From Bacteroidia bacterium (GTDB lineage: Bacteria > Bacteroidota > Bacteroidia > CAIKAF01), in contig JACVCJ010000023.1 in assembly GCA_016742095.1 (NCBI GenBank), positions 1 through 60,724 on the forward strand: 60,724 bases of DNA, read 5' to 3'. The translations under genes and the position numbers were made by a program. Below are positions 1-60,724 of the stretch, piece after piece. How positions within the stretch are numbered: position 1 is the stretch's first letter; every line of letters begins with the position of its first letter. Under the pieces are notes generated by a model. The model was not told the DNA's origin. It ran no database searches and saw only the letters and a program-made list of their open reading frames with translations.

Positions 1-58
1 ACTCGAGAGAGACAACGCCGTACGCTCGTCGGCAGCGTCAGATGGGTAGAAGAGACAT
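1..58. other. Sequencing-adapter remnant at contig end
   Basis: Bases 26-57 match the Illumina Nextera read-1 transposon adapter (TCGTCGGCAGCGTC followed by the 19-base mosaic end) at 30 of 32 positions; the mismatches are at 45 and 49, in the mosaic end. The 25 bases before it fit no gene. Organism sequence therefore starts at about base 58. The adapter identity is from memory of the published oligonucleotide; the match itself is read directly from the sequence. Confidence 0.9.
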
Positions 59-1276
59 ATCGGATACCGTACAGCCCGGTGATGTGGTAGCGCTCAGGTA
101 ATAGGTCTGCGGGAAACTACCGTTGGCCGGCACCGACAGGGTTGTTAGGGTTGCACCGGGGTTCTGCAGGTAAGAGACATTGCCTCCCGGCCCTGCCAGC
201 CATTGTACGGTAAGCCTGCCCGGGTAATTCGGCTGGTCCCCGATAACAACACTGCCGCCTCCGCCGCAGTTCGGGTAACAGATATCAGGCCCCGCATTCA
301 GGTCGGGACAGCCGAAATAGACCAGCTTTATGGTCTCCGTCCAGCCTACACAGCTGTTCACCACCGCCAGTTTTATGCGGTAGTACTTGTTGCATTCGAA
401 CTTTCCGCCCAGTTGTTCATAGAACTCCGTGATGTTCTTTACCCCGGCCTGCTGCGCTACGAACCACTGCGATTTTTCATTCGCCGGGTTGATCACGTTC
501 CAGTTGGCATCCGATTCCACCACGCTCCAGAAATGGTCTTTCTCCAGCCAGGTGTTGGAGGCATCGGCAATAATGTCCTCACCGAGGCAAAAGGTGGTCT
601 TGGGCAGTGTGAACTGCGGGTTCAGCGGCAGGTTGCTGCCCAGGCCGTCGATATAGGCATAACAGAAATGTGCATCGGCGCCCTCGGTACAGTTACCGGA
701 AATAAATTCTACCACCAGCTGCTGCCCCACCCAGGAAGGATTTACAGGCAGGGTATAACAGTCCCAGTTCTTATAAATGAGGTTACCCTCCCGGGTAAAA
801 TAAGGATCGTTCTCATCGGCATTTATCCGTACATCCGTAAGTACCGGACCGCTGATACTGCCCAGGCGTATCTTGTACTGGAAAAAAGGCTGGGCACAAC
901 CGCTATGGCCTGGATCGTTCATTACCAGGGCAAAGTAAAATTTGAACGGATTGGTATTTGTAACGGTATAATGATACCAGGCCCTTTGTACCACTTTGGT
1001 ACCTATTCCGCCCAGCTTCAGGGCGTAATTGCCTTCCACCACCCGCGGCATTATAGCGCCCACGTACTGATCGGGGCCCGGTGTAACCAGGGTGTGCTGC
1101 GGTCCGAAACCCGGAGTGGTGTTATCGCCACAGATACCCAGGAATATGGTACGGGTACCTTTATTACCCGACCAGTTGCTGAGGTTGCCGGACTCAAAAC
1201 CGGCGTTCACGTTTTGTGCGTACAGGCCTCCGGAAAACAGGGCCAGCAGCAGCATTAAAAAAAAAGTCCTTTGCAT
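38..1276 (-). CDS. Secreted protein with Ig/PKD-like repeats, C-terminus cut by adapter
   Basis: Function not recognised. Residues 1-20 are a signal peptide (MQRTFFLMLLLALFSGGLYA, then Q), so the protein is exported. Residues 22-215 look like a carbohydrate-binding or jelly-roll type beta domain opening with NVNAGFESGNLSNW, a start seen in many Bacteroidota surface proteins. From about 220 the chain resembles PKD/Ig-like modules (PLNPQFTLPKTTFCLGEDI, later DLNAGPDICYPNCGGG) typical of large T9SS adhesins. The last six residues and the stop codon at 38-40 lie inside the adapter, so the real protein continues beyond the contig and no sorting domain can be assessed. A promoter lies 29-59 bases upstream. 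It is transcribed in the same direction as the LuxR-type gene behind it, which may control it. Confidence 0.75.
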   Translation of the reverse strand: MQRTFFLMLLLALFSGGLYAQNVNAGFESGNLSNWSGNKGTRTIFLGICGDNTTPGFGPQHTLVTPGPDQYVGAIMPRVVEGNYALKLGGIGTKVVQRAWYHYTVTNTNPFKFYFALVMNDPGHSGCAQPFFQYKIRLGSISGPVLTDVRINADENDPYFTREGNLIYKNWDCYTLPVNPSWVGQQLVVEFISGNCTEGADAHFCYAYIDGLGSNLPLNPQFTLPKTTFCLGEDIIADASNTWLEKDHFWSVVESDANWNVINPANEKSQWFVAQQAGVKNITEFYEQLGGKFECNKYYRIKLAVVNSCVGWTETIKLVYFGCPDLNAGPDICYPNCGGGGSVVIGDQPNYPGRLTVQWLAGPGGNVSYLQNPGATLTTLSVPANGSFPQTYYLSATTSPGCTVSDMSLLPI

Positions 1277-1304
1277 AGTTGTAGAGATTTGTGGTTTACT
1301 CCTT

Positions 1305-1335
1305 CAAAGTTAGAGCAACCCACAAAGCCGGTCAA
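1305..1335 (-). promoter_or_regulatory. Promoter of the truncated secreted-protein gene
   Basis: On the minus strand TTG (1335-1333), 20 bases, then TAACTTTG (1312-1305), an exact match to the Bacteroidota -33/-7 pattern. The start codon at 1276 would follow a leader of about 23 bases. Confidence 0.75.
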
Positions 1336-1349
1336 TACCATAAATGGTA
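1336..1349. promoter_or_regulatory. Inverted repeat abutting the -33 box, possible operator
   Basis: TACCAT-AA-ATGGTA is a perfect 6-2-6 inverted repeat directly next to the -33 element of the secreted-protein promoter and 10 bases past the stop of a LuxR-type regulator. NarL/LuxR-type helix-turn-helix proteins bind such short dyads, so it may be that regulator's site. This is inference from position. Confidence 0.4.
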
Positions 1350-1358
1350 CTTTTACGG

Positions 1359-2123
1359 TCAGACCAGGTTTAAACCGCCCAGGTAGCTCAGCAGCTGCGG
1401 CGTATTTACCTTCTGTGCCTTTTCGAGCATGTTTTTGCGGTATTTGTCCACCGTATGTTTCGAAAGAAATATTTTCTCCGCGATCTGGCGGCTGGTCAGT
1501 CCCTGTTTCAGCAGGCGGGCGATCTTAATTTCATTCTCTGTAAAAATATTTACACGCCTGTCGTATTTCTCCAGGCGACGGCGCATAATGTCCACTCCTC
1601 TTTCATCCTTTATACTAAAATAATAAGAAACGGGCGCATCCTGCTGCACGGTATCCATCAGGGTGATCTGGGCCAGGTTCACCAGGGGAATATTCGTATA
1701 CGGATCGCATTCGATGATGTTATTGGTTTCGGTGATGCGGCGGTAATTGCCTTTTGCATCGCGCATGCGGTACGAGATACAGAAATGCCCGATGCCTTTG
1801 GTGGGAATGGGCATGTTCAGCAGCCCTTCGAGGCAGAGCGCATATAACATTCCGAAGGCTTCCTGGTCTTCCGGATGTACGATCTCGAGTATGGTCTCTG
1901 CCGATATGTAACTGTTCTCGTACCCGAAATAGGTATCGAAACCTTCGGCCCATAAATGCCGGTAATCGTAGAAATCGAGCACCGACCAGGCCTGCATGAC
2001 GCTGCGGAGCGGACTGGCCAGCAGTTCGTCCATCATTTTCTTTTTATATTCTTCGCTGAGCGGCGTGGCCCGGGACGCCATATGTGTATGGCAGAAATCT
2101 TTAAAAAGAGCAGTTAAACTCAT
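1359..2123 (-). CDS. LuxR-family transcriptional regulator with PAS-like sensor
   Basis: A 254-residue DNA-binding regulator. Residues about 192-250 are a GerE/LuxR helix-turn-helix (FTENEIKIARLLKQGLTSRQ, then IAEKIFLSKHTVDKYRKNML). Residues about 45-165 resemble a PAS fold of the PAS_3 kind (LWAEGFDTYFGYENSYIS, then VHPEDQEAF), common in Bacteroidota regulators of this size. There is no receiver domain, so it is not a classical two-component response regulator; the ligand is unknown. It lies upstream of, and in the same direction as, the secreted-protein gene that ends at the contig edge, with a dyad between them. A short signal-peptide ORF lies behind it. Confidence 0.85.
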   Translation of the reverse strand: MSLTALFKDFCHTHMASRATPLSEEYKKKMMDELLASPLRSVMQAWSVLDFYDYRHLWAEGFDTYFGYENSYISAETILEIVHPEDQEAFGMLYALCLEGLLNMPIPTKGIGHFCISYRMRDAKGNYRRITETNNIIECDPYTNIPLVNLAQITLMDTVQQDAPVSYYFSIKDERGVDIMRRRLEKYDRRVNIFTENEIKIARLLKQGLTSRQIAEKIFLSKHTVDKYRKNMLEKAQKVNTPQLLSYLGGLNLV

Positions 2124-2222
2124 AACTGAGGCGGTTTACGTACGTATTTCCGGGCCGGCTAAACAAGATACGCCTTTTTATCCCAGCCTCCGCAGCCGCG
2201 CCTGTTATGCATTTGTTAAACA

Positions 2223-2348
2223 CTACTTCCTGTATTTTTCGGTCCCCGCCTCCGTAGCGCTGATCCAGGGCACACCTTCTTCGTACTGCGCCGCAAGGGC
2301 CAGGGGCAACAGGCAGAAAAGCAGGTTCAGGAGTTTTACAGGTCTCAT
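2223..2348 (-). CDS. Possible 41-residue secreted peptide
   Basis: An ATG-to-TAG frame of 41 codons. Residues 1-20 (MRPVKLLNLLFCLLPLALAA) form a textbook signal peptide with the Ala-Ala-Gln boundary common in this phylum; the remaining mature part, QYEEGVPWISATEAGTEKYRK, is only 21 residues. It is too short for usual gene calling. A near-consensus -7 box (TATAATTG on the minus strand) lies about 24 bases upstream. It could be a real secreted peptide or the remnant of a longer secreted protein. No family is recognised. Confidence 0.4.
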   Translation of the reverse strand: MRPVKLLNLLFCLLPLALAAQYEEGVPWISATEAGTEKYRK

Positions 2349-2540
2349 ACAATAGCAAGTATGGGGCAATTATATGTAAAAACCGGGTATGGCATCCTAC
2401 ACAAAAGGGGAGTTTAACGCACTTTTGAGCAAAATGAAGCTTTGTTAAGGCCGGTTCCGGGCTAAAAACGTCCGTCCGTTAAAATTCATCGAACGTCACT
2501 ACCCTGTTCGTCGAAAAACTATCCTAAAACAGGTACTATG

Positions 2541-2572
2541 TTTTGCAAGTTACCTTTTATACCATAGATTTG
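2541..2572 (+). promoter_or_regulatory. Promoter of padR-pspC operon
   Basis: TTTTG (2541-2545), 19 bases, TAGATTTG (2565-2572). Transcription from about 2579 rules out the in-frame ATG at 2543 and supports the start at 2591. Confidence 0.85.
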
Positions 2573-2590
2573 TGTCATAAAATTAACCGT

Positions 2591-2950
2591 ATGCAGATCG
2601 AAAACAACAAGGCTCAGATGAGGAAGGGGGTTCTGGAACTCTGCATATTGCTTATTCTTTCCCGCAGAGAAGCATATCCTTCCGATATTATTGAAGACCT
2701 GAAGAAAATAGGGCTCGAACTTCCCGAGGGCACAGTATACCCGCTGCTTACCCGGCTCAAGAACGACGGACTCCTGGCCTACCGCTGGGAAGAGAGCACC
2801 AAGGGGCCGCCGCGCAAGTATTATAAGGCCACTGAAGAAGGAGCCGCCTTTGCCCTGGAACTGGACAAGGCCTGGCAGGAGCTCACGCAGAGCATCGAAC
2901 GTTTACGTGAACCGGGACCCACTAATCAAAACGAAACAAACGAACTATGA
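2591..2950 (+). CDS. PadR-family transcriptional regulator
   Basis: A 119-residue winged-helix repressor of the short PadR class. The N-terminal HTH runs from about residue 10 to 80 (VLELCILLILSRREAYPSDI, then ELPEGTVYPLLTRLKNDGLL), followed by the wing KGPPRKYYKATEEG and a C-terminal dimerisation helix. The start is set by the promoter just upstream. Its stop overlaps the start of the PspC-domain gene by 4 bases (ATGA), so the two are cotranscribed. PadR-PspC pairs are common in Bacteroidota, where PadR probably autoregulates the operon in response to envelope or drug stress; that role is inferred. Confidence 0.92.
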   Translation: MQIENNKAQMRKGVLELCILLILSRREAYPSDIIEDLKKIGLELPEGTVYPLLTRLKNDGLLAYRWEESTKGPPRKYYKATEEGAAFALELDKAWQELTQSIERLREPGPTNQNETNEL

Positions 2951-4560
2951 AGACGACCATAAACATCAGCATCGGCGGTTTTGCCTTTACCGTGGAAGAA
3001 GACGCTTACGGCATCCTGAAAGATTACCTCGATGCCGTGGAAAAAGGCTTTGAAAAAGAGAACGGCGGCGACGAGATCCGCAAGGACATCGAGTACCGTA
3101 TCGTGGAAATTTTCCGGGAGCGCCTGCAGGGTAAGGAAGTGCTCGACCTCGGCGATGTGCATTATATGATCTCTATCATGGGCGAACCTTCTATTTATGG
3201 TGGCGGAACGGATCCCAGGGAACAGTACACGGAGAACAGCGCGCATGTGGACAAACGTTTTTACCGCGACCCGGACAGCAAAGTGCTCGGGGGCGTATGT
3301 TCGGGTATCGCCGCCTATTTTAATATCGATCCCGTATGGATCCGGGTGGCCTTCCTCGTGGCCTTTATCGGCTACGGCACCGGCTTCTGGGTATATGTTA
3401 TACTGTGGATAGCCATTCCCGAAGCCAGGACCACGGCCCAGAAACTGGCCATGCGCGGTAAGGCGCCCAACCTGAACAACATCAGCAATGCCATAAAGAG
3501 TGAACTGAACGACAGTAAGAACAACTGGTCTAAGAACAAAGGCGAATTTGCCACGGCCGGCCGCAACTTCATCGGCATACTGGGCGATATCCTGCGCAAA
3601 CTGGTGGATTTTACCCTGAAAGTGACCAAAGTACTGCTGAAGATCATCGCCGTATTTGCCACACTTACCTGTATCGGCTTCCTGGCCATGCTTACCATGG
3701 TGCTGCTGAGCAAGCAGGACATGAACTTTGGCCCGCTCGAGAACTGGCAGCAGGTGGAGACCTATGTATTCCAGTCCGAAAGTTATGCCGAGTGGTTCTA
3801 TGTTTCGCTGGTGCTGCTGTTTGCCATACCGCTGATATACCTGCTGTACCGCAGTGTACTGTACCTGGCCAATAAACGCAGTCACAAGGTGGTGAGCCTG
3901 GTTTCGCTGGTGTTCTGGCTGTTCTCGCTCACAGGCGTATCGTATTTCGGGATGGACCTGCTGATGGAATTCAAACAGCAGGGACAGGTGAGCCAGGGCT
4001 ACAGCTACCCTTCCGACCCGAAACAGACCCTGCACATCGTTACCAACGACCGCGACAGTATTTACGATCATGTACAGAGCGACAGCAGTCTGCTGATCAA
4101 GGACGTACGCCTGGATATTATTTCGGCCCACCAGGATTCGCTCATCCGCATTAAGGTGATCCGAAGCCAGCATGCCCGCACCCGCGTACAGGCACAGGAA
4201 GAGGCCAAACGTATTTCGTACAGTCATCATTTTCAGCCCGGACTGCTGTTCATACCCTCTTACTTTACCCTGGCGCCGCGCCAGAAATACCGTGAACAGG
4301 AAGTAGAAGTGGAAGTACATCTGCCCGACGGACAGGCCATTATACTCGATAAAAGCCTGTCCCAGATCCTGAGCGATGTGGAAAGCGACGGACTGGTGCT
4401 GCAGGAAGACCTGTACGGTTATGTATTACGAATGACTCCCAAAGGCCTGAGCTGCGAAAACTGCCCGGCCGAACTTTTTGAAAAAGCGAAGGAACGATCC
4501 GAATCTGAAAAAGCGCAGTTGACGACGGATACCGTTCCCGACTCGACAGGCAGCGAGTAA
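2947..4560 (+). CDS. PspC-domain membrane protein
   Basis: 537 residues. Residues 1-100 are a cytoplasmic part starting MKTTINISIGGFAFTVEEDA, seen in PspC proteins of this phylum. The PspC domain spans about 105-160 (RDPDSKVLGGVCSGIAAYF, then WVYVILWIAIPE), with two hydrophobic hairpin segments. Further membrane helices lie at about 228-254, 283-303 and 313-335. The C-terminal ~200 residues are predicted extracytoplasmic and end in an acidic tail. PspC proteins sit in the inner membrane and take part in envelope-stress responses. It forms an operon with padR through a 4-base overlap, and a terminator follows 35 bases after the stop. Confidence 0.9.
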   Translation: MKTTINISIGGFAFTVEEDAYGILKDYLDAVEKGFEKENGGDEIRKDIEYRIVEIFRERLQGKEVLDLGDVHYMISIMGEPSIYGGGTDPREQYTENSAHVDKRFYRDPDSKVLGGVCSGIAAYFNIDPVWIRVAFLVAFIGYGTGFWVYVILWIAIPEARTTAQKLAMRGKAPNLNNISNAIKSELNDSKNNWSKNKGEFATAGRNFIGILGDILRKLVDFTLKVTKVLLKIIAVFATLTCIGFLAMLTMVLLSKQDMNFGPLENWQQVETYVFQSESYAEWFYVSLVLLFAIPLIYLLYRSVLYLANKRSHKVVSLVSLVFWLFSLTGVSYFGMDLLMEFKQQGQVSQGYSYPSDPKQTLHIVTNDRDSIYDHVQSDSSLLIKDVRLDIISAHQDSLIRIKVIRSQHARTRVQAQEEAKRISYSHHFQPGLLFIPSYFTLAPRQKYREQEVEVEVHLPDGQAIILDKSLSQILSDVESDGLVLQEDLYGYVLRMTPKGLSCENCPAELFEKAKERSESEKAQLTTDTVPDSTGSE

Positions 4561-4594
4561 TCTGCCTGATTCATATACATTCTTAATAGTTCGG

Positions 4595-4627
4595 AGACCG
4601 GTCCTGTAAAGGCCGGTCTTTTGTTTT
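4595..4627 (+). terminator. Terminator of padR-pspC
   Basis: AGACCGG (4595-4601) pairs with CCGGTCT (4613-4619) over an 11-base loop and is followed by TTTGTTTT. Confidence 0.8.
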
Positions 4628-4642
4628 CCGGCAAAATAGGGC

Positions 4643-4682
4643 AAAAAAAACAGGTGCGTGCTGTAAAAGCGATCGCACCTGT
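4643..4682 (-). terminator. Intrinsic terminator of the minus-strand small RNA
   Basis: Read on the minus strand, ACAGGTGCG (4682-4674) pairs perfectly over nine bases with CGCACCTGT (4658-4650), followed by eight T (4650-4643). No protein gene on this strand ends here, so it implies an RNA transcribed from the right. Confidence 0.85.
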
Positions 4683-4735
4683 AACCCTTAACTAACCAAC
4701 CCTATGAAAAAACTATTTAGATGTGCTAAATAGCT
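4643..4735 (-). ncRNA. Predicted trans-acting small RNA of about 93 nt
   Basis: A perfect minus-strand promoter (4770-4740) and a perfect intrinsic terminator (4682-4643) bracket about 93 bases without a useful ORF. The predicted RNA begins with an 8-bp hairpin, CTATTTAG-CACAT-CTAAATAG (4733-4713). A C-poor, unpaired 30-nt linker follows (4712-4683), then the terminator hairpin. The linker is complementary to ACTAACCAACCCTATGAAA, which resembles a translation-start region of Bacteroidota secreted or SusC-type genes, so it could mask start codons. The 5' hairpin followed by six U could also act as an early terminator. No name from RNA family collections can be given. Confidence 0.7.
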
Positions 4736-4739
4736 AAGA

Positions 4740-4770
4740 CAAAGGTAAGGCATATTTCGCTTCTGCCAAA
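4740..4770 (-). promoter_or_regulatory. Promoter of the minus-strand small RNA
   Basis: On the minus strand TTTG (4770-4767), exactly 19 bases, TACCTTTG (4747-4740). The expected transcription start at 4733-4736 coincides with the first base of the 5' hairpin. Confidence 0.8.
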
Positions 4771-5137
4771 TGAATAAGAAAATATTAACGTATAGACAAT
4801 TTTTACAACTCCGTAAATATTACTACTTTTTGGCAAAATGTAAAAATCATTAAATCAGTGTTATGTAAAACGGATCCTTTTAAACTAAAACCGGCAAACT
4901 ATAATTTTTACATGGAAAAAAACCGTATTACTTAACCTATCTTAACAAATATTTCACATACGGAGTGCGTATTCTACTTACTAAATAGACCAAAATTCCT
5001 GTAGCAGCAGTATCTGTACCAAAGTAACGCATTATTTCCCAGATATGCAAAAAACACCTATAAAATATTATTGTTCAACCATTTATATGCACTTGCAAAA
5101 ATCATGGTTCAGTAGTTTTTTAACATGCTGAAAATCC
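4771..5137. other. AT-rich gene-free stretch
   Basis: About 370 AT-rich bases between the small-RNA promoter and the promoter of the beta-helix lipoprotein. Stops occur in all frames and no convincing hairpin, repeat or complete promoter was seen. One near-match on the minus strand (TTACTTTG, about 5018-5025) has a wrong second base. Confidence 0.5.
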
Positions 5138-5169
5138 TTGCAATAAGTCATTCTTTTCTTCTATATTTG
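5138..5169 (+). promoter_or_regulatory. Promoter of beta-helix lipoprotein gene
   Basis: TTG (5138-5140), 21 bases, TATATTTG (5162-5169). The ATG at 5189 follows a leader of about 13 bases. Confidence 0.8.
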
Positions 5170-5188
5170 GCAAAAACCTTCACAACAC

Positions 5189-6472
5189 ATGCGCCCCGCA
5201 CACATCCTGTTTTCCTGCCTTGCCGGCGCCCTTCTGCTGGGCAGCGGCTGCACCGAGGACTTCGGCCCCGAACCTCCGGGCAATAACTCCCCCGGTGTTA
5301 ACAATGATCCTGTACAGATCGTACCTGCCGACGGTTCTTCCGAAATTTACATCGGCACAAATTATACCTTTAAGAACGATCCCAATGCCCCGGTAGATTA
5401 CGTGGTATCGGGCATGATCGTGATCCTGGACAGCATTACCACCATTGAACCGGGTACGGTGATCCATTTTGCCAATCCCGACTGCGGCATACGCACGGCC
5501 TATACCGGTGCCCTGTACGCGGCCGGCACGGCGGAGGCGCCCATATTGCTGCGCGGCGTGGACGATTACCGGGGTTCCTGGCGCGGGATCTTCTTCGGCA
5601 CCGAACGTTACGAGAACGTACTTAAATATTGCACCATCCGCAATGCAGGCGGCAAAAAGGACGTTAACCTGAACGAGGCTGCAGCCGTGGCCATCAACAG
5701 CGACGATGAGGCGAACAAACTGAAAATGCTGCACATAGAGAACTGTACCATCGAGAACAACAACGGTTTCGGCTTCTACTGTGGATCTCTGAATGCAAAG
5801 ATCAACGGATTCCTGGGCAATACCCTGGGCGGCAATACGCTCAGTTCGGTGGGACTACCCTTTAAATATGCCCATGTGCTCGATATCTCCAATAATTTTC
5901 AGCCGGTAGAAAACCCGAACCAGTACGCCTGGATCTATTTCTACAACGACGGTTTTAACCAGAACCTGGACCTGGAAAGTCCGCTTACCCTCAAAAACCT
6001 GGGCATCCCCTACCGCTTCAACGGTTCCGAAGGCATCACCATCATCGGCAGTGGGCTTACGATCGAGCCCGGCGTGTCGGTAGAATTCGGTATCAACGGC
6101 GGGTTCCTGGTAAAGGACAACGGTTTCCTGCAGGCCGAAGGCACGGCGGCCCAGCCCATCGTGTTCAAGGGCATTAACGGCAATCCCGGCAGCTGGACAG
6201 GCATTTCGTTCCAGAACGATCAGACCTCCAATATACTGCGCTATTGCCACGTGATAGGCGGCGGCAATAAAAAAGCCCCCTGGTGCGACGGACAGGCCAA
6301 TATAACCCTGGGCGACTGGTTCGGCGGTAACGGCCGCGCCACCATAGAGAACTGTCACATAGCCAGCAGCGGCGCCTACGGCATTGCCAAAAAAGCAGGC
6401 AGTTCGCTCAGCCAGAACGGAAATACCTTTACGCTGAACGTTTCGCAGCCCGATATCTACAATTATCAGTAA
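5189..6472 (+). CDS. Lipoprotein with right-handed beta-helix repeats
   Basis: 427 residues. A lipoprotein signal peptide ends at the lipobox LLGSGC (Cys about 21), followed by a proline/asparagine-rich linker. Two similar blocks follow (about 55-190 and 265-425), each with short beta strands and the pattern IEPGTVIHFANPDCGIR / IEPGVSVEFGINGGF, then APILLRGVDDYRGSWRGI / QPIVFKGINGNPGSWTGI, then LKYCTIRNAGG / LRYCHVIGGGN. These internal repeats are the parallel beta-helix architecture of surface polysaccharide-binding or lyase-like proteins. No catalytic residues can be assigned; the substrate is unknown. It is probably anchored in the outer membrane. Confidence 0.8.
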   Translation: MRPAHILFSCLAGALLLGSGCTEDFGPEPPGNNSPGVNNDPVQIVPADGSSEIYIGTNYTFKNDPNAPVDYVVSGMIVILDSITTIEPGTVIHFANPDCGIRTAYTGALYAAGTAEAPILLRGVDDYRGSWRGIFFGTERYENVLKYCTIRNAGGKKDVNLNEAAAVAINSDDEANKLKMLHIENCTIENNNGFGFYCGSLNAKINGFLGNTLGGNTLSSVGLPFKYAHVLDISNNFQPVENPNQYAWIYFYNDGFNQNLDLESPLTLKNLGIPYRFNGSEGITIIGSGLTIEPGVSVEFGINGGFLVKDNGFLQAEGTAAQPIVFKGINGNPGSWTGISFQNDQTSNILRYCHVIGGGNKKAPWCDGQANITLGDWFGGNGRATIENCHIASSGAYGIAKKAGSSLSQNGNTFTLNVSQPDIYNYQ

Positions 6473-6495
6473 ATTCGGGGCCTTATTCCTACGTT

Positions 6496-7398
6496 TTGTT
6501 CAAGATCGCCTGGGCCCCAGATTACCGTTTAGAACTTCCGGAGAACCACCGTTTCCCGATGGAGAAGTACCGGCTGGTGCCCGAACAGTTAGTATACGAA
6601 AATACGCTCAGCGAAGCCCAGTTCTTTCGTCCGCAGCCCCTTTCACCCGAAGGTATGCTGCTGGTACACGATGCCGGTTATGTAGAACGCATGCTCGGCA
6701 ATACCCTGCACGATAAAGAACTGCGCGCTATCGGTTTTCCCCGCAGTGAAGCCCTGATACTGCGCGAGCGCATCATTATGCAGGGCACCGTAGATGCGGC
6801 CCGCCTGGCCCTGGAACACGGTATCGCGGCCAATTTTGCCGGGGGCACCCACCATGCGTTTGCCGGGCGTGGTGAGGGTTTCTGCCTCATGAACGACTTT
6901 GCGCTGGCCGCCGCACACCTGCTGGCCGAAAAACGTATACACAAGGCCCTGATCTTCGACCTGGACGTACACCAGGGCAACGGCAGCGCCCATATTTTCC
7001 GGGATGAACCGCGGGTATTCACCTTCAGCATGCATGGGCGGCACAATTACCCGCACCACAAAGAAAGGTCGGACATAGATATTGAACTGGACGACGGCAC
7101 CGGCGATACGGAATACCTGGCCCTTACCGCCCGCTGGATCGAAGAAACGCTGGACACGGCCGAACCCGATATCGTTTTTTACCTCTGCGGAGTGGACGTA
7201 CTGGCCTCCGACAAACTGGGACGCCTGGCCCTGAGCCGCGAAGGCTGCAAAGAACGCGACCGCCTGGTACTGCAGGCCTGCCGGCGCCATAAGGTGCCCG
7301 TATGTTTCGCCCTGGGCGGCGGTTACAGCCCGCACATCCGCGATATTGTAGAGGCGCATGCCAATACATTCCGCCTGGCCATGGAAATTTACGGCTGA
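6496..7398 (+). CDS. Histone deacetylase-family (AcuC-like) deacetylase
   Basis: 300 residues of the arginase/deacetylase fold. It should remove acetyl or acyl groups from lysine or small amines using zinc. Visible signatures: the His-His pair at 119-120 (AGGTHHAF), the zinc ligands Asp157 and His159 (FDLDVHQGNGSA), and CGVDVLASDKLG near 231-242, which supplies the last Asp ligand. The gene starts with TTG at 6496: family members begin M-x-KIA-x-x-P-x-Y, and MFKIAWAPDY matches only from this codon, whereas the next ATG (6559) would remove the first strand. It lies 23 bases after the beta-helix gene. A terminator for the convergent neighbour follows. Confidence 0.88.
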   Translation: MFKIAWAPDYRLELPENHRFPMEKYRLVPEQLVYENTLSEAQFFRPQPLSPEGMLLVHDAGYVERMLGNTLHDKELRAIGFPRSEALILRERIIMQGTVDAARLALEHGIAANFAGGTHHAFAGRGEGFCLMNDFALAAAHLLAEKRIHKALIFDLDVHQGNGSAHIFRDEPRVFTFSMHGRHNYPHHKERSDIDIELDDGTGDTEYLALTARWIEETLDTAEPDIVFYLCGVDVLASDKLGRLALSREGCKERDRLVLQACRRHKVPVCFALGGGYSPHIRDIVEAHANTFRLAMEIYG

Positions 7399-7437
7399 AA
7401 ACAAAACAGGCCTGTCTGCATTTGCAGACAAGCCTGT
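7396..7437 (-). terminator. Terminator of the outer-membrane protein gene
   Basis: ACAGGC/GCCTGT (7406-7411/7432-7437) encloses TGTCTGC/GCAGACA (7413-7419/7424-7430). On the minus strand it is followed by TTTTGTTTTC. It may also stop the convergent deacetylase transcript. Confidence 0.75.
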
Positions 7438-7462
7438 CATACTTCACACACAGATAACTGTT

Positions 7463-8071
7463 TTATCGTCCAAACAACGTGAAGCCAAGCGCTGCCTGGA
7501 ACGTATTGGATTTAAATCGTTGATCGGGTATGCTGCTCTGGTTATTGAGTGAAACAAAATAACGTACGTCCACCGAAAAGCGCCAGATATTCACCCCGGT
7601 AAAGAAACCGGCATGCCAGGCACCGTTTTTCAGCTGGGAGTTCTTCAGGTCCAGCTTGCGCAGGTTCTCATCGATCATCACCGAATAAGAAGCCGCGGGC
7701 CCCAGGCGCAGCTGGAACATTTTGGTATTGATAGGGCGTACCCCGGGTGCGATCACGGCCTGCAGGTAATGCGTATTAAGGCTGCCGTTCTGCGTCGTAA
7801 GCCCGTCCTGCGAGGTGTAGGTAACTTCGGAACGGCTGAAGTGGTAGTTCACTTCAGGCTGTATGTAAAACATGCCGCCGTAACGGAACCAGGCGCCTAC
7901 CATAGCTCCGCCGTATCCTTTGTAGGTCTTGATCTGAGGGTTATTGATCTGTAAACTGGAAAGATTGTATCCCGCATGGGCCCCCACCCCGAACTTCTGC
8001 CCGAAGAGCAGCGAAGCCGGCATAAAAGCCAGGAGAACGATCCATACATTTTTTGCGCTATTCATAATCAC
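7463..8071 (-). CDS. Outer-membrane beta-barrel protein (PorT/OmpA-barrel type)
   Basis: 202 residues. The signal peptide ends ..ASLLFGQ at about residue 25, followed by alternating beta strands: FGVGAHAGYNLSSLQI, MFYIQPEVNYHFSRSEVTY, FQLRLGPAASYSVM and a last strand AALGFTLFGR. This is the small 'porin family protein / outer membrane beta-barrel' group of Bacteroidota, about 200 residues long. The specific role is not known; relatives include PorT of the type IX secretion system, but nothing here proves that. Translation may begin at the second Met (8065). A strong terminator follows the stop. The 276 bases upstream hold no gene. Confidence 0.8.
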   Translation of the reverse strand: MIMNSAKNVWIVLLAFMPASLLFGQKFGVGAHAGYNLSSLQINNPQIKTYKGYGGAMVGAWFRYGGMFYIQPEVNYHFSRSEVTYTSQDGLTTQNGSLNTHYLQAVIAPGVRPINTKMFQLRLGPAASYSVMIDENLRKLDLKNSQLKNGAWHAGFFTGVNIWRFSVDVRYFVSLNNQSSIPDQRFKSNTFQAALGFTLFGR

Positions 8072-8347
8072 ACTTTGTTTATAAAGCGAACGACAAAAAA
8101 AAGCAGAAAGTGATGTATTTTTAATTTATTAAGAAAAGGATTATACACAGCGCGTTGTGAATGACGTACGGTTTCCGGCGGGAACATGCCGTTTCCTTTG
8201 GTTACCGTCGTACGGCTGAATACGGGCCGTTCGTCGAAAAAACGTATAGAGAAGCCCCCGGTTATTGGCAGCGGACTGTTCGAAAAATGTAAAGGCACCT
8301 CCGGCAGGGCCGCCGGAAAATAGTATTTTCGTAACAAATTCGATACA

Positions 8348-9040
8348 TTGGGAAAACTGTACATCATACCCACCCCGGTCGGTAACCTGGAAGATATAAC
8401 GCTGCGGGCATTACGTATATTAAAGGAAGTGGACTTCATACTGGCGGAGGACACCCGCACCACTTCCTTCCTGCTGCAGCACTACGGTATTCAGAAACCC
8501 CTGCGTTCCAACCATAAGTTCAACGAACACAAAGCTTCGGAACACTGGATACAGCAGCTGCAGGCCGGCGAAACGGCCGCCCTGGTCTCCGATGCAGGTA
8601 CACCGGGTATTTCCGATCCCGGTTTTTTCCTGGTGCGCGCCTGTGTGGAAGCCGGTATAGAAGTAGAATGCCTGCCCGGCGCCACCGCTTTGATCCCCGC
8701 CCTGGTCATTTCGGGTTTTCCTACGGACGCCTTTGTATTCGAAGGGTTCCTGCCCCATAAAAAAGGCCGCAAGACCGCCTGGGAAAAGCTGCTGCATGAG
8801 GAACGTACGGTAGCCTTTTACGAAAGTCCGCACCGCCTGCTGAAAGCCCTGGAAGAATGCGAGACCATACTCGGTCCGGGACGGCAGATATCCGTAAGCC
8901 GCGAGATCAGCAAGAAATTCGAGGAGACCGTACGCGGCCCCGTTTCCGACGTAAGGAAACATTTTACCGAAAAAGGCGTAAAAGGCGAATTTGTGATCAT
9001 TATAAAAGGTATTTCGAAAAAGGATAAAAAAGACGATTGA
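8348..9040 (+). CDS. rsmI: 16S rRNA (cytidine1402-2'-O)-methyltransferase RsmI
   Basis: 230 residues of the tetrapyrrole-methylase fold. It methylates the ribose of C1402 in 16S rRNA using S-adenosylmethionine. Signatures: LYIIPTPVGNLEDITLRALR at residues 3-22, AEDTRTTSFLLQHYGI at about 35-50, LVSDAGTPGISDPGFFLVR at about 80-98 (the SAM-binding GTPGISDPG), and FYESPHRLLKAL near 155. It starts with TTG at 8348, placed correctly relative to the conserved N-terminus, with no in-frame ATG nearby. Its TGA overlaps the TTG start of recG (TTGA), so the two genes are translationally coupled. An unusual lysine-rich C-terminal tail (KKDKKDD) lies in the overlap region. Confidence 0.95.
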   Translation: MGKLYIIPTPVGNLEDITLRALRILKEVDFILAEDTRTTSFLLQHYGIQKPLRSNHKFNEHKASEHWIQQLQAGETAALVSDAGTPGISDPGFFLVRACVEAGIEVECLPGATALIPALVISGFPTDAFVFEGFLPHKKGRKTAWEKLLHEERTVAFYESPHRLLKALEECETILGPGRQISVSREISKKFEETVRGPVSDVRKHFTEKGVKGEFVIIIKGISKKDKKDD

Positions 9041-11127
9041 AACTCGATACGCCCATAGCCTACCTCAAGGGCGTCGGTCCGCGTAAGGCCGACGTACTCA
9101 AGACCGAAGCCGGCATACATACCTTTGCCGACCTGCTCGAGTATTATCCCTACCGGCACGTGGACCGTACCCGTTTTTACACCATCCGCGAACTGAGCGA
9201 GGACCTGCCCTATGTGCAGCTGCGCGTACGTGTGAAAGAAGTGGAAATGGTGGAAAAAGGCCGCATGAAACGCCTGGTGGCGCGTGTGGTGGACCCTACC
9301 GGGCAAATGGAACTGGTATGGTTCCAGGGCATAAAATGGATGAAGGACGTAATACGGCCCGGCGCCGATTACATTGTATTCGGAAAGGTTACAAGTTTTA
9401 AGGGTGTATACAATATGGCACATCCAGAACTGGAGCCCCTTTCGGAAAAGTCAGTGCACAACGCCCTGGGCCTGCATCCCATGTACAACAGTACCGAAAA
9501 AATGAAGTCGGCCTTCCTGGACAGCAAAGGCATGGGGCAACTCATCGGGCTGCTGTTCCAGAACCTTTCGGAACCTATTCCGGAAACCCTGCCGTCTTAC
9601 GTAACACAGATCATGAAAATGCTGTCGAAAGCCGACAGTCTGCGCGCCATTCACAAGCCCCGCAGTACCGAAGAACTGGCTAAGGCCGAATTCCGTCTTA
9701 AATTCGAAGAGCTTTTTTACGTACGCCTGCGCCTGCTGATGCAGAACCGCGTGCGCAAAAACACCTGGAAAGGTTATCCCTTTGCCCAGGTAGGCGAACT
9801 GTTCAATACGTTCTACAACCATCACCTGCCTTTTCAGCTTACCAATGCCCAGAAGCGCGTGATTAAAGAGGTACGCTTCGATACCTCCACCGGCAAACAC
9901 ATGAACCGCCTGATACAGGGCGATGTGGGCAGCGGAAAGACCATCGTAGCCCTGATGGCCATGCTGCTGGCTGCCGACAACGGGTTCCAGGCCTGCCTGA
10001 TGGCCCCTACCGAAATACTGGCACAGCAGCACCACAGAGGCCTGCAGGAATTATTAGAACCCATGGGCATTGAAATCGGCCTGCTCACCGGCAGTACCAA
10101 ACAAAGCGAGCGCAAACGCCTGCACGAAGCGCTGCAAAACGGCAGTCTGCGCTTTTTAGTAGGTACACATGCCATTATCGAGCCCGCCGTAAAATTTGCC
10201 AACCTCGGACTGGCCGTCATCGACGAACAGCACCGTTTCGGGGTGGCCCAGCGCGCCCGCATCTATACCAAGAACCTGCAACCGCCGCACATACTGGTAA
10301 TGACGGCCACGCCCATTCCGCGTACCCTGGCCATGACCCTGTACGGCGAGCTGGACGTAAGCGTGATCGACGAACTGCCACCGGGCCGCAAACCCGTGAT
10401 CACACGGCATATGTACGATAACCGCCGCCTCGAAATGTTCGGCTTCCTGAGGCAGGAGATCGAAAAGGGACGCCAGGCCTATATCGTGTACCCGCTGATC
10501 GAAGAAAGCGAAAAACTGGACCTGAAACACCTGGAAGACGGGTACGAATCCATTAAAAGACAATTCCCGGAGTATAAGCTGAGCATCGTACACGGCCGTA
10601 TGACCGCTTCGGCCAAGGAATTTGAGATGCAGCAGTTCCTGCAGAAAAAGACCCAGATCATGATCGCCACCACGGTGATCGAAGTAGGCGTAAACGTGCC
10701 CAATGCCAGTATTATGGTCATCGAGAACGCCGAACGCTTCGGACTCTCCCAGCTGCACCAGTTACGCGGACGTGTAGGCCGCGGGGCCGATCAGAGTTTT
10801 TGTATACTGATGACCGATTACAAACTGAGCGAGGAAGGCCGCACCCGTATGCAGACCATGGTACGCACCAACGACGGCTTCGAGATCGCCGAGGTTGATC
10901 TGCAATTACGTGGCCCCGGCGATACGGAAGGCACCCGCCAGAGCGGCATGCTGGACCTGAAACTGGCCGACCTGGCCAAAGACCAGAAAATACTGGGTCT
11001 GGCCAACGATATTGCCGAAAAGATCCTGGAAAAAGACCCGGCCCTGAACGCCTCCGAAAACCAGGTACTTAAGGTTGAATTACACCGCCGCAGCACAGGT
11101 CGTACGATGTGGAGCAAGATATCCTGA
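9037..11127 (+). CDS. recG: ATP-dependent DNA helicase RecG
   Basis: 696 residues, the full family length. RecG reverses stalled replication forks and moves branched DNA junctions. An N-terminal helix-hairpin-helix-like segment (YLKGVGPRKADVL) is followed by the wedge/OB domain at about 60-160. The helicase core carries Walker A GDVGSGKT near 295, the DEAH-type box IDEQHRFG near 395, TATPIPRTLAMT near 425, and the RecG-specific C-terminal motifs QLHQLRGRVGRG and DLQLRGPGD. The start is TTG within a 4-base overlap with rsmI; the conserved start residues follow immediately. Nothing in the catalytic motifs looks altered. Confidence 0.96.
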   Translation: MKLDTPIAYLKGVGPRKADVLKTEAGIHTFADLLEYYPYRHVDRTRFYTIRELSEDLPYVQLRVRVKEVEMVEKGRMKRLVARVVDPTGQMELVWFQGIKWMKDVIRPGADYIVFGKVTSFKGVYNMAHPELEPLSEKSVHNALGLHPMYNSTEKMKSAFLDSKGMGQLIGLLFQNLSEPIPETLPSYVTQIMKMLSKADSLRAIHKPRSTEELAKAEFRLKFEELFYVRLRLLMQNRVRKNTWKGYPFAQVGELFNTFYNHHLPFQLTNAQKRVIKEVRFDTSTGKHMNRLIQGDVGSGKTIVALMAMLLAADNGFQACLMAPTEILAQQHHRGLQELLEPMGIEIGLLTGSTKQSERKRLHEALQNGSLRFLVGTHAIIEPAVKFANLGLAVIDEQHRFGVAQRARIYTKNLQPPHILVMTATPIPRTLAMTLYGELDVSVIDELPPGRKPVITRHMYDNRRLEMFGFLRQEIEKGRQAYIVYPLIEESEKLDLKHLEDGYESIKRQFPEYKLSIVHGRMTASAKEFEMQQFLQKKTQIMIATTVIEVGVNVPNASIMVIENAERFGLSQLHQLRGRVGRGADQSFCILMTDYKLSEEGRTRMQTMVRTNDGFEIAEVDLQLRGPGDTEGTRQSGMLDLKLADLAKDQKILGLANDIAEKILEKDPALNASENQVLKVELHRRSTGRTMWSKIS

Positions 11128-11250
11128 GTGGCTCTTTCTTCATCTTTATTTAAAATCTGATGCTTTTTTTAGCCTCTTTTTACAAAAATTAGCAGTATTT
11201 TGAAAACAAGCCCCCTTTTTTGCCGTTACTTTGTATAAAACTATGAGATT

Positions 11251-11670
11251 ATGAAAGCGAGAATGATTTTAGGAGTAATGGCCACCGTTGCCGTGTTTAC
11301 AGCCTGTAAGAAAGAAAATTCCAACCCCAGTCCGGCAGACACCTTTGATACCGTAAGCAAAGGAGAATGGCAGGTACAGTATTTTTTCGACGATAACGAC
11401 GAAACCTACAAATTCGAAGGCTACGTGCTCACTTTTAACAGCAATGGTACCGTAACCGCCGTAAAAGGAACCGATGTGGTGAACGGCACCTGGAATACTG
11501 GTATCGACGACAGTCAGACCAAGCTGGACCTGAATTTCAACAATTCAAACCTGTTCGACGAGCTGAACGACGACTGGCACGTGCAGGAACTGAGCGCCAC
11601 CAAGATCGTAACCGAAGACGTTAGCGGCGGAAACGGAGAAACCGATTACCTGACCCTGCAGAAAATTTAA
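11251..11670 (+). CDS. Small lipocalin-like lipoprotein
   Basis: 139 residues with a lipoprotein signal ending VFTAC (Cys about 19) and then KKENSNPSP. The mature part alternates beta strands (GEWQVQYFFDDNDE, FEGYVLTFNSNGTVTA, GTWNTGIDDSQTKLDLNF), the layout of small lipocalin-like lipoproteins that are abundant in Bacteroidota. No ligand or pathway can be assigned. A near-consensus -7 box (TTACTTTG, one mismatch) ends 12 bases before the ATG. A terminator follows directly. Confidence 0.8.
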   Translation: MKARMILGVMATVAVFTACKKENSNPSPADTFDTVSKGEWQVQYFFDDNDETYKFEGYVLTFNSNGTVTAVKGTDVVNGTWNTGIDDSQTKLDLNFNNSNLFDELNDDWHVQELSATKIVTEDVSGGNGETDYLTLQKI

Positions 11671-11691
11671 ATTTTATCTGAAATCCATACA

Positions 11692-11718
11692 GAAAAGCGC
11701 CGGATCGGGCGCTTTTTT
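11692..11718 (+). terminator. Terminator of the small lipoprotein gene
   Basis: AAAGCGCC pairs with GGCGCTTT (11694-11701/11708-11715) and is followed by a T run. Confidence 0.85.
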
Positions 11719-11730
11719 TATTTTTAACCC

Positions 11731-12729
11731 ATGCAAAACACTGCCCGTATCAACATCCGGATGCAATGGCTCATTACCCTGGCCGGGCTGTTGCTTTTCG
11801 GAATTAAATTATGGGCCTGGTACCTCACGGGATCCGTAGCCGTACTTACCGATGCACTGGAAAGTACGGTGAACATCGTATCGGCCTTCCTGGGCCTGTA
11901 CAGCCTGTATCTTTCCGCCAAACCGCGCGATACGGACCATCCCTACGGGCATGGCAAGGTAGAATTTGTAACCTCGGCCATTGAAGGCACCCTGGTATTT
12001 GCCGCCGGCGTGCTGATCATTTCCGAAGCCATACAGAACCTGCGTACCCCGCATATACCCAAAGATCTCGATACGGGCATCTGGCTCATACTCAGCACCG
12101 CCATTGTGAACTACGTGCTGGGCATGTTCTCGATCCGCACAGGGCGGAAAAACAATTCGCTGCCCCTGATCTCCAGCGGGAAACACCTGCAGTCGGACAC
12201 CTGGTCTACCCTCGGTATCACCATCGGGCTGCTGGTGATGCACTTTACATCCGTATACTGGCTCGATCCGCTGATCGCCATCCTGTTTGCCGGTATCATA
12301 CTGTATACCGGGTACAAAATTATCCGCGAATCGCTGGCGGGCATTATGGACGAGGCCGACGAAGCCCTGCTGCAGAACGTGGTGGAAATGCTGCAGGAAA
12401 AACGCCACCCCAACTGGATCGACCTGCATAACCTGCGCATCATCAAATACGGAGGCACCCTGCACCTTGACTGTCACCTTACCGTGCCCTGGTATTTCAA
12501 CGTAAATGAGGCACACCAGGAAGTAGACCTGCTCGAACAGACAGTGGCACAACATTTCAGCAACAGCGTGGAACTTTTTGTACACGTGGACGGCTGCATG
12601 GAATTTTCCTGCCGGCTCTGCCATAAAAGCGACTGCCCCGTGCGCCGCCATGCTTTTGAACGGGAAGTACACTGGACCATCCGCAATATTTCCACCAACC
12701 GCAAGCACCAGCTGGGTGTTACGGAATAA
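11731..12729 (+). CDS. Cation diffusion facilitator (zinc/cobalt-type) transporter
   Basis: 332 residues with six predicted membrane helices between about 10 and 215. Family signatures: the helix-II site DALESTVNIVSAFLGL, the loop DTDHPYGHGKVEFVTSAIEG and the helix-V site LQSDTWSTLGITIGLLV, which carry the His/Asp ligands of the transport site. The cytoplasmic ferredoxin-like domain follows (residues 215-290). It exports divalent metal ions in exchange for protons. The C-terminus carries an added Cys/His-rich piece (CMEFSCRLCHKSDCPVRRHA) that could bind metal; similar tails occur in other Bacteroidota CDF proteins. The metal cannot be told from sequence alone. Confidence 0.9.
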   Translation: MQNTARINIRMQWLITLAGLLLFGIKLWAWYLTGSVAVLTDALESTVNIVSAFLGLYSLYLSAKPRDTDHPYGHGKVEFVTSAIEGTLVFAAGVLIISEAIQNLRTPHIPKDLDTGIWLILSTAIVNYVLGMFSIRTGRKNNSLPLISSGKHLQSDTWSTLGITIGLLVMHFTSVYWLDPLIAILFAGIILYTGYKIIRESLAGIMDEADEALLQNVVEMLQEKRHPNWIDLHNLRIIKYGGTLHLDCHLTVPWYFNVNEAHQEVDLLEQTVAQHFSNSVELFVHVDGCMEFSCRLCHKSDCPVRRHAFEREVHWTIRNISTNRKHQLGVTE

Positions 12730-12810
12730 TCCTTCAAAAATATCCCGGAACCCGCACTATGTCTACCGTTTACGTAGACTTAAGCCAGGGATATACCCCT
12801 TCGGAAAACC

Positions 12811-12840
12811 TTTGCATATTACAAAGATTGCTTACCTTTG
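12811..12840 (+). promoter_or_regulatory. Promoter of cysteine desulfurase gene
   Basis: TTTG (12811-12814), 18 bases, TACCTTTG (12833-12840). Transcription would start near 12846, which excludes the longer upstream frame and fixes the start at 12864. Confidence 0.8.
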
Positions 12841-12863
12841 CCCCAGTTTTTGAAATTCGATTT

Positions 12864-14009
12864 ATGAGAAGGATCTATCTGGATAACGCGGCCACCACAC
12901 AGCCCCATACCGAAGTACTGGAGGCGATGAAAGCCTGCATGGACAGTTGCTGGGGAAACCCCTCGTCCATACATGCCTACGGCCGCGAAGCACGCACCAT
13001 CATTGACCGGGCCCGCCGCCAGGTGGCCGAACTGGTGGGTGCCGCTCCTGCCGAAATATTTTTCACTTCGGGCGGGACCGAGGCCAATAACCTGGCCCTG
13101 CGCCAGACCGTACGTTCCCTGGGTGTAAAACGTGCCATCACCAGTCCCACAGAACACCATGCCGTACTGCACACGCTGGAGGAAATGGCCCATAACGGCG
13201 AAGTGGAACTGCTGCTGGTGAACATAGACCAGGAAGGCCGTGTGGACCTGGCGCACCTGGAGGAATTGCTCAAAGATCAGCCCAAGACCCTGGTCTCCCT
13301 GATGCATGCCAACAACGAGATCGGCACGCGTCTGCCGCTGGACAAAGTTTCCGATATCTGCAAACAATACGGCGCCTGCCTGCACAGCGATGCGGTACAG
13401 ACCATGGGGCATTACCGTTTCAACCTGAGCAGCCAGTACCTGCAATTCACCAACTGCGCCGCACATAAATTCCACGGGCCCAAGGGTATCGGCTTCTGTT
13501 ATATCGACAGTAAGGTACAGATACACCCGCTGATCACCGGCGGTGCACAGGAGCGCAATATGCGGGCCGGTACCGAGAACCTGTACGGCATTGTGGGACT
13601 GGCCAAAGCCATGGAAATTGCCCACCGCGATATGGAGAACGATGCCGCCTATGTACGTGGATTAAAAGACCGTATGGCCGCACAGCTCCGCGAGCGCATT
13701 CCCGGGCTGGAATTCAACGGCGATATCGGGCCGGACAGCCTGTATACCGTACTGAACGTACTGTTGCCTGCCTCCGAGGCCAGTGATATGGCCCTCTTCA
13801 AGCTGGACATACAGGGTATTGCCGCTTCTGGCGGAAGTGCCTGCAGCAGCGGCAGCAATGTGGGTTCACACGTGATCGGGGCCATCCGTCCGGGTACGGA
13901 CCGCTCTTCGGTACGTTTTTCCTTCAGCCGTTTCAATACGGCCGACGAGATCGACTACGCCGCCGAAACCCTCGAAAAAATGTTCGTTCCGGCAGGTTTA
14001 CACGCCTGA
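12864..14009 (+). CDS. Cysteine desulfurase (NifS/IscS family)
   Basis: 381 residues; a pyridoxal-phosphate enzyme that takes sulfur from L-cysteine as an enzyme persulfide for Fe-S clusters or tRNA thiolation. Signatures: start RRIYLDNAATTQ, the PLP-Lys motif NCAAHKFHGPKGIGFCY (Lys about 201) and the mobile loop with the catalytic Cys in ASGGSACSSGSNVGSH (Cys about 326), of the IscS/group I type. The start follows the promoter and the conserved N-terminus; a frame open further upstream would begin before the transcription start. No iscU or sufE neighbour is present, so it is a stand-alone gene here. Confidence 0.94.
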   Translation: MRRIYLDNAATTQPHTEVLEAMKACMDSCWGNPSSIHAYGREARTIIDRARRQVAELVGAAPAEIFFTSGGTEANNLALRQTVRSLGVKRAITSPTEHHAVLHTLEEMAHNGEVELLLVNIDQEGRVDLAHLEELLKDQPKTLVSLMHANNEIGTRLPLDKVSDICKQYGACLHSDAVQTMGHYRFNLSSQYLQFTNCAAHKFHGPKGIGFCYIDSKVQIHPLITGGAQERNMRAGTENLYGIVGLAKAMEIAHRDMENDAAYVRGLKDRMAAQLRERIPGLEFNGDIGPDSLYTVLNVLLPASEASDMALFKLDIQGIAASGGSACSSGSNVGSHVIGAIRPGTDRSSVRFSFSRFNTADEIDYAAETLEKMFVPAGLHA

Positions 14010-14063
14010 GTATAAAAAACTGAGCTTATTGTAAGGAGATAAGGTATAATTCAAAAACTTTTA

Positions 14064-14071
14064 TACCTTTG
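14064..14071 (+). promoter_or_regulatory. -7 box of the zinc-ribbon gene
   Basis: TACCTTTG lies 31 bases before the ATG. No TTG is seen at the expected -33 distance. Confidence 0.6.
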
Positions 14072-14102
14072 CAGGCTCTTAAAAAAATATTTTTTCCATC
14101 AG

Positions 14103-14903
14103 ATGGCAAAAAAGAAAGAAACGTCAGCAGCCGTAGCCGGCGAATTATCGGTAGAAGAAAAACTTCGTGCCTTATATGATCTTCAGCAAATTGATTCCAA
14201 AATTGACCGTATACGTACCGTACGCGGCGAGCTTCCCCTGGAAGTAGAGGACCTGGAGGACGAGATCAGCGGACTGCAGACCCGCCTGGACAAGCTGAAA
14301 ACGGAAGTGAAAGGTTTCGAAGAGGAGATCTCCAAGCGCAAGCAGCAGATCAAAGATTCACAGGGCCTGATCAAAAAGTACGAAACACAGCAGACCAATG
14401 TGCGTAACAACCGTGAGTTCGATTCCCTTTCGAAAGAGATCGAGTTCCAGACCCTGGAAATTCAGCTGTCGGAGAAAAAGATCAAGGAAGCTACCTACAA
14501 AATCGAGGATAAAAAGAAAATCATAGCGGACGTTACCCGCAAACTGGACGATCGTAAACAGGACCTGGACCACAAAAAATCCGAACTGGACGATATCGTT
14601 TCCGAAACACAGAAAGAAGAAGAAGGCCTCATCGAAAAAAGCTCTGAATATGCAGGGCACATCGAAGACCGCCTGCTGAGCGCCTACCAGCGCATCCGTA
14701 AAGGTGCCACCAACGGCCTGGCCGTGGTTTCCATCGAGCGTGATGCCTGCGGAGGCTGTTTCTCTAAGATTCCGCCACAACGCCAGCTGGACATTGCCCA
14801 GCGCAAAAAGATCATCGTTTGCGAACACTGCGGACGCGTACTGGTGGATGTAGTGCTGGCCAGCGAAGAAGAAGACAAGATCAAACGCCTGGTGCACGCA
14901 TAA
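14103..14903 (+). CDS. Coiled-coil protein with C4 zinc ribbon (CdsZ-like)
   Basis: 266 residues. After an Ala/Lys-rich start, residues about 25-190 form a long antiparallel coiled coil rich in Glu/Lys (DLEDEISGLQTRLDKLKTE and following). The C-terminal part holds a zinc ribbon with CGGC near 218 and CEHC near 240 (DACGGCFSKIPPQR, IVCEHCGRVLV). This is the COG1579 family, found in most Bacteroidota; the Chlamydia member CdsZ supports type III secretion and others are suggested to act with nucleic acids. A function here cannot be assigned more closely. It has its own promoter and stands alone. Confidence 0.9.
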   Translation: MAKKKETSAAVAGELSVEEKLRALYDLQQIDSKIDRIRTVRGELPLEVEDLEDEISGLQTRLDKLKTEVKGFEEEISKRKQQIKDSQGLIKKYETQQTNVRNNREFDSLSKEIEFQTLEIQLSEKKIKEATYKIEDKKKIIADVTRKLDDRKQDLDHKKSELDDIVSETQKEEEGLIEKSSEYAGHIEDRLLSAYQRIRKGATNGLAVVSIERDACGGCFSKIPPQRQLDIAQRKKIIVCEHCGRVLVDVVLASEEEDKIKRLVHA

Positions 14904-14928
14904 GTGATGAATTATTAGTACGTTGGTC

Positions 14929-14959
14929 TTGCGTCCCTTTGTCTTTTTTTGTAGATTTG
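14929..14959 (+). promoter_or_regulatory. Promoter of the 61-residue small protein
   Basis: TTG (14929-14931), 20 bases, TAGATTTG (14952-14959). The leader to the ATG at 14994 is about 28 bases. Confidence 0.85.
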
Positions 14960-14993
14960 TTTTTTTACAATCACCTTATAATTTCAACTGACA

Positions 14994-15179
14994 ATGGGAA
15001 AATTTATTTCAAAAAAGGACAGCGTAACAACCATGACGAACGAAGATCCGACCTGCACTGGAACCCTGGAAAGCAAGCCGGGCCTGTACAAACCCCTGGA
15101 AGCTTTTGAATGGAAAGATGCATCAGAAGCTGAAATTCAGAAAAATTCCATTGCTGCCTACCGGAAATACGCTTTTTGA
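14994..15179 (+). CDS. Unrecognised 61-residue protein
   Basis: Not recognised. 61 residues, hydrophilic, no signal peptide or membrane segment, with a basic N-terminus (MGKFISKKDS), a polar middle and an acidic-to-basic C-terminal helix (KDASEAEIQKNSIAAYRKYAF). It is supported as a gene by a consensus promoter upstream and by a perfect terminator 28 bases after its stop. Its stop codon overlaps the -33 box of the next gene. It may be related in function to the 222-residue protein downstream, but the two have separate promoters. A second Met at codon 14 is an alternative start. Confidence 0.65.
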   Translation: MGKFISKKDSVTTMTNEDPTCTGTLESKPGLYKPLEAFEWKDASEAEIQKNSIAAYRKYAF

Positions 15180-15205
15180 TTTCTTACAGCAGCAAATTAT
15201 ATTTG
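15175..15205 (+). promoter_or_regulatory. Promoter of the 222-residue protein, inside the upstream stop codon
   Basis: TTTG (15175-15178), exactly 19 bases, TATATTTG (15198-15205). The -33 box overlaps the TGA (15177-15179) of the preceding gene. The transcription start (about 15210-15212) would lie within the left arm of the next terminator hairpin. Confidence 0.8.
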
Positions 15206-15206
15206 T

Positions 15207-15235
15207 AAAGGAGGTACACGTTACCTCCTTTTTTT
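15207..15235 (+). terminator. Terminator touching the next start codon
   Basis: AAAGGAGGTA (15207-15216) pairs perfectly with TACCTCCTTT (15222-15231) over a 5-base loop, with T at 15229-15235 running directly into the ATG at 15236. It should end transcripts from the 61-residue gene. Transcripts begun at the promoter just upstream would lack part of the left arm and so escape. The left arm happens to equal a perfect Shine-Dalgarno sequence, but it is 22 bases from the ATG and buried in the stem. Confidence 0.8.
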
Positions 15236-15904
15236 ATGAGTTTACCACAGCCACACCTTATACAGAAGCTCTTCCGGAGCCTCAGCGATCCCGATTATAA
15301 CCGGATCACATTTCCTGAACATGTCATTGAAATTCATATCTGGGGGCTGAATCTAAGTGAGCCTGACCTCCGTAGCGGAAAAACAAAGAAACGGCGGTAT
15401 ATCATAGAACTGCACCTGTTCGACGGATTTTCCATGGTTAAATTCTACCCGCATTGCCAGAAGAATAACCCGAAAAAGTACCAGCTACGCGAAGAGGAAC
15501 TCGGTTACAGGTTGTCGAAACGAAATATCTTTGCAATTATCTATACCTGTGCGATCCTGATGCACGATTACCTGAACCGGTATCCCGATTGCTTTGCCGG
15601 GTATATCGGCATTCCCGATAAAAAAGACAATGCGGTGACCCGGCGCAGGACCTTGTCGCAGAGGGCTTCTATTTACCATCTGCTCACCAATTCTGTTTTT
15701 GTATATCCTAAGTACAAACTGTCTTCAAAAAGTGTGTTTGACGATATAAACCTGAGGCTGATCCGTAAGGTGCGGTCAAAGCAGGAAGGCAAAATAACCC
15801 GGGCTCAGATGGAAAATTACCGTAAGTTCCTAGCCTTCTTTCAAGCCGAACCTGAGCGTTTGTATTCCCTTATGACGGCAGAAACGCGAAAGAAGTTCCA
15901 GTGA
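15236..15904 (+). CDS. Unrecognised 222-residue protein
   Basis: Not recognised with confidence. 222 residues, no signal peptide. The central part, DYLNRYPDCFAGYIGIPD followed by a basic stretch RRRTLSQRASIYHLL, resembles small acetyltransferase-like proteins of unknown function that occur in mobile regions of Bacteroidota, but this is a weak resemblance. The C-terminal 45 residues are basic and helical. Base composition is lower in G+C than in the flanking housekeeping genes, which suggests acquisition. The gene has its own promoter with a very short leader and ends immediately next to the convergent rRNA methyltransferase gene (the stops share the palindrome TGATCA). Confidence 0.7.
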   Translation: MSLPQPHLIQKLFRSLSDPDYNRITFPEHVIEIHIWGLNLSEPDLRSGKTKKRRYIIELHLFDGFSMVKFYPHCQKNNPKKYQLREEELGYRLSKRNIFAIIYTCAILMHDYLNRYPDCFAGYIGIPDKKDNAVTRRRTLSQRASIYHLLTNSVFVYPKYKLSSKSVFDDINLRLIRKVRSKQEGKITRAQMENYRKFLAFFQAEPERLYSLMTAETRKKFQ

Positions 15905-17041
15905 TCACAGCACATGCACCACCAGTCCCTTCAGGTATTCGCCTTCGGGATGGTAAATGGACACGGGATGATCGGGGCTCTGCTCCAGGCGGTGCACGAT
16001 GCGTATTTCACGACCGCATTCCAGGGCCGCAGAGTATACCGTGCTGCGGAACAGTTCGTACTCCACCACCTGCGAACAGGAAAAGGTAAAGAGCAGTCCG
16101 CCCGGTTTAATGGCCTTCAGCGCGGCCAGGTTGATCCTTTTATAAGCCTGTATGGCATTGTGGCGGGCTTTGAGCGATTTGGCGAACGCCGGCGGGTCCA
16201 GCACGATGATATCAAAATCGTTCGATACGCTGCGCATGTACTGCACCGCATCGGCAGATACCGACTGGTGCGCGGCTTCTTTCAGGCCGTTCAGTTCCAG
16301 GTTACGTTCCAGCAGCTGCAGGGCAAAATCGGAGCTGTCTACCGAAACCACTTCCGAAGCGCCGCCCCGCAGGGCGGCCAGTGAAAAACCACCGGTATAG
16401 CAAAAGGTATTCAGTACGCGTTTTCCACGGGCATAGCGGCCCAGCAGGGCCCGGTTCAGGCGCTGGTCCAGGAAAAACCCGGTCTTCTGTCCTTTTACAA
16501 AATCGATCTCGTAACGGATACCGTTCTCCATGATCACGCCCTCCTGCGAGCCGTTCTCGCGCTCATGCGTGCTGCGGAACACGATGTTCTTCAGCTTTTC
16601 ACCCAGGTTGTGTTCCAGGGCCTGCTGTATCTCGGTGCGGAAATGTTCGATGCCTTCGTTATGAAATTGTGCCACCACTACCCCGTCGTAATAATCGCAT
16701 ACCAGTCCGGGGATACCGTCGCCTTCGCCGTGAATAAGGCGAAAACAGTTACTGTCTTCACTATCCGTAAATCCGAGGGTCTGCCGGTATTCGAGGGCAA
16801 GGGCAAAACGCTCGCTCCAGAACGCCTGTCCGGGTTCGGCATCGGTGCGGCTCAGTACGCGCACGGCAATGGAAGCATTGCCCCAGTAGCCCCAGCAGAT
16901 AAAGTTGGAGCGGGCGTCGCTTACACGTACCAGGGTACCTTCGCGCAGGCGCTGTGCCTTATTGATGGCCCCGCTGAAGATCCAGGGATGAAAGCGGGAT
17001 GCGGCTGTTTCCTTGCCGGGCTTTAATGCTATATTTTCCAT
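15905..17041 (-). CDS. RlmI-like 23S rRNA m5C methyltransferase
   Basis: 378 residues, class I SAM-dependent RNA methyltransferase of the COG1092 group. An N-terminal PUA-like domain (residues 1-75, RFHPWIFSGAI) is followed by an EEHEE-type linker domain and the methyltransferase core with QKTGFFLDQRLNR, VLNTFCYTGGFSLAAL (SAM-binding) and the catalytic LDPPAFAKS. Escherichia coli RlmI methylates C1962 of 23S rRNA. The exact base is inferred by family. It is convergent with the unknown 222-residue gene with no gap. A -7 box lies 10 bases ahead of the ATG. Confidence 0.9.
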   Translation of the reverse strand: MENIALKPGKETAASRFHPWIFSGAINKAQRLREGTLVRVSDARSNFICWGYWGNASIAVRVLSRTDAEPGQAFWSERFALALEYRQTLGFTDSEDSNCFRLIHGEGDGIPGLVCDYYDGVVVAQFHNEGIEHFRTEIQQALEHNLGEKLKNIVFRSTHERENGSQEGVIMENGIRYEIDFVKGQKTGFFLDQRLNRALLGRYARGKRVLNTFCYTGGFSLAALRGGASEVVSVDSSDFALQLLERNLELNGLKEAAHQSVSADAVQYMRSVSNDFDIIVLDPPAFAKSLKARHNAIQAYKRINLAALKAIKPGGLLFTFSCSQVVEYELFRSTVYSAALECGREIRIVHRLEQSPDHPVSIYHPEGEYLKGLVVHVL

Positions 17042-17051
17042 AAAGAGAGCG

Positions 17052-17059
17052 CAAAGATA
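17052..17059 (-). promoter_or_regulatory. -7 box of the RlmI-like gene
   Basis: TATCTTTG on the minus strand, 10 bases before the ATG, giving a leader of only about 3-6 bases. No clear -33 box. Confidence 0.55.
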
Positions 17060-17186
17060 GCGAAATCATGCAGCTATGCCCAGGGCTTTACATTCAGGTT
17101 AAGGGGTTAATAACTCTTACAAAAATCGGGGGCCTGCGTCAAAGGTTTTTAGTAGCTTCGTACCCGAATCATTTACCTGCAAAATC

Positions 17187-18263
17187 ATGGCAAAAGTGCA
17201 CAATTTCTCGGCCGGACCGGGAATTTTACCCCAAGAAGTACTGAAACAGGCCTCTGAAGCCGTATTGAACTTTGACAACCTGGACCTTTCGCTCCTGGAG
17301 ATCTCGCACCGCAGCGCAAGTTTTGAGCGCGTAATGGCCGAAGCGCGAGCCCTGGTGCTGGAACTCATGGGCCTTTCGGCAAACGAGTACGAAGTACTTT
17401 TCCTGCAGGGCGGAGCCAGCACGCAATTCTACATGGTTCCCCTGAACCTGCTCCCGCAAAACGGTACCGCCGCTTACGTGAACACCGGCGAATGGGCCCG
17501 CCGCGCCATTAAGGAGGCCAAACTGGTAGGAAACACCAAAGTACTTGCCAGCAGTGAAGAAGAGAACTTTACGTATATACCTAAAGAATACGATATCCCC
17601 GCAGATATCGACTACCTGCACATTACCAGCAATAACACCATTTTCGGTACGCAATACCATACGTTCCCCGAAACTACGGCTACGCTGGTTTGCGACATGA
17701 GTTCGGATATTTTCAGCCGCCGTATGGATTTCAGCCGTTTCGGACTGATCTACGCCGGCGCACAGAAAAACATGGGGCCGGCCGGTACCACCCTGGTCGT
17801 GGTACGCAAAGACCTGCTGGGCAAAACGGGACGTACCCTGCCCACCATGCTCGATTACCAGGTGCACATCAAGGGCGGCAGTATGTACAATACACCGCCC
17901 GTATTCGCTATTTACGTGTCCTACCTTACCCTGCTGTGGCTCAAGAACAACGGCGGACTGGAACACATGGAAAAAGTGAACCGTGAAAAGCAGGAAACTT
18001 TTTATGCCGAAGTGGACAGTAACCCGATGTTCAAAGGTACCGCCAACCCCGAAGACCGCAGCTGGATGAACGCCACCTTTGTGCTGACACAGCCGGCATT
18101 GGACGAGCAGTTTGCCGCCATGATCAAAGAAGCCAATATCAGTCAGCTGAAGGGCCATCGCAGCGTAGGCGGGTACCGCGCCAGCATGTACAATGCCCTG
18201 CCGCTCGAAAGCGTAAAAGTACTCACTTCGGTAATGAAAGAATTTGCCGTAAAATTCGGATAG
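17187..18263 (+). CDS. serC: Phosphoserine aminotransferase SerC
   Basis: 358 residues. It converts 3-phosphohydroxypyruvate and glutamate to phosphoserine, the second step of serine synthesis, and can also serve pyridoxal phosphate synthesis. Signatures: start KVHNFSAGPGILPQEV, EVLFLQGGASTQFYMVP, the PLP-lysine in GAQKNMGPAG (Lys about 194) and GHRSVGGYRASMYNALPL near the end. It is followed after 10 bases by serA, so the two first steps of the pathway are in one operon. Confidence 0.97.
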   Translation: MAKVHNFSAGPGILPQEVLKQASEAVLNFDNLDLSLLEISHRSASFERVMAEARALVLELMGLSANEYEVLFLQGGASTQFYMVPLNLLPQNGTAAYVNTGEWARRAIKEAKLVGNTKVLASSEEENFTYIPKEYDIPADIDYLHITSNNTIFGTQYHTFPETTATLVCDMSSDIFSRRMDFSRFGLIYAGAQKNMGPAGTTLVVVRKDLLGKTGRTLPTMLDYQVHIKGGSMYNTPPVFAIYVSYLTLLWLKNNGGLEHMEKVNREKQETFYAEVDSNPMFKGTANPEDRSWMNATFVLTQPALDEQFAAMIKEANISQLKGHRSVGGYRASMYNALPLESVKVLTSVMKEFAVKFG

Positions 18264-18273
18264 ACCACACAGC

Positions 18274-19236
18274 ATGGGAAAGATCATTTTAGCCAACGAC
18301 GGTATTGATGCTGCCGGAAAAGCCATCCTCGAAAAAGAAGGACACACCGTACTTACCGATAAAGTAGCCCAGGAAGAACTGGCCGCCTTTATCAACGATA
18401 AACAGGTAAAAGCCCTGCTGGTGCGCAGCGCCACCAAAGTACGCAAAGATATTATAGATGCCTGCGGAAGCCTGGACATCATCGGCCGTGCCGGTGTGGG
18501 TATGGACAACATCGACGTGGCCTACGCCCGCGAACAGGGAAAGACCGTGCTGAACACACCGGGCGCTTCGTCTCAGAGTGTGGCCGAGCTCGTATTCGCC
18601 CACCTTTTCGGGGTGAGCCGTTTTATCGGTGAAGCCGCCCGCGAAATGCCCCTGCATGGCACTACGAAATTCAACGACCTTAAAAAGGTCTATTCCAACG
18701 GTTTTGAACTGAAAGGCAAAACCCTGGGCATCATCGGCTTCGGACGCATCGGGCAGAGTACCGCTACCATGGCCCTGGGCCTGGGTATGAACGTACTGCC
18801 TTTTGATCCCAGCGTGAACGAGGTAACCCTGGAACTGGACTTTTTCCATACCGACGATACCTTCAGTATTGAATATAAGACCGTAGCCCTGGAAGAAGTT
18901 TTCCGCAAGAGCGACTTTATTACGATACACGTACCGGGCACCCAAGACGGCAAGCCGCTCATCGGTAAAGAAGAGATCGAAATGATGCAAACCGGCGTAG
19001 TGCTCGTAAATACGGCCCGCGGTGGTATGATCGACGAAAACGCCCTGCTGGAAGGACTGAACAGCGGTAAAGTAGGTTTTGCCTGCCTGGACGTATTCGT
19101 GAACGAACCCACCCCGATGGAAGCCCTGCTGAAACACCCGCGCGTGAGCGCCACACCACATATCGGGGGTAGTACCCGCGAGGCGCAGGAACGCATCGGT
19201 ATTGAACTGGCCACCCTGGTTGCCGCCGCTTTATAA
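18274..19236 (+). CDS. serA: D-3-phosphoglycerate dehydrogenase SerA, short form
   Basis: 320 residues. It oxidises 3-phosphoglycerate to 3-phosphohydroxypyruvate with NAD+, the entry step of serine synthesis. Signatures: the substrate-loop RSATKVRKDIIDACG, the NAD-binding GIIGFGRIGQSTATMALG, NTARGGMIDENALLEGL and the catalytic His in TPHIGGSTREAQERIG. It lacks the C-terminal ACT and intervening domains of longer SerA enzymes, so serine feedback inhibition through ACT is not expected. It is cotranscribed with serC and followed by a terminator. Confidence 0.96.
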   Translation: MGKIILANDGIDAAGKAILEKEGHTVLTDKVAQEELAAFINDKQVKALLVRSATKVRKDIIDACGSLDIIGRAGVGMDNIDVAYAREQGKTVLNTPGASSQSVAELVFAHLFGVSRFIGEAAREMPLHGTTKFNDLKKVYSNGFELKGKTLGIIGFGRIGQSTATMALGLGMNVLPFDPSVNEVTLELDFFHTDDTFSIEYKTVALEEVFRKSDFITIHVPGTQDGKPLIGKEEIEMMQTGVVLVNTARGGMIDENALLEGLNSGKVGFACLDVFVNEPTPMEALLKHPRVSATPHIGGSTREAQERIGIELATLVAAAL

Positions 19237-19265
19237 AAGACACATCTGTTTTTAGTATATGCTAC

Positions 19266-19293
19266 AAACGGCCTCTTTCCGGGGCCGTTTTTT
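19266..19293 (+). terminator. Terminator of serC-serA
   Basis: AAACGGCC (19266-19273) pairs with GGCCGTTT (19283-19290), followed by T. Confidence 0.85.
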
Positions 19294-19554
19294 ATTTCTG
19301 CTCAAAGTACTCTATCAAAATAATAGGATAAGCCCTGAACGGGGAATCTTTATCCCTGCTCCGATTTCCCACTCTATATGTAAAAATCATGGATTAAATC
19401 CGTAATTATTCCCGGAATATGAAACCGGCTTTAAAAGCACGACAGGCTTCTGCTCTGCCAGAGAGAACATTCCGTTCAAGTTTTCGTATATGAATCGCTC
19501 AGACCTGTATTGTACAAAGCATCACAGGCCGGTTTTATTGTGCGGACATAAAAA
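19294..19554. other. Gene-free stretch
   Basis: No supported gene. AAACGGCC-like stems are absent; the only structure seen is an 8-base inverted repeat AAACCGGC (19422-19429) / GCCGGTTT (19528-19535) more than 90 bases apart, and a weak CCTGT/ACAGG hairpin just before the second arm. No matching promoter was found. Confidence 0.4.
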
Positions 19555-19582
19555 AAATTCGTCGAATCGTTTCGACGAATTT
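19549..19582 (-). terminator. Strong hairpin, terminator on the minus strand
   Basis: AAATTCGTCGAA (19555-19566) and TTCGACGAATTT (19571-19582) form a perfect 12-bp stem with a 4-base loop; on the minus strand it is followed by a run of T. It is well placed to end the leftward grpE-dnaJ-rsmD transcript about 350 bases after rsmD. Confidence 0.7.
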
Positions 19583-19639
19583 TAAGCCCTTTTTTTGTGT
19601 TTTTAGCTTCTCTATGCATTAACATATTTTAAATATTAC

Positions 19640-19647
19640 TACATTTG
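19640..19647 (+). promoter_or_regulatory. -7 box of the 6S-like RNA
   Basis: TACATTTG, 8 bases before the proposed RNA 5' end. The -33 region (around 19616-19620) lacks TTG. Confidence 0.55.
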
Positions 19648-19654
19648 CTTCACC

Positions 19655-19757
19655 AAACAATAGATTACAACTTAGGACCAGAGCATTGATTTTTGTTTTT
19701 CATAAACTAACAATTACGTAAGCAAGGTTTATGGGCTGGTCCTAACGTAATCTATCT
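19655..19757 (+). ncRNA. Predicted 6S-like structured RNA
   Basis: About 103 bases with a two-part closing stem. ATAGATTA (19660-19667) pairs with TAATCTAT (19748-19755), and TTAGGACCAG (19672-19681) pairs with CTGGTCCTAA (19736-19745), separated by a small internal loop (4 versus 2 bases). Inside, a U-rich unpaired 5' side (about 19 bases) leads to a terminal hairpin, CATAAAC/GTTTATG (19701-19707/19727-19733). A rod with a closing stem, an open side and an apical hairpin is the 6S plan, and Bacteroidota 6S RNAs are about this size. Eighteen base pairs in the two closing segments and the adjacent promoter support a real RNA; the 6S name is tentative. Confidence 0.55.
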
Positions 19758-19935
19758 TTCCTCATCATTACACCAGAAAACTTTATTCAGGCCTTTTTTT
19801 CAGCAGAAAACTCCCTGCATTTCTGTGGCATATTACATTTCGTATATACCTGAAACAGGCATTCCGTATGCCATGCAGAAGCATTACTATACGGATACAT
19901 ATACTAAATACGGGTTCCTGGTCCGGAAAAGAGCC

Positions 19936-20481
19936 TCAGGCCTCCTCTTCCAGTGTAAAGAAACTGAAAGCCACACTACCGTATTTACGGGTCTGGTTCC
20001 AGTGCGGGTGTTCTTCGTAGCTTACCCGGCTGCTGTGTTCCATCACAAACCATCCGCCTTCACTCAGCAGACCATTCTGCAGCACCATGTCCGGCAGTTG
20101 TTCGGCCCCGCTCATATCGTAGGGCGGATCGGCAAATATCAGATCGTACTGCCCCCCCGGCGATTCCAGGAAAGCGAACACGTCCCTGCGCAGTACGCGC
20201 ATCTGTTTCAGCTCCAGGCGATCGGCATTCTGCTGTATGGCTTTGCAATGCGCCGGCTCGATGTCTACCGAAGTTACCGAAGACGCTCCCCGCGACACAA
20301 ACTCAAAACTGATGGAACCGGTACCTGCAAACAGGTCCAGTACCTTCAGCCCGTTAAATTCTACCAGGTTCTGCAATACATTGAACAGACCGGTCTTTGC
20401 AAAATCGGTCGTGGGCCTGGCTTTCAGGTTTCTGGGCAGTTCGAGCCTGCGTCCTTTGAGACTTCCGGTAATAATGCGCAT
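19936..20481 (-). CDS. rsmD: 16S rRNA (guanine966-N2)-methyltransferase RsmD
   Basis: 181 residues, a class I methyltransferase that modifies G966 of 16S rRNA. Signatures: MRIITGSLKGRRLELP at the start, RPTTDFAKTGLFNVL, the SAM motif VLDLFAGTGSISFEFVSRGA near 50-69 and the catalytic IFADPPYD near 120. It is the last gene of a grpE-dnaJ-rsmD transcription unit, starting 2 bases after the dnaJ stop. It ends in a short acidic tail. Confidence 0.95.
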   Translation of the reverse strand: MRIITGSLKGRRLELPRNLKARPTTDFAKTGLFNVLQNLVEFNGLKVLDLFAGTGSISFEFVSRGASSVTSVDIEPAHCKAIQQNADRLELKQMRVLRRDVFAFLESPGGQYDLIFADPPYDMSGAEQLPDMVLQNGLLSEGGWFVMEHSSRVSYEEHPHWNQTRKYGSVAFSFFTLEEEA

Positions 20482-20483
20482 GA

Positions 20484-21635
20484 TTATTCAAACATATCTT
20501 TCATCCGGTTGAAAAAGCTGTTGCCTTTGGCGGAGTCGGCACCGGGCTGAAAGTTCGGCGAAGTGCGGATCTTCTCCAGCAGCTGTTTTTCTTCCTTACT
20601 GAGGTTCTGCGGAGTATATACGTAAACGGTCACAAACTGGTCGCCATGGCGGTATCCCTGCATCGAAGGCAGACCTTTACCTTTCAGTTTAAATACTTTT
20701 CCGCTCTGTGTGCCGGCCGGTATTTTTATTTTGGCTTTACCGGTAAGCGTCGGGATCTCCACTTCGGTTCCCAGGGCCGCATCGGCAAAGTTTACGTTCA
20801 GGTTAAAGTAAATGTTCTCGTTGTCGCGCATGAAGTGCTCGTGTTCCTGCTCTTCGATCACGATGTACAGGTCGCCGGGTACGCCGCCGCGGGCGCCCAT
20901 ATTGCCTTTTCCGGCCACGTTCAGCTGCATGCCTTCGCCTACACCGGCGGGTATTTTCAGCTCCAGCAGTTCTTCGCCGCGCACTACACCATCGCCGTAA
21001 CATTTGGTACACTTGTCGGTGATGATGCTTCCGGTGCCGCCGCAGGCAGGACAGGGCGAAGAGGTTTGCATGCGGCCCAGGAAGGTCTGGGTGATCTGCG
21101 TAACCGTTCCCTGCCCGTGACAGGTAGAACAGGTGGTGGCTTTACCGCTTTTGGCGCCCGTTCCGTGACAGGCGTCGCAGCTGATGTTCTTGTTGATCTT
21201 GATCTTTTTGGTAACCCCGGTGGCAATTTCCTCGAGGGTAAGTTTTACCTTGATACGGATATTAGAACCGCGGTTCACCTGGCGGCCGCGCTGACGGGAA
21301 CCGCCCCCGAAACCGAAGGCATCGCCGAAAATATCTCCGAAATGTTCGAAGATATCGTCCATATTCATTCCCTGGCCGCTGAATCCGCCGCCGCCGTTGC
21401 CTGCAGCCCCGCCTACGCCCTGGTGACCAAAACGATCGTAACGGGCTTTTTTATCGGGATCGCTGAGCACCTCGTAGGCTTCGGCCGCTTCCTTGAATTT
21501 TTCTTCCGCCACCTTATCGCCGGGGTTCTTGTCCGGGTGATACTGGATGGCCTTTTTGCGGTATGCCTTTTTTATATCGTCGGCCGAAGCGGTTTTCGCT
21601 ACCTCGAGCACTTCATAATAATCTCTTTTTGCCAT
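20484..21635 (-). CDS. dnaJ: Chaperone DnaJ
   Basis: 383 residues, the full type I J-protein that stimulates the ATPase of DnaK and delivers unfolded clients. Domains in order: J domain 1-70 with YHPDKNPGD; Gly/Phe-rich linker to about 120; four zinc-binding CxxCxGxG repeats at about 150-225 ([32 protein letters not shown]); C-terminal substrate-binding domains. It follows grpE by 17 bases; dnaK is not in the window. No CIRCE operator was found upstream of the operon. Confidence 0.97.
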
Positions 21636-21652
21636 ATGGGTTCTGATGTGAT

Positions 21653-22213
21653 TTATTGGCCTACCACTACTTTAGGAACTCGGATCACGGCACCGTTCAG
21701 GGTATATCCTTTTTCGGCACAATCGATGATCTTTCCCTTCAGTTCCGCGGCAGGTGCCGGGATCTGGGCAATGGCATCGTGTATATCGGGGTTAAAATCT
21801 TCGCCCATTACCTGCATTTCTGCCAGACCTTTGGACTGCAATACGTTACGCATTTTTTTGAAGATCAGGTCCACCCCTTCGCGCAGGGCCTGTACGTCGG
21901 TGGCACTGTCGATGGATTTCTCGGCCCGGTCCAGGTCGTCCAGAACCGGCAAAATGGCAAGAAATACGTCCTGACCTGCCGTTTTGACATACTCCAGGCG
22001 TTCACGTGCCGTTCTTTTTTTCAGGTTTTCAAAATCGGCATACAAGCGTAAGAACTTATCGTTCATTTCCTGGTACATGGCGGCATAATCCGGTCCGGCC
22101 TCCGCAGCGGCGGCAGTTCCGGCCTGTTCCTGCACATTGTTCTCCTGTTGCTCCGAGGCTTCGTTCATTTCGGTTTCCCCTGTATTTTTTTGCTCTTCGT
22201 TCATTACGTTCAT
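21653..22213 (-). CDS. grpE: Nucleotide exchange factor GrpE
   Basis: 186 residues from the chosen ATG at 22213; another ATG at 22204 is equally possible. The frame stays open further upstream but that part has no GrpE similarity. The N-terminal 45 residues are acidic and Gln-rich, then a long helix ([29 protein letters not shown]) and the C-terminal beta domain with [16 protein letters not shown] and [16 protein letters not shown]. GrpE releases ADP from DnaK. First gene of grpE-dnaJ-rsmD, divergent from the thioredoxin-like gene. Confidence 0.95.
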
Positions 22214-22323
22214 TCCATTTCGGATAAAGGAAGCAAAATCCTTACCAATTCCCACTTTACTGACAAATTGACAAAGGCATCCGGAATTCGGCCCCTGCCC
22301 TTTTACTTTTGCCGGGGAACCCA

Positions 22324-22331
22324 TAGCTTTG
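22324..22331 (+). promoter_or_regulatory. -7 box placed for a leaderless mRNA
   Basis: TAGCTTTG followed by CAGG and the GTG start at 22336, which coincides with the expected transcription start. Confidence 0.6.
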
Positions 22332-22335
22332 CAGG

Positions 22336-22884
22336 GTGAAAAAATACGCAAATTACATCCTGCTGGGCCTGGCCCTGGCTACCTTCATAGGCAGTGTACT
22401 TTATATGCAGCTGCGTCCCTCTGATAAACCCGCGGGCAAGATCCCCAAAGGAGCCATGGCGGCCGATATTGCGCTGCCCGACCGTAACGGGAAAGAACGC
22501 AGCCTGAGCGAACTGCGCGGTAAACTGGTGCTGATCGACTTCTGGGCAGCCTGGTGCCGCCCCTGCCGCAAGGAAAACCCGCATGTGGTAAGCGCCTGGC
22601 TGGAGTTCCGCGATAAACAGTTCAGTGATGGCAAAGGTTTCGAGGTGTATTCCGTATCGCTGGATGAGGACCGTAACGCCTGGCTGAACGCCATGCAGAA
22701 AGACGACCTGGCCTGGGAATACAATGTGTGTGACCTGAAAGGCTGGGAAAGTCCGGCAGCCCGTATCTACGGCGTAGACCGCATCCCGATGAATTTCCTG
22801 ATCGACGGCGAAGGTAAGGTGATCGCCGAGAACCTGCGCGGCAGCGAACTGCACGACTTTTTAGAGAACCGTATACGGCAGTAG
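22336..22884 (+). CDS. TlpA-like membrane-anchored thioredoxin
   Basis: 182 residues. An N-terminal signal anchor (KKYANYILLGLALATFIGSV) holds a periplasmic thioredoxin fold with the redox motif WCRPC at 73-77 and the cis-Pro loop DRIPMNFLIDGEGK near 150. It belongs to the TlpA/ResA group of thiol-disulfide reductases that supply reductant to cytochrome maturation or protein disulfides in the periplasm; the partner is not evident here. The start codon is GTG, five bases after a -7 box, so the mRNA is predicted to be leaderless. Divergent from grpE. Confidence 0.88.
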   Translation: MKKYANYILLGLALATFIGSVLYMQLRPSDKPAGKIPKGAMAADIALPDRNGKERSLSELRGKLVLIDFWAAWCRPCRKENPHVVSAWLEFRDKQFSDGKGFEVYSVSLDEDRNAWLNAMQKDDLAWEYNVCDLKGWESPAARIYGVDRIPMNFLIDGEGKVIAENLRGSELHDFLENRIRQ

Positions 22885-22953
22885 TGTCTGCAATGCGCAC
22901 ACACCAGCTGCCTTCATACGATCTTCTCCCCTCTATAACAAAGCGTTCGTATC

Positions 22954-24261
22954 TTATTTCACACGGGTGATCTTGGCGCCGATGGCGTTCAGGCGTTCGT
23001 CGATACGTTCGTAGCCACGATCGATCTGGTCCACGCTGTGAATGGTACTTTTTCCTTCGGCCGAAAGCGCCGCAATAAGCAGGGCCACACCGGCACGTAT
23101 ATCCGGCGAACTCATGGTAATGCCGCGCAGCGGGTACTTACGGTCGATGCCGATCACCGTGGCACGGTGCGGGTCACACAGGATGATCTTGGCGCCCATA
23201 TCGATGAGTTTATCCACGAAGAACAGGCGGCTTTCGAACATTTTCTGATGAATGAGCACGCTGCCTTCGGCCTGGGTGGCCACAACCAGCACAATACTCA
23301 TGAGGTCGGGCGTAAAGCCGGGCCAGGGCGCATCGTACACGGTAAGTATGGACCCGTCGATAAACGTATCGATGGCGTAGGATTTCTGCTGCGGGATAAT
23401 AAGGTCGTCATTGGTATGCACCATGCTGATGCCCAGGCGTTCGAACACTTTGGGAATGATGCCCAGGTTCTCGAAGCTTACGTTCCTGATCGTGATCTCG
23501 CTCTGCGTCATAGCGGCCAGACCGATGAAGGAACCGATCTCGATCATATCGGGCAGGATGCGGTGTTCTACGCCGCCCAGCTCACTCACCCCTTCAATAA
23601 TGAGCAGGTTGGAACCTATGCCGCTGATCTTGGCGCCCATACCGTTGAGCATTTTACACAGCTGCTGCACATAGGGCTCGCAGGCCGCGTTGTATATTAC
23701 GGTTTTACCTTTGGCCATCACAGCGGCCATCACGATATTGGCCGTACCGGTCACCGAAATTTCGTCCATGTGAATATAGGCACCGGACAGCTTTTTGGCG
23801 GTTACGGTAAAACTTTCGGTATCGGTATCGTATTCAAATTCGGCACCCAGGTCTTTAAAACCGAGAAAGTGCGTATCCAGGCGGCGGCGGCCGATCTTAT
23901 CGCCTCCGGGCTTGGGTATAAAACCACGGCCGAAACGGGCCAGCAGCGGGCCCAGCAGCATTACCGAGCCACGCAGCTTGGATGCTTTTTCCACGAATGC
24001 CGGCGAAAAAATATAGTCCAGGTCAATTTCATCGGACTGGAACTCATAGGTATGATCGCCGCTCTTACGGACCTTTACGCCCATATTGGCCAGGATATCG
24101 ATCAGTTTGTTCACGTCCAGTATATCCGGTATGTTGGCAATGGTCACTTTTTCTCCCGTCAGCAATACGGCGCTCAGCACCTGTAAAGCTTCGTTCTTGG
24201 CTCCCTGCGGGGTGATCTCGCCTTTCAGTTTATGTCCTCCCTCAACAATGAAACTACTCAT
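22954..24261 (-). CDS. murA: UDP-N-acetylglucosamine 1-carboxyvinyltransferase MurA (Asp-type)
   Basis: 435 residues from the ATG at 24261 (the frame is open further upstream, but the enzyme starts with MSSFIVEGGHKLKGEI). MurA transfers enolpyruvate from PEP to UDP-GlcNAc, the first committed step of peptidoglycan synthesis. Signatures: GAKNEALQVLSAVLLTGE with the catalytic Lys22, RGSVMLLGPLLARFG, and DLRSG-like SSPDIRAGVALLIAAL near the C-terminus. The residue normally Cys115 in E. coli is Asp121 here (IPKPGGDKIGRRRLDTH). This replacement is known from mycobacteria and chlamydiae and makes the enzyme insensitive to fosfomycin. Confidence 0.97.
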   Translation of the reverse strand: MSSFIVEGGHKLKGEITPQGAKNEALQVLSAVLLTGEKVTIANIPDILDVNKLIDILANMGVKVRKSGDHTYEFQSDEIDLDYIFSPAFVEKASKLRGSVMLLGPLLARFGRGFIPKPGGDKIGRRRLDTHFLGFKDLGAEFEYDTDTESFTVTAKKLSGAYIHMDEISVTGTANIVMAAVMAKGKTVIYNAACEPYVQQLCKMLNGMGAKISGIGSNLLIIEGVSELGGVEHRILPDMIEIGSFIGLAAMTQSEITIRNVSFENLGIIPKVFERLGISMVHTNDDLIIPQQKSYAIDTFIDGSILTVYDAPWPGFTPDLMSIVLVVATQAEGSVLIHQKMFESRLFFVDKLIDMGAKIILCDPHRATVIGIDRKYPLRGITMSSPDIRAGVALLIAALSAEGKSTIHSVDQIDRGYERIDERLNAIGAKITRVK

Positions 24262-24440
24262 ATCAGCATTTTTTTTGAATTGTATAAAAGTACAACCCCG
24301 GCGCAAAAGGGATATGAAAAAAGTGAAAAGAATTACAGGCTCATTGTTAATAATTCGGCGGCGGCAGGGCCCGTTTCAGACGGCAGGCGTCCGTATGTTA
24401 CCGGCCGGCGCCCGGATATAGAAAATGTGCGTTTACTGTG

Positions 24441-24448
24441 TATATTTG
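24441..24448 (+). promoter_or_regulatory. -7 box placed for a leaderless mRNA (rpe)
   Basis: TATATTTG followed by CGAT and the ATG at 24453. Confidence 0.6.
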
Positions 24449-24452
24449 CGAT

Positions 24453-25103
24453 ATGGCACGTTTTATAGCACCTTCGGTATTATCGGCAGATTTCGCCCGC
24501 CTGGGCACTGATATTGAAATGATCAACCAGAGTGAGGCCGACTGGTTCCACGTGGATATTATGGACGGACGTTTTGTACCGAACATTTCCTTCGGGTTCC
24601 CCGTGATGGAAGCCCTGAAAAAACATGCGACCAAGTTACTGGACGTACACCTGATGATCGAAGAGCCGCTGAAATACGTGGACGAATTCGTGGAAAAAGG
24701 CGCCGGAATGCTTACCGTACACTGGGAGGCCGACCGGCATATACACCGCACCATACAGGCCATACACAAGGCCGGGGCCAAAGCCGGAGTGGCCATTAAT
24801 CCCGGAACGCCCGTGCATATCCTGAAAGACATCATCAAAGATGCGGATATGATCCTGCTGATGAGCGTAAACCCGGGCTTCGGCGGACAAAGTTTTATTG
24901 AGAACACCTATGCCCGCCTGGAAGAACTGAACGCCCTGCGCAATGCACAGAACCCGCAATGCTGGATCGAGATCGACGGCGGCGTGAACGATAAGAACGC
25001 CCCCGAACTGGTACGCCTGGGCGCCGATGCCCTGGTGGCCGGCAATTATGTATTTAAGGCTGAAGATCCGCAGGAAGCTATTAAACGCATCAAAGCCGCT
25101 TGA
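24453..25103 (+). CDS. rpe: Ribulose-phosphate 3-epimerase
   Basis: 216 residues, a metal-dependent TIM barrel that interconverts ribulose 5-phosphate and xylulose 5-phosphate in the pentose phosphate pathway. Signatures: APSVLSADFARLGTDI at the start, WFHVDIMDGRFVPNIS, LLDVHLMIEEP, LLMSVNPGFGGQSFI and IEIDGGVNDKNAPEL. The start is the ATG of MARFIAPS. An in-frame GTG at 24438 lies before the -7 box and cannot be the start of that transcript. Its TGA overlaps the TTG of the next gene, so the secreted protein downstream is translationally coupled to it. Confidence 0.96.
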   Translation: MARFIAPSVLSADFARLGTDIEMINQSEADWFHVDIMDGRFVPNISFGFPVMEALKKHATKLLDVHLMIEEPLKYVDEFVEKGAGMLTVHWEADRHIHRTIQAIHKAGAKAGVAINPGTPVHILKDIIKDADMILLMSVNPGFGGQSFIENTYARLEELNALRNAQNPQCWIEIDGGVNDKNAPELVRLGADALVAGNYVFKAEDPQEAIKRIKAA

Positions 25104-25597
25104 GAAGACCGCTGGCCATATTCCTGCTTGTGCTCCTGCCCTTTCAGTGGACAGCGGCCCCGGCACTGGCCCGGCAGAAACAGCTTAGCTTTAAAAAGCA
25201 GTTTAAAAAATGGCTGCGCGAACACTGGCAGGAACTGCCGGCACAAACCTTTTCGGGCGATGTGCTGGAAGAACTTTCCTGGATTGAACCGCACGAATTT
25301 GAGTACCGCGGCGATATGTACGACGTGGTGAAGGAAGATACCGGCGGGGACGGCAAACGCCGCCTGGTATGCGTAAAGGACGATATGGAGAAGAAACTGA
25401 AGAAGCAGTTCCGTTCCTGTACCGGCGGCAAGGGCAAATACCCGGCCGATACGCATTTTTCGGTGTATGCGCTCAGCGACAATTTTCGTATATCTATCCG
25501 TCACAATTCCGAAGAAATATCCCCTGTACCTTATTTCCCCGTTTTTTCCCGAAAGGAGATCCGCTCTTCCTTTCATCCGCCGGAATTACGTATATAA
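25100..25597 (+). CDS. Secreted protein of unknown function in a TonB-receptor operon
   Basis: 165 residues, TTG start overlapping the rpe stop. Residues 1-24 form a signal peptide (RRPLAIFLLVLLPFQWTAA..ALA). The mature part is basic, contains FEYRGDMYDVVKED and LVCVKDDMEKKLKKQF, and ends in a Pro-rich tail. Proteins of this size with an EFxYxGxMYDVV core are often found just upstream of TonB-dependent receptors in Bacteroidota; no biochemical role is known to me. The TonB receptor follows after 60 bases. The two probably form an uptake unit, transcribed in part from the rpe promoter. Confidence 0.8.
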   Translation: MRRPLAIFLLVLLPFQWTAAPALARQKQLSFKKQFKKWLREHWQELPAQTFSGDVLEELSWIEPHEFEYRGDMYDVVKEDTGGDGKRRLVCVKDDMEKKLKKQFRSCTGGKGKYPADTHFSVYALSDNFRISIRHNSEEISPVPYFPVFSRKEIRSSFHPPELRI

Positions 25598-25657
25598 ATC
25601 GAACAAAGCCTGAACAAGGCCTACACGCAATTTTAGTATAAACATCAATTTATTCCG

Positions 25658-28069
25658 ATGAAAAAATGCCTACTCGGATGGATATGTGCATTGTGCGCCC
25701 TATCCCTTCATGCCCAATACACAAAAATACAGGTGCTCGACGCACATACGCAGGAGCCTGTGCCCCATGCACAGATCCGAATACTTACCGGGCAGGGTGT
25801 ACAGCCCGGCATAGCATATACCAATAATAAGGGAGAAGGCGAACTGCTCCCCGGCCGTTACCTGGTATATTCTTCTTTTTACCAGGCCAGTACTACGGAT
25901 ATTTCTGCCGTACTCAAAGGCGTTCAGCGGGTATACCTGTATGCCTATAACAACGGGCTCAGCCCGGTAACGGTATGGTCGGGCCGCAGTGTGAACAACC
26001 GGGATTCCCTGGCGCAGCAGATCGAGGTGATACCCGCGCGGGAAATCGCCGCAGCCTCCCAGCCCACCAGCGCCGAACTGCTTTCCCAGAGCGGTAAGGT
26101 ATTTGTACAGAAAAGTCAGCTGGGCGGCGGAAGCCCGGTTATGCGCGGCTTTGAGGCGTCGCGGGTGCTTTTTGTGATCGACGGGGTGCGGCAGAACAAT
26201 GCCATATACCGGGCCGGTCACCTGCAAAACGTACTGCGTATCGATAATTCCATACTGGAACGGGTGGAACTGATCTACGGTCCCGCTTCCACGGCCTACG
26301 GCAGCGACGCCCTGGGCGGGGTAATGCATTTCTATACGAAAAACCCTACGCTCAGTGTCGATAAAAAATTCAGTACCTCAGGCAATGCCTACCTGCGTTA
26401 CAGTACGGCCTACAACGAAAAGACCGGGCATTTCGACATTGACCTGTCCGGCAAAACATTCGGCTCACTTACTTCGGTCACTTTTTCACATTTCGGCGAC
26501 CTGAGACAGGGCAATATTACGCCCAAGAACAGTCCGCGCTACTGGGACCGTACCTTTACCGTAAAACGCATCAACGGACAGGACAGCGCCGTGGCCAATC
26601 CCAATACCAACCGGCAGACGGGCAGCGGCTATTACCAGTATGACCTGATGCAGAAATTCCTGTTCCTGAGCAATAAGGCCAATCACGTAGTGAACCTGCA
26701 ATTCTCGAACAGCAGCAATGTAAACCGTTACGACCGCCTTACCGAAACCGATGCCAGCGGTACGCCCCGTTTCGGTGAGTGGTATTACGGCCCCGAGCAA
26801 CGCCTGCTGGCTTCGTACAAGGTGGTGCTGAACCACCATAAAAAAGCGTACGATTATGCCACTATTACCGCCGCTTACCAGAACATCAGGGAGAGCCGGC
26901 ATTCCCGCAATTTCCAGGCGCCCAACCGCACATCGCGCTACGAGCAGCTGCACATCGGTACGGTGAACGGCGATTTTGTAAAACGACACGGCAATCACCA
27001 CATCAGTTATGGTTTTGAGGTCGCTTACAACCGCGTGCTGTCTACGGCCGAACGCATCAACGTAAATACCGGTGCCGTTTCAGCGGCATCTACCCGTTAC
27101 CCCGACGGAGGTTCTCATTATTACAGCGCCGCTCTGTATGCCATGCATACCTGGAACATTTCGCGCAAACTGGTACTGAACGACGGTATTCGTATCAATT
27201 ACGCAGGTATCCGAAGCCTGTTCCGCGATACGGTCTTCTTCCCTTTCCTGCAGGGCACCACCACACAGAACAATATTGCCCCCACGGCCATGGTCGGACT
27301 CAATTACATGCCCGAAAGCAGCTGGAAACTCCGCGCCCTGGCCTCTACCGGCTTCCGGGCACCCAATGTGGACGACCTGGGACGCGTGTTCGACAGCAAC
27401 CTGGGCGAGATCGTGATCATTCCCAATAAAAATATACAACCGGAATACACGATCAATATGGACCTGGGTATTTCTAAAAGAGTCAATGCCCATTTCCTCA
27501 TAGAACTGAACGGATTTTTCACCTATATGCTGAATGCCGTGCAGCTGCGACCTTACAGCGTAAACGGGCAGGACAGCCTGGAATACGACGGTACCGTATC
27601 GCGCATCTGGGCCAACCAGAATACCGGCAAAGCCTTTATCACCGGCCTCAACCTGAATATGGAAGCCCGTTTCAACGGAAATTTCAGTATGCAGCAGACC
27701 TTTACGTATACCTATGGACGGGTGATCGATTCGGTACTGGTGCCTATGGACCATATTGCACCGTTCTTCGGCCGCACTTCTCTTATTTATGAAGGAAAAA
27801 AATGGCGTGCCGAGGCCTATGCCCTGTACCAGGGAGCCAAAGCCCTGCGCGATTACAGCGCCAGTGGCGAAGACAACCTCCAATATGCCACGCCCGAGGG
27901 CATGCCTGGCTGGTACACCCTGAACCTGCGCGCCAGTTACTCGCCCGTACCGCAGTTCCAGGTGCAGATGGCCTGCGAAAACCTGCTGGACCGACGTTAC
28001 CGTACCTTTGCCTCCGGCATCAGTTCGCCGGGACGTAATTTCAGCGTTACACTGCGGGCCCGCTGGTAA
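25658..28069 (+). CDS. TonB-dependent receptor, heme/siderophore-type
   Basis: 803 residues. Signal peptide 1-19 (..ALSLHA, Q). A carboxypeptidase-regulatory-like Ig domain covers about 20-105. The plug lies at about 125-240 and includes SPVMRGFEASRVLFVIDGVR, then YGSDALGGVMHFYT. A 22-strand barrel ends in the expected C-terminal aromatic residue (SVTLRARW). The plug pattern is that of hemoglobin/transferrin/lactoferrin-type receptors (HmuR group), so heme or an iron complex is a plausible substrate, but this is not certain. It is energised by the TonB-ExbBD complex. A bidirectional terminator separates it from eno. Confidence 0.88.
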   Translation: MKKCLLGWICALCALSLHAQYTKIQVLDAHTQEPVPHAQIRILTGQGVQPGIAYTNNKGEGELLPGRYLVYSSFYQASTTDISAVLKGVQRVYLYAYNNGLSPVTVWSGRSVNNRDSLAQQIEVIPAREIAAASQPTSAELLSQSGKVFVQKSQLGGGSPVMRGFEASRVLFVIDGVRQNNAIYRAGHLQNVLRIDNSILERVELIYGPASTAYGSDALGGVMHFYTKNPTLSVDKKFSTSGNAYLRYSTAYNEKTGHFDIDLSGKTFGSLTSVTFSHFGDLRQGNITPKNSPRYWDRTFTVKRINGQDSAVANPNTNRQTGSGYYQYDLMQKFLFLSNKANHVVNLQFSNSSNVNRYDRLTETDASGTPRFGEWYYGPEQRLLASYKVVLNHHKKAYDYATITAAYQNIRESRHSRNFQAPNRTSRYEQLHIGTVNGDFVKRHGNHHISYGFEVAYNRVLSTAERINVNTGAVSAASTRYPDGGSHYYSAALYAMHTWNISRKLVLNDGIRINYAGIRSLFRDTVFFPFLQGTTTQNNIAPTAMVGLNYMPESSWKLRALASTGFRAPNVDDLGRVFDSNLGEIVIIPNKNIQPEYTINMDLGISKRVNAHFLIELNGFFTYMLNAVQLRPYSVNGQDSLEYDGTVSRIWANQNTGKAFITGLNLNMEARFNGNFSMQQTFTYTYGRVIDSVLVPMDHIAPFFGRTSLIYEGKKWRAEAYALYQGAKALRDYSASGEDNLQYATPEGMPGWYTLNLRASYSPVPQFQVQMACENLLDRRYRTFASGISSPGRNFSVTLRARW

Positions 28070-28077
28070 GATATATG

Positions 28078-28111
28078 CAAAAAAAAGAGGTTGTCCGTAG
28101 CTGACAACCTC
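28078..28111 (-). terminator. Terminator of eno (probably bidirectional)
   Basis: GAGGTTGTC (28087-28095) pairs with GACAACCTC (28103-28111). On the minus strand it is followed by eight T; on the plus strand by CTATTTT, so it may also stop the TonB-receptor transcript. Confidence 0.85.
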
Positions 28112-28132
28112 CTATTTTAGACAAGTTCCCGA

Positions 28133-29472
<1,340 letters not shown>

Positions 29473-29613
29473 ACCGGGGCGGGAGTTTTGCATACTTCGC
29501 TCTAATTTTTCAACAAAACGGTCCAAAGCTGTTATGCCTGCATTATTTTAGGGAAAGCCCCTGTACTATTCCGGAGTTTTTTGTATATTTCAATTTCCTA
29601 AATGCCTATACCT

Positions 29614-32600
29614 ATGAGATATTTTTACGCCTTATGTATCTCCCTCTTCGCGATCACCGGTACACATGCACAACTTTCGTTCCAGGAAAATGCCTTCCAG
29701 GACGATTTTAATGCGGCCTATGCCCTGTACCCCGCCATACCGAGGGGTTTCCTGGAGGCGTATTCCTATCATAATACGCGCATCACCCGTCTGCAGCCCG
29801 ATCAGGACCATGAATCCTGCAGCGGTATGCCGGCCTATTGCGGTGTAATGGGGCTGATCCTGAATGGCAAAAATTACTTCCACAATAACCTGCTGTATAT
29901 AGCTTCGCTGAGAAAGAGCGATCCGCAGCTGCTACTGAGATCGCCCGCGGAAGAGATACGTCACTTTGCCCATGCCTATAACCACATACTTTCCCAGGAA
30001 GGCAAACTGCAGGCCACCCCCGCCGAAAAACTGCCCCTGATGCTGGCCCTCTGCGAAATTCCGCAGGACGGAAAGCCGGGGAATGTATATGCCCGGGAAG
30101 CCATGTTGTTTGAATGGATAAAATTCCTGCGTCATAAAACGGCCGCCACCACGTACGGCTTTAGTATATATGCCTTTACGGCCGAAGAGCTGCTGGGCGC
30201 CAACAGCGTTATTCACAACAGTCCGCAGGTCTTCTTTAATGATAACCAGGTCTGGAATGCCGACGGCAATGTACTGGACATTACAAAATCCACCGATTAT
30301 GCACCGGCCATCTGGTCGCCCATACCTACCTGCAACTACAGTTCGCGCAGCGGTACGGCCATCAGCGCGGTGACCATACACACCGTGCAGGGTTCCTATG
30401 CAGGGTGCATTTCCTGGTTCAACAACTGCAGCGCCGGGGTGAGTGCACATTATGTACTGCGCAGCTCCGACGGGCAGGTGACGCAGATGGTGGCCGAAAG
30501 CAGCAAAGCCTGGCACGTGGGCACCGAAAACCCGTATACCATCGGGCTGGAACACGAGGGCTACATCAATAACGCCGCCTGGTACACCACGGCTATGTAC
30601 CAGAGTTCGGCCAACCTGGTAAAGGATATTGTGGCCAGCGGTTACGGCATCAACGCCCTGCGCACGTCCTGGTTTCCCTGGGCGCCCAGCACCAATTACA
30701 ATGCGGCCAGCCGTCCCGGCAGCTGTGTAAAGATCAAGGGACACCAGCATTTCCCGAACCAGACACATACCGATCCCGGCCCCAACTGGAACTGGGATTA
30801 TTATTTTAAGCTGATCCACCCTACGCCTGCGGCTACCGTATACACGGCGGCTTCGGGCAGTTTTACCGACAGCGGCGGTTCCGGCGGCAATTACAGCAAT
30901 GACCAGCGGGCCGTTTACCGCATTTCACCGGCCGGGGCCAGTACGGTTACCGTAACGTTCTCGGCATTCAACCTGGAAAACACCTGGGATTACCTGTATG
31001 TATACGATGGCAGCACGGTATTTTCACCGCTGATCGGCGTGTACACGGGCACGGCAAGTCCGGGTACGCTGGTAGCCACATCGGGCAGTATGACCTTTGA
31101 GTTCCGCAGCGATTGCGCCACCACCGCCGCCGGCTGGGTAGCTTCCTGGAGCAGCAGTTCGGGCGGCAGCCTCACCGACGCCGTAAACCCGGTTACACAG
31201 ATACAGGCCGGTTCTCTCTGGCGTTCTGCCGATTTCCAGGCACAGGTGAGCGATTCGGACTCGGGCAGCGGCATTGCCTCGGCCTTTTACCGGGTTAGCT
31301 ACCGCGATGCCAATGGCATGCAGGCCAACCGACAGAAGGGATTCCTGTTCGACGATTTTGATACCACCTATACTTTCGGCGGCTGGACGGGCTATACAGG
31401 CACCTGGGGTTCTACCGGCTCGTCTGTAAAGCAGTTCGATGAATCGCAGTCGAACACCAACCTGGGCATATCGCTTGATCAGAACAACCATAACGCATAC
31501 CTGTACGAGTTCAATGCGGCCATCGGAGGCAGCGGCAGCAATATCCGGGCCGGGTTCCATTTTATGTGCGATTCGGTACAGAAGACCAACCGCGGTAATT
31601 CCTATTTTATATGGATACGTCCGTCTACCGGCAAACTGGAATTTTACAAAGTAAACAACGATGTATTTTCCCTGGTGGCGGATACGGCCATGAACACGGT
31701 AACCGACCAGTCGTACAACTACAAGGTACAATACGATAAAACCACGGGCCGCATACAGGTGTGGCGCGACAATATTTTTGCCGGCAGCTGGACGGATCCC
31801 AGTCCGCTGCAAACGGGCAACGGCGTTTCGTTCCGCAGCGGCAATGCCACGTTGGACGTGAGCCAGGTACAGACCTTGGTACAGCGCACACCCAATACAC
31901 CCCTGCAGATCAGTGTGGGCAACGGCGGAGACATCCCCGTGCAGAACCTGAGTCCGGCAGAAGCGGCGGGAGAACTGACCACCCTGCTTACAGACCTGGC
32001 CGGTAATATTTCCATGCCCGCCTGGGCAGAAGTGAACGTAGACTGGACACCGCCGTCGGATGCCACGGATATCAGTGACCTGTATACGCCCGATGCAGAT
32101 ACCGTTCTTGTACAGCCTCTGCAGCTGGCAGGCAACTGGACGGCAGCTACGGACCCGCATTCCGGAATTGCCCGCTATTACTATGCGGTGGGCACGACGC
32201 CCGGCGGAAACGACGTGCTGGACTGGACGGACAACTGGTCGCTGAACGCCTTTGCCCAGAACCACAATGTACAGCCCTACCAGTGGTATTATCTTTCCGT
32301 TTATGCAGAGAACGCGGCAGGCCTGGTTTCCGGAACGGCTACGAGCAACGGCTTTATATGGATCAACAACTTCTCGCTGAAACAGGACGACAAATTGCCG
32401 TTTACCGTATATCCCAATCCTACGGGCAACGGTACGCTGTATTTCCAGTGGAATGCCTATGCCGATAGTCCGAAAGACCTGGGTATACTGGACATGAACG
32501 GCCGCACGGTGTGGCAGGTCCGCAATTTCCAGGGAGCACAGCTGGATATGCCGGCATCGCTTGCAAACGGCATGTATATACTACGTTTACAGACAGATGG

Positions 32601-32637
32601 AAAGCTGTACTTTGCCCGGGTGGAACTGGCGCGTTAA
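29614..32637 (+). CDS. Secreted amidase with CUB domain and T9SS sorting signal
   Basis: 1007 residues from ATG 29614 (an ATG 12 bases earlier is in frame). Signal peptide MRYFYALCISLFAITGTHA, Q. A helical region (about 25-225) precedes an N-acetylmuramoyl-L-alanine amidase (Amidase_2) domain at about 245-405 with AVTIHTVQG (His256), GLEHEG (313-315) and KGHQHFPNQTHTDPGPNW (His377, His385, Asp387). A CUB-like domain follows (about 410-525), then Ig/lectin-like modules. The C-terminal ~75 residues are a type A T9SS sorting domain (FTVYPNPTGNGTLYFQW, NGMYILRLQT). It should be secreted or surface-bound and cut peptidoglycan, probably of other cells or cell debris; the target is inferred. Confidence 0.88.
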   Translation: MRYFYALCISLFAITGTHAQLSFQENAFQDDFNAAYALYPAIPRGFLEAYSYHNTRITRLQPDQDHESCSGMPAYCGVMGLILNGKNYFHNNLLYIASLRKSDPQLLLRSPAEEIRHFAHAYNHILSQEGKLQATPAEKLPLMLALCEIPQDGKPGNVYAREAMLFEWIKFLRHKTAATTYGFSIYAFTAEELLGANSVIHNSPQVFFNDNQVWNADGNVLDITKSTDYAPAIWSPIPTCNYSSRSGTAISAVTIHTVQGSYAGCISWFNNCSAGVSAHYVLRSSDGQVTQMVAESSKAWHVGTENPYTIGLEHEGYINNAAWYTTAMYQSSANLVKDIVASGYGINALRTSWFPWAPSTNYNAASRPGSCVKIKGHQHFPNQTHTDPGPNWNWDYYFKLIHPTPAATVYTAASGSFTDSGGSGGNYSNDQRAVYRISPAGASTVTVTFSAFNLENTWDYLYVYDGSTVFSPLIGVYTGTASPGTLVATSGSMTFEFRSDCATTAAGWVASWSSSSGGSLTDAVNPVTQIQAGSLWRSADFQAQVSDSDSGSGIASAFYRVSYRDANGMQANRQKGFLFDDFDTTYTFGGWTGYTGTWGSTGSSVKQFDESQSNTNLGISLDQNNHNAYLYEFNAAIGGSGSNIRAGFHFMCDSVQKTNRGNSYFIWIRPSTGKLEFYKVNNDVFSLVADTAMNTVTDQSYNYKVQYDKTTGRIQVWRDNIFAGSWTDPSPLQTGNGVSFRSGNATLDVSQVQTLVQRTPNTPLQISVGNGGDIPVQNLSPAEAAGELTTLLTDLAGNISMPAWAEVNVDWTPPSDATDISDLYTPDADTVLVQPLQLAGNWTAATDPHSGIARYYYAVGTTPGGNDVLDWTDNWSLNAFAQNHNVQPYQWYYLSVYAENAAGLVSGTATSNGFIWINNFSLKQDDKLPFTVYPNPTGNGTLYFQWNAYADSPKDLGILDMNGRTVWQVRNFQGAQLDMPASLANGMYILRLQTDGKLYFARVELAR

Positions 32638-32718
32638 AGACGGGTCAGGGAGAGGTCCGACAACAAAAAATTAACATTTTCAGGGCGGCAGACCCGGGGC
32701 CTTGCATTACAAATAGCG

Positions 32719-32726
32719 TAGCTTTG
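32719..32726 (+). promoter_or_regulatory. -7 box of bshA
   Basis: TAGCTTTG nine bases before the ATG at 32736, leaving a leader of only 2-5 bases. No -33 match at normal spacing. Confidence 0.6.
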
Positions 32727-32735
32727 TACCCGTCT

Positions 32736-33875
32736 ATGAGAATAGGAATCATATTATACCCGACCTTCGGAGGCAGCGGTGTCGTTGCTACCGAAATAGG
32801 CCATGAACTGGCCAAACGGGGGCACCAGGTCCACTTTATTTCGTATAAACGTCCGGCGCGGCTCGAGTATTTTGCCGCGAACATACAGTTTCACCAGGTA
32901 AATGTGGCCGACTATCCCCTGTTTGAATTTGCTCCCTACGAAACGGCACTCACCGGCCGCATCACCGATGTGGCGCTGAAGTACAACCTGGACCTCATTC
33001 ACGCGCACTATGCCATACCGCACGCTTCGGCCGCGCTTATGGCCCGCGAGATACTAAAGACCAAGGGCCGTTACGTTCCCATCATCACTACCCTGCACGG
33101 TACCGATATAACCATGGTGGGCCGCGATGCCGCCCTGGAGCCTTCGGTCACCTATGCCATCAACAGCAGCGACGCGGTCACGGCCGTTTCCAGATCGCTG
33201 AAGAACGATACCCTGCGCAATTTCCAGATCACGCGGGAAATACAGGTCATCTACAACTTCATCGATCCCTCGCTCTACGGCACACCTTCGCCCGACTGCC
33301 TCAAGAACCAGGTGGCGCCCAACGGCGAAAAGGTGGTGGTGCATGTGTCCAACTTCCGCAAGGTAAAGCGCATTCCGGATGTGATCGACATTTTTGCCCG
33401 TATACGAAATTCCATGCCTGCCAAGCTGATCATGGGCGGCGACGGCCCCGAACGTACCGATGCCGAACGCAAGGTACTGGAAATGGGCCTCGAGAACGAC
33501 GTTACCTTCCTGGGCAGTATCAAGAACAGCTCCGACGTACTGGCCTGTGCCGATCTGCTGCTGCTGCCTTCTGAAACGGAAAGCTTCGGGGTATCGGCCC
33601 TGGAAGCCATGGTAAGCGGGGTGCCCGTAGTGGCGTCGAACGCCGGCGGTATGCCCGAAGTACAGGAGAACGGCGTTACCGGTTACATGTGCGACGTAGG
33701 CGATATCGAAAGTATGGCCGAAAAAGCCGTATACATCCTGAGCGATGCCGCCCGCCTGGAACGCTTCCGGGAAGGCGCCCGCATGAAGGCCACCGAATTC
33801 AGCACCGAAAAGATCATCAGCCAGTACGAAGAACTGTACCAGCAGGTACTCGACACGGCAAGGGCTGTCGTATAA
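32736..33875 (+). CDS. bshA: N-acetyl-alpha-D-glucosaminyl L-malate synthase BshA
   Basis: 379 residues, a GT4 glycosyltransferase that joins GlcNAc to L-malate in the first step of bacillithiol synthesis. Signatures: MRIGIILYPTFGGSGVVATE, HAHYAIPHASAALMAREIL, TTLHGTDITMVGRD, and the donor site LLPSETESFGVSALEAMVSG. The start follows the -7 box and family length; the longer open frame upstream overlaps the amidase gene and is not translated. bshB and bshC are not in the window. Bacillithiol is known from several Bacteroidota. Confidence 0.94.
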   Translation: MRIGIILYPTFGGSGVVATEIGHELAKRGHQVHFISYKRPARLEYFAANIQFHQVNVADYPLFEFAPYETALTGRITDVALKYNLDLIHAHYAIPHASAALMAREILKTKGRYVPIITTLHGTDITMVGRDAALEPSVTYAINSSDAVTAVSRSLKNDTLRNFQITREIQVIYNFIDPSLYGTPSPDCLKNQVAPNGEKVVVHVSNFRKVKRIPDVIDIFARIRNSMPAKLIMGGDGPERTDAERKVLEMGLENDVTFLGSIKNSSDVLACADLLLLPSETESFGVSALEAMVSGVPVVASNAGGMPEVQENGVTGYMCDVGDIESMAEKAVYILSDAARLERFREGARMKATEFSTEKIISQYEELYQQVLDTARAVV

Positions 33876-33899
33876 AGCGAAACATACAACAACATTTCC

Positions 33900-33932
33900 A
33901 AAGGGAAAAGCTTCGGTTTTTCCCTTTTTTTT
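33900..33932 (+). terminator. Terminator of bshA
   Basis: AAAGGGAAAA and TTTTTCCCTTT form a stem around GCTTCGG, followed by T. Confidence 0.85.
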
Positions 33933-34046
33933 GGGGATAACACAACTATTTTCCTCCCCAGACACCGGGTATAAAATCCGTTCAGCCGGGACCCGGTAGC
34001 GGCGTATGCACTGTTCCGCTGTATAAATTTGTATACAAAAACGCAT

Positions 34047-34075
34047 AAAAAATGCCGGATACTGTATATCCGGCA
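34047..34075 (-). terminator. Terminator of the DEAD-box helicase gene
   Basis: TGCCGGATA (34053-34061) pairs with TATCCGGCA (34067-34075) and is followed on the minus strand by six T. Confidence 0.85.
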
Positions 34076-34104
34076 CTTTTCCTTATCAGAATTACGTATA
34101 TGTC

Positions 34105-35472
34105 TTACACTCCCGGCTGGGCTGTTTTATTCTTATTCCGGCGTTTTTTATTCTTATTCTTTTTCCATACCGAAGTACCGGCTACAGAACCCTGCGGGGC
34201 CTGCGCCTGAGGTTTGGGAGTTGCCGGAGTGCCGCCCGATCTTGGTCTGGCAGAGGCTGTATTCCGGTTGCCGCCACGCTGCTGGCGTCCGCCACCGCGA
34301 CCCTTTTGCTCTTTGGGCTGGGCCTTGGGTATGATATGATAGTCCGGCAGGGCAAAAGCATGATCTTCTACCACGGGGATCTTAATACCGGTGAGTTTCT
34401 CAATATCACGCAGGTTGATGCGGTCTTCCTCTTCGCAGAAGGCAATAGCGATACCGCTGGCTCCGGCGCGGCCTGTACGACCGATACGGTGTACATAGGT
34501 TTCGGGCACGTCGGGCAGATCGTAATTGATCACATGGGTAAGATCGTCCACGTCGATGCCGCGGGCGGCAATATCCGTAGCTACCAGCACCTGCAGTTTA
34601 TGCGCCTTGAAATCATTCAGGGCACGCTGACGGGCGTTCTGTGATTTGTTACCGTGAATGGCGGCCGCTCCGAACTTGAACTTGGCCAGCTCTTTTACAA
34701 TACGGTCAGCGCCGTGTTTGGTGCGCGAAAATACAAGCACGCGTGCAATATTATCTTCCTGTAACAATTTTACCATCAGCCATTTTTTATCGCTTTTGGA
34801 AACGTGGTATACCGATTGTGTAATGGTTTCGGCGGTAGATGATACCGGCGTTACCTCTACTTTCACGGGATCTTTCAGGATACCGTTGGCCAGGGCGGCA
34901 ATTTCCGGCGGCATGGTGGCCGAGAAGAAGAGCGTCTGGCGTTTGGCGGGGATACGTGCGATCACTTTCTTTACGTCGTTGATGAAACCCATGTCCAGCA
35001 TGCGGTCGGCTTCATCGAGCACGAATACTTCCAGCTGGTCCAGTTTTATAAAACCCTGGTTCATAAGGTCGAGCAGGCGGCCCGGCGTAGCAATGAGGAT
35101 ATCGGTACCGTTGCGCAGACCGTTCACCTGGCTGCCCTGGGGCACACCGCCGAAGATCACCAGGCTTTTCTGCCGGGTATGACGGCCGTAGGCCTTAAAG
35201 CTGTCCTCGATCTGGATGGCCAGTTCACGCGTGGGCGTAAGGATCAGGGCCCGGATGGCTTTGCGCTCGCTGCGGTTGTTGTAAAAATGCTGCAGGATGG
35301 GGATAGCGAATGCCGCCGTTTTACCCGTTCCCGTCTGGGCACAGCCCAGGAGGTCGCGCCCCTGCAGAGCAACGGGAATAGCCTGTTGCTGTATAGGCGT
35401 AGGTGTGGTATAGCCTTCTTCGTGCAAGGCTTTCAGAATGGGCTCCACAAGCCCCAGTTGATCAAAATTCAA
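34105..35472 (-). CDS. DEAD-box ATP-dependent RNA helicase (RhlE-like)
   Basis: 455 residues. Complete motif set: Q motif TPIQQQAIP, motif I AQTGTGKT, Ia PTRELA, Ib [40 protein letters not shown] and [10 protein letters not shown]. The last ~75 residues are a Gly/Arg/Lys-rich tail ([14 protein letters not shown], then a Lys/Asn-rich end) for RNA binding. It unwinds RNA duplexes, typically in ribosome assembly or cold adaptation. The start is TTG at 35472: family members begin with a short helix [15 protein letters not shown] and no ATG is available in frame. Its promoter lies about 150 bases upstream, so the mRNA has a long leader, as many cold-inducible helicase genes do. Confidence 0.93.
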
Positions 35473-35624
35473 GATATAAATCTATGTTTAATAATGCTGT
35501 CACCCAAGCGGAATAAGGAAAGTGACAGACAAACACCCTTACTGTCTTATGACCGGATGTACTTTACTATTGTACGTAGTAGAGAAAAAACCAAGTCAGC
35601 TAAGAGCCGCTGTTTAAATTGCTG

Positions 35625-35654
35625 CAAAGGTAATACTTTTTCAGCAGAAACAAA
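35625..35654 (-). promoter_or_regulatory. Promoter of the DEAD-box helicase gene
   Basis: On the minus strand TTTG (35654-35651), 18 bases, TACCTTTG (35632-35625). It predicts a leader of about 145 bases containing a TGTCAC/GTGACA hairpin. Confidence 0.75.
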
Positions 35655-35685
35655 AACAGCTGCAACAGCGGCCTCCAAAACGTCC

Positions 35686-36261
35686 TCATTCTTCCATCCA
35701 TCGGGTCTCCTGTTCAAGCTGTTTTCGTGCTACCGTATCTTCCGGGTTTTCCATTACATTCTTTACAGCCTTTATATACCCGGGATGTTCCCTGTAAAAA
35801 AGTTCCAGGCTAAAGGTCCGGGGCAGAGAAAACAGGATGATAGCAGCCGTTGTATACAAAAAGGTTCGTACGAAGAGGGAAGCAAACAGCGGGTCTCTTT
35901 TTTTACGATACAGGAACAGGGCACTTATTCCGCAGAGCAGCATGCAGGCGATACCCAGGAGTACAAAAAATCCGGAAAAAGGTAAACGCAGCGAATCACA
36001 AAGTACAGCCACTATCCACAGCGCTATGGCAAAGCCTGTAAGGGTCGGCAAAGCCCGGGGATTATCGCTTTCTTTCCGGAGTGGATAACCGAAACGAAAA
36101 ACGCCCAGTGTTATATAAAAAACAGCCCATACCGACATCAGCATAAAAAAGAGTATATTCTCAAACGGCACATGGTATGCGGCCTTCAGCAGGCTGAAAG
36201 ACAAAATAAAGACAGTCAGGATAGCTTCGGCCAGGCGTGTTCTTCTTTCAGCGTTTCTCAT
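35686..36261 (-). CDS. Integral membrane protein of unknown function
   Basis: 191 residues from ATG 36261; a frame open to 36345 would add 28 residues of uncertain value. Four to five hydrophobic segments (ILTVFILSFSLLKAAY, ILFFMLMSVWAVFYITLGVF, GFAIALWIVAVLC, GFFVLLGIACMLLCGISALF, TFLYTTAAIILFSL) are followed by a charged cytoplasmic or periplasmic tail of about 40 residues. No family recognised. It lies between the helicase promoter and the ScfR-type regulator, same strand. Confidence 0.65.
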   Translation of the reverse strand: MRNAERRTRLAEAILTVFILSFSLLKAAYHVPFENILFFMLMSVWAVFYITLGVFRFGYPLRKESDNPRALPTLTGFAIALWIVAVLCDSLRLPFSGFFVLLGIACMLLCGISALFLYRKKRDPLFASLFVRTFLYTTAAIILFSLPRTFSLELFYREHPGYIKAVKNVMENPEDTVARKQLEQETRWMEE

Positions 36262-36346
36262 GTATTCAGCTGTGGGCTTTTCTTGCAGGAATTTTATGGA
36301 GGTATAAAAACACGCTAAAAATACACTTTTTCTGAAAATAAACACT

Positions 36347-37831
36347 CTATTTCTCTACATTCAGCAGATCTCCGAGTAATGCCGAAAGTTCCGCGTTCTT
36401 TTTCTCCTGCAGGTAAATGCGCGGCAGCGCCACCCGTTCCTTACAGTCGCTCAGGGGACAACGTTCGCAGGTAACATTTACGGTATGCTGCGGAATATGT
36501 TCTTCATCGTTCCAGAAACGGATCACTTTTTTAGCTTCTTCGGTAAGCGGTATCCCGATGCTGATGGACACCTCGCTGCCTTCGCTGCGTACCAGCTGCC
36601 GGGCCATGGAAATAAGCAGGTATTCCTTATCGGAATCTACATACCGGCTGTGTTGTATGGCCATAGCGGGTTTACCGGCTTCGATACTGCCGAAGATCTT
36701 GAGCGAGACCCAGCGGCGGCAGTAATGTTCTCCGCGGTCGTTCCCGTGCGGGGTATGGCGGCGGCTCAGGTGCAGTTCTTTGGAAAGGGTGAAATCCGGA
36801 TCGCCTTTTTCATGGTGAAAACGCAGGAAGAACAGGCTGTTCAGTCCAAATTCCGCCGGCAGGAGGTTCGTTAAACGATACATAAGCGTTTCCGGGGTGG
36901 TCTCGTACTTTTTCAGCAGGTGCAGCCAGGCTTCCCGCTCAAAATGCTTCGAAGCGAACAGTATCTTCAGGTCCGCGCTGAGTTCCCGGCCGGGCAACAG
37001 CAGGGCGCCGGCAAAATACGAAGCCTGGAAATTGGTGAGCGCCTGCTCGAACGATTCCACATTGGTACGCCCTTCCAGTATATATACACGCGACCGCAGG
37101 TCCAGGTTCAGCATATGATACCCGATCTCCTTGGCTAACAGGAATTTCTTCTGCTTACCCGACAGCCGGCTGCTGATCCAGAGTTCGGGGTGTTCCCCGG
37201 GTTTGTAGAAGGAGCGGAAATGCGCCAGTTCCGGGTGGACGTCCAGGCGGTCTTCGTACACGCGGGTACCGAAACGTTCTTCGAGAATGTCTTTCATCCG
37301 CAGTACGTCAAAGTGGAAGAAAGATTCCCCTTCAAAGCTGTCTGCAAAACGCAGGGCTGCCTCTTCGATGCCTGGGAAATGGTTATCGTTCAGTTCCTGG
37401 AACGAGCGCAGGGTGGCGTTGTAGAACTGTTCCCGGTTCATATCGTAGGCCCGGGCAATTTCAATGAGCGTATTGATAAAGGCTCCCACTTTGGCCGGGG
37501 CATTGGATACCATATCGATGACGCGGGCAGGCTCGATACCGAAAATGCCGGAAAGATTGTCCAGGAAGCCGGACTGCAGCAGATCGGCCACCGGGGCCAT
37601 TTTGCGACCCAGCTGCAGGGATACCAGGTGATCGTAGGGCGTATTGAGCGCTGCGGCCAGGGCCATGATCTTTTCGGCCTTGGGATACTTTTTGCCCTTT
37701 TCGATCTCGTTGAGGTAGGATACGCTGAGTCCGCAGCGTGCCGCGAGCCCGGCCGGGGTAATGTTCTTCTCCCGCCGCAGCTGTCCCAGCTTCAGTCCGA
37801 ATATAAAACGTATTTGCTCCTCGCCCAGCAT
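36347..37831 (-). CDS. XRE-type regulator of the ScfR/RamB group
   Basis: 494 residues. HTH_3 domain at about 12-66 (LGQLRREKNITPAGLAARC, LSVSYLNEIEKGKKYPKAEK). An IrrE/ImmA-like domain follows (about 150-300) whose metal motif is degenerate (AKEIGYH in place of HExxH), so no peptidase activity is expected. The C-terminal domain ends with a Cys cluster, TCERCPLSDCKERV. This is the architecture of short-chain fatty acyl-CoA responsive regulators (RamB, PrpR, MccR), which control glyoxylate, propionate or methylcitrate genes and often themselves. The mRNA is predicted leaderless. Two perfect palindromes and a divergent promoter lie upstream, but no metabolic target gene is present there. Confidence 0.88.
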   Translation of the reverse strand: MLGEEQIRFIFGLKLGQLRREKNITPAGLAARCGLSVSYLNEIEKGKKYPKAEKIMALAAALNTPYDHLVSLQLGRKMAPVADLLQSGFLDNLSGIFGIEPARVIDMVSNAPAKVGAFINTLIEIARAYDMNREQFYNATLRSFQELNDNHFPGIEEAALRFADSFEGESFFHFDVLRMKDILEERFGTRVYEDRLDVHPELAHFRSFYKPGEHPELWISSRLSGKQKKFLLAKEIGYHMLNLDLRSRVYILEGRTNVESFEQALTNFQASYFAGALLLPGRELSADLKILFASKHFEREAWLHLLKKYETTPETLMYRLTNLLPAEFGLNSLFFLRFHHEKGDPDFTLSKELHLSRRHTPHGNDRGEHYCRRWVSLKIFGSIEAGKPAMAIQHSRYVDSDKEYLLISMARQLVRSEGSEVSISIGIPLTEEAKKVIRFWNDEEHIPQHTVNVTCERCPLSDCKERVALPRIYLQEKKNAELSALLGDLLNVEK

Positions 37832-37835
37832 CCTG

Positions 37836-37843
37836 CAAACATA
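37836..37843 (-). promoter_or_regulatory. -7 box of the ScfR-type gene, leaderless geometry
   Basis: TATGTTTG on the minus strand, then CAGG and the ATG at 37831. Confidence 0.65.
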
Positions 37844-37866
37844 AAGGCTTTTCCACGAAAAAGCAT

Positions 37867-37901
37867 TTTTCGCGAAAATATTTTTTCAGCGAAATTTCGC
37901 T
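37867..37901. promoter_or_regulatory. Two palindromic operators between divergent promoters
   Basis: TTTTCGCGAAAA (37867-37878, perfect 12-base palindrome) and AGCGAAATTTCGCT (37888-37901, perfect 14-base palindrome), with a further half-site TTTTTTCGC at about 37909-37917. They share the half-site TTCGC/GCGAA and lie between two head-away promoters, the expected place for autoregulation by the adjacent ScfR-type protein. Confidence 0.6.
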
Positions 37902-37918
37902 AATAAGATTTTTTCGCT

Positions 37919-37926
37919 TATGTTTG
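37919..37926 (+). promoter_or_regulatory. Divergent -7 box with no clear target gene
   Basis: TATGTTTG on the plus strand, identical to the -7 box of the ScfR-type gene on the other side of the palindromes. It would transcribe into a gene-free region. Confidence 0.5.
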
Positions 37927-38230
37927 TAGAGATAAAAAGCCAGGGCGCCCAAAACGGTCCCTGCCCGAAGATGACCCTCGCTAAAATGCGTTCTTAGCGA
38001 ATCCATACATAGACAAACAATTTTTTCTTTCATGGGTTATATTCCCCGGTATTCTGCAACAAATACCGGGGATTCTTCCGGGCATAAAAAGACCGGTTTC
38101 CCCGTCCTTCTTCCTGAAAAATGTATGTTACGTATCACAATACATCAATCGAAGCGGCTTGCATCCCGGTACCTTTTTGGTGTCGGGCAGTGCGTTCTCC
38201 CGGAGTTACAGAGATATCTGCCGCCTGATC
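37927..38230. other. Gene-free stretch downstream of the orphan promoter
   Basis: About 300 bases without a supported gene. It holds an inverted repeat TCGCTAA-N9-TTAGCGA (37978-38000), whose half-sites resemble the ScfR palindromes, and a perfect 10-bp hairpin CCCCGGTATT/AATACCGGGG (38044-38053/38062-38071) lacking a T run. A frame from 38032 exists but runs antisense into DinB and shows no protein-like features. Confidence 0.45.
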
Positions 38231-38764
38231 TCAGAGGTTGCGGCGGGCCTGCTGTACATGCCGCTCGTCGTGTGCGATCACGAAACGCAGTACATCCCCT
38301 GCATTCATCCGCAGCCAGGAAGCGATGGAGATGGGAATTTTTACGCGGTTCAGATCTGTATGCTGTGCCCTTCGTAAACATTGCAGCAATCGCTCCTGCT
38401 GCGCCAGGAATTCCGCCACTACCGCATGGGCGTCCAATTCCGCCGGGGGAATATGATCTTTAAACGCTTTCATCTTTTTGCCGCTGCCCGGTTCCATCAT
38501 TTTTGTGAAATAGTTGCCCAGCCAGGAGCTTTTATAATGCCCTGCTTCATCGGAACGGCCGGCCAGTCCTTTTTCCAGCCGCGGAATATAGTACAGTCCG
38601 TAACTGTTCAGGTGCCCTATGCATTGTGCAATGCTCCAGCCTCCGTCCGCCGAAGGTTTCAGCAGTTTTTCCGCCGGCATGTTCTGTAATTCACGCACGG
38701 CAAAGCGGATATGTTCTTCCACCCGGTTTTCCAGTCCGGCGATCATTTTTTCCACATTTTCCAT
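38231..38764 (-). CDS. DinB-family protein
   Basis: 177 residues from the ATG at 38764; the frame is open upstream but lacks similarity there. Four-helix bundle pattern with GWSIAQCIGHLNSYGLYYIP in the first half and AGDVLRFVIAHDERHVQQAR near the end. The three metal-site histidines are in HLNSYG and the C-terminal HDERH region. DinB-fold proteins bind a divalent metal; several are thiol-dependent transferases, in some cases using bacillithiol, which fits bshA in this genome, but the substrate here is unknown. Confidence 0.85.
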   Translation of the reverse strand: MENVEKMIAGLENRVEEHIRFAVRELQNMPAEKLLKPSADGGWSIAQCIGHLNSYGLYYIPRLEKGLAGRSDEAGHYKSSWLGNYFTKMMEPGSGKKMKAFKDHIPPAELDAHAVVAEFLAQQERLLQCLRRAQHTDLNRVKIPISIASWLRMNAGDVLRFVIAHDERHVQQARRNL

Positions 38765-38842
38765 CTTTTTATCCTGTTTGTATTGAACGGGACAAAGTTG
38801 CGTCATCTTTTCCGTCTGTATCCTGGTAAAAACCAATATTTC

Positions 38843-39427
38843 TCAGATGTGCACGCGGTTCATCAGTTTGCTGAAATTGGTGGTATCGATACCGATGTAA
38901 CCGGCCAGGTATTTATGCGGTACCAGCTGCAGTATATGCGGACTGCGGCGCAGCAGGGCCCTGAATTTTTCTTCGGAGCTCATGCACTGCAGTTCGGCCA
39001 GGCGTTCCATGAGTCCGCTCAGGGTAAAGGCCAGTCCCTTGCGCATCAGTGTTTCTACTTCGGGGTATGTTCTCAGCACCTCATGCAGCCGGGTCACGGG
39101 TATGCGCAGGAAGCGCGAGGGCGTAAGCGTTTCGTAATAATAGGCCGAGGGGGTCTGCAGCAGCACGGAATCGAGTATGCCACCGAACGAAGGTGCGTAG
39201 GTGAACACGATGGTCACGTCTTTATCGCCGTGCAGGGCATACACACGCTGTACGCCTTCCGTGGTGAAATACAGGTATTTTTCCTGCTCCCCGGCCAGGC
39301 TCAGCAGTTCTTTCCGCCGGGCCTCAAAGGGTTTCCAGAGGGGCAGAAAGGCTTCGTACACCTCTTCGGAAAGGGGATGTACGGCCTGCAGCTGGGCCTT
39401 TAACAGGCGGTGTGCTTCGCTTTCCAT
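38843..39427 (-). CDS. Crp/Fnr-family transcriptional regulator
   Basis: 194 residues. A cyclic-nucleotide-binding-like beta barrel covers about 20-125 (EQEKYLYFTTEGVQRVY, TIVFTYAPSFGG), then a dimer helix and a short winged helix (KYLAGYIGIDTTNFSKLMNR). No Fe-S cysteines of the Fnr kind are present and the phosphate-binding cassette is poorly conserved, so cAMP binding is doubtful. This is the small Bacteroidota Crp group, many with unknown signals. The ndk terminator lies just upstream of it. Confidence 0.9.
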   Translation of the reverse strand: MESEAHRLLKAQLQAVHPLSEEVYEAFLPLWKPFEARRKELLSLAGEQEKYLYFTTEGVQRVYALHGDKDVTIVFTYAPSFGGILDSVLLQTPSAYYYETLTPSRFLRIPVTRLHEVLRTYPEVETLMRKGLAFTLSGLMERLAELQCMSSEEKFRALLRRSPHILQLVPHKYLAGYIGIDTTNFSKLMNRVHI

Positions 39428-39439
39428 GAACGGAAATAT

Positions 39440-39465
39440 AAAAAAAGAGACGCTCAGGGCGTCTC
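39440..39465 (-). terminator. Terminator of ndk
   Basis: GAGACGC (39447-39453) pairs with GCGTCTC (39459-39465), followed by seven T on the minus strand. It ends only 12 bases before the Crp-like start codon. Confidence 0.8.
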
Positions 39466-39493
39466 TCTTCGGTATTATTTTTTGCCGGGCGTA

Positions 39494-39913
39494 TTAAAAA
39501 CGCTCGAACTGTGAAAAGTAAAAGTTTGCTTCGATAGCGGCATTTTCGTCGCTGTCGCTGCCGTGTACGGCGTTTTCACCGATGCTTTTGGCATACAGTT
39601 TACGGATGGTACCGTCTTCGGCATTGGCCGGGTTGGTGGCGCCGATCAGCTTGCGGAAATCTTCCACGGCGTTGTTTTTTTCGAGTACGGCCGCTACGAT
39701 GGGACCGGAGCTCATATATTCGCATAATTCGCCGTAGAATGGGCGTTCGCTGTGTACTTCGTAGAATTTACCGGCCAGCCCGGCAGAAAGGCGGGTATAC
39801 TTCATGGCAACGATTTTAAAGCCTGCTTTTTCGATCATGGCTAAGATGTTTCCGATGTTGCCATCAGCTACTGCATCGGGCTTGATCATGGTAAAAGTTC
39901 TGTTTCCTGACAT
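39494..39913 (-). CDS. ndk: Nucleoside diphosphate kinase
   Basis: 139 residues. It transfers the gamma-phosphate between nucleoside triphosphates and diphosphates through a phospho-histidine. Signatures: [20 protein letters not shown] at the start, [20 protein letters not shown] and the active-site region [19 protein letters not shown] (catalytic His in NAVHGSD). Its promoter is half of a palindromic bidirectional promoter shared with the DHH-family gene. Confidence 0.97.
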
Positions 39914-39927
39914 TTTCCTGTGATTTA

Positions 39928-39947
39928 CTATTTTTGTGCAAAAATAG
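39928..39947. promoter_or_regulatory. Symmetric bidirectional promoter between ndk and the DHH gene
   Basis: CTATTTTTGTGCAAAAATAG is a perfect 20-base palindrome containing two -7 boxes facing each other: TATTTTTG on the plus strand (39929-39936) for the DHH gene and TATTTTTG on the minus strand (39946-39939) for ndk, two bases apart. The minus promoter has TTTG at 39968-39965 (18-base spacer). The plus side has only TTTC at 39903-39906. Confidence 0.75.
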
Positions 39948-39976
39948 AAGATTTATCTTAAACCCAAATTTTCGTA

Positions 39977-41002
39977 ATGACGCAGGAACAATTTTCGAAA
40001 CTGCAAGAAATTGCAAAAGGCGCAAAGAACATCGCCATCATTTCTCATAAGAATCCCGACGGGGACGCCATCGGCTCTTCGCTGGGTCTGCGCGCCTTTC
40101 TTTTTCGCCAGCAGTTACAGGCCCGCGTTATTGTGCCGGACAGTTTTCCCGGCTTCCTGCGCTTTCTGCCGGAAAGTAAATCGGTGTGGTTCTTCGACAA
40201 GATGAAGGAAGCGGCCACCCAGTATATTAAAAGCGCCGACCTGATCTTTATCCTCGACTTCAATACCCTGAAACGCATCGAGGAGATCGGTGCCCTGATC
40301 GAGAATAATCCCTGTCCCAAGGTCCTCATAGACCACCACCCCGACCCGGAGGTAAAAGCACAGTTCACCTATCACCGGGTGACCGTGAGCTCTACTTCGG
40401 AACTGGTGTTCGAATTTGCACAGAAACTTTTCCCGGGCAGTCACCTCGGCGCCAAAGCCGCTACCTGCCTGTATGCCGGACTGGTTACCGATACCGGCTG
40501 TTTTAAACACAACCTGCACGAACGCACGCACATTACGGCGGGCAAACTGCTGCAGGCCGGGGCCGATCACGAAGCCGTGATGCTCGAGATCTTCGACAGC
40601 AATTCGTTCAACCGTACCCGCCTGCTGGGTTATTCACTGTACGAAAAGCTGATCATGGACCCGGCCACAGGCCTGGCTTACATTGCCCTTTCCCAGGAAG
40701 AACTGAAGCGTTTCGATTATAAAAAAGGCGATACTGAAGGCTTTGTGAACCTGGCCCTGGGCATCGACGGTGTAAAAATGGCCGTACTGCTTACCGAACT
40801 GAACGACGGGCTTACCAAGCTGTCTTTCCGCTCGCACGGCAGCTTTGAAGTAAATGGGTTTGCCGCAAAGTTCTTCTCGGGCGGCGGTCATAAAAACGCG
40901 GCCGGCGGCGCGTTCGAAGGGACGGTAGACCAGGCCGTGGACCGCCTGAAGGAAAGTATTCCCGAACTGATCAAAATGAATCTGCAAAACCTGCGTTCCT
41001 GA
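39977..41002 (+). CDS. DHH-family phosphoesterase (NrnA-like)
   Basis: 341 residues. DHH domain with ISHKNPDGDAIGSSLGLRAF (metal ligands Asp/Asp), ILDFNTLKR, LIDHHPDPE (the DHH motif) and TDTGCFKHN; DHHA1 domain with FRSHGSFEVNGFAAKF and SGGGHKNAAGG. NrnA proteins degrade short oligoribonucleotides and dephosphorylate pAp. First gene of a tightly packed operon (3-base gap to the FKBP gene). It shares a symmetric promoter with ndk, another nucleotide-metabolism gene. Confidence 0.92.
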   Translation: MTQEQFSKLQEIAKGAKNIAIISHKNPDGDAIGSSLGLRAFLFRQQLQARVIVPDSFPGFLRFLPESKSVWFFDKMKEAATQYIKSADLIFILDFNTLKRIEEIGALIENNPCPKVLIDHHPDPEVKAQFTYHRVTVSSTSELVFEFAQKLFPGSHLGAKAATCLYAGLVTDTGCFKHNLHERTHITAGKLLQAGADHEAVMLEIFDSNSFNRTRLLGYSLYEKLIMDPATGLAYIALSQEELKRFDYKKGDTEGFVNLALGIDGVKMAVLLTELNDGLTKLSFRSHGSFEVNGFAAKFFSGGGHKNAAGGAFEGTVDQAVDRLKESIPELIKMNLQNLRS

Positions 41003-41005
41003 TCT

Positions 41006-41554
41006 ATGAGATACAGCCTGTTCATACTGTCACTGACCGCCCTGTTGTCTGCCTGCAACAGCAAGCCCCCGCTCAACCCGGTAATTTCCGCGCCAAAGGA
41101 CAGCCTGCGGGAACCCCTGATGGGCGCCAACAAGATCATCAGCGCCAAAGAACGCGCGGCCATCGACGAATACTGCCGCCGTAAACAGTGGGACATGACC
41201 GAGACCGGTACCGGCCTGCGTTACGGCATTTATAAACCCGGCGGAGGCATCGGCATTGAAACGGACGATTATGTAGACCTCGACTATTCCCTGGAGCTGA
41301 TGGACGGCACTTTTATTTCGGACAGCAAGAAGAACGGGCCCGAAACCGTACGCGTGGGACAGGACAACGTAGAAAGCGGCCTGCACGAAGCCCTGCTGTA
41401 CCTGCACAAGGGCGACCGGGCCAAAGTGATCATACCGGCACACCTAGCCTACGGACTCACCGGCGACCAGGACAAAATACCGCCCTTCAGCACCCTGGTG
41501 TACGACCTGCATATAGTGGAAGTAAGCGTGGTAGAAGAAAATACAGACAAATGA
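41006..41554 (+). CDS. FKBP-type peptidyl-prolyl isomerase lipoprotein
   Basis: 182 residues. Lipoprotein signal with lipobox LLSAC (Cys about 17). A short helical part is followed by an FKBP domain at about 80-175 (DYVDLDYSLELMDGTFISDS, VESGLHEALLYLHKGDRAKV, IIPAHLAYG). It accelerates proline isomerisation in exported proteins and sits in the periplasm or outer membrane. Its stop overlaps the start of hutI by 4 bases. Confidence 0.92.
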   Translation: MRYSLFILSLTALLSACNSKPPLNPVISAPKDSLREPLMGANKIISAKERAAIDEYCRRKQWDMTETGTGLRYGIYKPGGGIGIETDDYVDLDYSLELMDGTFISDSKKNGPETVRVGQDNVESGLHEALLYLHKGDRAKVIIPAHLAYGLTGDQDKIPPFSTLVYDLHIVEVSVVEENTDK

Positions 41555-42792
41555 TACTGATAGAGAATATAAAAAGTGCGTTCGGCGTACGTGCCGGGGC
41601 AACACAGCCCCTGAAAGGAGCTGAAATGGCGGATCTTCCGCAGGTGGACGATGCGGTGATCCTGATCCGCGACGGACGTTTTGAATGGATCGGCAAACGC
41701 GAAGAACTCTCCGCCGACATCTACGCTTCCTGCGAAAAGATCGACGCCCGGGGCGGCATGGTGCTGCCGGCTTTCTGCGATCCGCATACGCACATCGTGT
41801 TCGCGGACTGGCGCGAGTCGGAATTCCGCGATAAGATCATGGGCCTGAGCTACGAGGAGATCGCCCGCCGCGGCGGAGGTATCCTGAACTCGGCACGCCG
41901 TTTGCAGGCCAGTACGGAAGATGAACTGTTCGAACAGAGCTATGCCCGCGTGGAACAGATCATGCGCATGGGTACGGCCGCCGTGGAGATCAAAAGCGGC
42001 TACGGACTTACCGTGGCCGACGAGATCAAAATGCTGCGCGTTATCGCCCGCATCCGCGAAAAAACGCCCCTGCACGTAAAAGCCACCTTCCTCGGCGCAC
42101 ACGCCCTTCCGGCCGAATACAAAAGCGATCCCGACGGCTATGTGGACCTCATCGTACAGGAAATGCTGCCCAATATCGCCGCCGAAAAACTGGCCGATTA
42201 CGTGGACGTATTCTGCGACCGCGGCTTTTTTACCGTAGCACAGACGGACCGCATCCTGGACGCTGCCGCTAAATACGGGCTCAAACCCAAGATACACGCC
42301 AATGAACTCGATTATTCCGGCGGGGTACAGGTAGGCGTACAGCACGGCGCCATCAGTGTAGACCACCTGGAATGCACCGGCGACGAAGAGATCGAGACCC
42401 TGCTGCATTCCAATACCATACCTACCCTGCTGCCGTCCACGGCCTTTTTCCTGGGACTGCCCCATCCGCCGGCACGCAAAATGATACAGAGCGGGCTGCC
42501 CATCGCCCTGGCCTCGGATTACAACCCGGGTTCCTCGCCTTCGGGGTCGATGCCCTTCATTGTTTCACTGGCCTGCATTCACCTGAAAATGCTGCCCGAA
42601 GAGGCCTTCAACGCCGCCACCCTCAATGCCGCCGCCGCGATGGAATGGCATACCGAAGGCGGATCGCTGACGCCCGGCAAACGCGCCGATTTTATTATTA
42701 CGCCGCCCATGAACTCTATTTCATTTATTCCATATACCTTTACAACACAACATATACAAACGGTCTTCATAAACGGCAAACAACTATCCTGA
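41551..42792 (+). CDS. hutI: Imidazolonepropionase HutI
   Basis: 413 residues of the amidohydrolase superfamily. It hydrolyses imidazolone-5-propionate in histidine breakdown. Signatures: VLPAFCDPHTHIVFADWRES (metal HxH), FLGAHALPAEYK, KIHANELDYSGGVQVG, SVDHLECTGDEE and ALASDYNPGSSPSGSMPFI (metal Asp). Other hut genes are absent from the window, and it sits inside an operon with nrnA-like and FKBP genes, an unusual place. Its stop overlaps the next start (TGATG). Confidence 0.95.
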   Translation: MILIENIKSAFGVRAGATQPLKGAEMADLPQVDDAVILIRDGRFEWIGKREELSADIYASCEKIDARGGMVLPAFCDPHTHIVFADWRESEFRDKIMGLSYEEIARRGGGILNSARRLQASTEDELFEQSYARVEQIMRMGTAAVEIKSGYGLTVADEIKMLRVIARIREKTPLHVKATFLGAHALPAEYKSDPDGYVDLIVQEMLPNIAAEKLADYVDVFCDRGFFTVAQTDRILDAAAKYGLKPKIHANELDYSGGVQVGVQHGAISVDHLECTGDEEIETLLHSNTIPTLLPSTAFFLGLPHPPARKMIQSGLPIALASDYNPGSSPSGSMPFIVSLACIHLKMLPEEAFNAATLNAAAAMEWHTEGGSLTPGKRADFIITPPMNSISFIPYTFTTQHIQTVFINGKQLS

Positions 42793-43970
42793 TGAAAAAA
42801 ATTCTGTTCCTCAGTATCTGTATTCTCTCTGTACTTTCTGCCTGCAAGAAAAAAGCAGACGGCTATACACTTACCGTGCTCTCCGGTAACGGACAAAGCG
42901 GCGAAGTAAACTCCACCCTGCCCGATCCCGTACGCGTACAGCTGTTACGCGGCGAAGAAGAGATCGGTTACAAACAGGTAAAATTCGAGACCAGTACGGG
43001 ACAGATCCTTACCACTACGACCGACGATCAGGGTATTGCCGAATTTACCTGGGTGATCGGCTGTGAAGCCGGCACACAGACGGCCAGCATTACGGCCCTG
43101 GACCCCGGTGTGGTATTTGCCACCACGGTAGCCAATGCCACGGGTACAGTACCTGCTTCAGGCTGGTATAAACCCTGCGGCATTCCTTCCACAAGCCTGT
43201 ATTTCGCGTTTATTTTCCAGAGCAACAGCGGCAAACTTTTTGCGGCCGGCAACCAGTCGGTATACGCTTCGGACGACCATGGCAAATACTGGTACGAGGT
43301 AAGCGGACTTTCGGGTGTTTACCGGATGAAACAGTTCGGGAACACGTTGTACGCACTGAGCAACAACGGCATTTTACGTTCACAGAACGACGGTATCGTA
43401 TGGCAGAGCTGGACCCCGCTGGCCGCCACCGAGCTGGCCCGCAACAACAGCCACTGGTATGCCACACGCGGCAACGGCGATATGGTCTATTCGGATGACG
43501 ACGGGGTGAACTGGCTCAACTGCAAGGGCAATTACACCGGTCAGAACCTGCAGTTCATGTTTACCTCGCCGAACGATATCGTAGTGGGCGCCAGTCCGAC
43601 CGGTCTGTACTATTTCGAGGACGACAGCCTGCTGAAACGCTATATGCTCAGCGACAATACCCTGGGTTATTACGAGAGCAACACCCTGTACTTCGGCTAC
43701 CAGGGCAATGTACAGTCGGCGCAGGATACCCTGTTCACGGCTTCCGGGCCCTACTGGAACTTCTCGGCCGGCAGCGGCGCTTCGCGTAACCTGAAAAAAT
43801 ACAACGGTTCCATGTACGTAAGCCAGTTTGCCGATCTGTACAAATACGGAACTTCCGGGGTGTTCTTCTCCAGTCCGCAGCTGAATGCCCGCCTGCTGGA
43901 TTACGTAGTACTCTCCGACGGGGCCATTATCCTGAGTTACGAAGGCATCGGCCTGGTGCGGAAGCAGTAG
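42792..43970 (+). CDS. Lipoprotein with Ig-like domain and beta-propeller
   Basis: 392 residues. The start at 42792 overlaps the hutI stop by one base (the frame is open far upstream inside hutI, without meaning). Lipobox LSVLSAC at about residue 18, then KKKADG. A bacterial Ig-like (Big_1) domain covers about 25-115 (VRVQLLRGEEEIGYKQVKFE, TDDQGIAEFTWVIG). The rest is a BNR/sialidase-type repeat propeller without catalytic residues visible (SVYASDDHGKYWYEVSG, MVYSDDDGVNWLNCKG). Likely a surface-exposed binding lipoprotein; last gene of the four-gene operon. Confidence 0.82.
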   Translation: MKKILFLSICILSVLSACKKKADGYTLTVLSGNGQSGEVNSTLPDPVRVQLLRGEEEIGYKQVKFETSTGQILTTTTDDQGIAEFTWVIGCEAGTQTASITALDPGVVFATTVANATGTVPASGWYKPCGIPSTSLYFAFIFQSNSGKLFAAGNQSVYASDDHGKYWYEVSGLSGVYRMKQFGNTLYALSNNGILRSQNDGIVWQSWTPLAATELARNNSHWYATRGNGDMVYSDDDGVNWLNCKGNYTGQNLQFMFTSPNDIVVGASPTGLYYFEDDSLLKRYMLSDNTLGYYESNTLYFGYQGNVQSAQDTLFTASGPYWNFSAGSGASRNLKKYNGSMYVSQFADLYKYGTSGVFFSSPQLNARLLDYVVLSDGAIILSYEGIGLVRKQ

Positions 43971-44030
43971 TAGCTGTCAGAATATATGCATTTTTAATAC
44001 AGAAAAGTACTCTTCTAAGTATCGTCACTT

Positions 44031-44963
44031 ATGGATAAATTCAAACAACTCGCCCGTATCAAAGATATTTATAACAAAGGCGGCAACATTATAAAATACC
44101 TGAAAGGAAACGAAGCAGGCACACAGAACAGTCTGGAAGACATCCTTATCAGCTATGATTTTCAGTCGGGCAGCTATATAAAACATTTCGCCTCCGAAAT
44201 AGATTTCAAAACAGGATATGGGGCGGCACTGGCTTCTGTTATCGGGGACCTGGGCAACTTTAATTCTATTATGGAAGCCGGCGTAGGTGAGGCTACCACA
44301 CTTGGAAGCCTGCTGCCACAGATGAAACAGAAACCTTCCGATGTATTCGGATTCGACATCTCCTGGTCCAGACTTAAATTCGCCAGATCGTTCCTGGCGG
44401 ATATGGACATAACCAATGCTTCGCTTTTTACGGCGAACCTTTTTGAAATTCCCCTTTCCGAAAGCTCAATAGACGTCGTATACACGTCACATTCCATAGA
44501 ACCCAACGGAGGCCGGGAAAAAGAAGCCCTGCAAGAGCTGTATCGTGTGACAGGTAAATACCTGATACTGCTGGAGCCTTCCTTCGAATTCGGGTCGCCC
44601 GAAGCACAGGCGCGTATGAAAGAGCATGGTTACGTGACCCGGTTATATGAGGCCGCCACAGAATTAGGATATAAGGTAATAGAACACCGGCTTTTCGGAC
44701 ATTCGGCAAACCCGCTGAACCCTACCGGGCTTATTATTATAGAAAAAACGGGCGAAATTTCGACCCCCCCGGCTCTGAAATGCCCGATATCGCTCACAGA
44801 CCTGGAAAAACACAACGATTCCCTGCTCTATTCCAAAGACAGTTTCCTGGCCTACCCGGTCATAAATGATATTCCCTGCCTGTTAAAAGAGAACTCGATC
44901 CTGGCCGTACACTTATTGAGCGACTATGCCCAGTTCAAAGCGGCAAACAATATTATGTTCTGA
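44031..44963 (+). CDS. SAM-dependent methyltransferase with C-terminal Trm112-like domain
   Basis: 310 residues. A helical N-terminus (1-60) is followed by a class I methyltransferase with SIMEAGVGEATTLGSLLPQM (SAM motif I near residue 80), VFGFDISWSRLKFARSFLAD and PLSESSIDVVYTSHSIE. The last ~60 residues resemble the Trm112 zinc-ribbon-like domain (LKCPISLTDLEKH, FLAYPVINDIPCLL), of which only two Cys remain. Methyltransferases of this build occur in lipopolysaccharide and capsule clusters. It converges with a sialyltransferase-like gene; both are AT-richer than their surroundings, suggesting acquisition. The acceptor is unknown. Confidence 0.8.
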   Translation: MDKFKQLARIKDIYNKGGNIIKYLKGNEAGTQNSLEDILISYDFQSGSYIKHFASEIDFKTGYGAALASVIGDLGNFNSIMEAGVGEATTLGSLLPQMKQKPSDVFGFDISWSRLKFARSFLADMDITNASLFTANLFEIPLSESSIDVVYTSHSIEPNGGREKEALQELYRVTGKYLILLEPSFEFGSPEAQARMKEHGYVTRLYEAATELGYKVIEHRLFGHSANPLNPTGLIIIEKTGEISTPPALKCPISLTDLEKHNDSLLYSKDSFLAYPVINDIPCLLKENSILAVHLLSDYAQFKAANNIMF

Positions 44964-45005
44964 GCGGAATCTGCCGTGCAGCTCATAATATAGCTCCGGC
45001 AACAT

Positions 45006-45860
45006 TCAGCTTTCCTGTATCTTACGCAGGAACTCCTCCTTCGATATCCTTTCGAAGGCGTCGATCATACTGTTGCTGGAACAATTATAGATCCGTGTAC
45101 CTGACGAGCGTGCATAACGTTCTATCTCCAGGTAAGAGCGAAGCGCCTTGGCAGAACTCTCCAGGTAAGATGCCAGGTTATTATCAAGCAGTTTGTAGGT
45201 ACCGCCGGTGTTAAAAAAATGTTCATACACAAAATATACCTGGTTCTTCTCGTTGATCCGGTACTTCAGGTGCCAGTCGTTCTCTGCGCCAAATAAAAAT
45301 ATCTTCCCCGCCCTGTTACGGCTAAACATGAACAAAGCCCCGTTCAATACGTTCTGGCATTGTGGAAAGGCCAGGGCCCGGTTATAGAATGCAAAATTAA
45401 CCGCATCGAAACCACCTTTACAGGTTACATAATTGTAATACCGGATAGTAATATTGGGGTTGTTTACAGAACGCGCCAGGTACGACCTGCGATACCGCGC
45501 CGGAATATACAGGCTCATAGACCAGCTCACCTGCTGCATCCCTTCCAGGAATCTGCTTATCAGTTCGGCTTCTGATGGCTCCTCCGAAAAATAGGCCGGG
45601 TCCAGAATAAAATAATACTCTGGTTCCAGTATCTGGAAATACGGTGAATACAGAAAGTTATTGACCGTAATGATACGCGACCTTCTAAACAGCTCGGTAT
45701 GTTCTTTAAGATCATTCTCGAGGGTGGGCCCGTTACCCAACAGTATAAAGTTCTTATTGGAAAAATCTTCCTTTTTCAGAAAGGGATCCGACTTAAGAAT
45801 GATCTTTAGTATTGTGAAAAAAGTACTTAAAATTTTTTGTAAGATGACCATATATTTCAT
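45006..45860 (-). CDS. GT42 sialyltransferase-like / MptE-like enzyme
   Basis: 284 residues. A short hydrophobic N-terminus is followed by FILLGNGPTLENDL (residues 38-51), the nucleotide-binding loop shared by CstII sialyltransferases and MptE/DUF115 proteins. The remaining order also matches CstII: VNNFLYSPYF, EYYFILDPAYF, LNGALFMFS, GKIFLFGAENDWHL, VYEHFF (His214, in the area of the CstII catalytic His) and a closing YLEIERYARSSGTRIYNC with SNS at 262-264. It probably transfers a sugar in surface glycan synthesis. Donor and acceptor are not known and no sialic acid synthesis genes are in the window. The resemblance is read by eye. Confidence 0.6.
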   Translation of the reverse strand: MKYMVILQKILSTFFTILKIILKSDPFLKKEDFSNKNFILLGNGPTLENDLKEHTELFRRSRIITVNNFLYSPYFQILEPEYYFILDPAYFSEEPSEAELISRFLEGMQQVSWSMSLYIPARYRRSYLARSVNNPNITIRYYNYVTCKGGFDAVNFAFYNRALAFPQCQNVLNGALFMFSRNRAGKIFLFGAENDWHLKYRINEKNQVYFVYEHFFNTGGTYKLLDNNLASYLESSAKALRSYLEIERYARSSGTRIYNCSSNSMIDAFERISKEEFLRKIQES

Positions 45861-45943
45861 TTCCGGTTCAATTCCTGCGTCTGCTGCCTGTTACGGTTAC
45901 AGCATCACACATTGTATATTGGGGACAAAGATTTATCAGGCGC

Positions 45944-45951
45944 CAAAGATA
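45944..45951 (-). promoter_or_regulatory. -7 box of the sialyltransferase-like gene
   Basis: TATCTTTG on the minus strand, giving a leader of about 75 bases. No -33 match. Confidence 0.45.
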
Positions 45952-46037
45952 GTAATTATGTAAGCGGTGATGTCGGGGACCTTAAAAACTTTAAGGGCAG
46001 ATCCGGATCGGTCAGGCGCTGTACGATACGCTTTTCG

Positions 46038-46045
46038 TACATTTG
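46038..46045 (+). promoter_or_regulatory. -7 box of the AraC-family gene
   Basis: TACATTTG, 16 bases before the ATG at 46062. Confidence 0.6.
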
Positions 46046-46061
46046 AACCCTATAAAAAACA

Positions 46062-46883
46062 ATGTCGGAAACACACTACAACGGCATACGAAGATCATAT
46101 ATTCCCGTACAGCCTGTACTTAAGACCGGGCAATGCGGGGTATATTACCGGGAACTACTCCCGGCGCCGGAGTTACAGGAGTTCATCTGCTGTTACTGGG
46201 AGCTGTGTACAGATACGATACTGGACGAACCTTTTACGTACCGCGTAGTAGCCGACGGATGCATCGATATCTTTTTCGAACTGCATACCCCGCAGGAAAA
46301 CTTTGTAATGGGTTTCTGTAAAAGCTACACGGCCTTTCCGCTCGGGAACCGTTTTCATTATGTGGGTGTACGTTTTTTTCCTGCGATGTTTCCCCTGCTC
46401 TTCGGAATAGACGCATCCCTGCTCAGCAACCGCTACGAGTCCCTGGAGCTGGTACTGCCCGCAACGGCCGCCTTTATCCGGGACCGTTTCCATGCAGACT
46501 GCAGCCCGCAAGACATACAACAGCTGCTCGACCTGCATTTCATAGAAGTATTGCACAAAGCCACACCCGATCCGGATCCCCGTTTTTTTGCGGCCCTGGA
46601 CCGGATCCTGCGCTTTCCCGGGCAAACCAATATCGAAAAGGACCTGGACACCGGTCTCAGCCCGCGACAGCTGCGGCGTTTGTTTAACTTCTATACCGGC
46701 GATTCGGCCAAGACCTTCAGCCAGGTGGTACGCTTCCAGTATATTTTACGTGCAAAACCCTCGGTACAGAGCCTGCGGCAGAACAAGCTCTTTTTTGATG
46801 CGGGGTATTACGACCAGGCGCATTTTATCAAGGAATTCCGCACTTTTTACGGCGTTACGCCCGGCCAGGCTTTCGGCCGCTGA
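46062..46883 (+). CDS. AraC-family transcriptional regulator
   Basis: 273 residues. The N-terminal part (15-150) is the DUF6597-type sensor (FICCYWELCTDT, YRVVADGCIDIFFEL, FHYVGVRFFPAMFPLLFG). The C-terminal part carries two helix-turn-helix units (LDTGLSPRQLRRLFNFYTG and LFFDAGYYDQAHFIKEFRTF, GVTPGQAF), the AraC hallmark. The downstream gene for an exported glyoxalase-fold protein starts 68 bases later in the same direction and may be its target. Confidence 0.93.
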   Translation: MSETHYNGIRRSYIPVQPVLKTGQCGVYYRELLPAPELQEFICCYWELCTDTILDEPFTYRVVADGCIDIFFELHTPQENFVMGFCKSYTAFPLGNRFHYVGVRFFPAMFPLLFGIDASLLSNRYESLELVLPATAAFIRDRFHADCSPQDIQQLLDLHFIEVLHKATPDPDPRFFAALDRILRFPGQTNIEKDLDTGLSPRQLRRLFNFYTGDSAKTFSQVVRFQYILRAKPSVQSLRQNKLFFDAGYYDQAHFIKEFRTFYGVTPGQAFGR

Positions 46884-46951
46884 ACTTGTCCGTTTTTAAC
46901 AATCAGAAGACCAGGCAGAACCGGAACTTTGTATCGTTAAATCCTAAGGAT

Positions 46952-47425
46952 ATGAAAAAGTTCTTTTTTATCTTTTGCTCCGTTCTTTTCTGCATACACG
47001 TCTATACACAAAAGGATACTGTACTTAAAACACAACAACGTATGAAATTAAACGCAGGCATCATCACCGAAAAACTGGCAGAGACCAAAGCTTTCTACAC
47101 GGAGGTACTCGATTTCGGCGTAACGTTCGAGAATGAGTTCTATCTCCTTTTACACACTCCCGACAAAAGCGCTGAGCTGAGTTTCCTGCTTCCGGAGCAT
47201 CCTTCGCAGCAGGCGCTTTTTCAGCCGGCCTTTACAGGACAGGGCGTATACCTGACCATGGAAACGGACGACGTGGACGCCTTTTACGCAACACTGAAAA
47301 AGAAAGGCGTTGCCATAGAGATCGAACTGCGCGACGAACCCTGGGGCGACCGGCATTTTGCCATCAAAGACCCGAACGGTATCGGTATCGATATTGTGAG
47401 CTATGCCCCTCCGCAGACTGAATAG
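46952..47425 (+). CDS. Exported glyoxalase/VOC-fold protein
   Basis: 157 residues from ATG 46952. Residues 1-20 (MKKFFFIFCSVLFCIHVYTQ) are a signal peptide, followed by a VOC domain: MKLNAGIITEKLAETKAFY, FENEFYLLLHTP, GVYLTMETDDVDAFYATL and FAIKDPNGIGIDIV, a paired beta-alpha-beta-beta-beta fold that often binds a metal. Cytoplasmic relatives start at the internal Met31 (47042), so an export signal appears to have been added. Substrate unknown; antibiotic-binding and dioxygenase-like relatives exist. It follows the AraC regulator. Confidence 0.82.
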   Translation: MKKFFFIFCSVLFCIHVYTQKDTVLKTQQRMKLNAGIITEKLAETKAFYTEVLDFGVTFENEFYLLLHTPDKSAELSFLLPEHPSQQALFQPAFTGQGVYLTMETDDVDAFYATLKKKGVAIEIELRDEPWGDRHFAIKDPNGIGIDIVSYAPPQTE

Positions 47426-47529
47426 AAATTTGCCTGCACGCTACGTCTGACAGACTAATAAAGAATATACGCAAATACGTAAACAAAAATTTAACAGGCC
47501 CCTCCCGGCAGGAACGGCCGTAAATTCTG

Positions 47530-47537
47530 TACATTTG
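47530..47537 (+). promoter_or_regulatory. -7 box of the copper cluster
   Basis: TACATTTG, 11 bases before the ATG at 47549. The -33 region lacks TTG, which would fit an activated promoter. Confidence 0.55.
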
Positions 47538-47548
47538 TGTATTGTAGT

Positions 47549-47902
47549 ATGATCAGACCTATATACATACTGTTACTGCTCCTGGCCGGCTTTTTTGCCG
47601 CACCGGCCATACTCTCCGCCTGTGAGAAAAAGACGGAAACGCATGCCTGTGCCCGGGAGAAGGCAGAAAAAAAGGACGATCATACGGCCGTAAAGAAAAC
47701 GTCCTGCCATAAAGAACGTAAATGCTGCGGCAGTAAATCCTGTCATTGCATCAGTTTCAGTGCCGTTCCCGGCCTGGTTCCCCCGGCGGGTCACAGCGTA
47801 CGCTTACCCTTTGCAGCGCTTGCGGCACACGCGTTCGCCAACATCTGCTCGCCTGTTTCCGAAGGGTTCCATACACTCCGGCTCCCGCCCAAAATAGTTT
47901 AA
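47549..47902 (+). CDS. Cys/His-rich secreted protein of the copper cluster
   Basis: 117 residues from ATG 47549. A hydrophobic leader ends with AILSAC, a possible lipobox. Next comes a charged Cys/His-rich stretch (CEKKTETHACAREKAEKKDD, then TSCHKERKCCGSKSCHC), eight Cys and three to four His in 50 residues, well suited to bind soft metal ions. The C-terminal half is plain. It is the first of three genes with clear copper features. The family is not named here. A metal-binding periplasmic or surface role is inferred from composition and context. Confidence 0.75.
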   Translation: MIRPIYILLLLLAGFFAAPAILSACEKKTETHACAREKAEKKDDHTAVKKTSCHKERKCCGSKSCHCISFSAVPGLVPPAGHSVRLPFAALAAHAFANICSPVSEGFHTLRLPPKIV

Positions 47903-47996
47903 ATTCCAGGCCTGTACGGCCATACGAGCGTTCTGTCACCACGTTGCACGGAACTATTTATCAAACAGATATACAGGAATTTAAAATATAAAAAAC

Positions 47997-48848
47997 ATGC
48001 AATTCATTCATAAAATATGGATAGCGCTGCCTATGCTGCTATCCGCCACGGCATGCACTGCCCAGATCAAAAACATGAAAACGGAGACCGTTAAAATACA
48101 GGGGAACTGCGAAATGTGCGAACACACCATAGAAACGGCAGGCAACCTGAAAAAAACGGTCCGCTTAGACTGGAACCGGGACACAAAGACCGCCGTTCTG
48201 GAATACGATTCCCTGAAGACCACCCGCGACGAGATACTGAAACGCATCGCCCTGGCGGGTTACGACAGCGACGCGTATTTTGCCCCGGACGAGGTATATG
48301 CCGCCCTGCCGGAATGCTGCCACTACGAACGCAGCAAAAAAGGAGGACGTACCCCGGCCAAACCGCTGCGTCCGGCAGAAACAGCCGCTACGCCTGAAAA
48401 AACGGCCGCTGCAGAGGCCGCTCCCATACAAAAGGTAAGCGAAGCATATTTTACCCTGAAAGACGCACTGGTCAGTTCCGACGCAGTAAAGGCGGCCACG
48501 GCGGCAACCCGGCTTTCCGAAGCCCTGAACAGCGTAAAAATGGAAGAACTGCAGCCACAGGAACACAGCGCCTGGATGCAGGTGGAAAAACAGCTGAAAA
48601 CGGATGCAGGGGACATCGCCGCCACTTCGGACATCAGCCGCCAGCGGGCTTCTTTTGCGTCCCTTTCTCAGAACATGTATCCCCTGCTGAAGGCGACGGA
48701 TAAGGCAGAGCCGGTGTATTACCAATACTGCCCCATGTACAACGAGGGCAAGGGCGCGGTGTGGCTCAGCAGGGAGCAGACCATTAAAAATCCCTACTAC
48801 GGCAGCAGCATGCTCAACTGCGGAAAAACCACGGAGACCTTACGATAA
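47997..48848 (+). CDS. HMA- and DUF3347-domain copper-binding protein
   Basis: 283 residues. Signal with possible lipobox ATACTAQ. A heavy-metal-associated domain (about 27-95) holds the copper motif GNCEMCEHT. An Ala/Pro-rich linker (115-145) leads to a DUF3347 helical domain (about 148-225, AYFTLKDALVSSDAVKAATA). The end has the metal-binding signature YYQYCPMYNEGKGAVWLSRE, then NPYYGSSMLNCGKT, seen in CusB-type and other periplasmic copper chaperones. It probably carries Cu(I) in the periplasm to the oxidase or an efflux pump. It lies 94 bases after the Cys-rich gene and 57 before the oxidase. Confidence 0.88.
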   Translation: MQFIHKIWIALPMLLSATACTAQIKNMKTETVKIQGNCEMCEHTIETAGNLKKTVRLDWNRDTKTAVLEYDSLKTTRDEILKRIALAGYDSDAYFAPDEVYAALPECCHYERSKKGGRTPAKPLRPAETAATPEKTAAAEAAPIQKVSEAYFTLKDALVSSDAVKAATAATRLSEALNSVKMEELQPQEHSAWMQVEKQLKTDAGDIAATSDISRQRASFASLSQNMYPLLKATDKAEPVYYQYCPMYNEGKGAVWLSREQTIKNPYYGSSMLNCGKTTETLR

Positions 48849-48905
48849 CAGACAGGCAGCCGGGTGCGGTACCCCACTGCACCCGGTTCATATACTACCG
48901 ATACC

Positions 48906-51143
48906 ATGCATTTTACCTATAAAATATATACGGTGCTGGTCCTGCTTGCCTGTAAGTATACCCTGCTGCAGGCACAGAAAGTGGTCCGCTACGATCTGTA
49001 CGTACGCGATACGCTCGTACAATTTACCGGGAAAACACGTAAGGCTATTGCCGTGAACGGACAGATACCCATGCCTGCCCTGCATTTTACCGAAGGCGAC
49101 ACGGCCGAGATCTATGTACATAACGAACGGGATGAAGCAACCTCGCTGCACTGGCACGGCATTTTCCTGCCCAATAAAGAGGACGGCGTACCTTTTCTTA
49201 CCCAGATGCCCATACCGGCGCAGGGCACACACCTGTACCGTTTTCCGGTGATACAGAACGGCACCCACTGGTACCACAGTCACACCGGAATGCAGGAACA
49301 ATCGGGCATGTACGGAATGCTGGTCCTGCACAAACGGGCAGACGATACTACTTTTCGCAAAGGGATCGACGATCTGCCTGAACTGCCGCTGATCCTGAGT
49401 GAATGGACCGATCACAGGCCCGATAACGTACACCGCATGCTGCACAATGCAAACGACTGGTTCGCCATTAAAAAAGGGTCCACCCAAAGCTACACCGAAG
49501 CCCTGAAAGAAGGGCATCTTAAAACCAAACTGACCAATGAATGGAAGCGGATGTCGGCCATGGACGTCAGCGATGTGTACTACGACCGTTTCCTGATCAA
49601 CGGCCGGAACGAAAGCAGTTACGGTCCGTTCAGAGCCGGTGATCGTGTACGGCTGCGGATCGCCAACGGCGGGGCGTCCAGCTATTTCTGGCTGCGTTAT
49701 GCCGGCGGAAAGATCACCGTGGTGGCCAGCGACGGCAATGATGTGGAACCCGTGGAAGTGGACCGGCTCCTCATCGGCGTGTCAGAAACCTACGATATTG
49801 TGGTGGAGATACCCGCCGACAGTACGGCCTTTGAATTTTTGGCCACGGCCGAAGACCGCAGCGGTTCAGCCTCCCTGTACCTGGGCAGCGGCATTAAACA
49901 GCTGCATACGCCCTTGCCCCGGCTCCGTTATTTCGAAGGCATGCAGATGATGAACGACATGACCCGGATGAACGGCCGCCTCAACGATATGGGCATGCAG
50001 ATGGCGCTGCAGCGGATGGACATGAACACCGTAATGTACCCCGAGATCAGCGGCGTAAAAAAGAAGAAGGAACGGAAAAAGAAGTCCGGCACGCACGTAC
50101 ACGAAACGCAGGCGGCAAAACCGGCAGACATTGTTACGCTGAACTACGCCATGCTGCGCGCCACGCAGGAGACCAGCCTGCCGGCGGACGCGCCCGTACG
50201 TGAACTGCGTTTTGAGCTTACCGGCAATATGAACCGTTATGTCTGGAGCATGGACAACCGGGTACTGGAAGAAAGCGATAAGATACCGGTAAAAAAGGGC
50301 GAAATACTGCGCATCATCCTGTACAACGGCTCCATGATGCGGCACCCGATGCACCTGCACGGGCACGATTTCCGCGTGCTGAACGGACAGGGCGCTCATG
50401 CCCCGCTGAAGAACGTGCTGGACATTATGCCCATGGAGACCGATACCATCGAGTTTTATGCCAATGCCGAAGGCGACTGGTTCTTTCACTGCCATATCCT
50501 GTACCACATGATGTCGGGCATGAACCGCGTATTCAGCTACGAAGGACAGGCGCCCAATCCCCTGTTGCCCGACCGGGCCGCTGCATACAGGGAATTACAG
50601 GCCGAAAGCAACCGCCTGCATTTTATGGCGCAGAACGACTTTGCCAGCAACGGCAACGACGGCATGTTCATGTTACAGAGCGCACGCTGGAGCATCGGTA
50701 CCGAGTGGCGCCTGGGCTACAACAACCGGCACGGTTACGAGACCGAAACGCATATCGGGCGCTATTTCGGGCGCATGCAATGGCTGATGCCCTTTGTGGG
50801 CTTCGACTGGCGTTACCGTTCGGCCGCACACGCCGGTAATGGCAAGAACCTGTTCGGGCAGACCAGCTCCAAAGACCGGCGGGCCATGCTCAGCATCGGG
50901 GTGGCCTACACCCTGCCCATGCTGCTGGTATTGCAGGCAGAAGTGTACCAGAACGGCAACGTACGATTGCAGCTGCGCCGGGACGACATTCCCATATCCC
51001 CGCGCATCCGGGCCGATCTCATGATCAATACCGACAAGGAATACATGGCAGGGCTGCGTTACATCTTTACCCGGAATATTTCTGCAAGACTACATTACGA
51101 CAGCGATATGGGAGCCGGCGCGGGACTTTTCCTCAATTACTGA
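48906..51143 (+). CDS. Multicopper oxidase fused to a CopB-like barrel domain
   Basis: 745 residues from ATG 48906. Signal peptide ..TLLQA, Q. Three cupredoxin domains with all copper ligand motifs: HWHGIF (about 82-87), HWYHSHTG (121-128), MRHPMHLHGHDF and FFHCHILYHMMSGM. A Met-rich segment (MQMMNDMTRMNGRLNDMGMQ) and a Lys-rich loop follow domain 2; Met-rich segments are typical of CopA/CueO and bind Cu(I). The last ~200 residues (from about 545) resemble CopB/PcoB outer-membrane domains (SIGTEWRLGYNNRHGYETE, LMPFVGFDWRYRS, LQAEVYQNGNVRLQLRRDD). So CopA and CopB functions are joined in one chain. Role: oxidises Cu(I) to less toxic Cu(II). Confidence 0.9.
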   Translation: MHFTYKIYTVLVLLACKYTLLQAQKVVRYDLYVRDTLVQFTGKTRKAIAVNGQIPMPALHFTEGDTAEIYVHNERDEATSLHWHGIFLPNKEDGVPFLTQMPIPAQGTHLYRFPVIQNGTHWYHSHTGMQEQSGMYGMLVLHKRADDTTFRKGIDDLPELPLILSEWTDHRPDNVHRMLHNANDWFAIKKGSTQSYTEALKEGHLKTKLTNEWKRMSAMDVSDVYYDRFLINGRNESSYGPFRAGDRVRLRIANGGASSYFWLRYAGGKITVVASDGNDVEPVEVDRLLIGVSETYDIVVEIPADSTAFEFLATAEDRSGSASLYLGSGIKQLHTPLPRLRYFEGMQMMNDMTRMNGRLNDMGMQMALQRMDMNTVMYPEISGVKKKKERKKKSGTHVHETQAAKPADIVTLNYAMLRATQETSLPADAPVRELRFELTGNMNRYVWSMDNRVLEESDKIPVKKGEILRIILYNGSMMRHPMHLHGHDFRVLNGQGAHAPLKNVLDIMPMETDTIEFYANAEGDWFFHCHILYHMMSGMNRVFSYEGQAPNPLLPDRAAAYRELQAESNRLHFMAQNDFASNGNDGMFMLQSARWSIGTEWRLGYNNRHGYETETHIGRYFGRMQWLMPFVGFDWRYRSAAHAGNGKNLFGQTSSKDRRAMLSIGVAYTLPMLLVLQAEVYQNGNVRLQLRRDDIPISPRIRADLMINTDKEYMAGLRYIFTRNISARLHYDSDMGAGAGLFLNY

Positions 51144-51149
51144 TATACG

Positions 51150-51184
51150 AAAACGGCGGTTACGTATAGTAATCGCCGTTTTTT
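51150..51184 (+). terminator. Terminator of the copper cluster
   Basis: AAAACGGCGGTTAC and GTAATCGCCGTTTT form a stem with one mismatch around GTATA, followed by T. Confidence 0.85.
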
Positions 51185-51226
51185 GAGTATAAAAGCAGTT
51201 TCGCCGGATTTAAAATAGAGAGATAA

Positions 51227-51259
51227 AATTTGTTTCCAAAGAATATACAGGTATCTTTA
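51227..51259 (+). promoter_or_regulatory. Possible promoter of the cytochrome-lipoprotein gene
   Basis: TTTG (51227-51230), 21 bases, TATCTTTA (51252-51259), one mismatch in the last base. The ATG is at 51275. Confidence 0.45.
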
Positions 51260-51274
51260 CTTTATATTTCCTCT

Positions 51275-53284
51275 ATGAAAAACGCATTCCGTTTTTTGGC
51301 CGTTCTACTCATTTTCATACACATAGGCTGCACTTCTGACACCCGGGCAATTCCACTTATTGTCAAACATGATCCATCGGACAAATCAGCAGGGAATTTG
51401 CCTAAAAGTCTTTTTTACGAGATAGATAACAACATGGACAATGTGATCAGCAGTCCCGATGGAATACAGTTGTTCATTCCCAAAGGTTGTTTTAAAAATG
51501 CAGATGGCCCTGTAAAAATCGAGCTGGCTGAAGCGCTGCACATGGATGAATATTTACCGGCAGGCCTGACGTCACCTTTTACAGACCGGATATCTTCTAC
51601 CGCTGCTGTTTTATTTTTTAATGCTACGGCAAATGGTAAACAATTAGCTATCAATCCGGAAAATCCCGTTTATGTAGAGATTCCGGCCAATGGAATTCCG
51701 GGAGAATTACAGTTGCATAAAGGCGTGCGTGATAGTCTGGGAAATATGATCTGGAAAGGCTTACCCGATCCGGACAAAGGACTCCTTACAATTGACCCGG
51801 ACCTGCTTGATTTTTATCCGACAGGTTATGAACGTGCTGTTGAAGCAGGCATGCCTTACAAGACCTATAAAAGCGCAGACAAAAAATTAAAAGACAGTTT
51901 GTATTATGGCCTGGAGTCTGATGTCGTAAGTAACCTGTATACTGCATTTTCAGCTGAGATACCTCGTGAATCCCAACTAAAAAATCCAAGAATAAATGTT
52001 TATTCTGCCAGTGATACCATAGCCTACCAAAGCGGGGAATGCGGTATTGAACCCATGCGTATTAAAACCCTGCGTTCGGATAAATACAGGCAAACGCTCA
52101 TTGCAACCAGGGAGTTCGAAGCGCGTCTGAAACTTATCTTTAAAACATGCAATAATAAACTGATTGATCTGTACGTAAACAATATCAATAAAAACCTCTG
52201 GGAAATAGATAGCATGGCTGCAGATATGCTGCATGGTGATATAGAGCAGGAAAAGCGGTTCAGACAATGGGCTTCTGAAAAACGTACACGTGTGTTGAAC
52301 GGAAAACCCTATGTAGAACAGGCGGAAGCGTATTATGAAAACGAATTGACCCGTAACAGAGAAGAACAAGCTGCACTTTTTAATGAAGTTCGCAGCCGGA
52401 CCGTAAAAAGTCTGCAGGGAAATGAAAAATTAAAAGAAAAATACAGGGCTCTTCTTTCTAAACGCGAAAAGTTCCGTATGGAAAAACTGGGCTTCGAAGT
52501 ACATGAAAATGGCTGGATACATGCCGGCTATAATGAAGTATATGGTAAAATGAAGGAGGAACAGCTGCTTGTACATGTTCCCGACAGCGGTTTCTCCCGT
52601 ACTCATGTATATATCATTTTTAATACTATACAGAGTATTTACAGGATGTATTCAGATAATGACAGGGACTTTTATACGGGTCCGGGAACATACAAAGGTA
52701 TTTTCATGCCTATGGATGAAACTGCGTCTGTACTGACCATTGCCTATAAAGAAGAGATTCCTTATGTATCGCTGGATTATTTTTTTATCGGAGAAACAGA
52801 AAATTTACATGTAAATCCGGTTCTTTCCAGTCCGCAAAAGCTGAAAACCATCCTTAAATCGTATAGATATCTGAATAATGTAAACGATATTGAACGTGAC
52901 CTTCTGTTCATGGATCGCCTTTTGACTGATAAAAAACAGCAGGCTGAATTAAACAGCGAAATTGAGTTTATGCGTTCGCTCAGAAACATTGTGTATTCCT
53001 GTTGTAGTCCATACAGATACGGAGAGACTCTTTTTCAGTCCAACTGTTCGAGGTGTCATTATGCACACACAGGTCCTTTAGTAGGTCCCGGGCTCTGGGG
53101 CTCAACTTCAAAACATAAAATGCCCTGGCTTATAGAATTTACCAGAAACTCCACCGTATTATTAAAACGGGGAGACAAAGACGCACTCTACATTTTTAAT
53201 CTCTACAATAAGTCAGCACATCCTCACTTTTCTTATTTAAGTGACGAAGATATAAAAGCTATTTTCAGTTATGTAGATCAATAA
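51275..53284 (+). CDS. Large lipoprotein ending in a cytochrome c domain
   Basis: 669 residues from ATG 51275. Lipobox HIGC at about residue 19. An N-terminal ZU5-like beta domain (about 45-140: SPDGIQLFIPKGCFKNADGP) is followed by a long helical, charged middle (200-430) and a second beta region. The last ~85 residues are a cytochrome c fold with one heme-attachment site CSRCH (near 595), GPLVGPGLWG and the distal-side PHFSYLSDEDIKAIFSYV. The gene is clearly AT-richer and uses different codons than its neighbours, a sign of transfer. It probably hands electrons on the outer or periplasmic side; the partner is unknown. Confidence 0.78.
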   Translation: MKNAFRFLAVLLIFIHIGCTSDTRAIPLIVKHDPSDKSAGNLPKSLFYEIDNNMDNVISSPDGIQLFIPKGCFKNADGPVKIELAEALHMDEYLPAGLTSPFTDRISSTAAVLFFNATANGKQLAINPENPVYVEIPANGIPGELQLHKGVRDSLGNMIWKGLPDPDKGLLTIDPDLLDFYPTGYERAVEAGMPYKTYKSADKKLKDSLYYGLESDVVSNLYTAFSAEIPRESQLKNPRINVYSASDTIAYQSGECGIEPMRIKTLRSDKYRQTLIATREFEARLKLIFKTCNNKLIDLYVNNINKNLWEIDSMAADMLHGDIEQEKRFRQWASEKRTRVLNGKPYVEQAEAYYENELTRNREEQAALFNEVRSRTVKSLQGNEKLKEKYRALLSKREKFRMEKLGFEVHENGWIHAGYNEVYGKMKEEQLLVHVPDSGFSRTHVYIIFNTIQSIYRMYSDNDRDFYTGPGTYKGIFMPMDETASVLTIAYKEEIPYVSLDYFFIGETENLHVNPVLSSPQKLKTILKSYRYLNNVNDIERDLLFMDRLLTDKKQQAELNSEIEFMRSLRNIVYSCCSPYRYGETLFQSNCSRCHYAHTGPLVGPGLWGSTSKHKMPWLIEFTRNSTVLLKRGDKDALYIFNLYNKSAHPHFSYLSDEDIKAIFSYVDQ

Positions 53285-53288
53285 TTCT

Positions 53289-54572
53289 CTACTCCGCTCC
53301 TGCACTCACCGCGCTCAGGCTTTCGGTATCCCAGTAACTGCGGGCTACATCGCGCACCTGCTCTGCCGTTACGTTGTATATTTCTGCGGAGAAGTTGCGG
53401 TAAAAATCCGGCGCCTCCCCTTTCAGGATCAGGGGTTTCTGGATGGTGGCCAGGCTGTGTACATTTTCGAAACGGCGCACCAGGTTTCCGCCCAGGTAGC
53501 TTTTTACGCGCTGCAGCTCTTCGGCGGAAGGTGTTTCCTGTTGTAGCAGGCGTATCTCATTGAATATTTCTTCGGTAGCCTTTTTCGCAACATCTTTACC
53601 CACTTCGGTCTGCACGCGCCAGATATGCGTAAAGCGGAAGGTCTGCCAGCCGCTCTGCACACCGTAGGTAAAGCCGTGTTTCTCGCGCAGGTTGCTCATA
53701 AGACGACTGCCGAAATAACCGCCCAGCAGGATATTGGCCACCGAAGTACGGGCCATTTCCAGCGGACCGGAAAGCGGTGCCACCTTACCGATGCGGATAC
53801 TGTGCTGTACAGAACCGTCCACCTGCTCGAAACTGCATTTGCCTTTTTCCTGTGCCGGGGCCTGGTAAGCGCTTTTATCAGGCAGCTGCAGGGGAGCAAG
53901 GCCGGTGTCGGCAAAAAGATCGTCGAGCAGTTTGTATTCCCTTTCGCCCACATTACCTGATATGAAAAACGATACACCGCGCTTCAGCAGGGTCTCCCGG
54001 TAAAAATGCAGCAGGTCTTCCTGTTTCACCGCCTGGTGATCGGCCGCTTCAGCCATGCGTCCGTAGGGATGTTCCTCCCCGAACAGCAGGGCCTGGAAAG
54101 CCCGGTTGGCCATGTAATCCGTTTTGTGCTTGTTGATCTTCAGCTTATTGATATTGCTGGTGACCAGCAGTCCCAGCTCGTCCTGCGGCAGGGTGGATTC
54201 CAGCAGTATTTCCCGGAAAAGGGGCAGCACTTCCGGTAAAAATTTCTTCAGGGTGAACAGCACCACCGAAGCGTAATCCTTCTGTACGTCCACCGAAATA
54301 AAGGTGCCGTAATAATCGAAAAGATTGTTCAGCGTATAGGCATCACGGTTCTTTGTACCCCGGGTAAGCAGGTCAAAAACGTAGGACGCATAAAGTTTCG
54401 GCGAGGTAAAGGCACTGCCGTCGAAAACGGCTTCAATACGCACGGTCTCCGCCGAAACCGAAGGGAAAATATAACTCTGTATGCCGTTCCGGCCGGTACG
54501 TATCTCCGGATCGGGGAACTGCAAAGAAAATGTATTCTGTATACCGGGACCTTTTATTCGATCTGGATGCAT
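53289..54572 (-). CDS. M16-family peptidase homologue lacking HxxEH
   Basis: 427 residues. Two M16 halves, with the C-terminal half carrying GGYFGSRLMSNLREKHGFTY, the substrate-binding R/Y motif. In place of the zinc motif HxxEH it has ASYVFDLLTRGTKNRDAY, so the subunit is not catalytic. Such subunits pair with an active M16 subunit to form a clam-shell protease, and the active partner is encoded 6 bases upstream. No signal peptide, so it acts in the cytoplasm. Confidence 0.9.
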   Translation of the reverse strand: MHPDRIKGPGIQNTFSLQFPDPEIRTGRNGIQSYIFPSVSAETVRIEAVFDGSAFTSPKLYASYVFDLLTRGTKNRDAYTLNNLFDYYGTFISVDVQKDYASVVLFTLKKFLPEVLPLFREILLESTLPQDELGLLVTSNINKLKINKHKTDYMANRAFQALLFGEEHPYGRMAEAADHQAVKQEDLLHFYRETLLKRGVSFFISGNVGEREYKLLDDLFADTGLAPLQLPDKSAYQAPAQEKGKCSFEQVDGSVQHSIRIGKVAPLSGPLEMARTSVANILLGGYFGSRLMSNLREKHGFTYGVQSGWQTFRFTHIWRVQTEVGKDVAKKATEEIFNEIRLLQQETPSAEELQRVKSYLGGNLVRRFENVHSLATIQKPLILKGEAPDFYRNFSAEIYNVTAEQVRDVARSYWDTESLSAVSAGAE

Positions 54573-54578
54573 AGCTTA

Positions 54579-55814
54579 CTAAATGGCTTTATAATGTAAA
54601 ATATTGGCTTTTTCACGGCTGAACGTAAGCCTGGCGGCTGCCTGCAGATCTGCGGCCCCGAGTGCGTTGTAACGGTCGCGTATCGTGTTGGCGTCCTCGG
54701 CCTTTGAAATGTTTTCGAACATGGCCAGTTTCAGAGCTTTGTTCTGCCCGTTGTCCAGGTCGAAGGCCTCGCTGGTTTCCGCTTTGTTCTTCAGTTTCTG
54801 TATCTCATCGCCCGGGATCAGTTCTTCCTTTATTTCCAGCAGCACCTTCCATATTTCTTCCTCAGCCGTTTCAAAAGGTACGCCTTCGGCGGGCATGCCG
54901 CTGATGATGGCCAGTCCGTTATCGAGCGAGCCCAGTACGTAGGAAGAAATATCGTCGAATATCTTCTGTTCCACGATCAGCTTATGGAACAGGCGCGAAC
55001 TTTCTCCATAGCCCAGGATCTCCGTCAGGAAATCCACCGCATGGTAGCCTTCGCGGTCAAAGCCCGGCATGGGAAAAGCCATGTACAGCACGTCTTTGGG
55101 CACTTTGGCCTCTACCCGCAGGCGGCGTTCTCCCGTCTGTTCCTTTTCCTGCGGCAGATCTCGGGCAGGCACCTCGCGGGCCGGAATTTCACCGAACCAT
55201 TTTTCGGCCAGGGCAAATACCTCTTCCGGCTTCACGTTGCCGCTTACCGCAAGCACGGCGTTATTGGGCGCATAATGCGTAAAAAAGAAATGCTTTACAT
55301 AATCGAGCGTGGCTTCTTCCACATGGCGGGTTTCCTTGCCGATGGTCGGCCACATGTAGGGGTGCTCCTTAAAACAGAGTTTCCGCAGGTGATGCCATAC
55401 ATCGCCGTAAGGTTTATTCAGGTAGCGTTCCTTGAATTCCTCGATCACCACTTTTTTCTGGATGTTCAGTTTTTCTTCGCTGAAGTCCAGGCCCAGCATG
55501 CGGTCGCTCTCGAGCCAGAAAGCCGTTTCGATGTTCTGCGCGGGCAATGTGATGTAGTAATTCGTAATATCGTTGCTGGTGAAGGCATTGCTCATTCCGC
55601 CCGCATCTTCTATGGGTTTGTCGAAATGCTTTACGTTCAGCGAGCCTTCGAACATCAGGTGTTCAAAAAGGTGGGCAAAACCGGTCTTCTCCGGCTCCTC
55701 ATCACGGGCGCCCACGTTGTACAGTACGTTTACCGTCACCATCTGGGTGGCTTCGTCGGGATTAACCAGTACCCGCAGCCCGTTTTTCAGTGTATATCTT
55801 TCAAAAGCGATCAT
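54579..55814 (-). CDS. M16-family zinc peptidase, active subunit
   Basis: 411 residues with the inverted zinc motif HLFEH (in GFAHLFEHLMFEGSL) and the downstream Glu ligand in VVIEEFKERYLNKPYG. It lacks a signal peptide. Together with the inactive subunit it forms a two-chain M16 protease that cleaves peptides in a closed chamber. In mitochondria the equivalent pair is the processing peptidase. Substrate unknown. Confidence 0.93.
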   Translation of the reverse strand: MIAFERYTLKNGLRVLVNPDEATQMVTVNVLYNVGARDEEPEKTGFAHLFEHLMFEGSLNVKHFDKPIEDAGGMSNAFTSNDITNYYITLPAQNIETAFWLESDRMLGLDFSEEKLNIQKKVVIEEFKERYLNKPYGDVWHHLRKLCFKEHPYMWPTIGKETRHVEEATLDYVKHFFFTHYAPNNAVLAVSGNVKPEEVFALAEKWFGEIPAREVPARDLPQEKEQTGERRLRVEAKVPKDVLYMAFPMPGFDREGYHAVDFLTEILGYGESSRLFHKLIVEQKIFDDISSYVLGSLDNGLAIISGMPAEGVPFETAEEEIWKVLLEIKEELIPGDEIQKLKNKAETSEAFDLDNGQNKALKLAMFENISKAEDANTIRDRYNALGAADLQAAARLTFSREKANILHYKAI

Positions 55815-55867
55815 AATCTGTATGCTACATAGAATAGCGTTTGTACGTTCCCTTAATTTTTCGTATA

Positions 55868-56821
55868 TTAATACCAGGCGGCCGACCTCTGTAGTACCGC
55901 CCTGAATTCTTCCATGGTGTTCTTTACGACATCCGCAGCGGTCTCAATGCTTTTAATGGCGCTGCTCACCTGTCCTACCTCCAGTTCCCCCTGCTCGAGG
56001 TCGCCTTCGAATACGCCTTTTTTGCTGCGTCCGCGGCCCAGTATCTCCCGCAGTTCATCGGCATTTGCACCGCGGGCATAGGCTTCGGCCAGTTCGGCAT
56101 AAAAAGCGTTCTTAAACATACGCACCGGCGTTACTTCTTTCAGAGTAAGCACGGTATCGCCTTCCACACTTTCGGTAATGCGCTGTTTGTAGTGTATATG
56201 GGCGCTGCTTTCCACAGTGGCGGCAAAACGGGTACCCATCTGTACGGCTTCGGCGCCCAGGCAGAACATAGCGGCCATGGCCCGGCCCGTAGCGATCCCC
56301 CCGGCGGCGATCAGGGGTATTTTTCCCTCCAGGGCTTCCACTACCTGCGGCACCAGTACCAGGGTGGTGGTCTCTTCGCGTCCGTTGTGTCCGCCGGCTT
56401 CAAAACCTTCGGCCACTACGGCATCACAACCGGCGTCCATGGCTTTTCGTGCGAACTTAGAGCTGCTCACCACGTGCACCACGGTAATGCCCCGTTCCTT
56501 GAAAAAAGCGGTATGTGAAGCGGGATTTCCTGCCGAAGTGAACACCACCGGCACCTTAAACTCGATGATACTACGGATATGCTCGTCGATATTGGGATAC
56601 AGCAGGGGCAGGTTCACGGCGAAGGGTTTGTCCGTGGCCTGTTTGCATTTTTGCAGGTGCGTACGCAGGACCTCGGGATACATCGATCCGGCCCCGATCA
56701 TGCCCAGTCCGCCGGCATTACTTACTGCCGAGGCCAGTTCCCAGCCGCTGCACCAGACCATACCGGCCTGTATAATGGGAAATTCGATGCCCAGCAGGCT
56801 GCAGATGCGGTTGTTGTTCAT
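55868..56821 (-). CDS. Nitronate monooxygenase / FabK-like flavoenzyme
   Basis: 317 residues, an FMN-binding TIM barrel. Signatures: FPIIQAGMVWCSGWELASAV, SNAGGLGMIGAG, VAEGFEAGGHNG (catalytic His region), LIAAGGIATGRAMAAM and GAEAVQMGTRFAAT. Close relatives either oxidise nitronates such as propionate 3-nitronate or act as enoyl-ACP reductase (FabK). Neither is settled by sequence. It lies one base after the exonuclease stop on the same transcript. Confidence 0.9.
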   Translation of the reverse strand: MNNNRICSLLGIEFPIIQAGMVWCSGWELASAVSNAGGLGMIGAGSMYPEVLRTHLQKCKQATDKPFAVNLPLLYPNIDEHIRSIIEFKVPVVFTSAGNPASHTAFFKERGITVVHVVSSSKFARKAMDAGCDAVVAEGFEAGGHNGREETTTLVLVPQVVEALEGKIPLIAAGGIATGRAMAAMFCLGAEAVQMGTRFAATVESSAHIHYKQRITESVEGDTVLTLKEVTPVRMFKNAFYAELAEAYARGANADELREILGRGRSKKGVFEGDLEQGELEVGQVSSAIKSIETAADVVKNTMEEFRAVLQRSAAWY

Positions 56822-56822
56822 G

Positions 56823-57587
56823 CTATCCTTTTATTTCTTTCCAGACCCGGGTGATGAGGTGCTTGGTGGACTGCAGGAAGTCTTTTTCCATCATCCAGTA
56901 ATAATAGGACGGTTCTTCGATGAATACCTGTTTCAGCAGTTTGTCTTTATGCTTGCCGAAATTGAATACGATGTGGTTCTCGGTATTGTAACGGAATTTA
57001 TTTTCCAGGTCGGGCGTTTTGCGGTACTGGGTAAATTCGGCCAGGAAATCCACATTGTTCATCAGTTCGGGGTAGCGGTCCAGCTGGGCTTCCAGGATCT
57101 GGTGCGTGGCCCGGGTATCGGCTTCGGCGCTGTGTGCGTTCTCGAGGTCTTTTTCGCAATAGAATTTATAGGCGGCCTTCAGGGTACGTTCTTCCATTTT
57201 GTGGAATACCACCTGTACGTCCACGCATTTACGGTTTTCGAGCCCCAGGTCGATGCCGCAGCGGAAAAACTCTTCGGCCAGCACGGGCACGTCGAAACGG
57301 TTGATGTTATAGCCGGACAGATCGCAATCGGCCAGGAAAGCGAACACTTCCGGGGCGATCTGGGAGAACAGGGGTTTGGAGGCCACCATTTCGTTGGTAA
57401 TATTATGTACGGCGGTAGCTTCGGCCGGGATAGGCATACCGGGATTCACCAGGCGCGTGTACAGCACTTCGGAACCGTCGGGAAGTATCTTTAGGATGGC
57501 TATTTCCACGATGCGGTCGGTCTGCAGGTTGATACCGGTGGTTTCCAGGTCGAAAAAAGCGAGGGGCCGTGAGAGTTGTAGTTTCAT
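56823..57587 (-). CDS. DnaQ-like 3'-5' exonuclease with ExoX-type C-terminus
   Basis: 254 residues. DEDDh exonuclease domain at about 8-175: AFFDLETTGI (Asp13, Glu15), HNITNEM, LSGYNINRFDVPVL and the His-Asp pair in ENAHSAEADTRAT. The C-terminal part has VFNFGKHKDK and EEPSYYYWMMEKDF, the ExoX-type C-terminal module. It trims single-stranded 3' ends in DNA or RNA processing; it is not the polymerase III epsilon subunit with certainty. First gene of the exonuclease-monooxygenase pair. Confidence 0.9.
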   Translation of the reverse strand: MKLQLSRPLAFFDLETTGINLQTDRIVEIAILKILPDGSEVLYTRLVNPGMPIPAEATAVHNITNEMVASKPLFSQIAPEVFAFLADCDLSGYNINRFDVPVLAEEFFRCGIDLGLENRKCVDVQVVFHKMEERTLKAAYKFYCEKDLENAHSAEADTRATHQILEAQLDRYPELMNNVDFLAEFTQYRKTPDLENKFRYNTENHIVFNFGKHKDKLLKQVFIEEPSYYYWMMEKDFLQSTKHLITRVWKEIKG

Positions 57588-57684
57588 GCAGTGATTGTAT
57601 TTCGGAACAAAATACGGCTTTTTGAAGGAAAGGACGAAGTGCCGGAGGCTAAAAAAGCCTTAAATATCCGTTAATGTGCAGGGA

Positions 57685-57772
57685 ACTCACCGGGACGGGG
57701 GTACTCACCCAAAACAATGAGGGCACTCACTACCAAATACCTAATGATTCCCTCCCTGAGGGACTTACCCCG
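57685..57772. repeat. Direct repeats of ACTCACC upstream of the promoter
   Basis: ACTCACC at 57685-57691 and 57703-57709, ACTCACT at 57725-57731 and ACTTACC at 57764-57770. They lie within 100 bases of a -7 box that lacks a -33 element, as activator binding sites would. The rest of 57588-57786 shows nothing else. Confidence 0.5.
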
Positions 57773-57786
57773 ATGCTTTGTTGCGG

Positions 57787-57794
57787 TACCTTTG
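57787..57794 (+). promoter_or_regulatory. -7 box of the structured leader
   Basis: TACCTTTG. No TTG at 18-21 bases upstream. Transcription would start at 57799-57801, the first base of the leader stem. Confidence 0.6.
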
Positions 57795-57799
57795 TATCG

Positions 57800-57882
57800 T
57801 TCCGGCCGGTCCCCCTTTTCACCTGCATACAGAGCAGGCTGTTCCCTGAGGCAGCGGCATATTCCGGCATTCCCGGCCGGAA
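57800..57882 (+). promoter_or_regulatory. Structured 5' leader closed by a 10-bp stem
   Basis: TTCCGGCCGG (57800-57809) pairs perfectly with CCGGCCGGAA (57873-57882), enclosing a 63-base region with an inner hairpin CCTGC/GCAGG (57823-57827/57835-57839). It sits at the predicted mRNA 5' end, about 75 bases before the start codon. No known riboswitch is recognised; it could stabilise the mRNA or regulate it. Confidence 0.5.
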
Positions 57883-57957
57883 CAGTCGGTATTATGCCCT
57901 TTCCCCGGCAGCAGCAGGCTCTGCACAGTGAAATATAAACAACTCAATTACAAAACA

Positions 57958-58695
57958 ATGAAAAAAATACACGTTACCATCGCAGCGGCCTTTTGTGCCA
58001 TGCTTCTTGTTGCTTCCTGCGACAAGAAAGAACCCCTTTCATCAAGAAGTGCAGCCCAGGATTGTGAAGGCTGCTGTACCAATGTTGTCCTGACCGATTC
58101 CATTTCGGGTCCGGGCGGCGGACTGGATTCACTGCCGACCGCGCTGGTGGGCAATTACAACGCCTGGAACTCGGTGCCGTACAGTTTCTGTGACAATACC
58201 GTACGCGCGGGTTTCGAAGGACATTTCAACTCCTTTATTTCGGGTGCCAACGGCTGGAGCGTAGGTTATTTCGACGAGTCGATCATTCCCTACGGCACGG
58301 CCCTGAGCTCGCTGGACTGCGAAACGCTTACCGGCGCGCTGATACCCGTTCCTTCGAACGTGATCGGCTCACAGGGTTATCCTACCGCATCGGACGAAGG
58401 ATACTACGAGTATACCCCGCCCGGGTTCCTGCTGTCCATTTTCCGTTATGTGGCCCTCTGGAAATGCTGCGACGATTCCATGGAGCTGTACGTGATCAAA
58501 GTGACCGACCTGCAGTCGAACCCGACCAATACGTCCTTTTCGGGCTGGACCTCCCGCGTGGTATTCGATTACAAATGCTTTGAATGCGGATGCAGCGTAC
58601 CACAGGTGTCTGCACGTTCAAAACAAAACCGCACTACTCCTGACGTAGATGCAAACATCTTACTGAAAGCTTTCGGAAATAACGCCCTGAAGTAA
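57958..58695 (+). CDS. Cys-rich lipoprotein of unknown function
   Basis: 245 residues from ATG 57958. Lipoprotein signal MKKIHVTIAAAFCAMLLVAS-C. The mature chain has several Cys pairs (DCEGCCTN, WKCCDDS, CFECGCS) that suggest metal binding or disulfides outside the membrane, and beta-rich segments. No family recognised. Its mRNA has a ~157-base leader with a strong 5' stem. A strong hairpin terminator separates it from the next secreted-protein gene. Confidence 0.75.
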   Translation: MKKIHVTIAAAFCAMLLVASCDKKEPLSSRSAAQDCEGCCTNVVLTDSISGPGGGLDSLPTALVGNYNAWNSVPYSFCDNTVRAGFEGHFNSFISGANGWSVGYFDESIIPYGTALSSLDCETLTGALIPVPSNVIGSQGYPTASDEGYYEYTPPGFLLSIFRYVALWKCCDDSMELYVIKVTDLQSNPTNTSFSGWTSRVVFDYKCFECGCSVPQVSARSKQNRTTPDVDANILLKAFGNNALK

Positions 58696-58704
58696 CAGTG
58701 ATAC

Positions 58705-58753
58705 GGCCTCCCCGGGAAACATGAATGCGCTGTATTCCCGGGGCAGGCCTTTT
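58705..58753 (+). terminator. Terminator of the Cys-rich lipoprotein gene
   Basis: CCCCGGGAA (58710-58718) pairs with TTCCCGGGG (58735-58743), extended by GGCCT/AGGCC on the outside and followed by TTTT. The next gene starts 30 bases later, so it needs read-through or its own promoter, which was not found. Confidence 0.8.
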
Positions 58754-58783
58754 ATACCGGTTTTAACGCCATCATCAAAATAC

Positions 58784-60724
58784 ATGGAAACTATAGGTTC
58801 TTTTCTGAAAACCACCCTTTATGTATCTCTCTTTTCACTGAGCATACTTACAACTCCTCTCACCCGGGCACAGCTGCCCTTTTACCTTCCGGACGCCGCT
58901 CCGCAGATCGCCTGGGAAAAGGCCATGAGCGGTACCAATTCAACCTCGGCTATGCTCAATACACCCGACGGCGGATACCTGCTGGCCGGTAAAGGCGGGC
59001 CCACGAACAAGGCCTGGCTTATAAAGCTCGACAGCGCCCGGCAGATCGTCTGGGAAAAGAACTACGACGGCGAGCGCTTTAATTCACTGACAGAAATTCC
59101 CGGCAGCGGTTACCTGCTTACCGGGGCCATAAATAGCAATGCCTGGGCGGTGCGCACCGATCTCCTGGGCGATACTCTCTGGACCCGCACCTACGGCGGC
59201 AGCGGCTCTGACGATTTCCGCGACGGTAAGCCCACGGCCGACGGAGGTTATATTTTTACGGGCACCACCACCTCGAACGACGGGGACATTAACGGACAGA
59301 ACCACGGCGGCTATGATGCCTGGCTGGTAAAGACCGATGCTTCCGGTGCGCTGCAATGGCTCAAATGTTACGGCGGCGGCACGGGACAGACCATCATCGG
59401 CTTTGGTGAATACGGGAATACCGTACACCAGACGCCCGACGGCGGGTATTTTATCGGCGGCAATACCCAGGCCCAGGCCGCTGAAGCCGGCGCCTCTTCT
59501 TCGGAAGGCCCTTACGGCGGACAGTTCCACGGCAGCGGAACCTATGGCGGCGATATGTGGGGCATAAAGACCGACGCTTCCGGACTGATCCAGTGGCAGC
59601 GTACCCTGGGTGGTTCGGCCGATGAATATGCCGGTCAGGCCACACTTACCCCGGACGGCGGCTACCTGCTGGCCTGTACCTCCCGCTCCGGCGACGGAGA
59701 CATTACGGCCCCGCAGGGCGGCGGCGAATACGATATCTGGGTGGTGAAACTGAATGCAGCCGGGGCCATTGTATGGGACCGTTCCTTCGGCGGTACCAGC
59801 AAAGACCGTATTGCCAGCACCATGAGCGCCAAATGCATACTGCCCGACGGCAATGGCAATTTTTACATCACAGGCACCGCCATGTCCTGGAACGGCGATG
59901 TATACGGCAATCTCGAAGCCCTGAACAACGCGGTAATAACCAATCCCAACAGTCATAACCAGGATATATGGGTGATCCATTTTTCGGGCAGCGGCGATCT
60001 GATCTGGCAGAAATGCCTGGGCGCCTACCAGGTGTTCGACGATGCCCTTACCGGCCTGCCTACGCCCGACGGCGGCTTTATACTGGCCGGGCAGACGCTT
60101 GGCCCCAACGGCAATGTGTCCATACCCGTGGTTGCGGCACAGACCTACCTGGCCAAACTGGGCCCCTGTCCCGCTTTCTATAAAATTTCTCACGAAGTGT
60201 GCGCCGGCGATACCTTCAACTTTTACGGCCGCCCACTCACACAGACAGGTTCGTATTTCGATACACTCTTTGCCGGCTGTCAGTCCATCGTACAATTCGA
60301 TCTCACCGTACATCCCCTGCCGGTACCCGACCTGCAGGTGAACGGCAATATATTTACCGCCGATGCCGGTTACAGCGCTTACAGCTGGACCCTGAACGGC
60401 GACCTGCTCGCTTTCGCCAACAATAAAGATTCCATTACCGTTTTCAACAGCGGCACATATGCACTGAGCGTACGCGACAGCAACGGCTGCAGCAGTCTGC
60501 CGGTTTCGTATATACATTATTACGACGGATGTGAAAGTCCGGCGGTGGAATGGCACAGGTCTTACGGAGGCAGCCTCCTGGAAGAGGCGCATTCCATCAG
60601 TGCCACTACGGACGGCGGTTACATACTGAGCGGACGAACGAATACCGCCAATACCCTGCACCAGGTGTGGGGACTGCACGGCACGGCCTGCGACTACTGG
60701 CTGGTACGCAGCAATGCCCAGGGC
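58784..60724 (+). CDS. Secreted repeat propeller protein, 3' end beyond the window
   Basis: 647 codons in one open frame from ATG 58784 to the last base; no stop. A signal peptide covers about 1-32 (LYVSLFSLSILTTPLTRA, Q). The chain is built of repeated blades with the core DGGYLLAG or DGGYIFTG, a GDI..GG..DAWLVK segment and a GALQW or GLIQW strand; at least six DGG repeats are seen (near 58971, 59240, 59440, 59655, 60070, 60612). This is the beta-propeller type of T9SS-secreted proteins of this phylum; a C-terminal sorting domain would be expected beyond the contig end. A PKD/Ig-like stretch lies at about 465-590. Ligand unknown. Confidence 0.85.
   Translation, partial: METIGSFLKTTLYVSLFSLSILTTPLTRAQLPFYLPDAAPQIAWEKAMSGTNSTSAMLNTPDGGYLLAGKGGPTNKAWLIKLDSARQIVWEKNYDGERFNSLTEIPGSGYLLTGAINSNAWAVRTDLLGDTLWTRTYGGSGSDDFRDGKPTADGGYIFTGTTTSNDGDINGQNHGGYDAWLVKTDASGALQWLKCYGGGTGQTIIGFGEYGNTVHQTPDGGYFIGGNTQAQAAEAGASSSEGPYGGQFHGSGTYGGDMWGIKTDASGLIQWQRTLGGSADEYAGQATLTPDGGYLLACTSRSGDGDITAPQGGGEYDIWVVKLNAAGAIVWDRSFGGTSKDRIASTMSAKCILPDGNGNFYITGTAMSWNGDVYGNLEALNNAVITNPNSHNQDIWVIHFSGSGDLIWQKCLGAYQVFDDALTGLPTPDGGFILAGQTLGPNGNVSIPVVAAQTYLAKLGPCPAFYKISHEVCAGDTFNFYGRPLTQTGSYFDTLFAGCQSIVQFDLTVHPLPVPDLQVNGNIFTADAGYSAYSWTLNGDLLAFANNKDSITVFNSGTYALSVRDSNGCSSLPVSYIHYYDGCESPAVEWHRSYGGSLLEEAHSISATTDGGYILSGRTNTANTLHQVWGLHGTACDYWLVRSNAQG

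Follow-up and report, generated by a model that had tools for sequence, protein, structure and literature searches.

To our knowledge, Bacteroidota possess neither classical sRNA chaperones nor a translation initiation led by Shine-Dalgarno sequences. The closest described counterparts of the RNA considered here are the FopS sRNAs of gut Bacteroides, which prevent the translation of susC mRNAs by binding around their start codons; in Bacteroides thetaiotaomicron, they are bound and counteracted by the RRM-1 protein RbpB, and their genes are intergenic (nine), antisense (four), or derived from a 3' UTR (one) (PMC11697453). A predicted sRNA gene in a 60,724-nt stretch of a Bacteroidia genome (the window) encodes an RNA that would act in the manner of FopS without formally belonging to that family. 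New are the occurrence of RNAs of the FopS kind over a wider range of the class than previously described and their linkage to clpB and dnaK, neither of which is mentioned in the text of the FopS paper (PMC11697453). None of the ~30 FopS loci inspected is located near either gene, and no report of such an RNA at clpB or dnaK was found in the literature.

The promoter, 5' hairpin, C-poor linker, and terminator proposed in a first-pass annotation are all present at the claimed positions (Table 1), and the linker is, as claimed, exactly complementary to ACTAACCAACCCTATGAAA. The pattern TTTG-N19-TANNTTTG occurs three times in the window, versus 0.23 times expected. The stem of the 5' hairpin (CTATTTAG/CTAAATAG) comprises 8 bp, and the predicted RNA (~91–100 nt) folds more stably than each of 200 shuffled sequences (z -4.6). 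The arrangement of hairpin, linker, and terminator is predicted only for a transcription start at ~4733–4734; five extra nucleotides at the 5' end lead to an alternative predicted fold, in which the GGUUGGUU part is sequestered. Because pspC ends in its own terminator (4593–4621), the putative sRNA gene forms a separate, convergent unit. A scan of the window at the Rfam gathering thresholds gave no match, and a BLAST-type search of the host genome yielded only short matches to gene starts.

Table 1. Predicted sRNA gene and adjacent features in the window.
Feature	Position	Strand	Remarks
-33 promoter element TTTG	4767..4770	-	exact promoter pattern
-7 promoter element TACCTTTG	4740..4747	-	spacer to TTTG exactly 19 nt
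Predicted sRNA, ~91 nt	4643..4734	-	inferred start set by promoter and hairpin, end by U-run
5' hairpin CUAUUUAG-cacau-CUAAAUAG	4713..4733	-	specific to host genome
Conserved anti-start core GUUUUUUCAUAGGGUUGGUU	4694..4713	-	conserved among relatives
GGUUAGUUAAG	4687..4697	-	complement of CUUAACUAACC; similar string in G176 copy
Linker	4683-4712	-	30 nt, one C
Intrinsic terminator ACAGGTGCG...CGCACCTGT	4643..4682	-	9-bp stem, 8-U run
Convergent neighbor pspC (PspC domain protein)	2947..4560	+	outside sRNA unit

The core of the linker is conserved among relatives of the host. A sequence-only model of this core, GUUUUU(U)CAUAG(UA)GGUUGGUU (27 nt, built from six sequences), found strong matches (E < 1e-4), each followed by an intrinsic terminator, in 12 of the 16 family genomes, 6 of which were outside its training set; a 13th contains a divergent copy. 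Among 395 genomes of the class, the model found nothing comparable beyond the family except one gene start in a genome of another family (G100). Across 11 genomes from three genera, the final 19 nt of the core show 100% identity, whereas the flanks show an intergenus identity of only 28% (40 nt upstream) and 33% (34 nt downstream). Such a pattern would be expected for a site of base pairing or binding within an RNA that is free to change elsewhere. The terminator hairpins of the copies differ in sequence, with folds of -20 to -29 kcal/mol, and the 5' hairpin of the window copy is not conserved in the copies of relatives that were compared. The claim of an sRNA gene is therefore supported by a core and a terminator that are kept beyond chance, whereas the expected conservation of both hairpins and linker holds for the linker core and the terminator but not for the 5' hairpin. 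An affiliation with Chitinophagaceae is unlikely, because the host family is the only family of its order in the genome set compared.

The first match in a relative (G003) comprised the linker alone rather than the whole gene, and was located behind clpB with a different terminator hairpin; a search behind clpB across the family then revealed the element in three genera. Same-strand copies occur directly behind clpB in 10 genomes (G001, G002, G003, and G005–G011; the copy of G011 is divergent) and, again on the same strand, 19 nt (G012) and 131 nt (G013) past the stop codon of dnaK, whose protein ends in ...DVDYEEVK at both loci. The latter (L392 in G012:C25 and L205 in G013:C103), with a FopS-like core and a terminator, represent two species of one genus. 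Further copies in the family are located on G012 C20 and G013 C41 (both with promoters, including TACCTTTG), G011 C23, G001 C6, and G002 C44; the copy on G013 C126 lies 2 nt past a stop codon. The standalone copies have Bacteroidetes-type promoters. Since the copies vary in placement, the RNA family comprises both standalone genes and 3' UTR elements. None of the copies in relatives is located beside pspC. The host genome harbors two additional candidates (C46:78184 and C55:28219), and three copies each are present in G013 and in G176, a member of another family with the core GUUUUU(U)CAUAAUAGAUUGGUUA, where two of the copies have a clear TATATTTG box. Two of the copies in G176 are arranged in tandem, ~216 bp apart (L313, C31:218610 and 218826); these and the third (L211, 169940) have a promoter or promoter-like -7 box.

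Several related elements were encountered in the same searches. In f17 genomes, AGUUUUUUCAUGGUUGGUU and a terminator are located upstream of topA (~40 nt 5' of the gene at L035, L093, L094, and L023–L025); this element could be an sRNA or a topA attenuator. Two related genomes share a subtype of the core (UAGUUUUUUCAUAGUUGUUGGGGA), followed by terminators (L356 in G001:C6 and L210 in G002:C44). In Bacteroidales UBA5536 (L042, directly behind a stop codon) and Alistipes (L033), UUUUUUCAU..GGUUGGUU precedes a strong terminator hairpin; these loci may represent members from Bacteroidales that derive from 3' UTRs. Boxes of the GTTAA type (TGTTAAGTAGTGTTAAG, TGTTAATGAACGTTAAT) recur ~70–80 nt 5' of clpB-linked cores (L096, L102, L177, and others), possibly also upstream of FopS genes, and might be bound by a regulator. 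A genome-wide search for the pattern and a T-run gave 69 loci, most of which were gene starts, and two strong-looking candidates (L034 and L073) were read as transporter gene starts next to the terminator of a neighboring gene. The exact string AACCAACC..ATGAAAAAACT matched mostly true gene starts among the 395 genomes but yielded the topA locus of f17 and the copy in G003.

The antisense of the core reads U-AUG-AAA-AAA, as genes with a signal peptide begin. With simple calls of ORFs and signal peptides, 707 gene starts were evaluated in an 860-kb sample of the host genome: 47 of 57 TATGAAA starts (82%) were signal-peptide-like, compared with 221 of 707 (31%) overall (OR 12.9, p 1e-16); the same was true for 43 of 53 ATGAAAAA starts. 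Because TATGAAA starts are mostly signal-peptide-like, the anti-start half of the core would provide a class-level address for exported proteins. The motif TTAACT, which is complementary to the UAGUUAAG part of the window copy, is present in 13 of 221 leaders of signal-peptide genes but only in 4 of 486 others. The strongest predicted duplexes involve mostly exported proteins or lipoproteins, and gene-start matches to the core across the family likewise concern mostly exported proteins. The number of duplexes with at most -20 kcal/mol (35 vs 23 +/- 9 for tail-shuffled linkers) shows no clear and no significant excess. The best gene-start match in the host genome (L346, G000:C16:5332; without Pfam match) encodes an exported protein (MKKLAGVF..AQYLLTAVSPPPQF) with a paralog at L383 (G000:C38:5963; MKKLATGL..AQYVLTCIAPPPQF); the start regions of both are complementary to the core.

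The SusC-type mRNAs envisaged as targets in the first-pass annotation find no counterpart: a TIGR04056 search of the host genome gave no protein above the cut-off, so this target class appears to be absent from the host. The full 19-nt leader ACTAACC..CCTATGAAA occurs nowhere in the genome except in the sRNA gene itself. What stands of the proposed anti-initiation sRNA is a linker that represents a conserved anti-start-codon element, in line with the strategy of FopS on susC mRNAs (PMC11697453) and the similarity in Rfam; the full leader as a target and a role as anti-initiation decoy are unsupported.

The other half of the core, GGUUGGUU, is invariant but has no demonstrated target, because AACCAACC leaders are not enriched: CCAACC is present in none of the 221 leaders of signal-peptide genes in the 860-kb sample and shows only a small excess over a reversed control in the 16 genomes (169 vs 108). 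The partner that keeps this half invariant may be a protein of the RRM type or else a limited number of mRNAs. In the former case, the core could be mainly an RNA–protein handle: an RbpB-like RRM protein would bind GGUUGGUU/UUUUUUCAU, and the RNA would titrate the protein or stabilize the 3' ends of mRNAs, without any pairing at start codons. This seems rather unlikely, even though the lack of enriched targets agrees with it, the 19 nt that are invariant between genera exceed the typical length of a seed, two RRM_1 proteins are encoded in the host genome, several copies belong to the 3' UTR of clpB or dnaK, and FopS sRNAs are bound by RbpB in B. thetaiotaomicron (PMC11697453). An exact antisense of the AUG-AAA-AAA start would be an odd coincidence for a protein-binding site, and FopS, which has the same anti-start element, has been shown to repress by pairing.

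A FopS-like RNA that pairs with only one or a few mRNAs, such as those of the exported-protein genes on C16 and C38 in the host or, in relatives, those of porP/sprF-like genes, and not with exported-protein mRNAs broadly, is quite improbable. The best gene-start matches do recur in related genes, namely, the C16/C38 paralogs and QDPQFTQFF-type genes in G004, G009, and G010, and the excess of duplexes over shuffled linkers is small, but no single orthologous target was found that is conserved across all core-carrying genomes. A chance arrangement of promoter, hairpin, and terminator around a sequence that happens to be antisense to a gene start would profit from the abundance of MKKL-type starts (pattern searches showed the same string at many gene starts) but is hardly credible in view of the diverged flanks, the core beside terminators in 12/16 relatives, the linkage to clpB/dnaK, and the non-coding opposite strand at related copies; a functional plus strand, with a short leader peptide (MKKLFRCAK*) or a remnant gene start and no minus-strand RNA, is extremely improbable because the frame that follows the AUG is not conserved in relatives after MKK, promoter and poly-U run exist only on the minus strand, and no SusC-type gene is located downstream.

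The window gene is probably a standalone member of a family of trans-acting sRNAs that is spread across Bacteroidia and works like FopS, with a core that pairs at start regions and selects exported-protein mRNAs. RNA polymerase would start ~7 nt past TACCTTTG and stop at the terminator. The exposed core UUUUUUCAUAG(..)GGUUGGUU would then pair with mRNA starts of the type (AACC)..(C)UAUGAAAAAA and, by analogy to FopS, block initiation; because U-AUG-AAA-AAA combines the start codon with the lysine-rich n-region of a signal peptide, it would select exported-protein mRNAs as a class. The GGUUAGUUAAG part is predicted to add pairing with UUAACUAA leaders, and the sRNA may be modulated by RbpB-type RRM proteins. 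The clpB- and dnaK-linked copies in sister genera suggest that RNAs of this family might be produced during protein-folding stress and reduce the burden of exported proteins. Since no chaperone gene adjoins the window copy, its link to stress is by family only. A class-wide system in Bacteroidia that recognizes exported-protein mRNAs generically via U-AUG-AAA-AAA, and that is wired behind clpB/dnaK in one lineage so that folding stress lowers the synthesis of exported proteins, is conceivable but doubtful.

If the model is correct, overexpression of the sRNA should cause a selective decrease of exported proteins starting with UAUGAAAA. A single short RNA could address many messages for exported proteins through the class-level signal (UAUGAAAAAA), and if invariant anti-start RNAs occur in further families of the class, the masking of start codons would be an old and general strategy of the phylum. 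The linkage to clpB and dnaK would provide a directly testable circuit from stress to secretome.

The similarity to FopS extends to several properties. Both groups mix standalone genes and 3' UTR elements (PMC11697453) and contain an anti-start string GU(G)UUUUUCAU(g/A)G, with a seed antisense to a start-codon region; here, this seed (GUUUUUUCAUAG, antisense to CUAUGAAAAAAC) is invariant among relatives. In both, the terminator is the only conserved structure, paralogs occur in multiple copies (in the host, the window copy and two candidates), RRM_1 proteins are encoded in the genome, and the promoter is the canonical housekeeping promoter of Bacteroidetes (TTTG-N19-TACCTTTG in this case). By contrast, the second half of the core reads GGUUGGUU, where FopS has UAGAUUUAAGGUUAA, and the seed, which is located at the very 5' end in FopS, is internal in the window RNA, following a 21-nt hairpin; in some relatives (G001 and G176), it lies close behind the -7 box. 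FopS sRNAs have been described only in Bacteroidaceae, and the host genome lacks a true SusC. FopS (RF04319) is the best-matching Rfam family of the window RNA, with a score of 21.2 bits (cut-off 56), which is exceeded by a copy in G013 (29.1 bits) and by the C46 locus of the host (36.9 bits, E 0.001 for the genome; best in the host genome); only 12 genomes, from five other families of the class, score above the cut-off. Because score, seed position, and the SusC target class do not fit, the window RNA was not filed as FopS.

Other known RNAs are more distant. GibS of B. thetaiotaomicron shares the FopS seed R1 and binds translation initiation regions (PMC11697453) but differs by an additional seed (R2) and a separate promoter motif (PM2); the comparison made here covers its published properties. 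The same applies to Rfp18 of Flavobacterium psychrophilum, another Bacteroidetes sRNA with exported proteases and an adhesin among its predicted targets, which is strongly structured and pairs via its third stem-loop (PMC9723704). The start of the BTnc231 model (RF04180; ACGUUUUUUUCAUAG) matches the 5' part of a G013 copy, but the score (17.4 bits) is far below the cut-off (80.4), and the RNA is longer and differently structured. In enterobacteria, the synthesis of exported proteins is lowered by RybB, MicA, and CpxQ, which are envelope-stress or 3' UTR-derived sRNAs; they belong to another phylum, depend on Hfq, and are unrelated in sequence, and represent a functional analogy to the RNA family described here.
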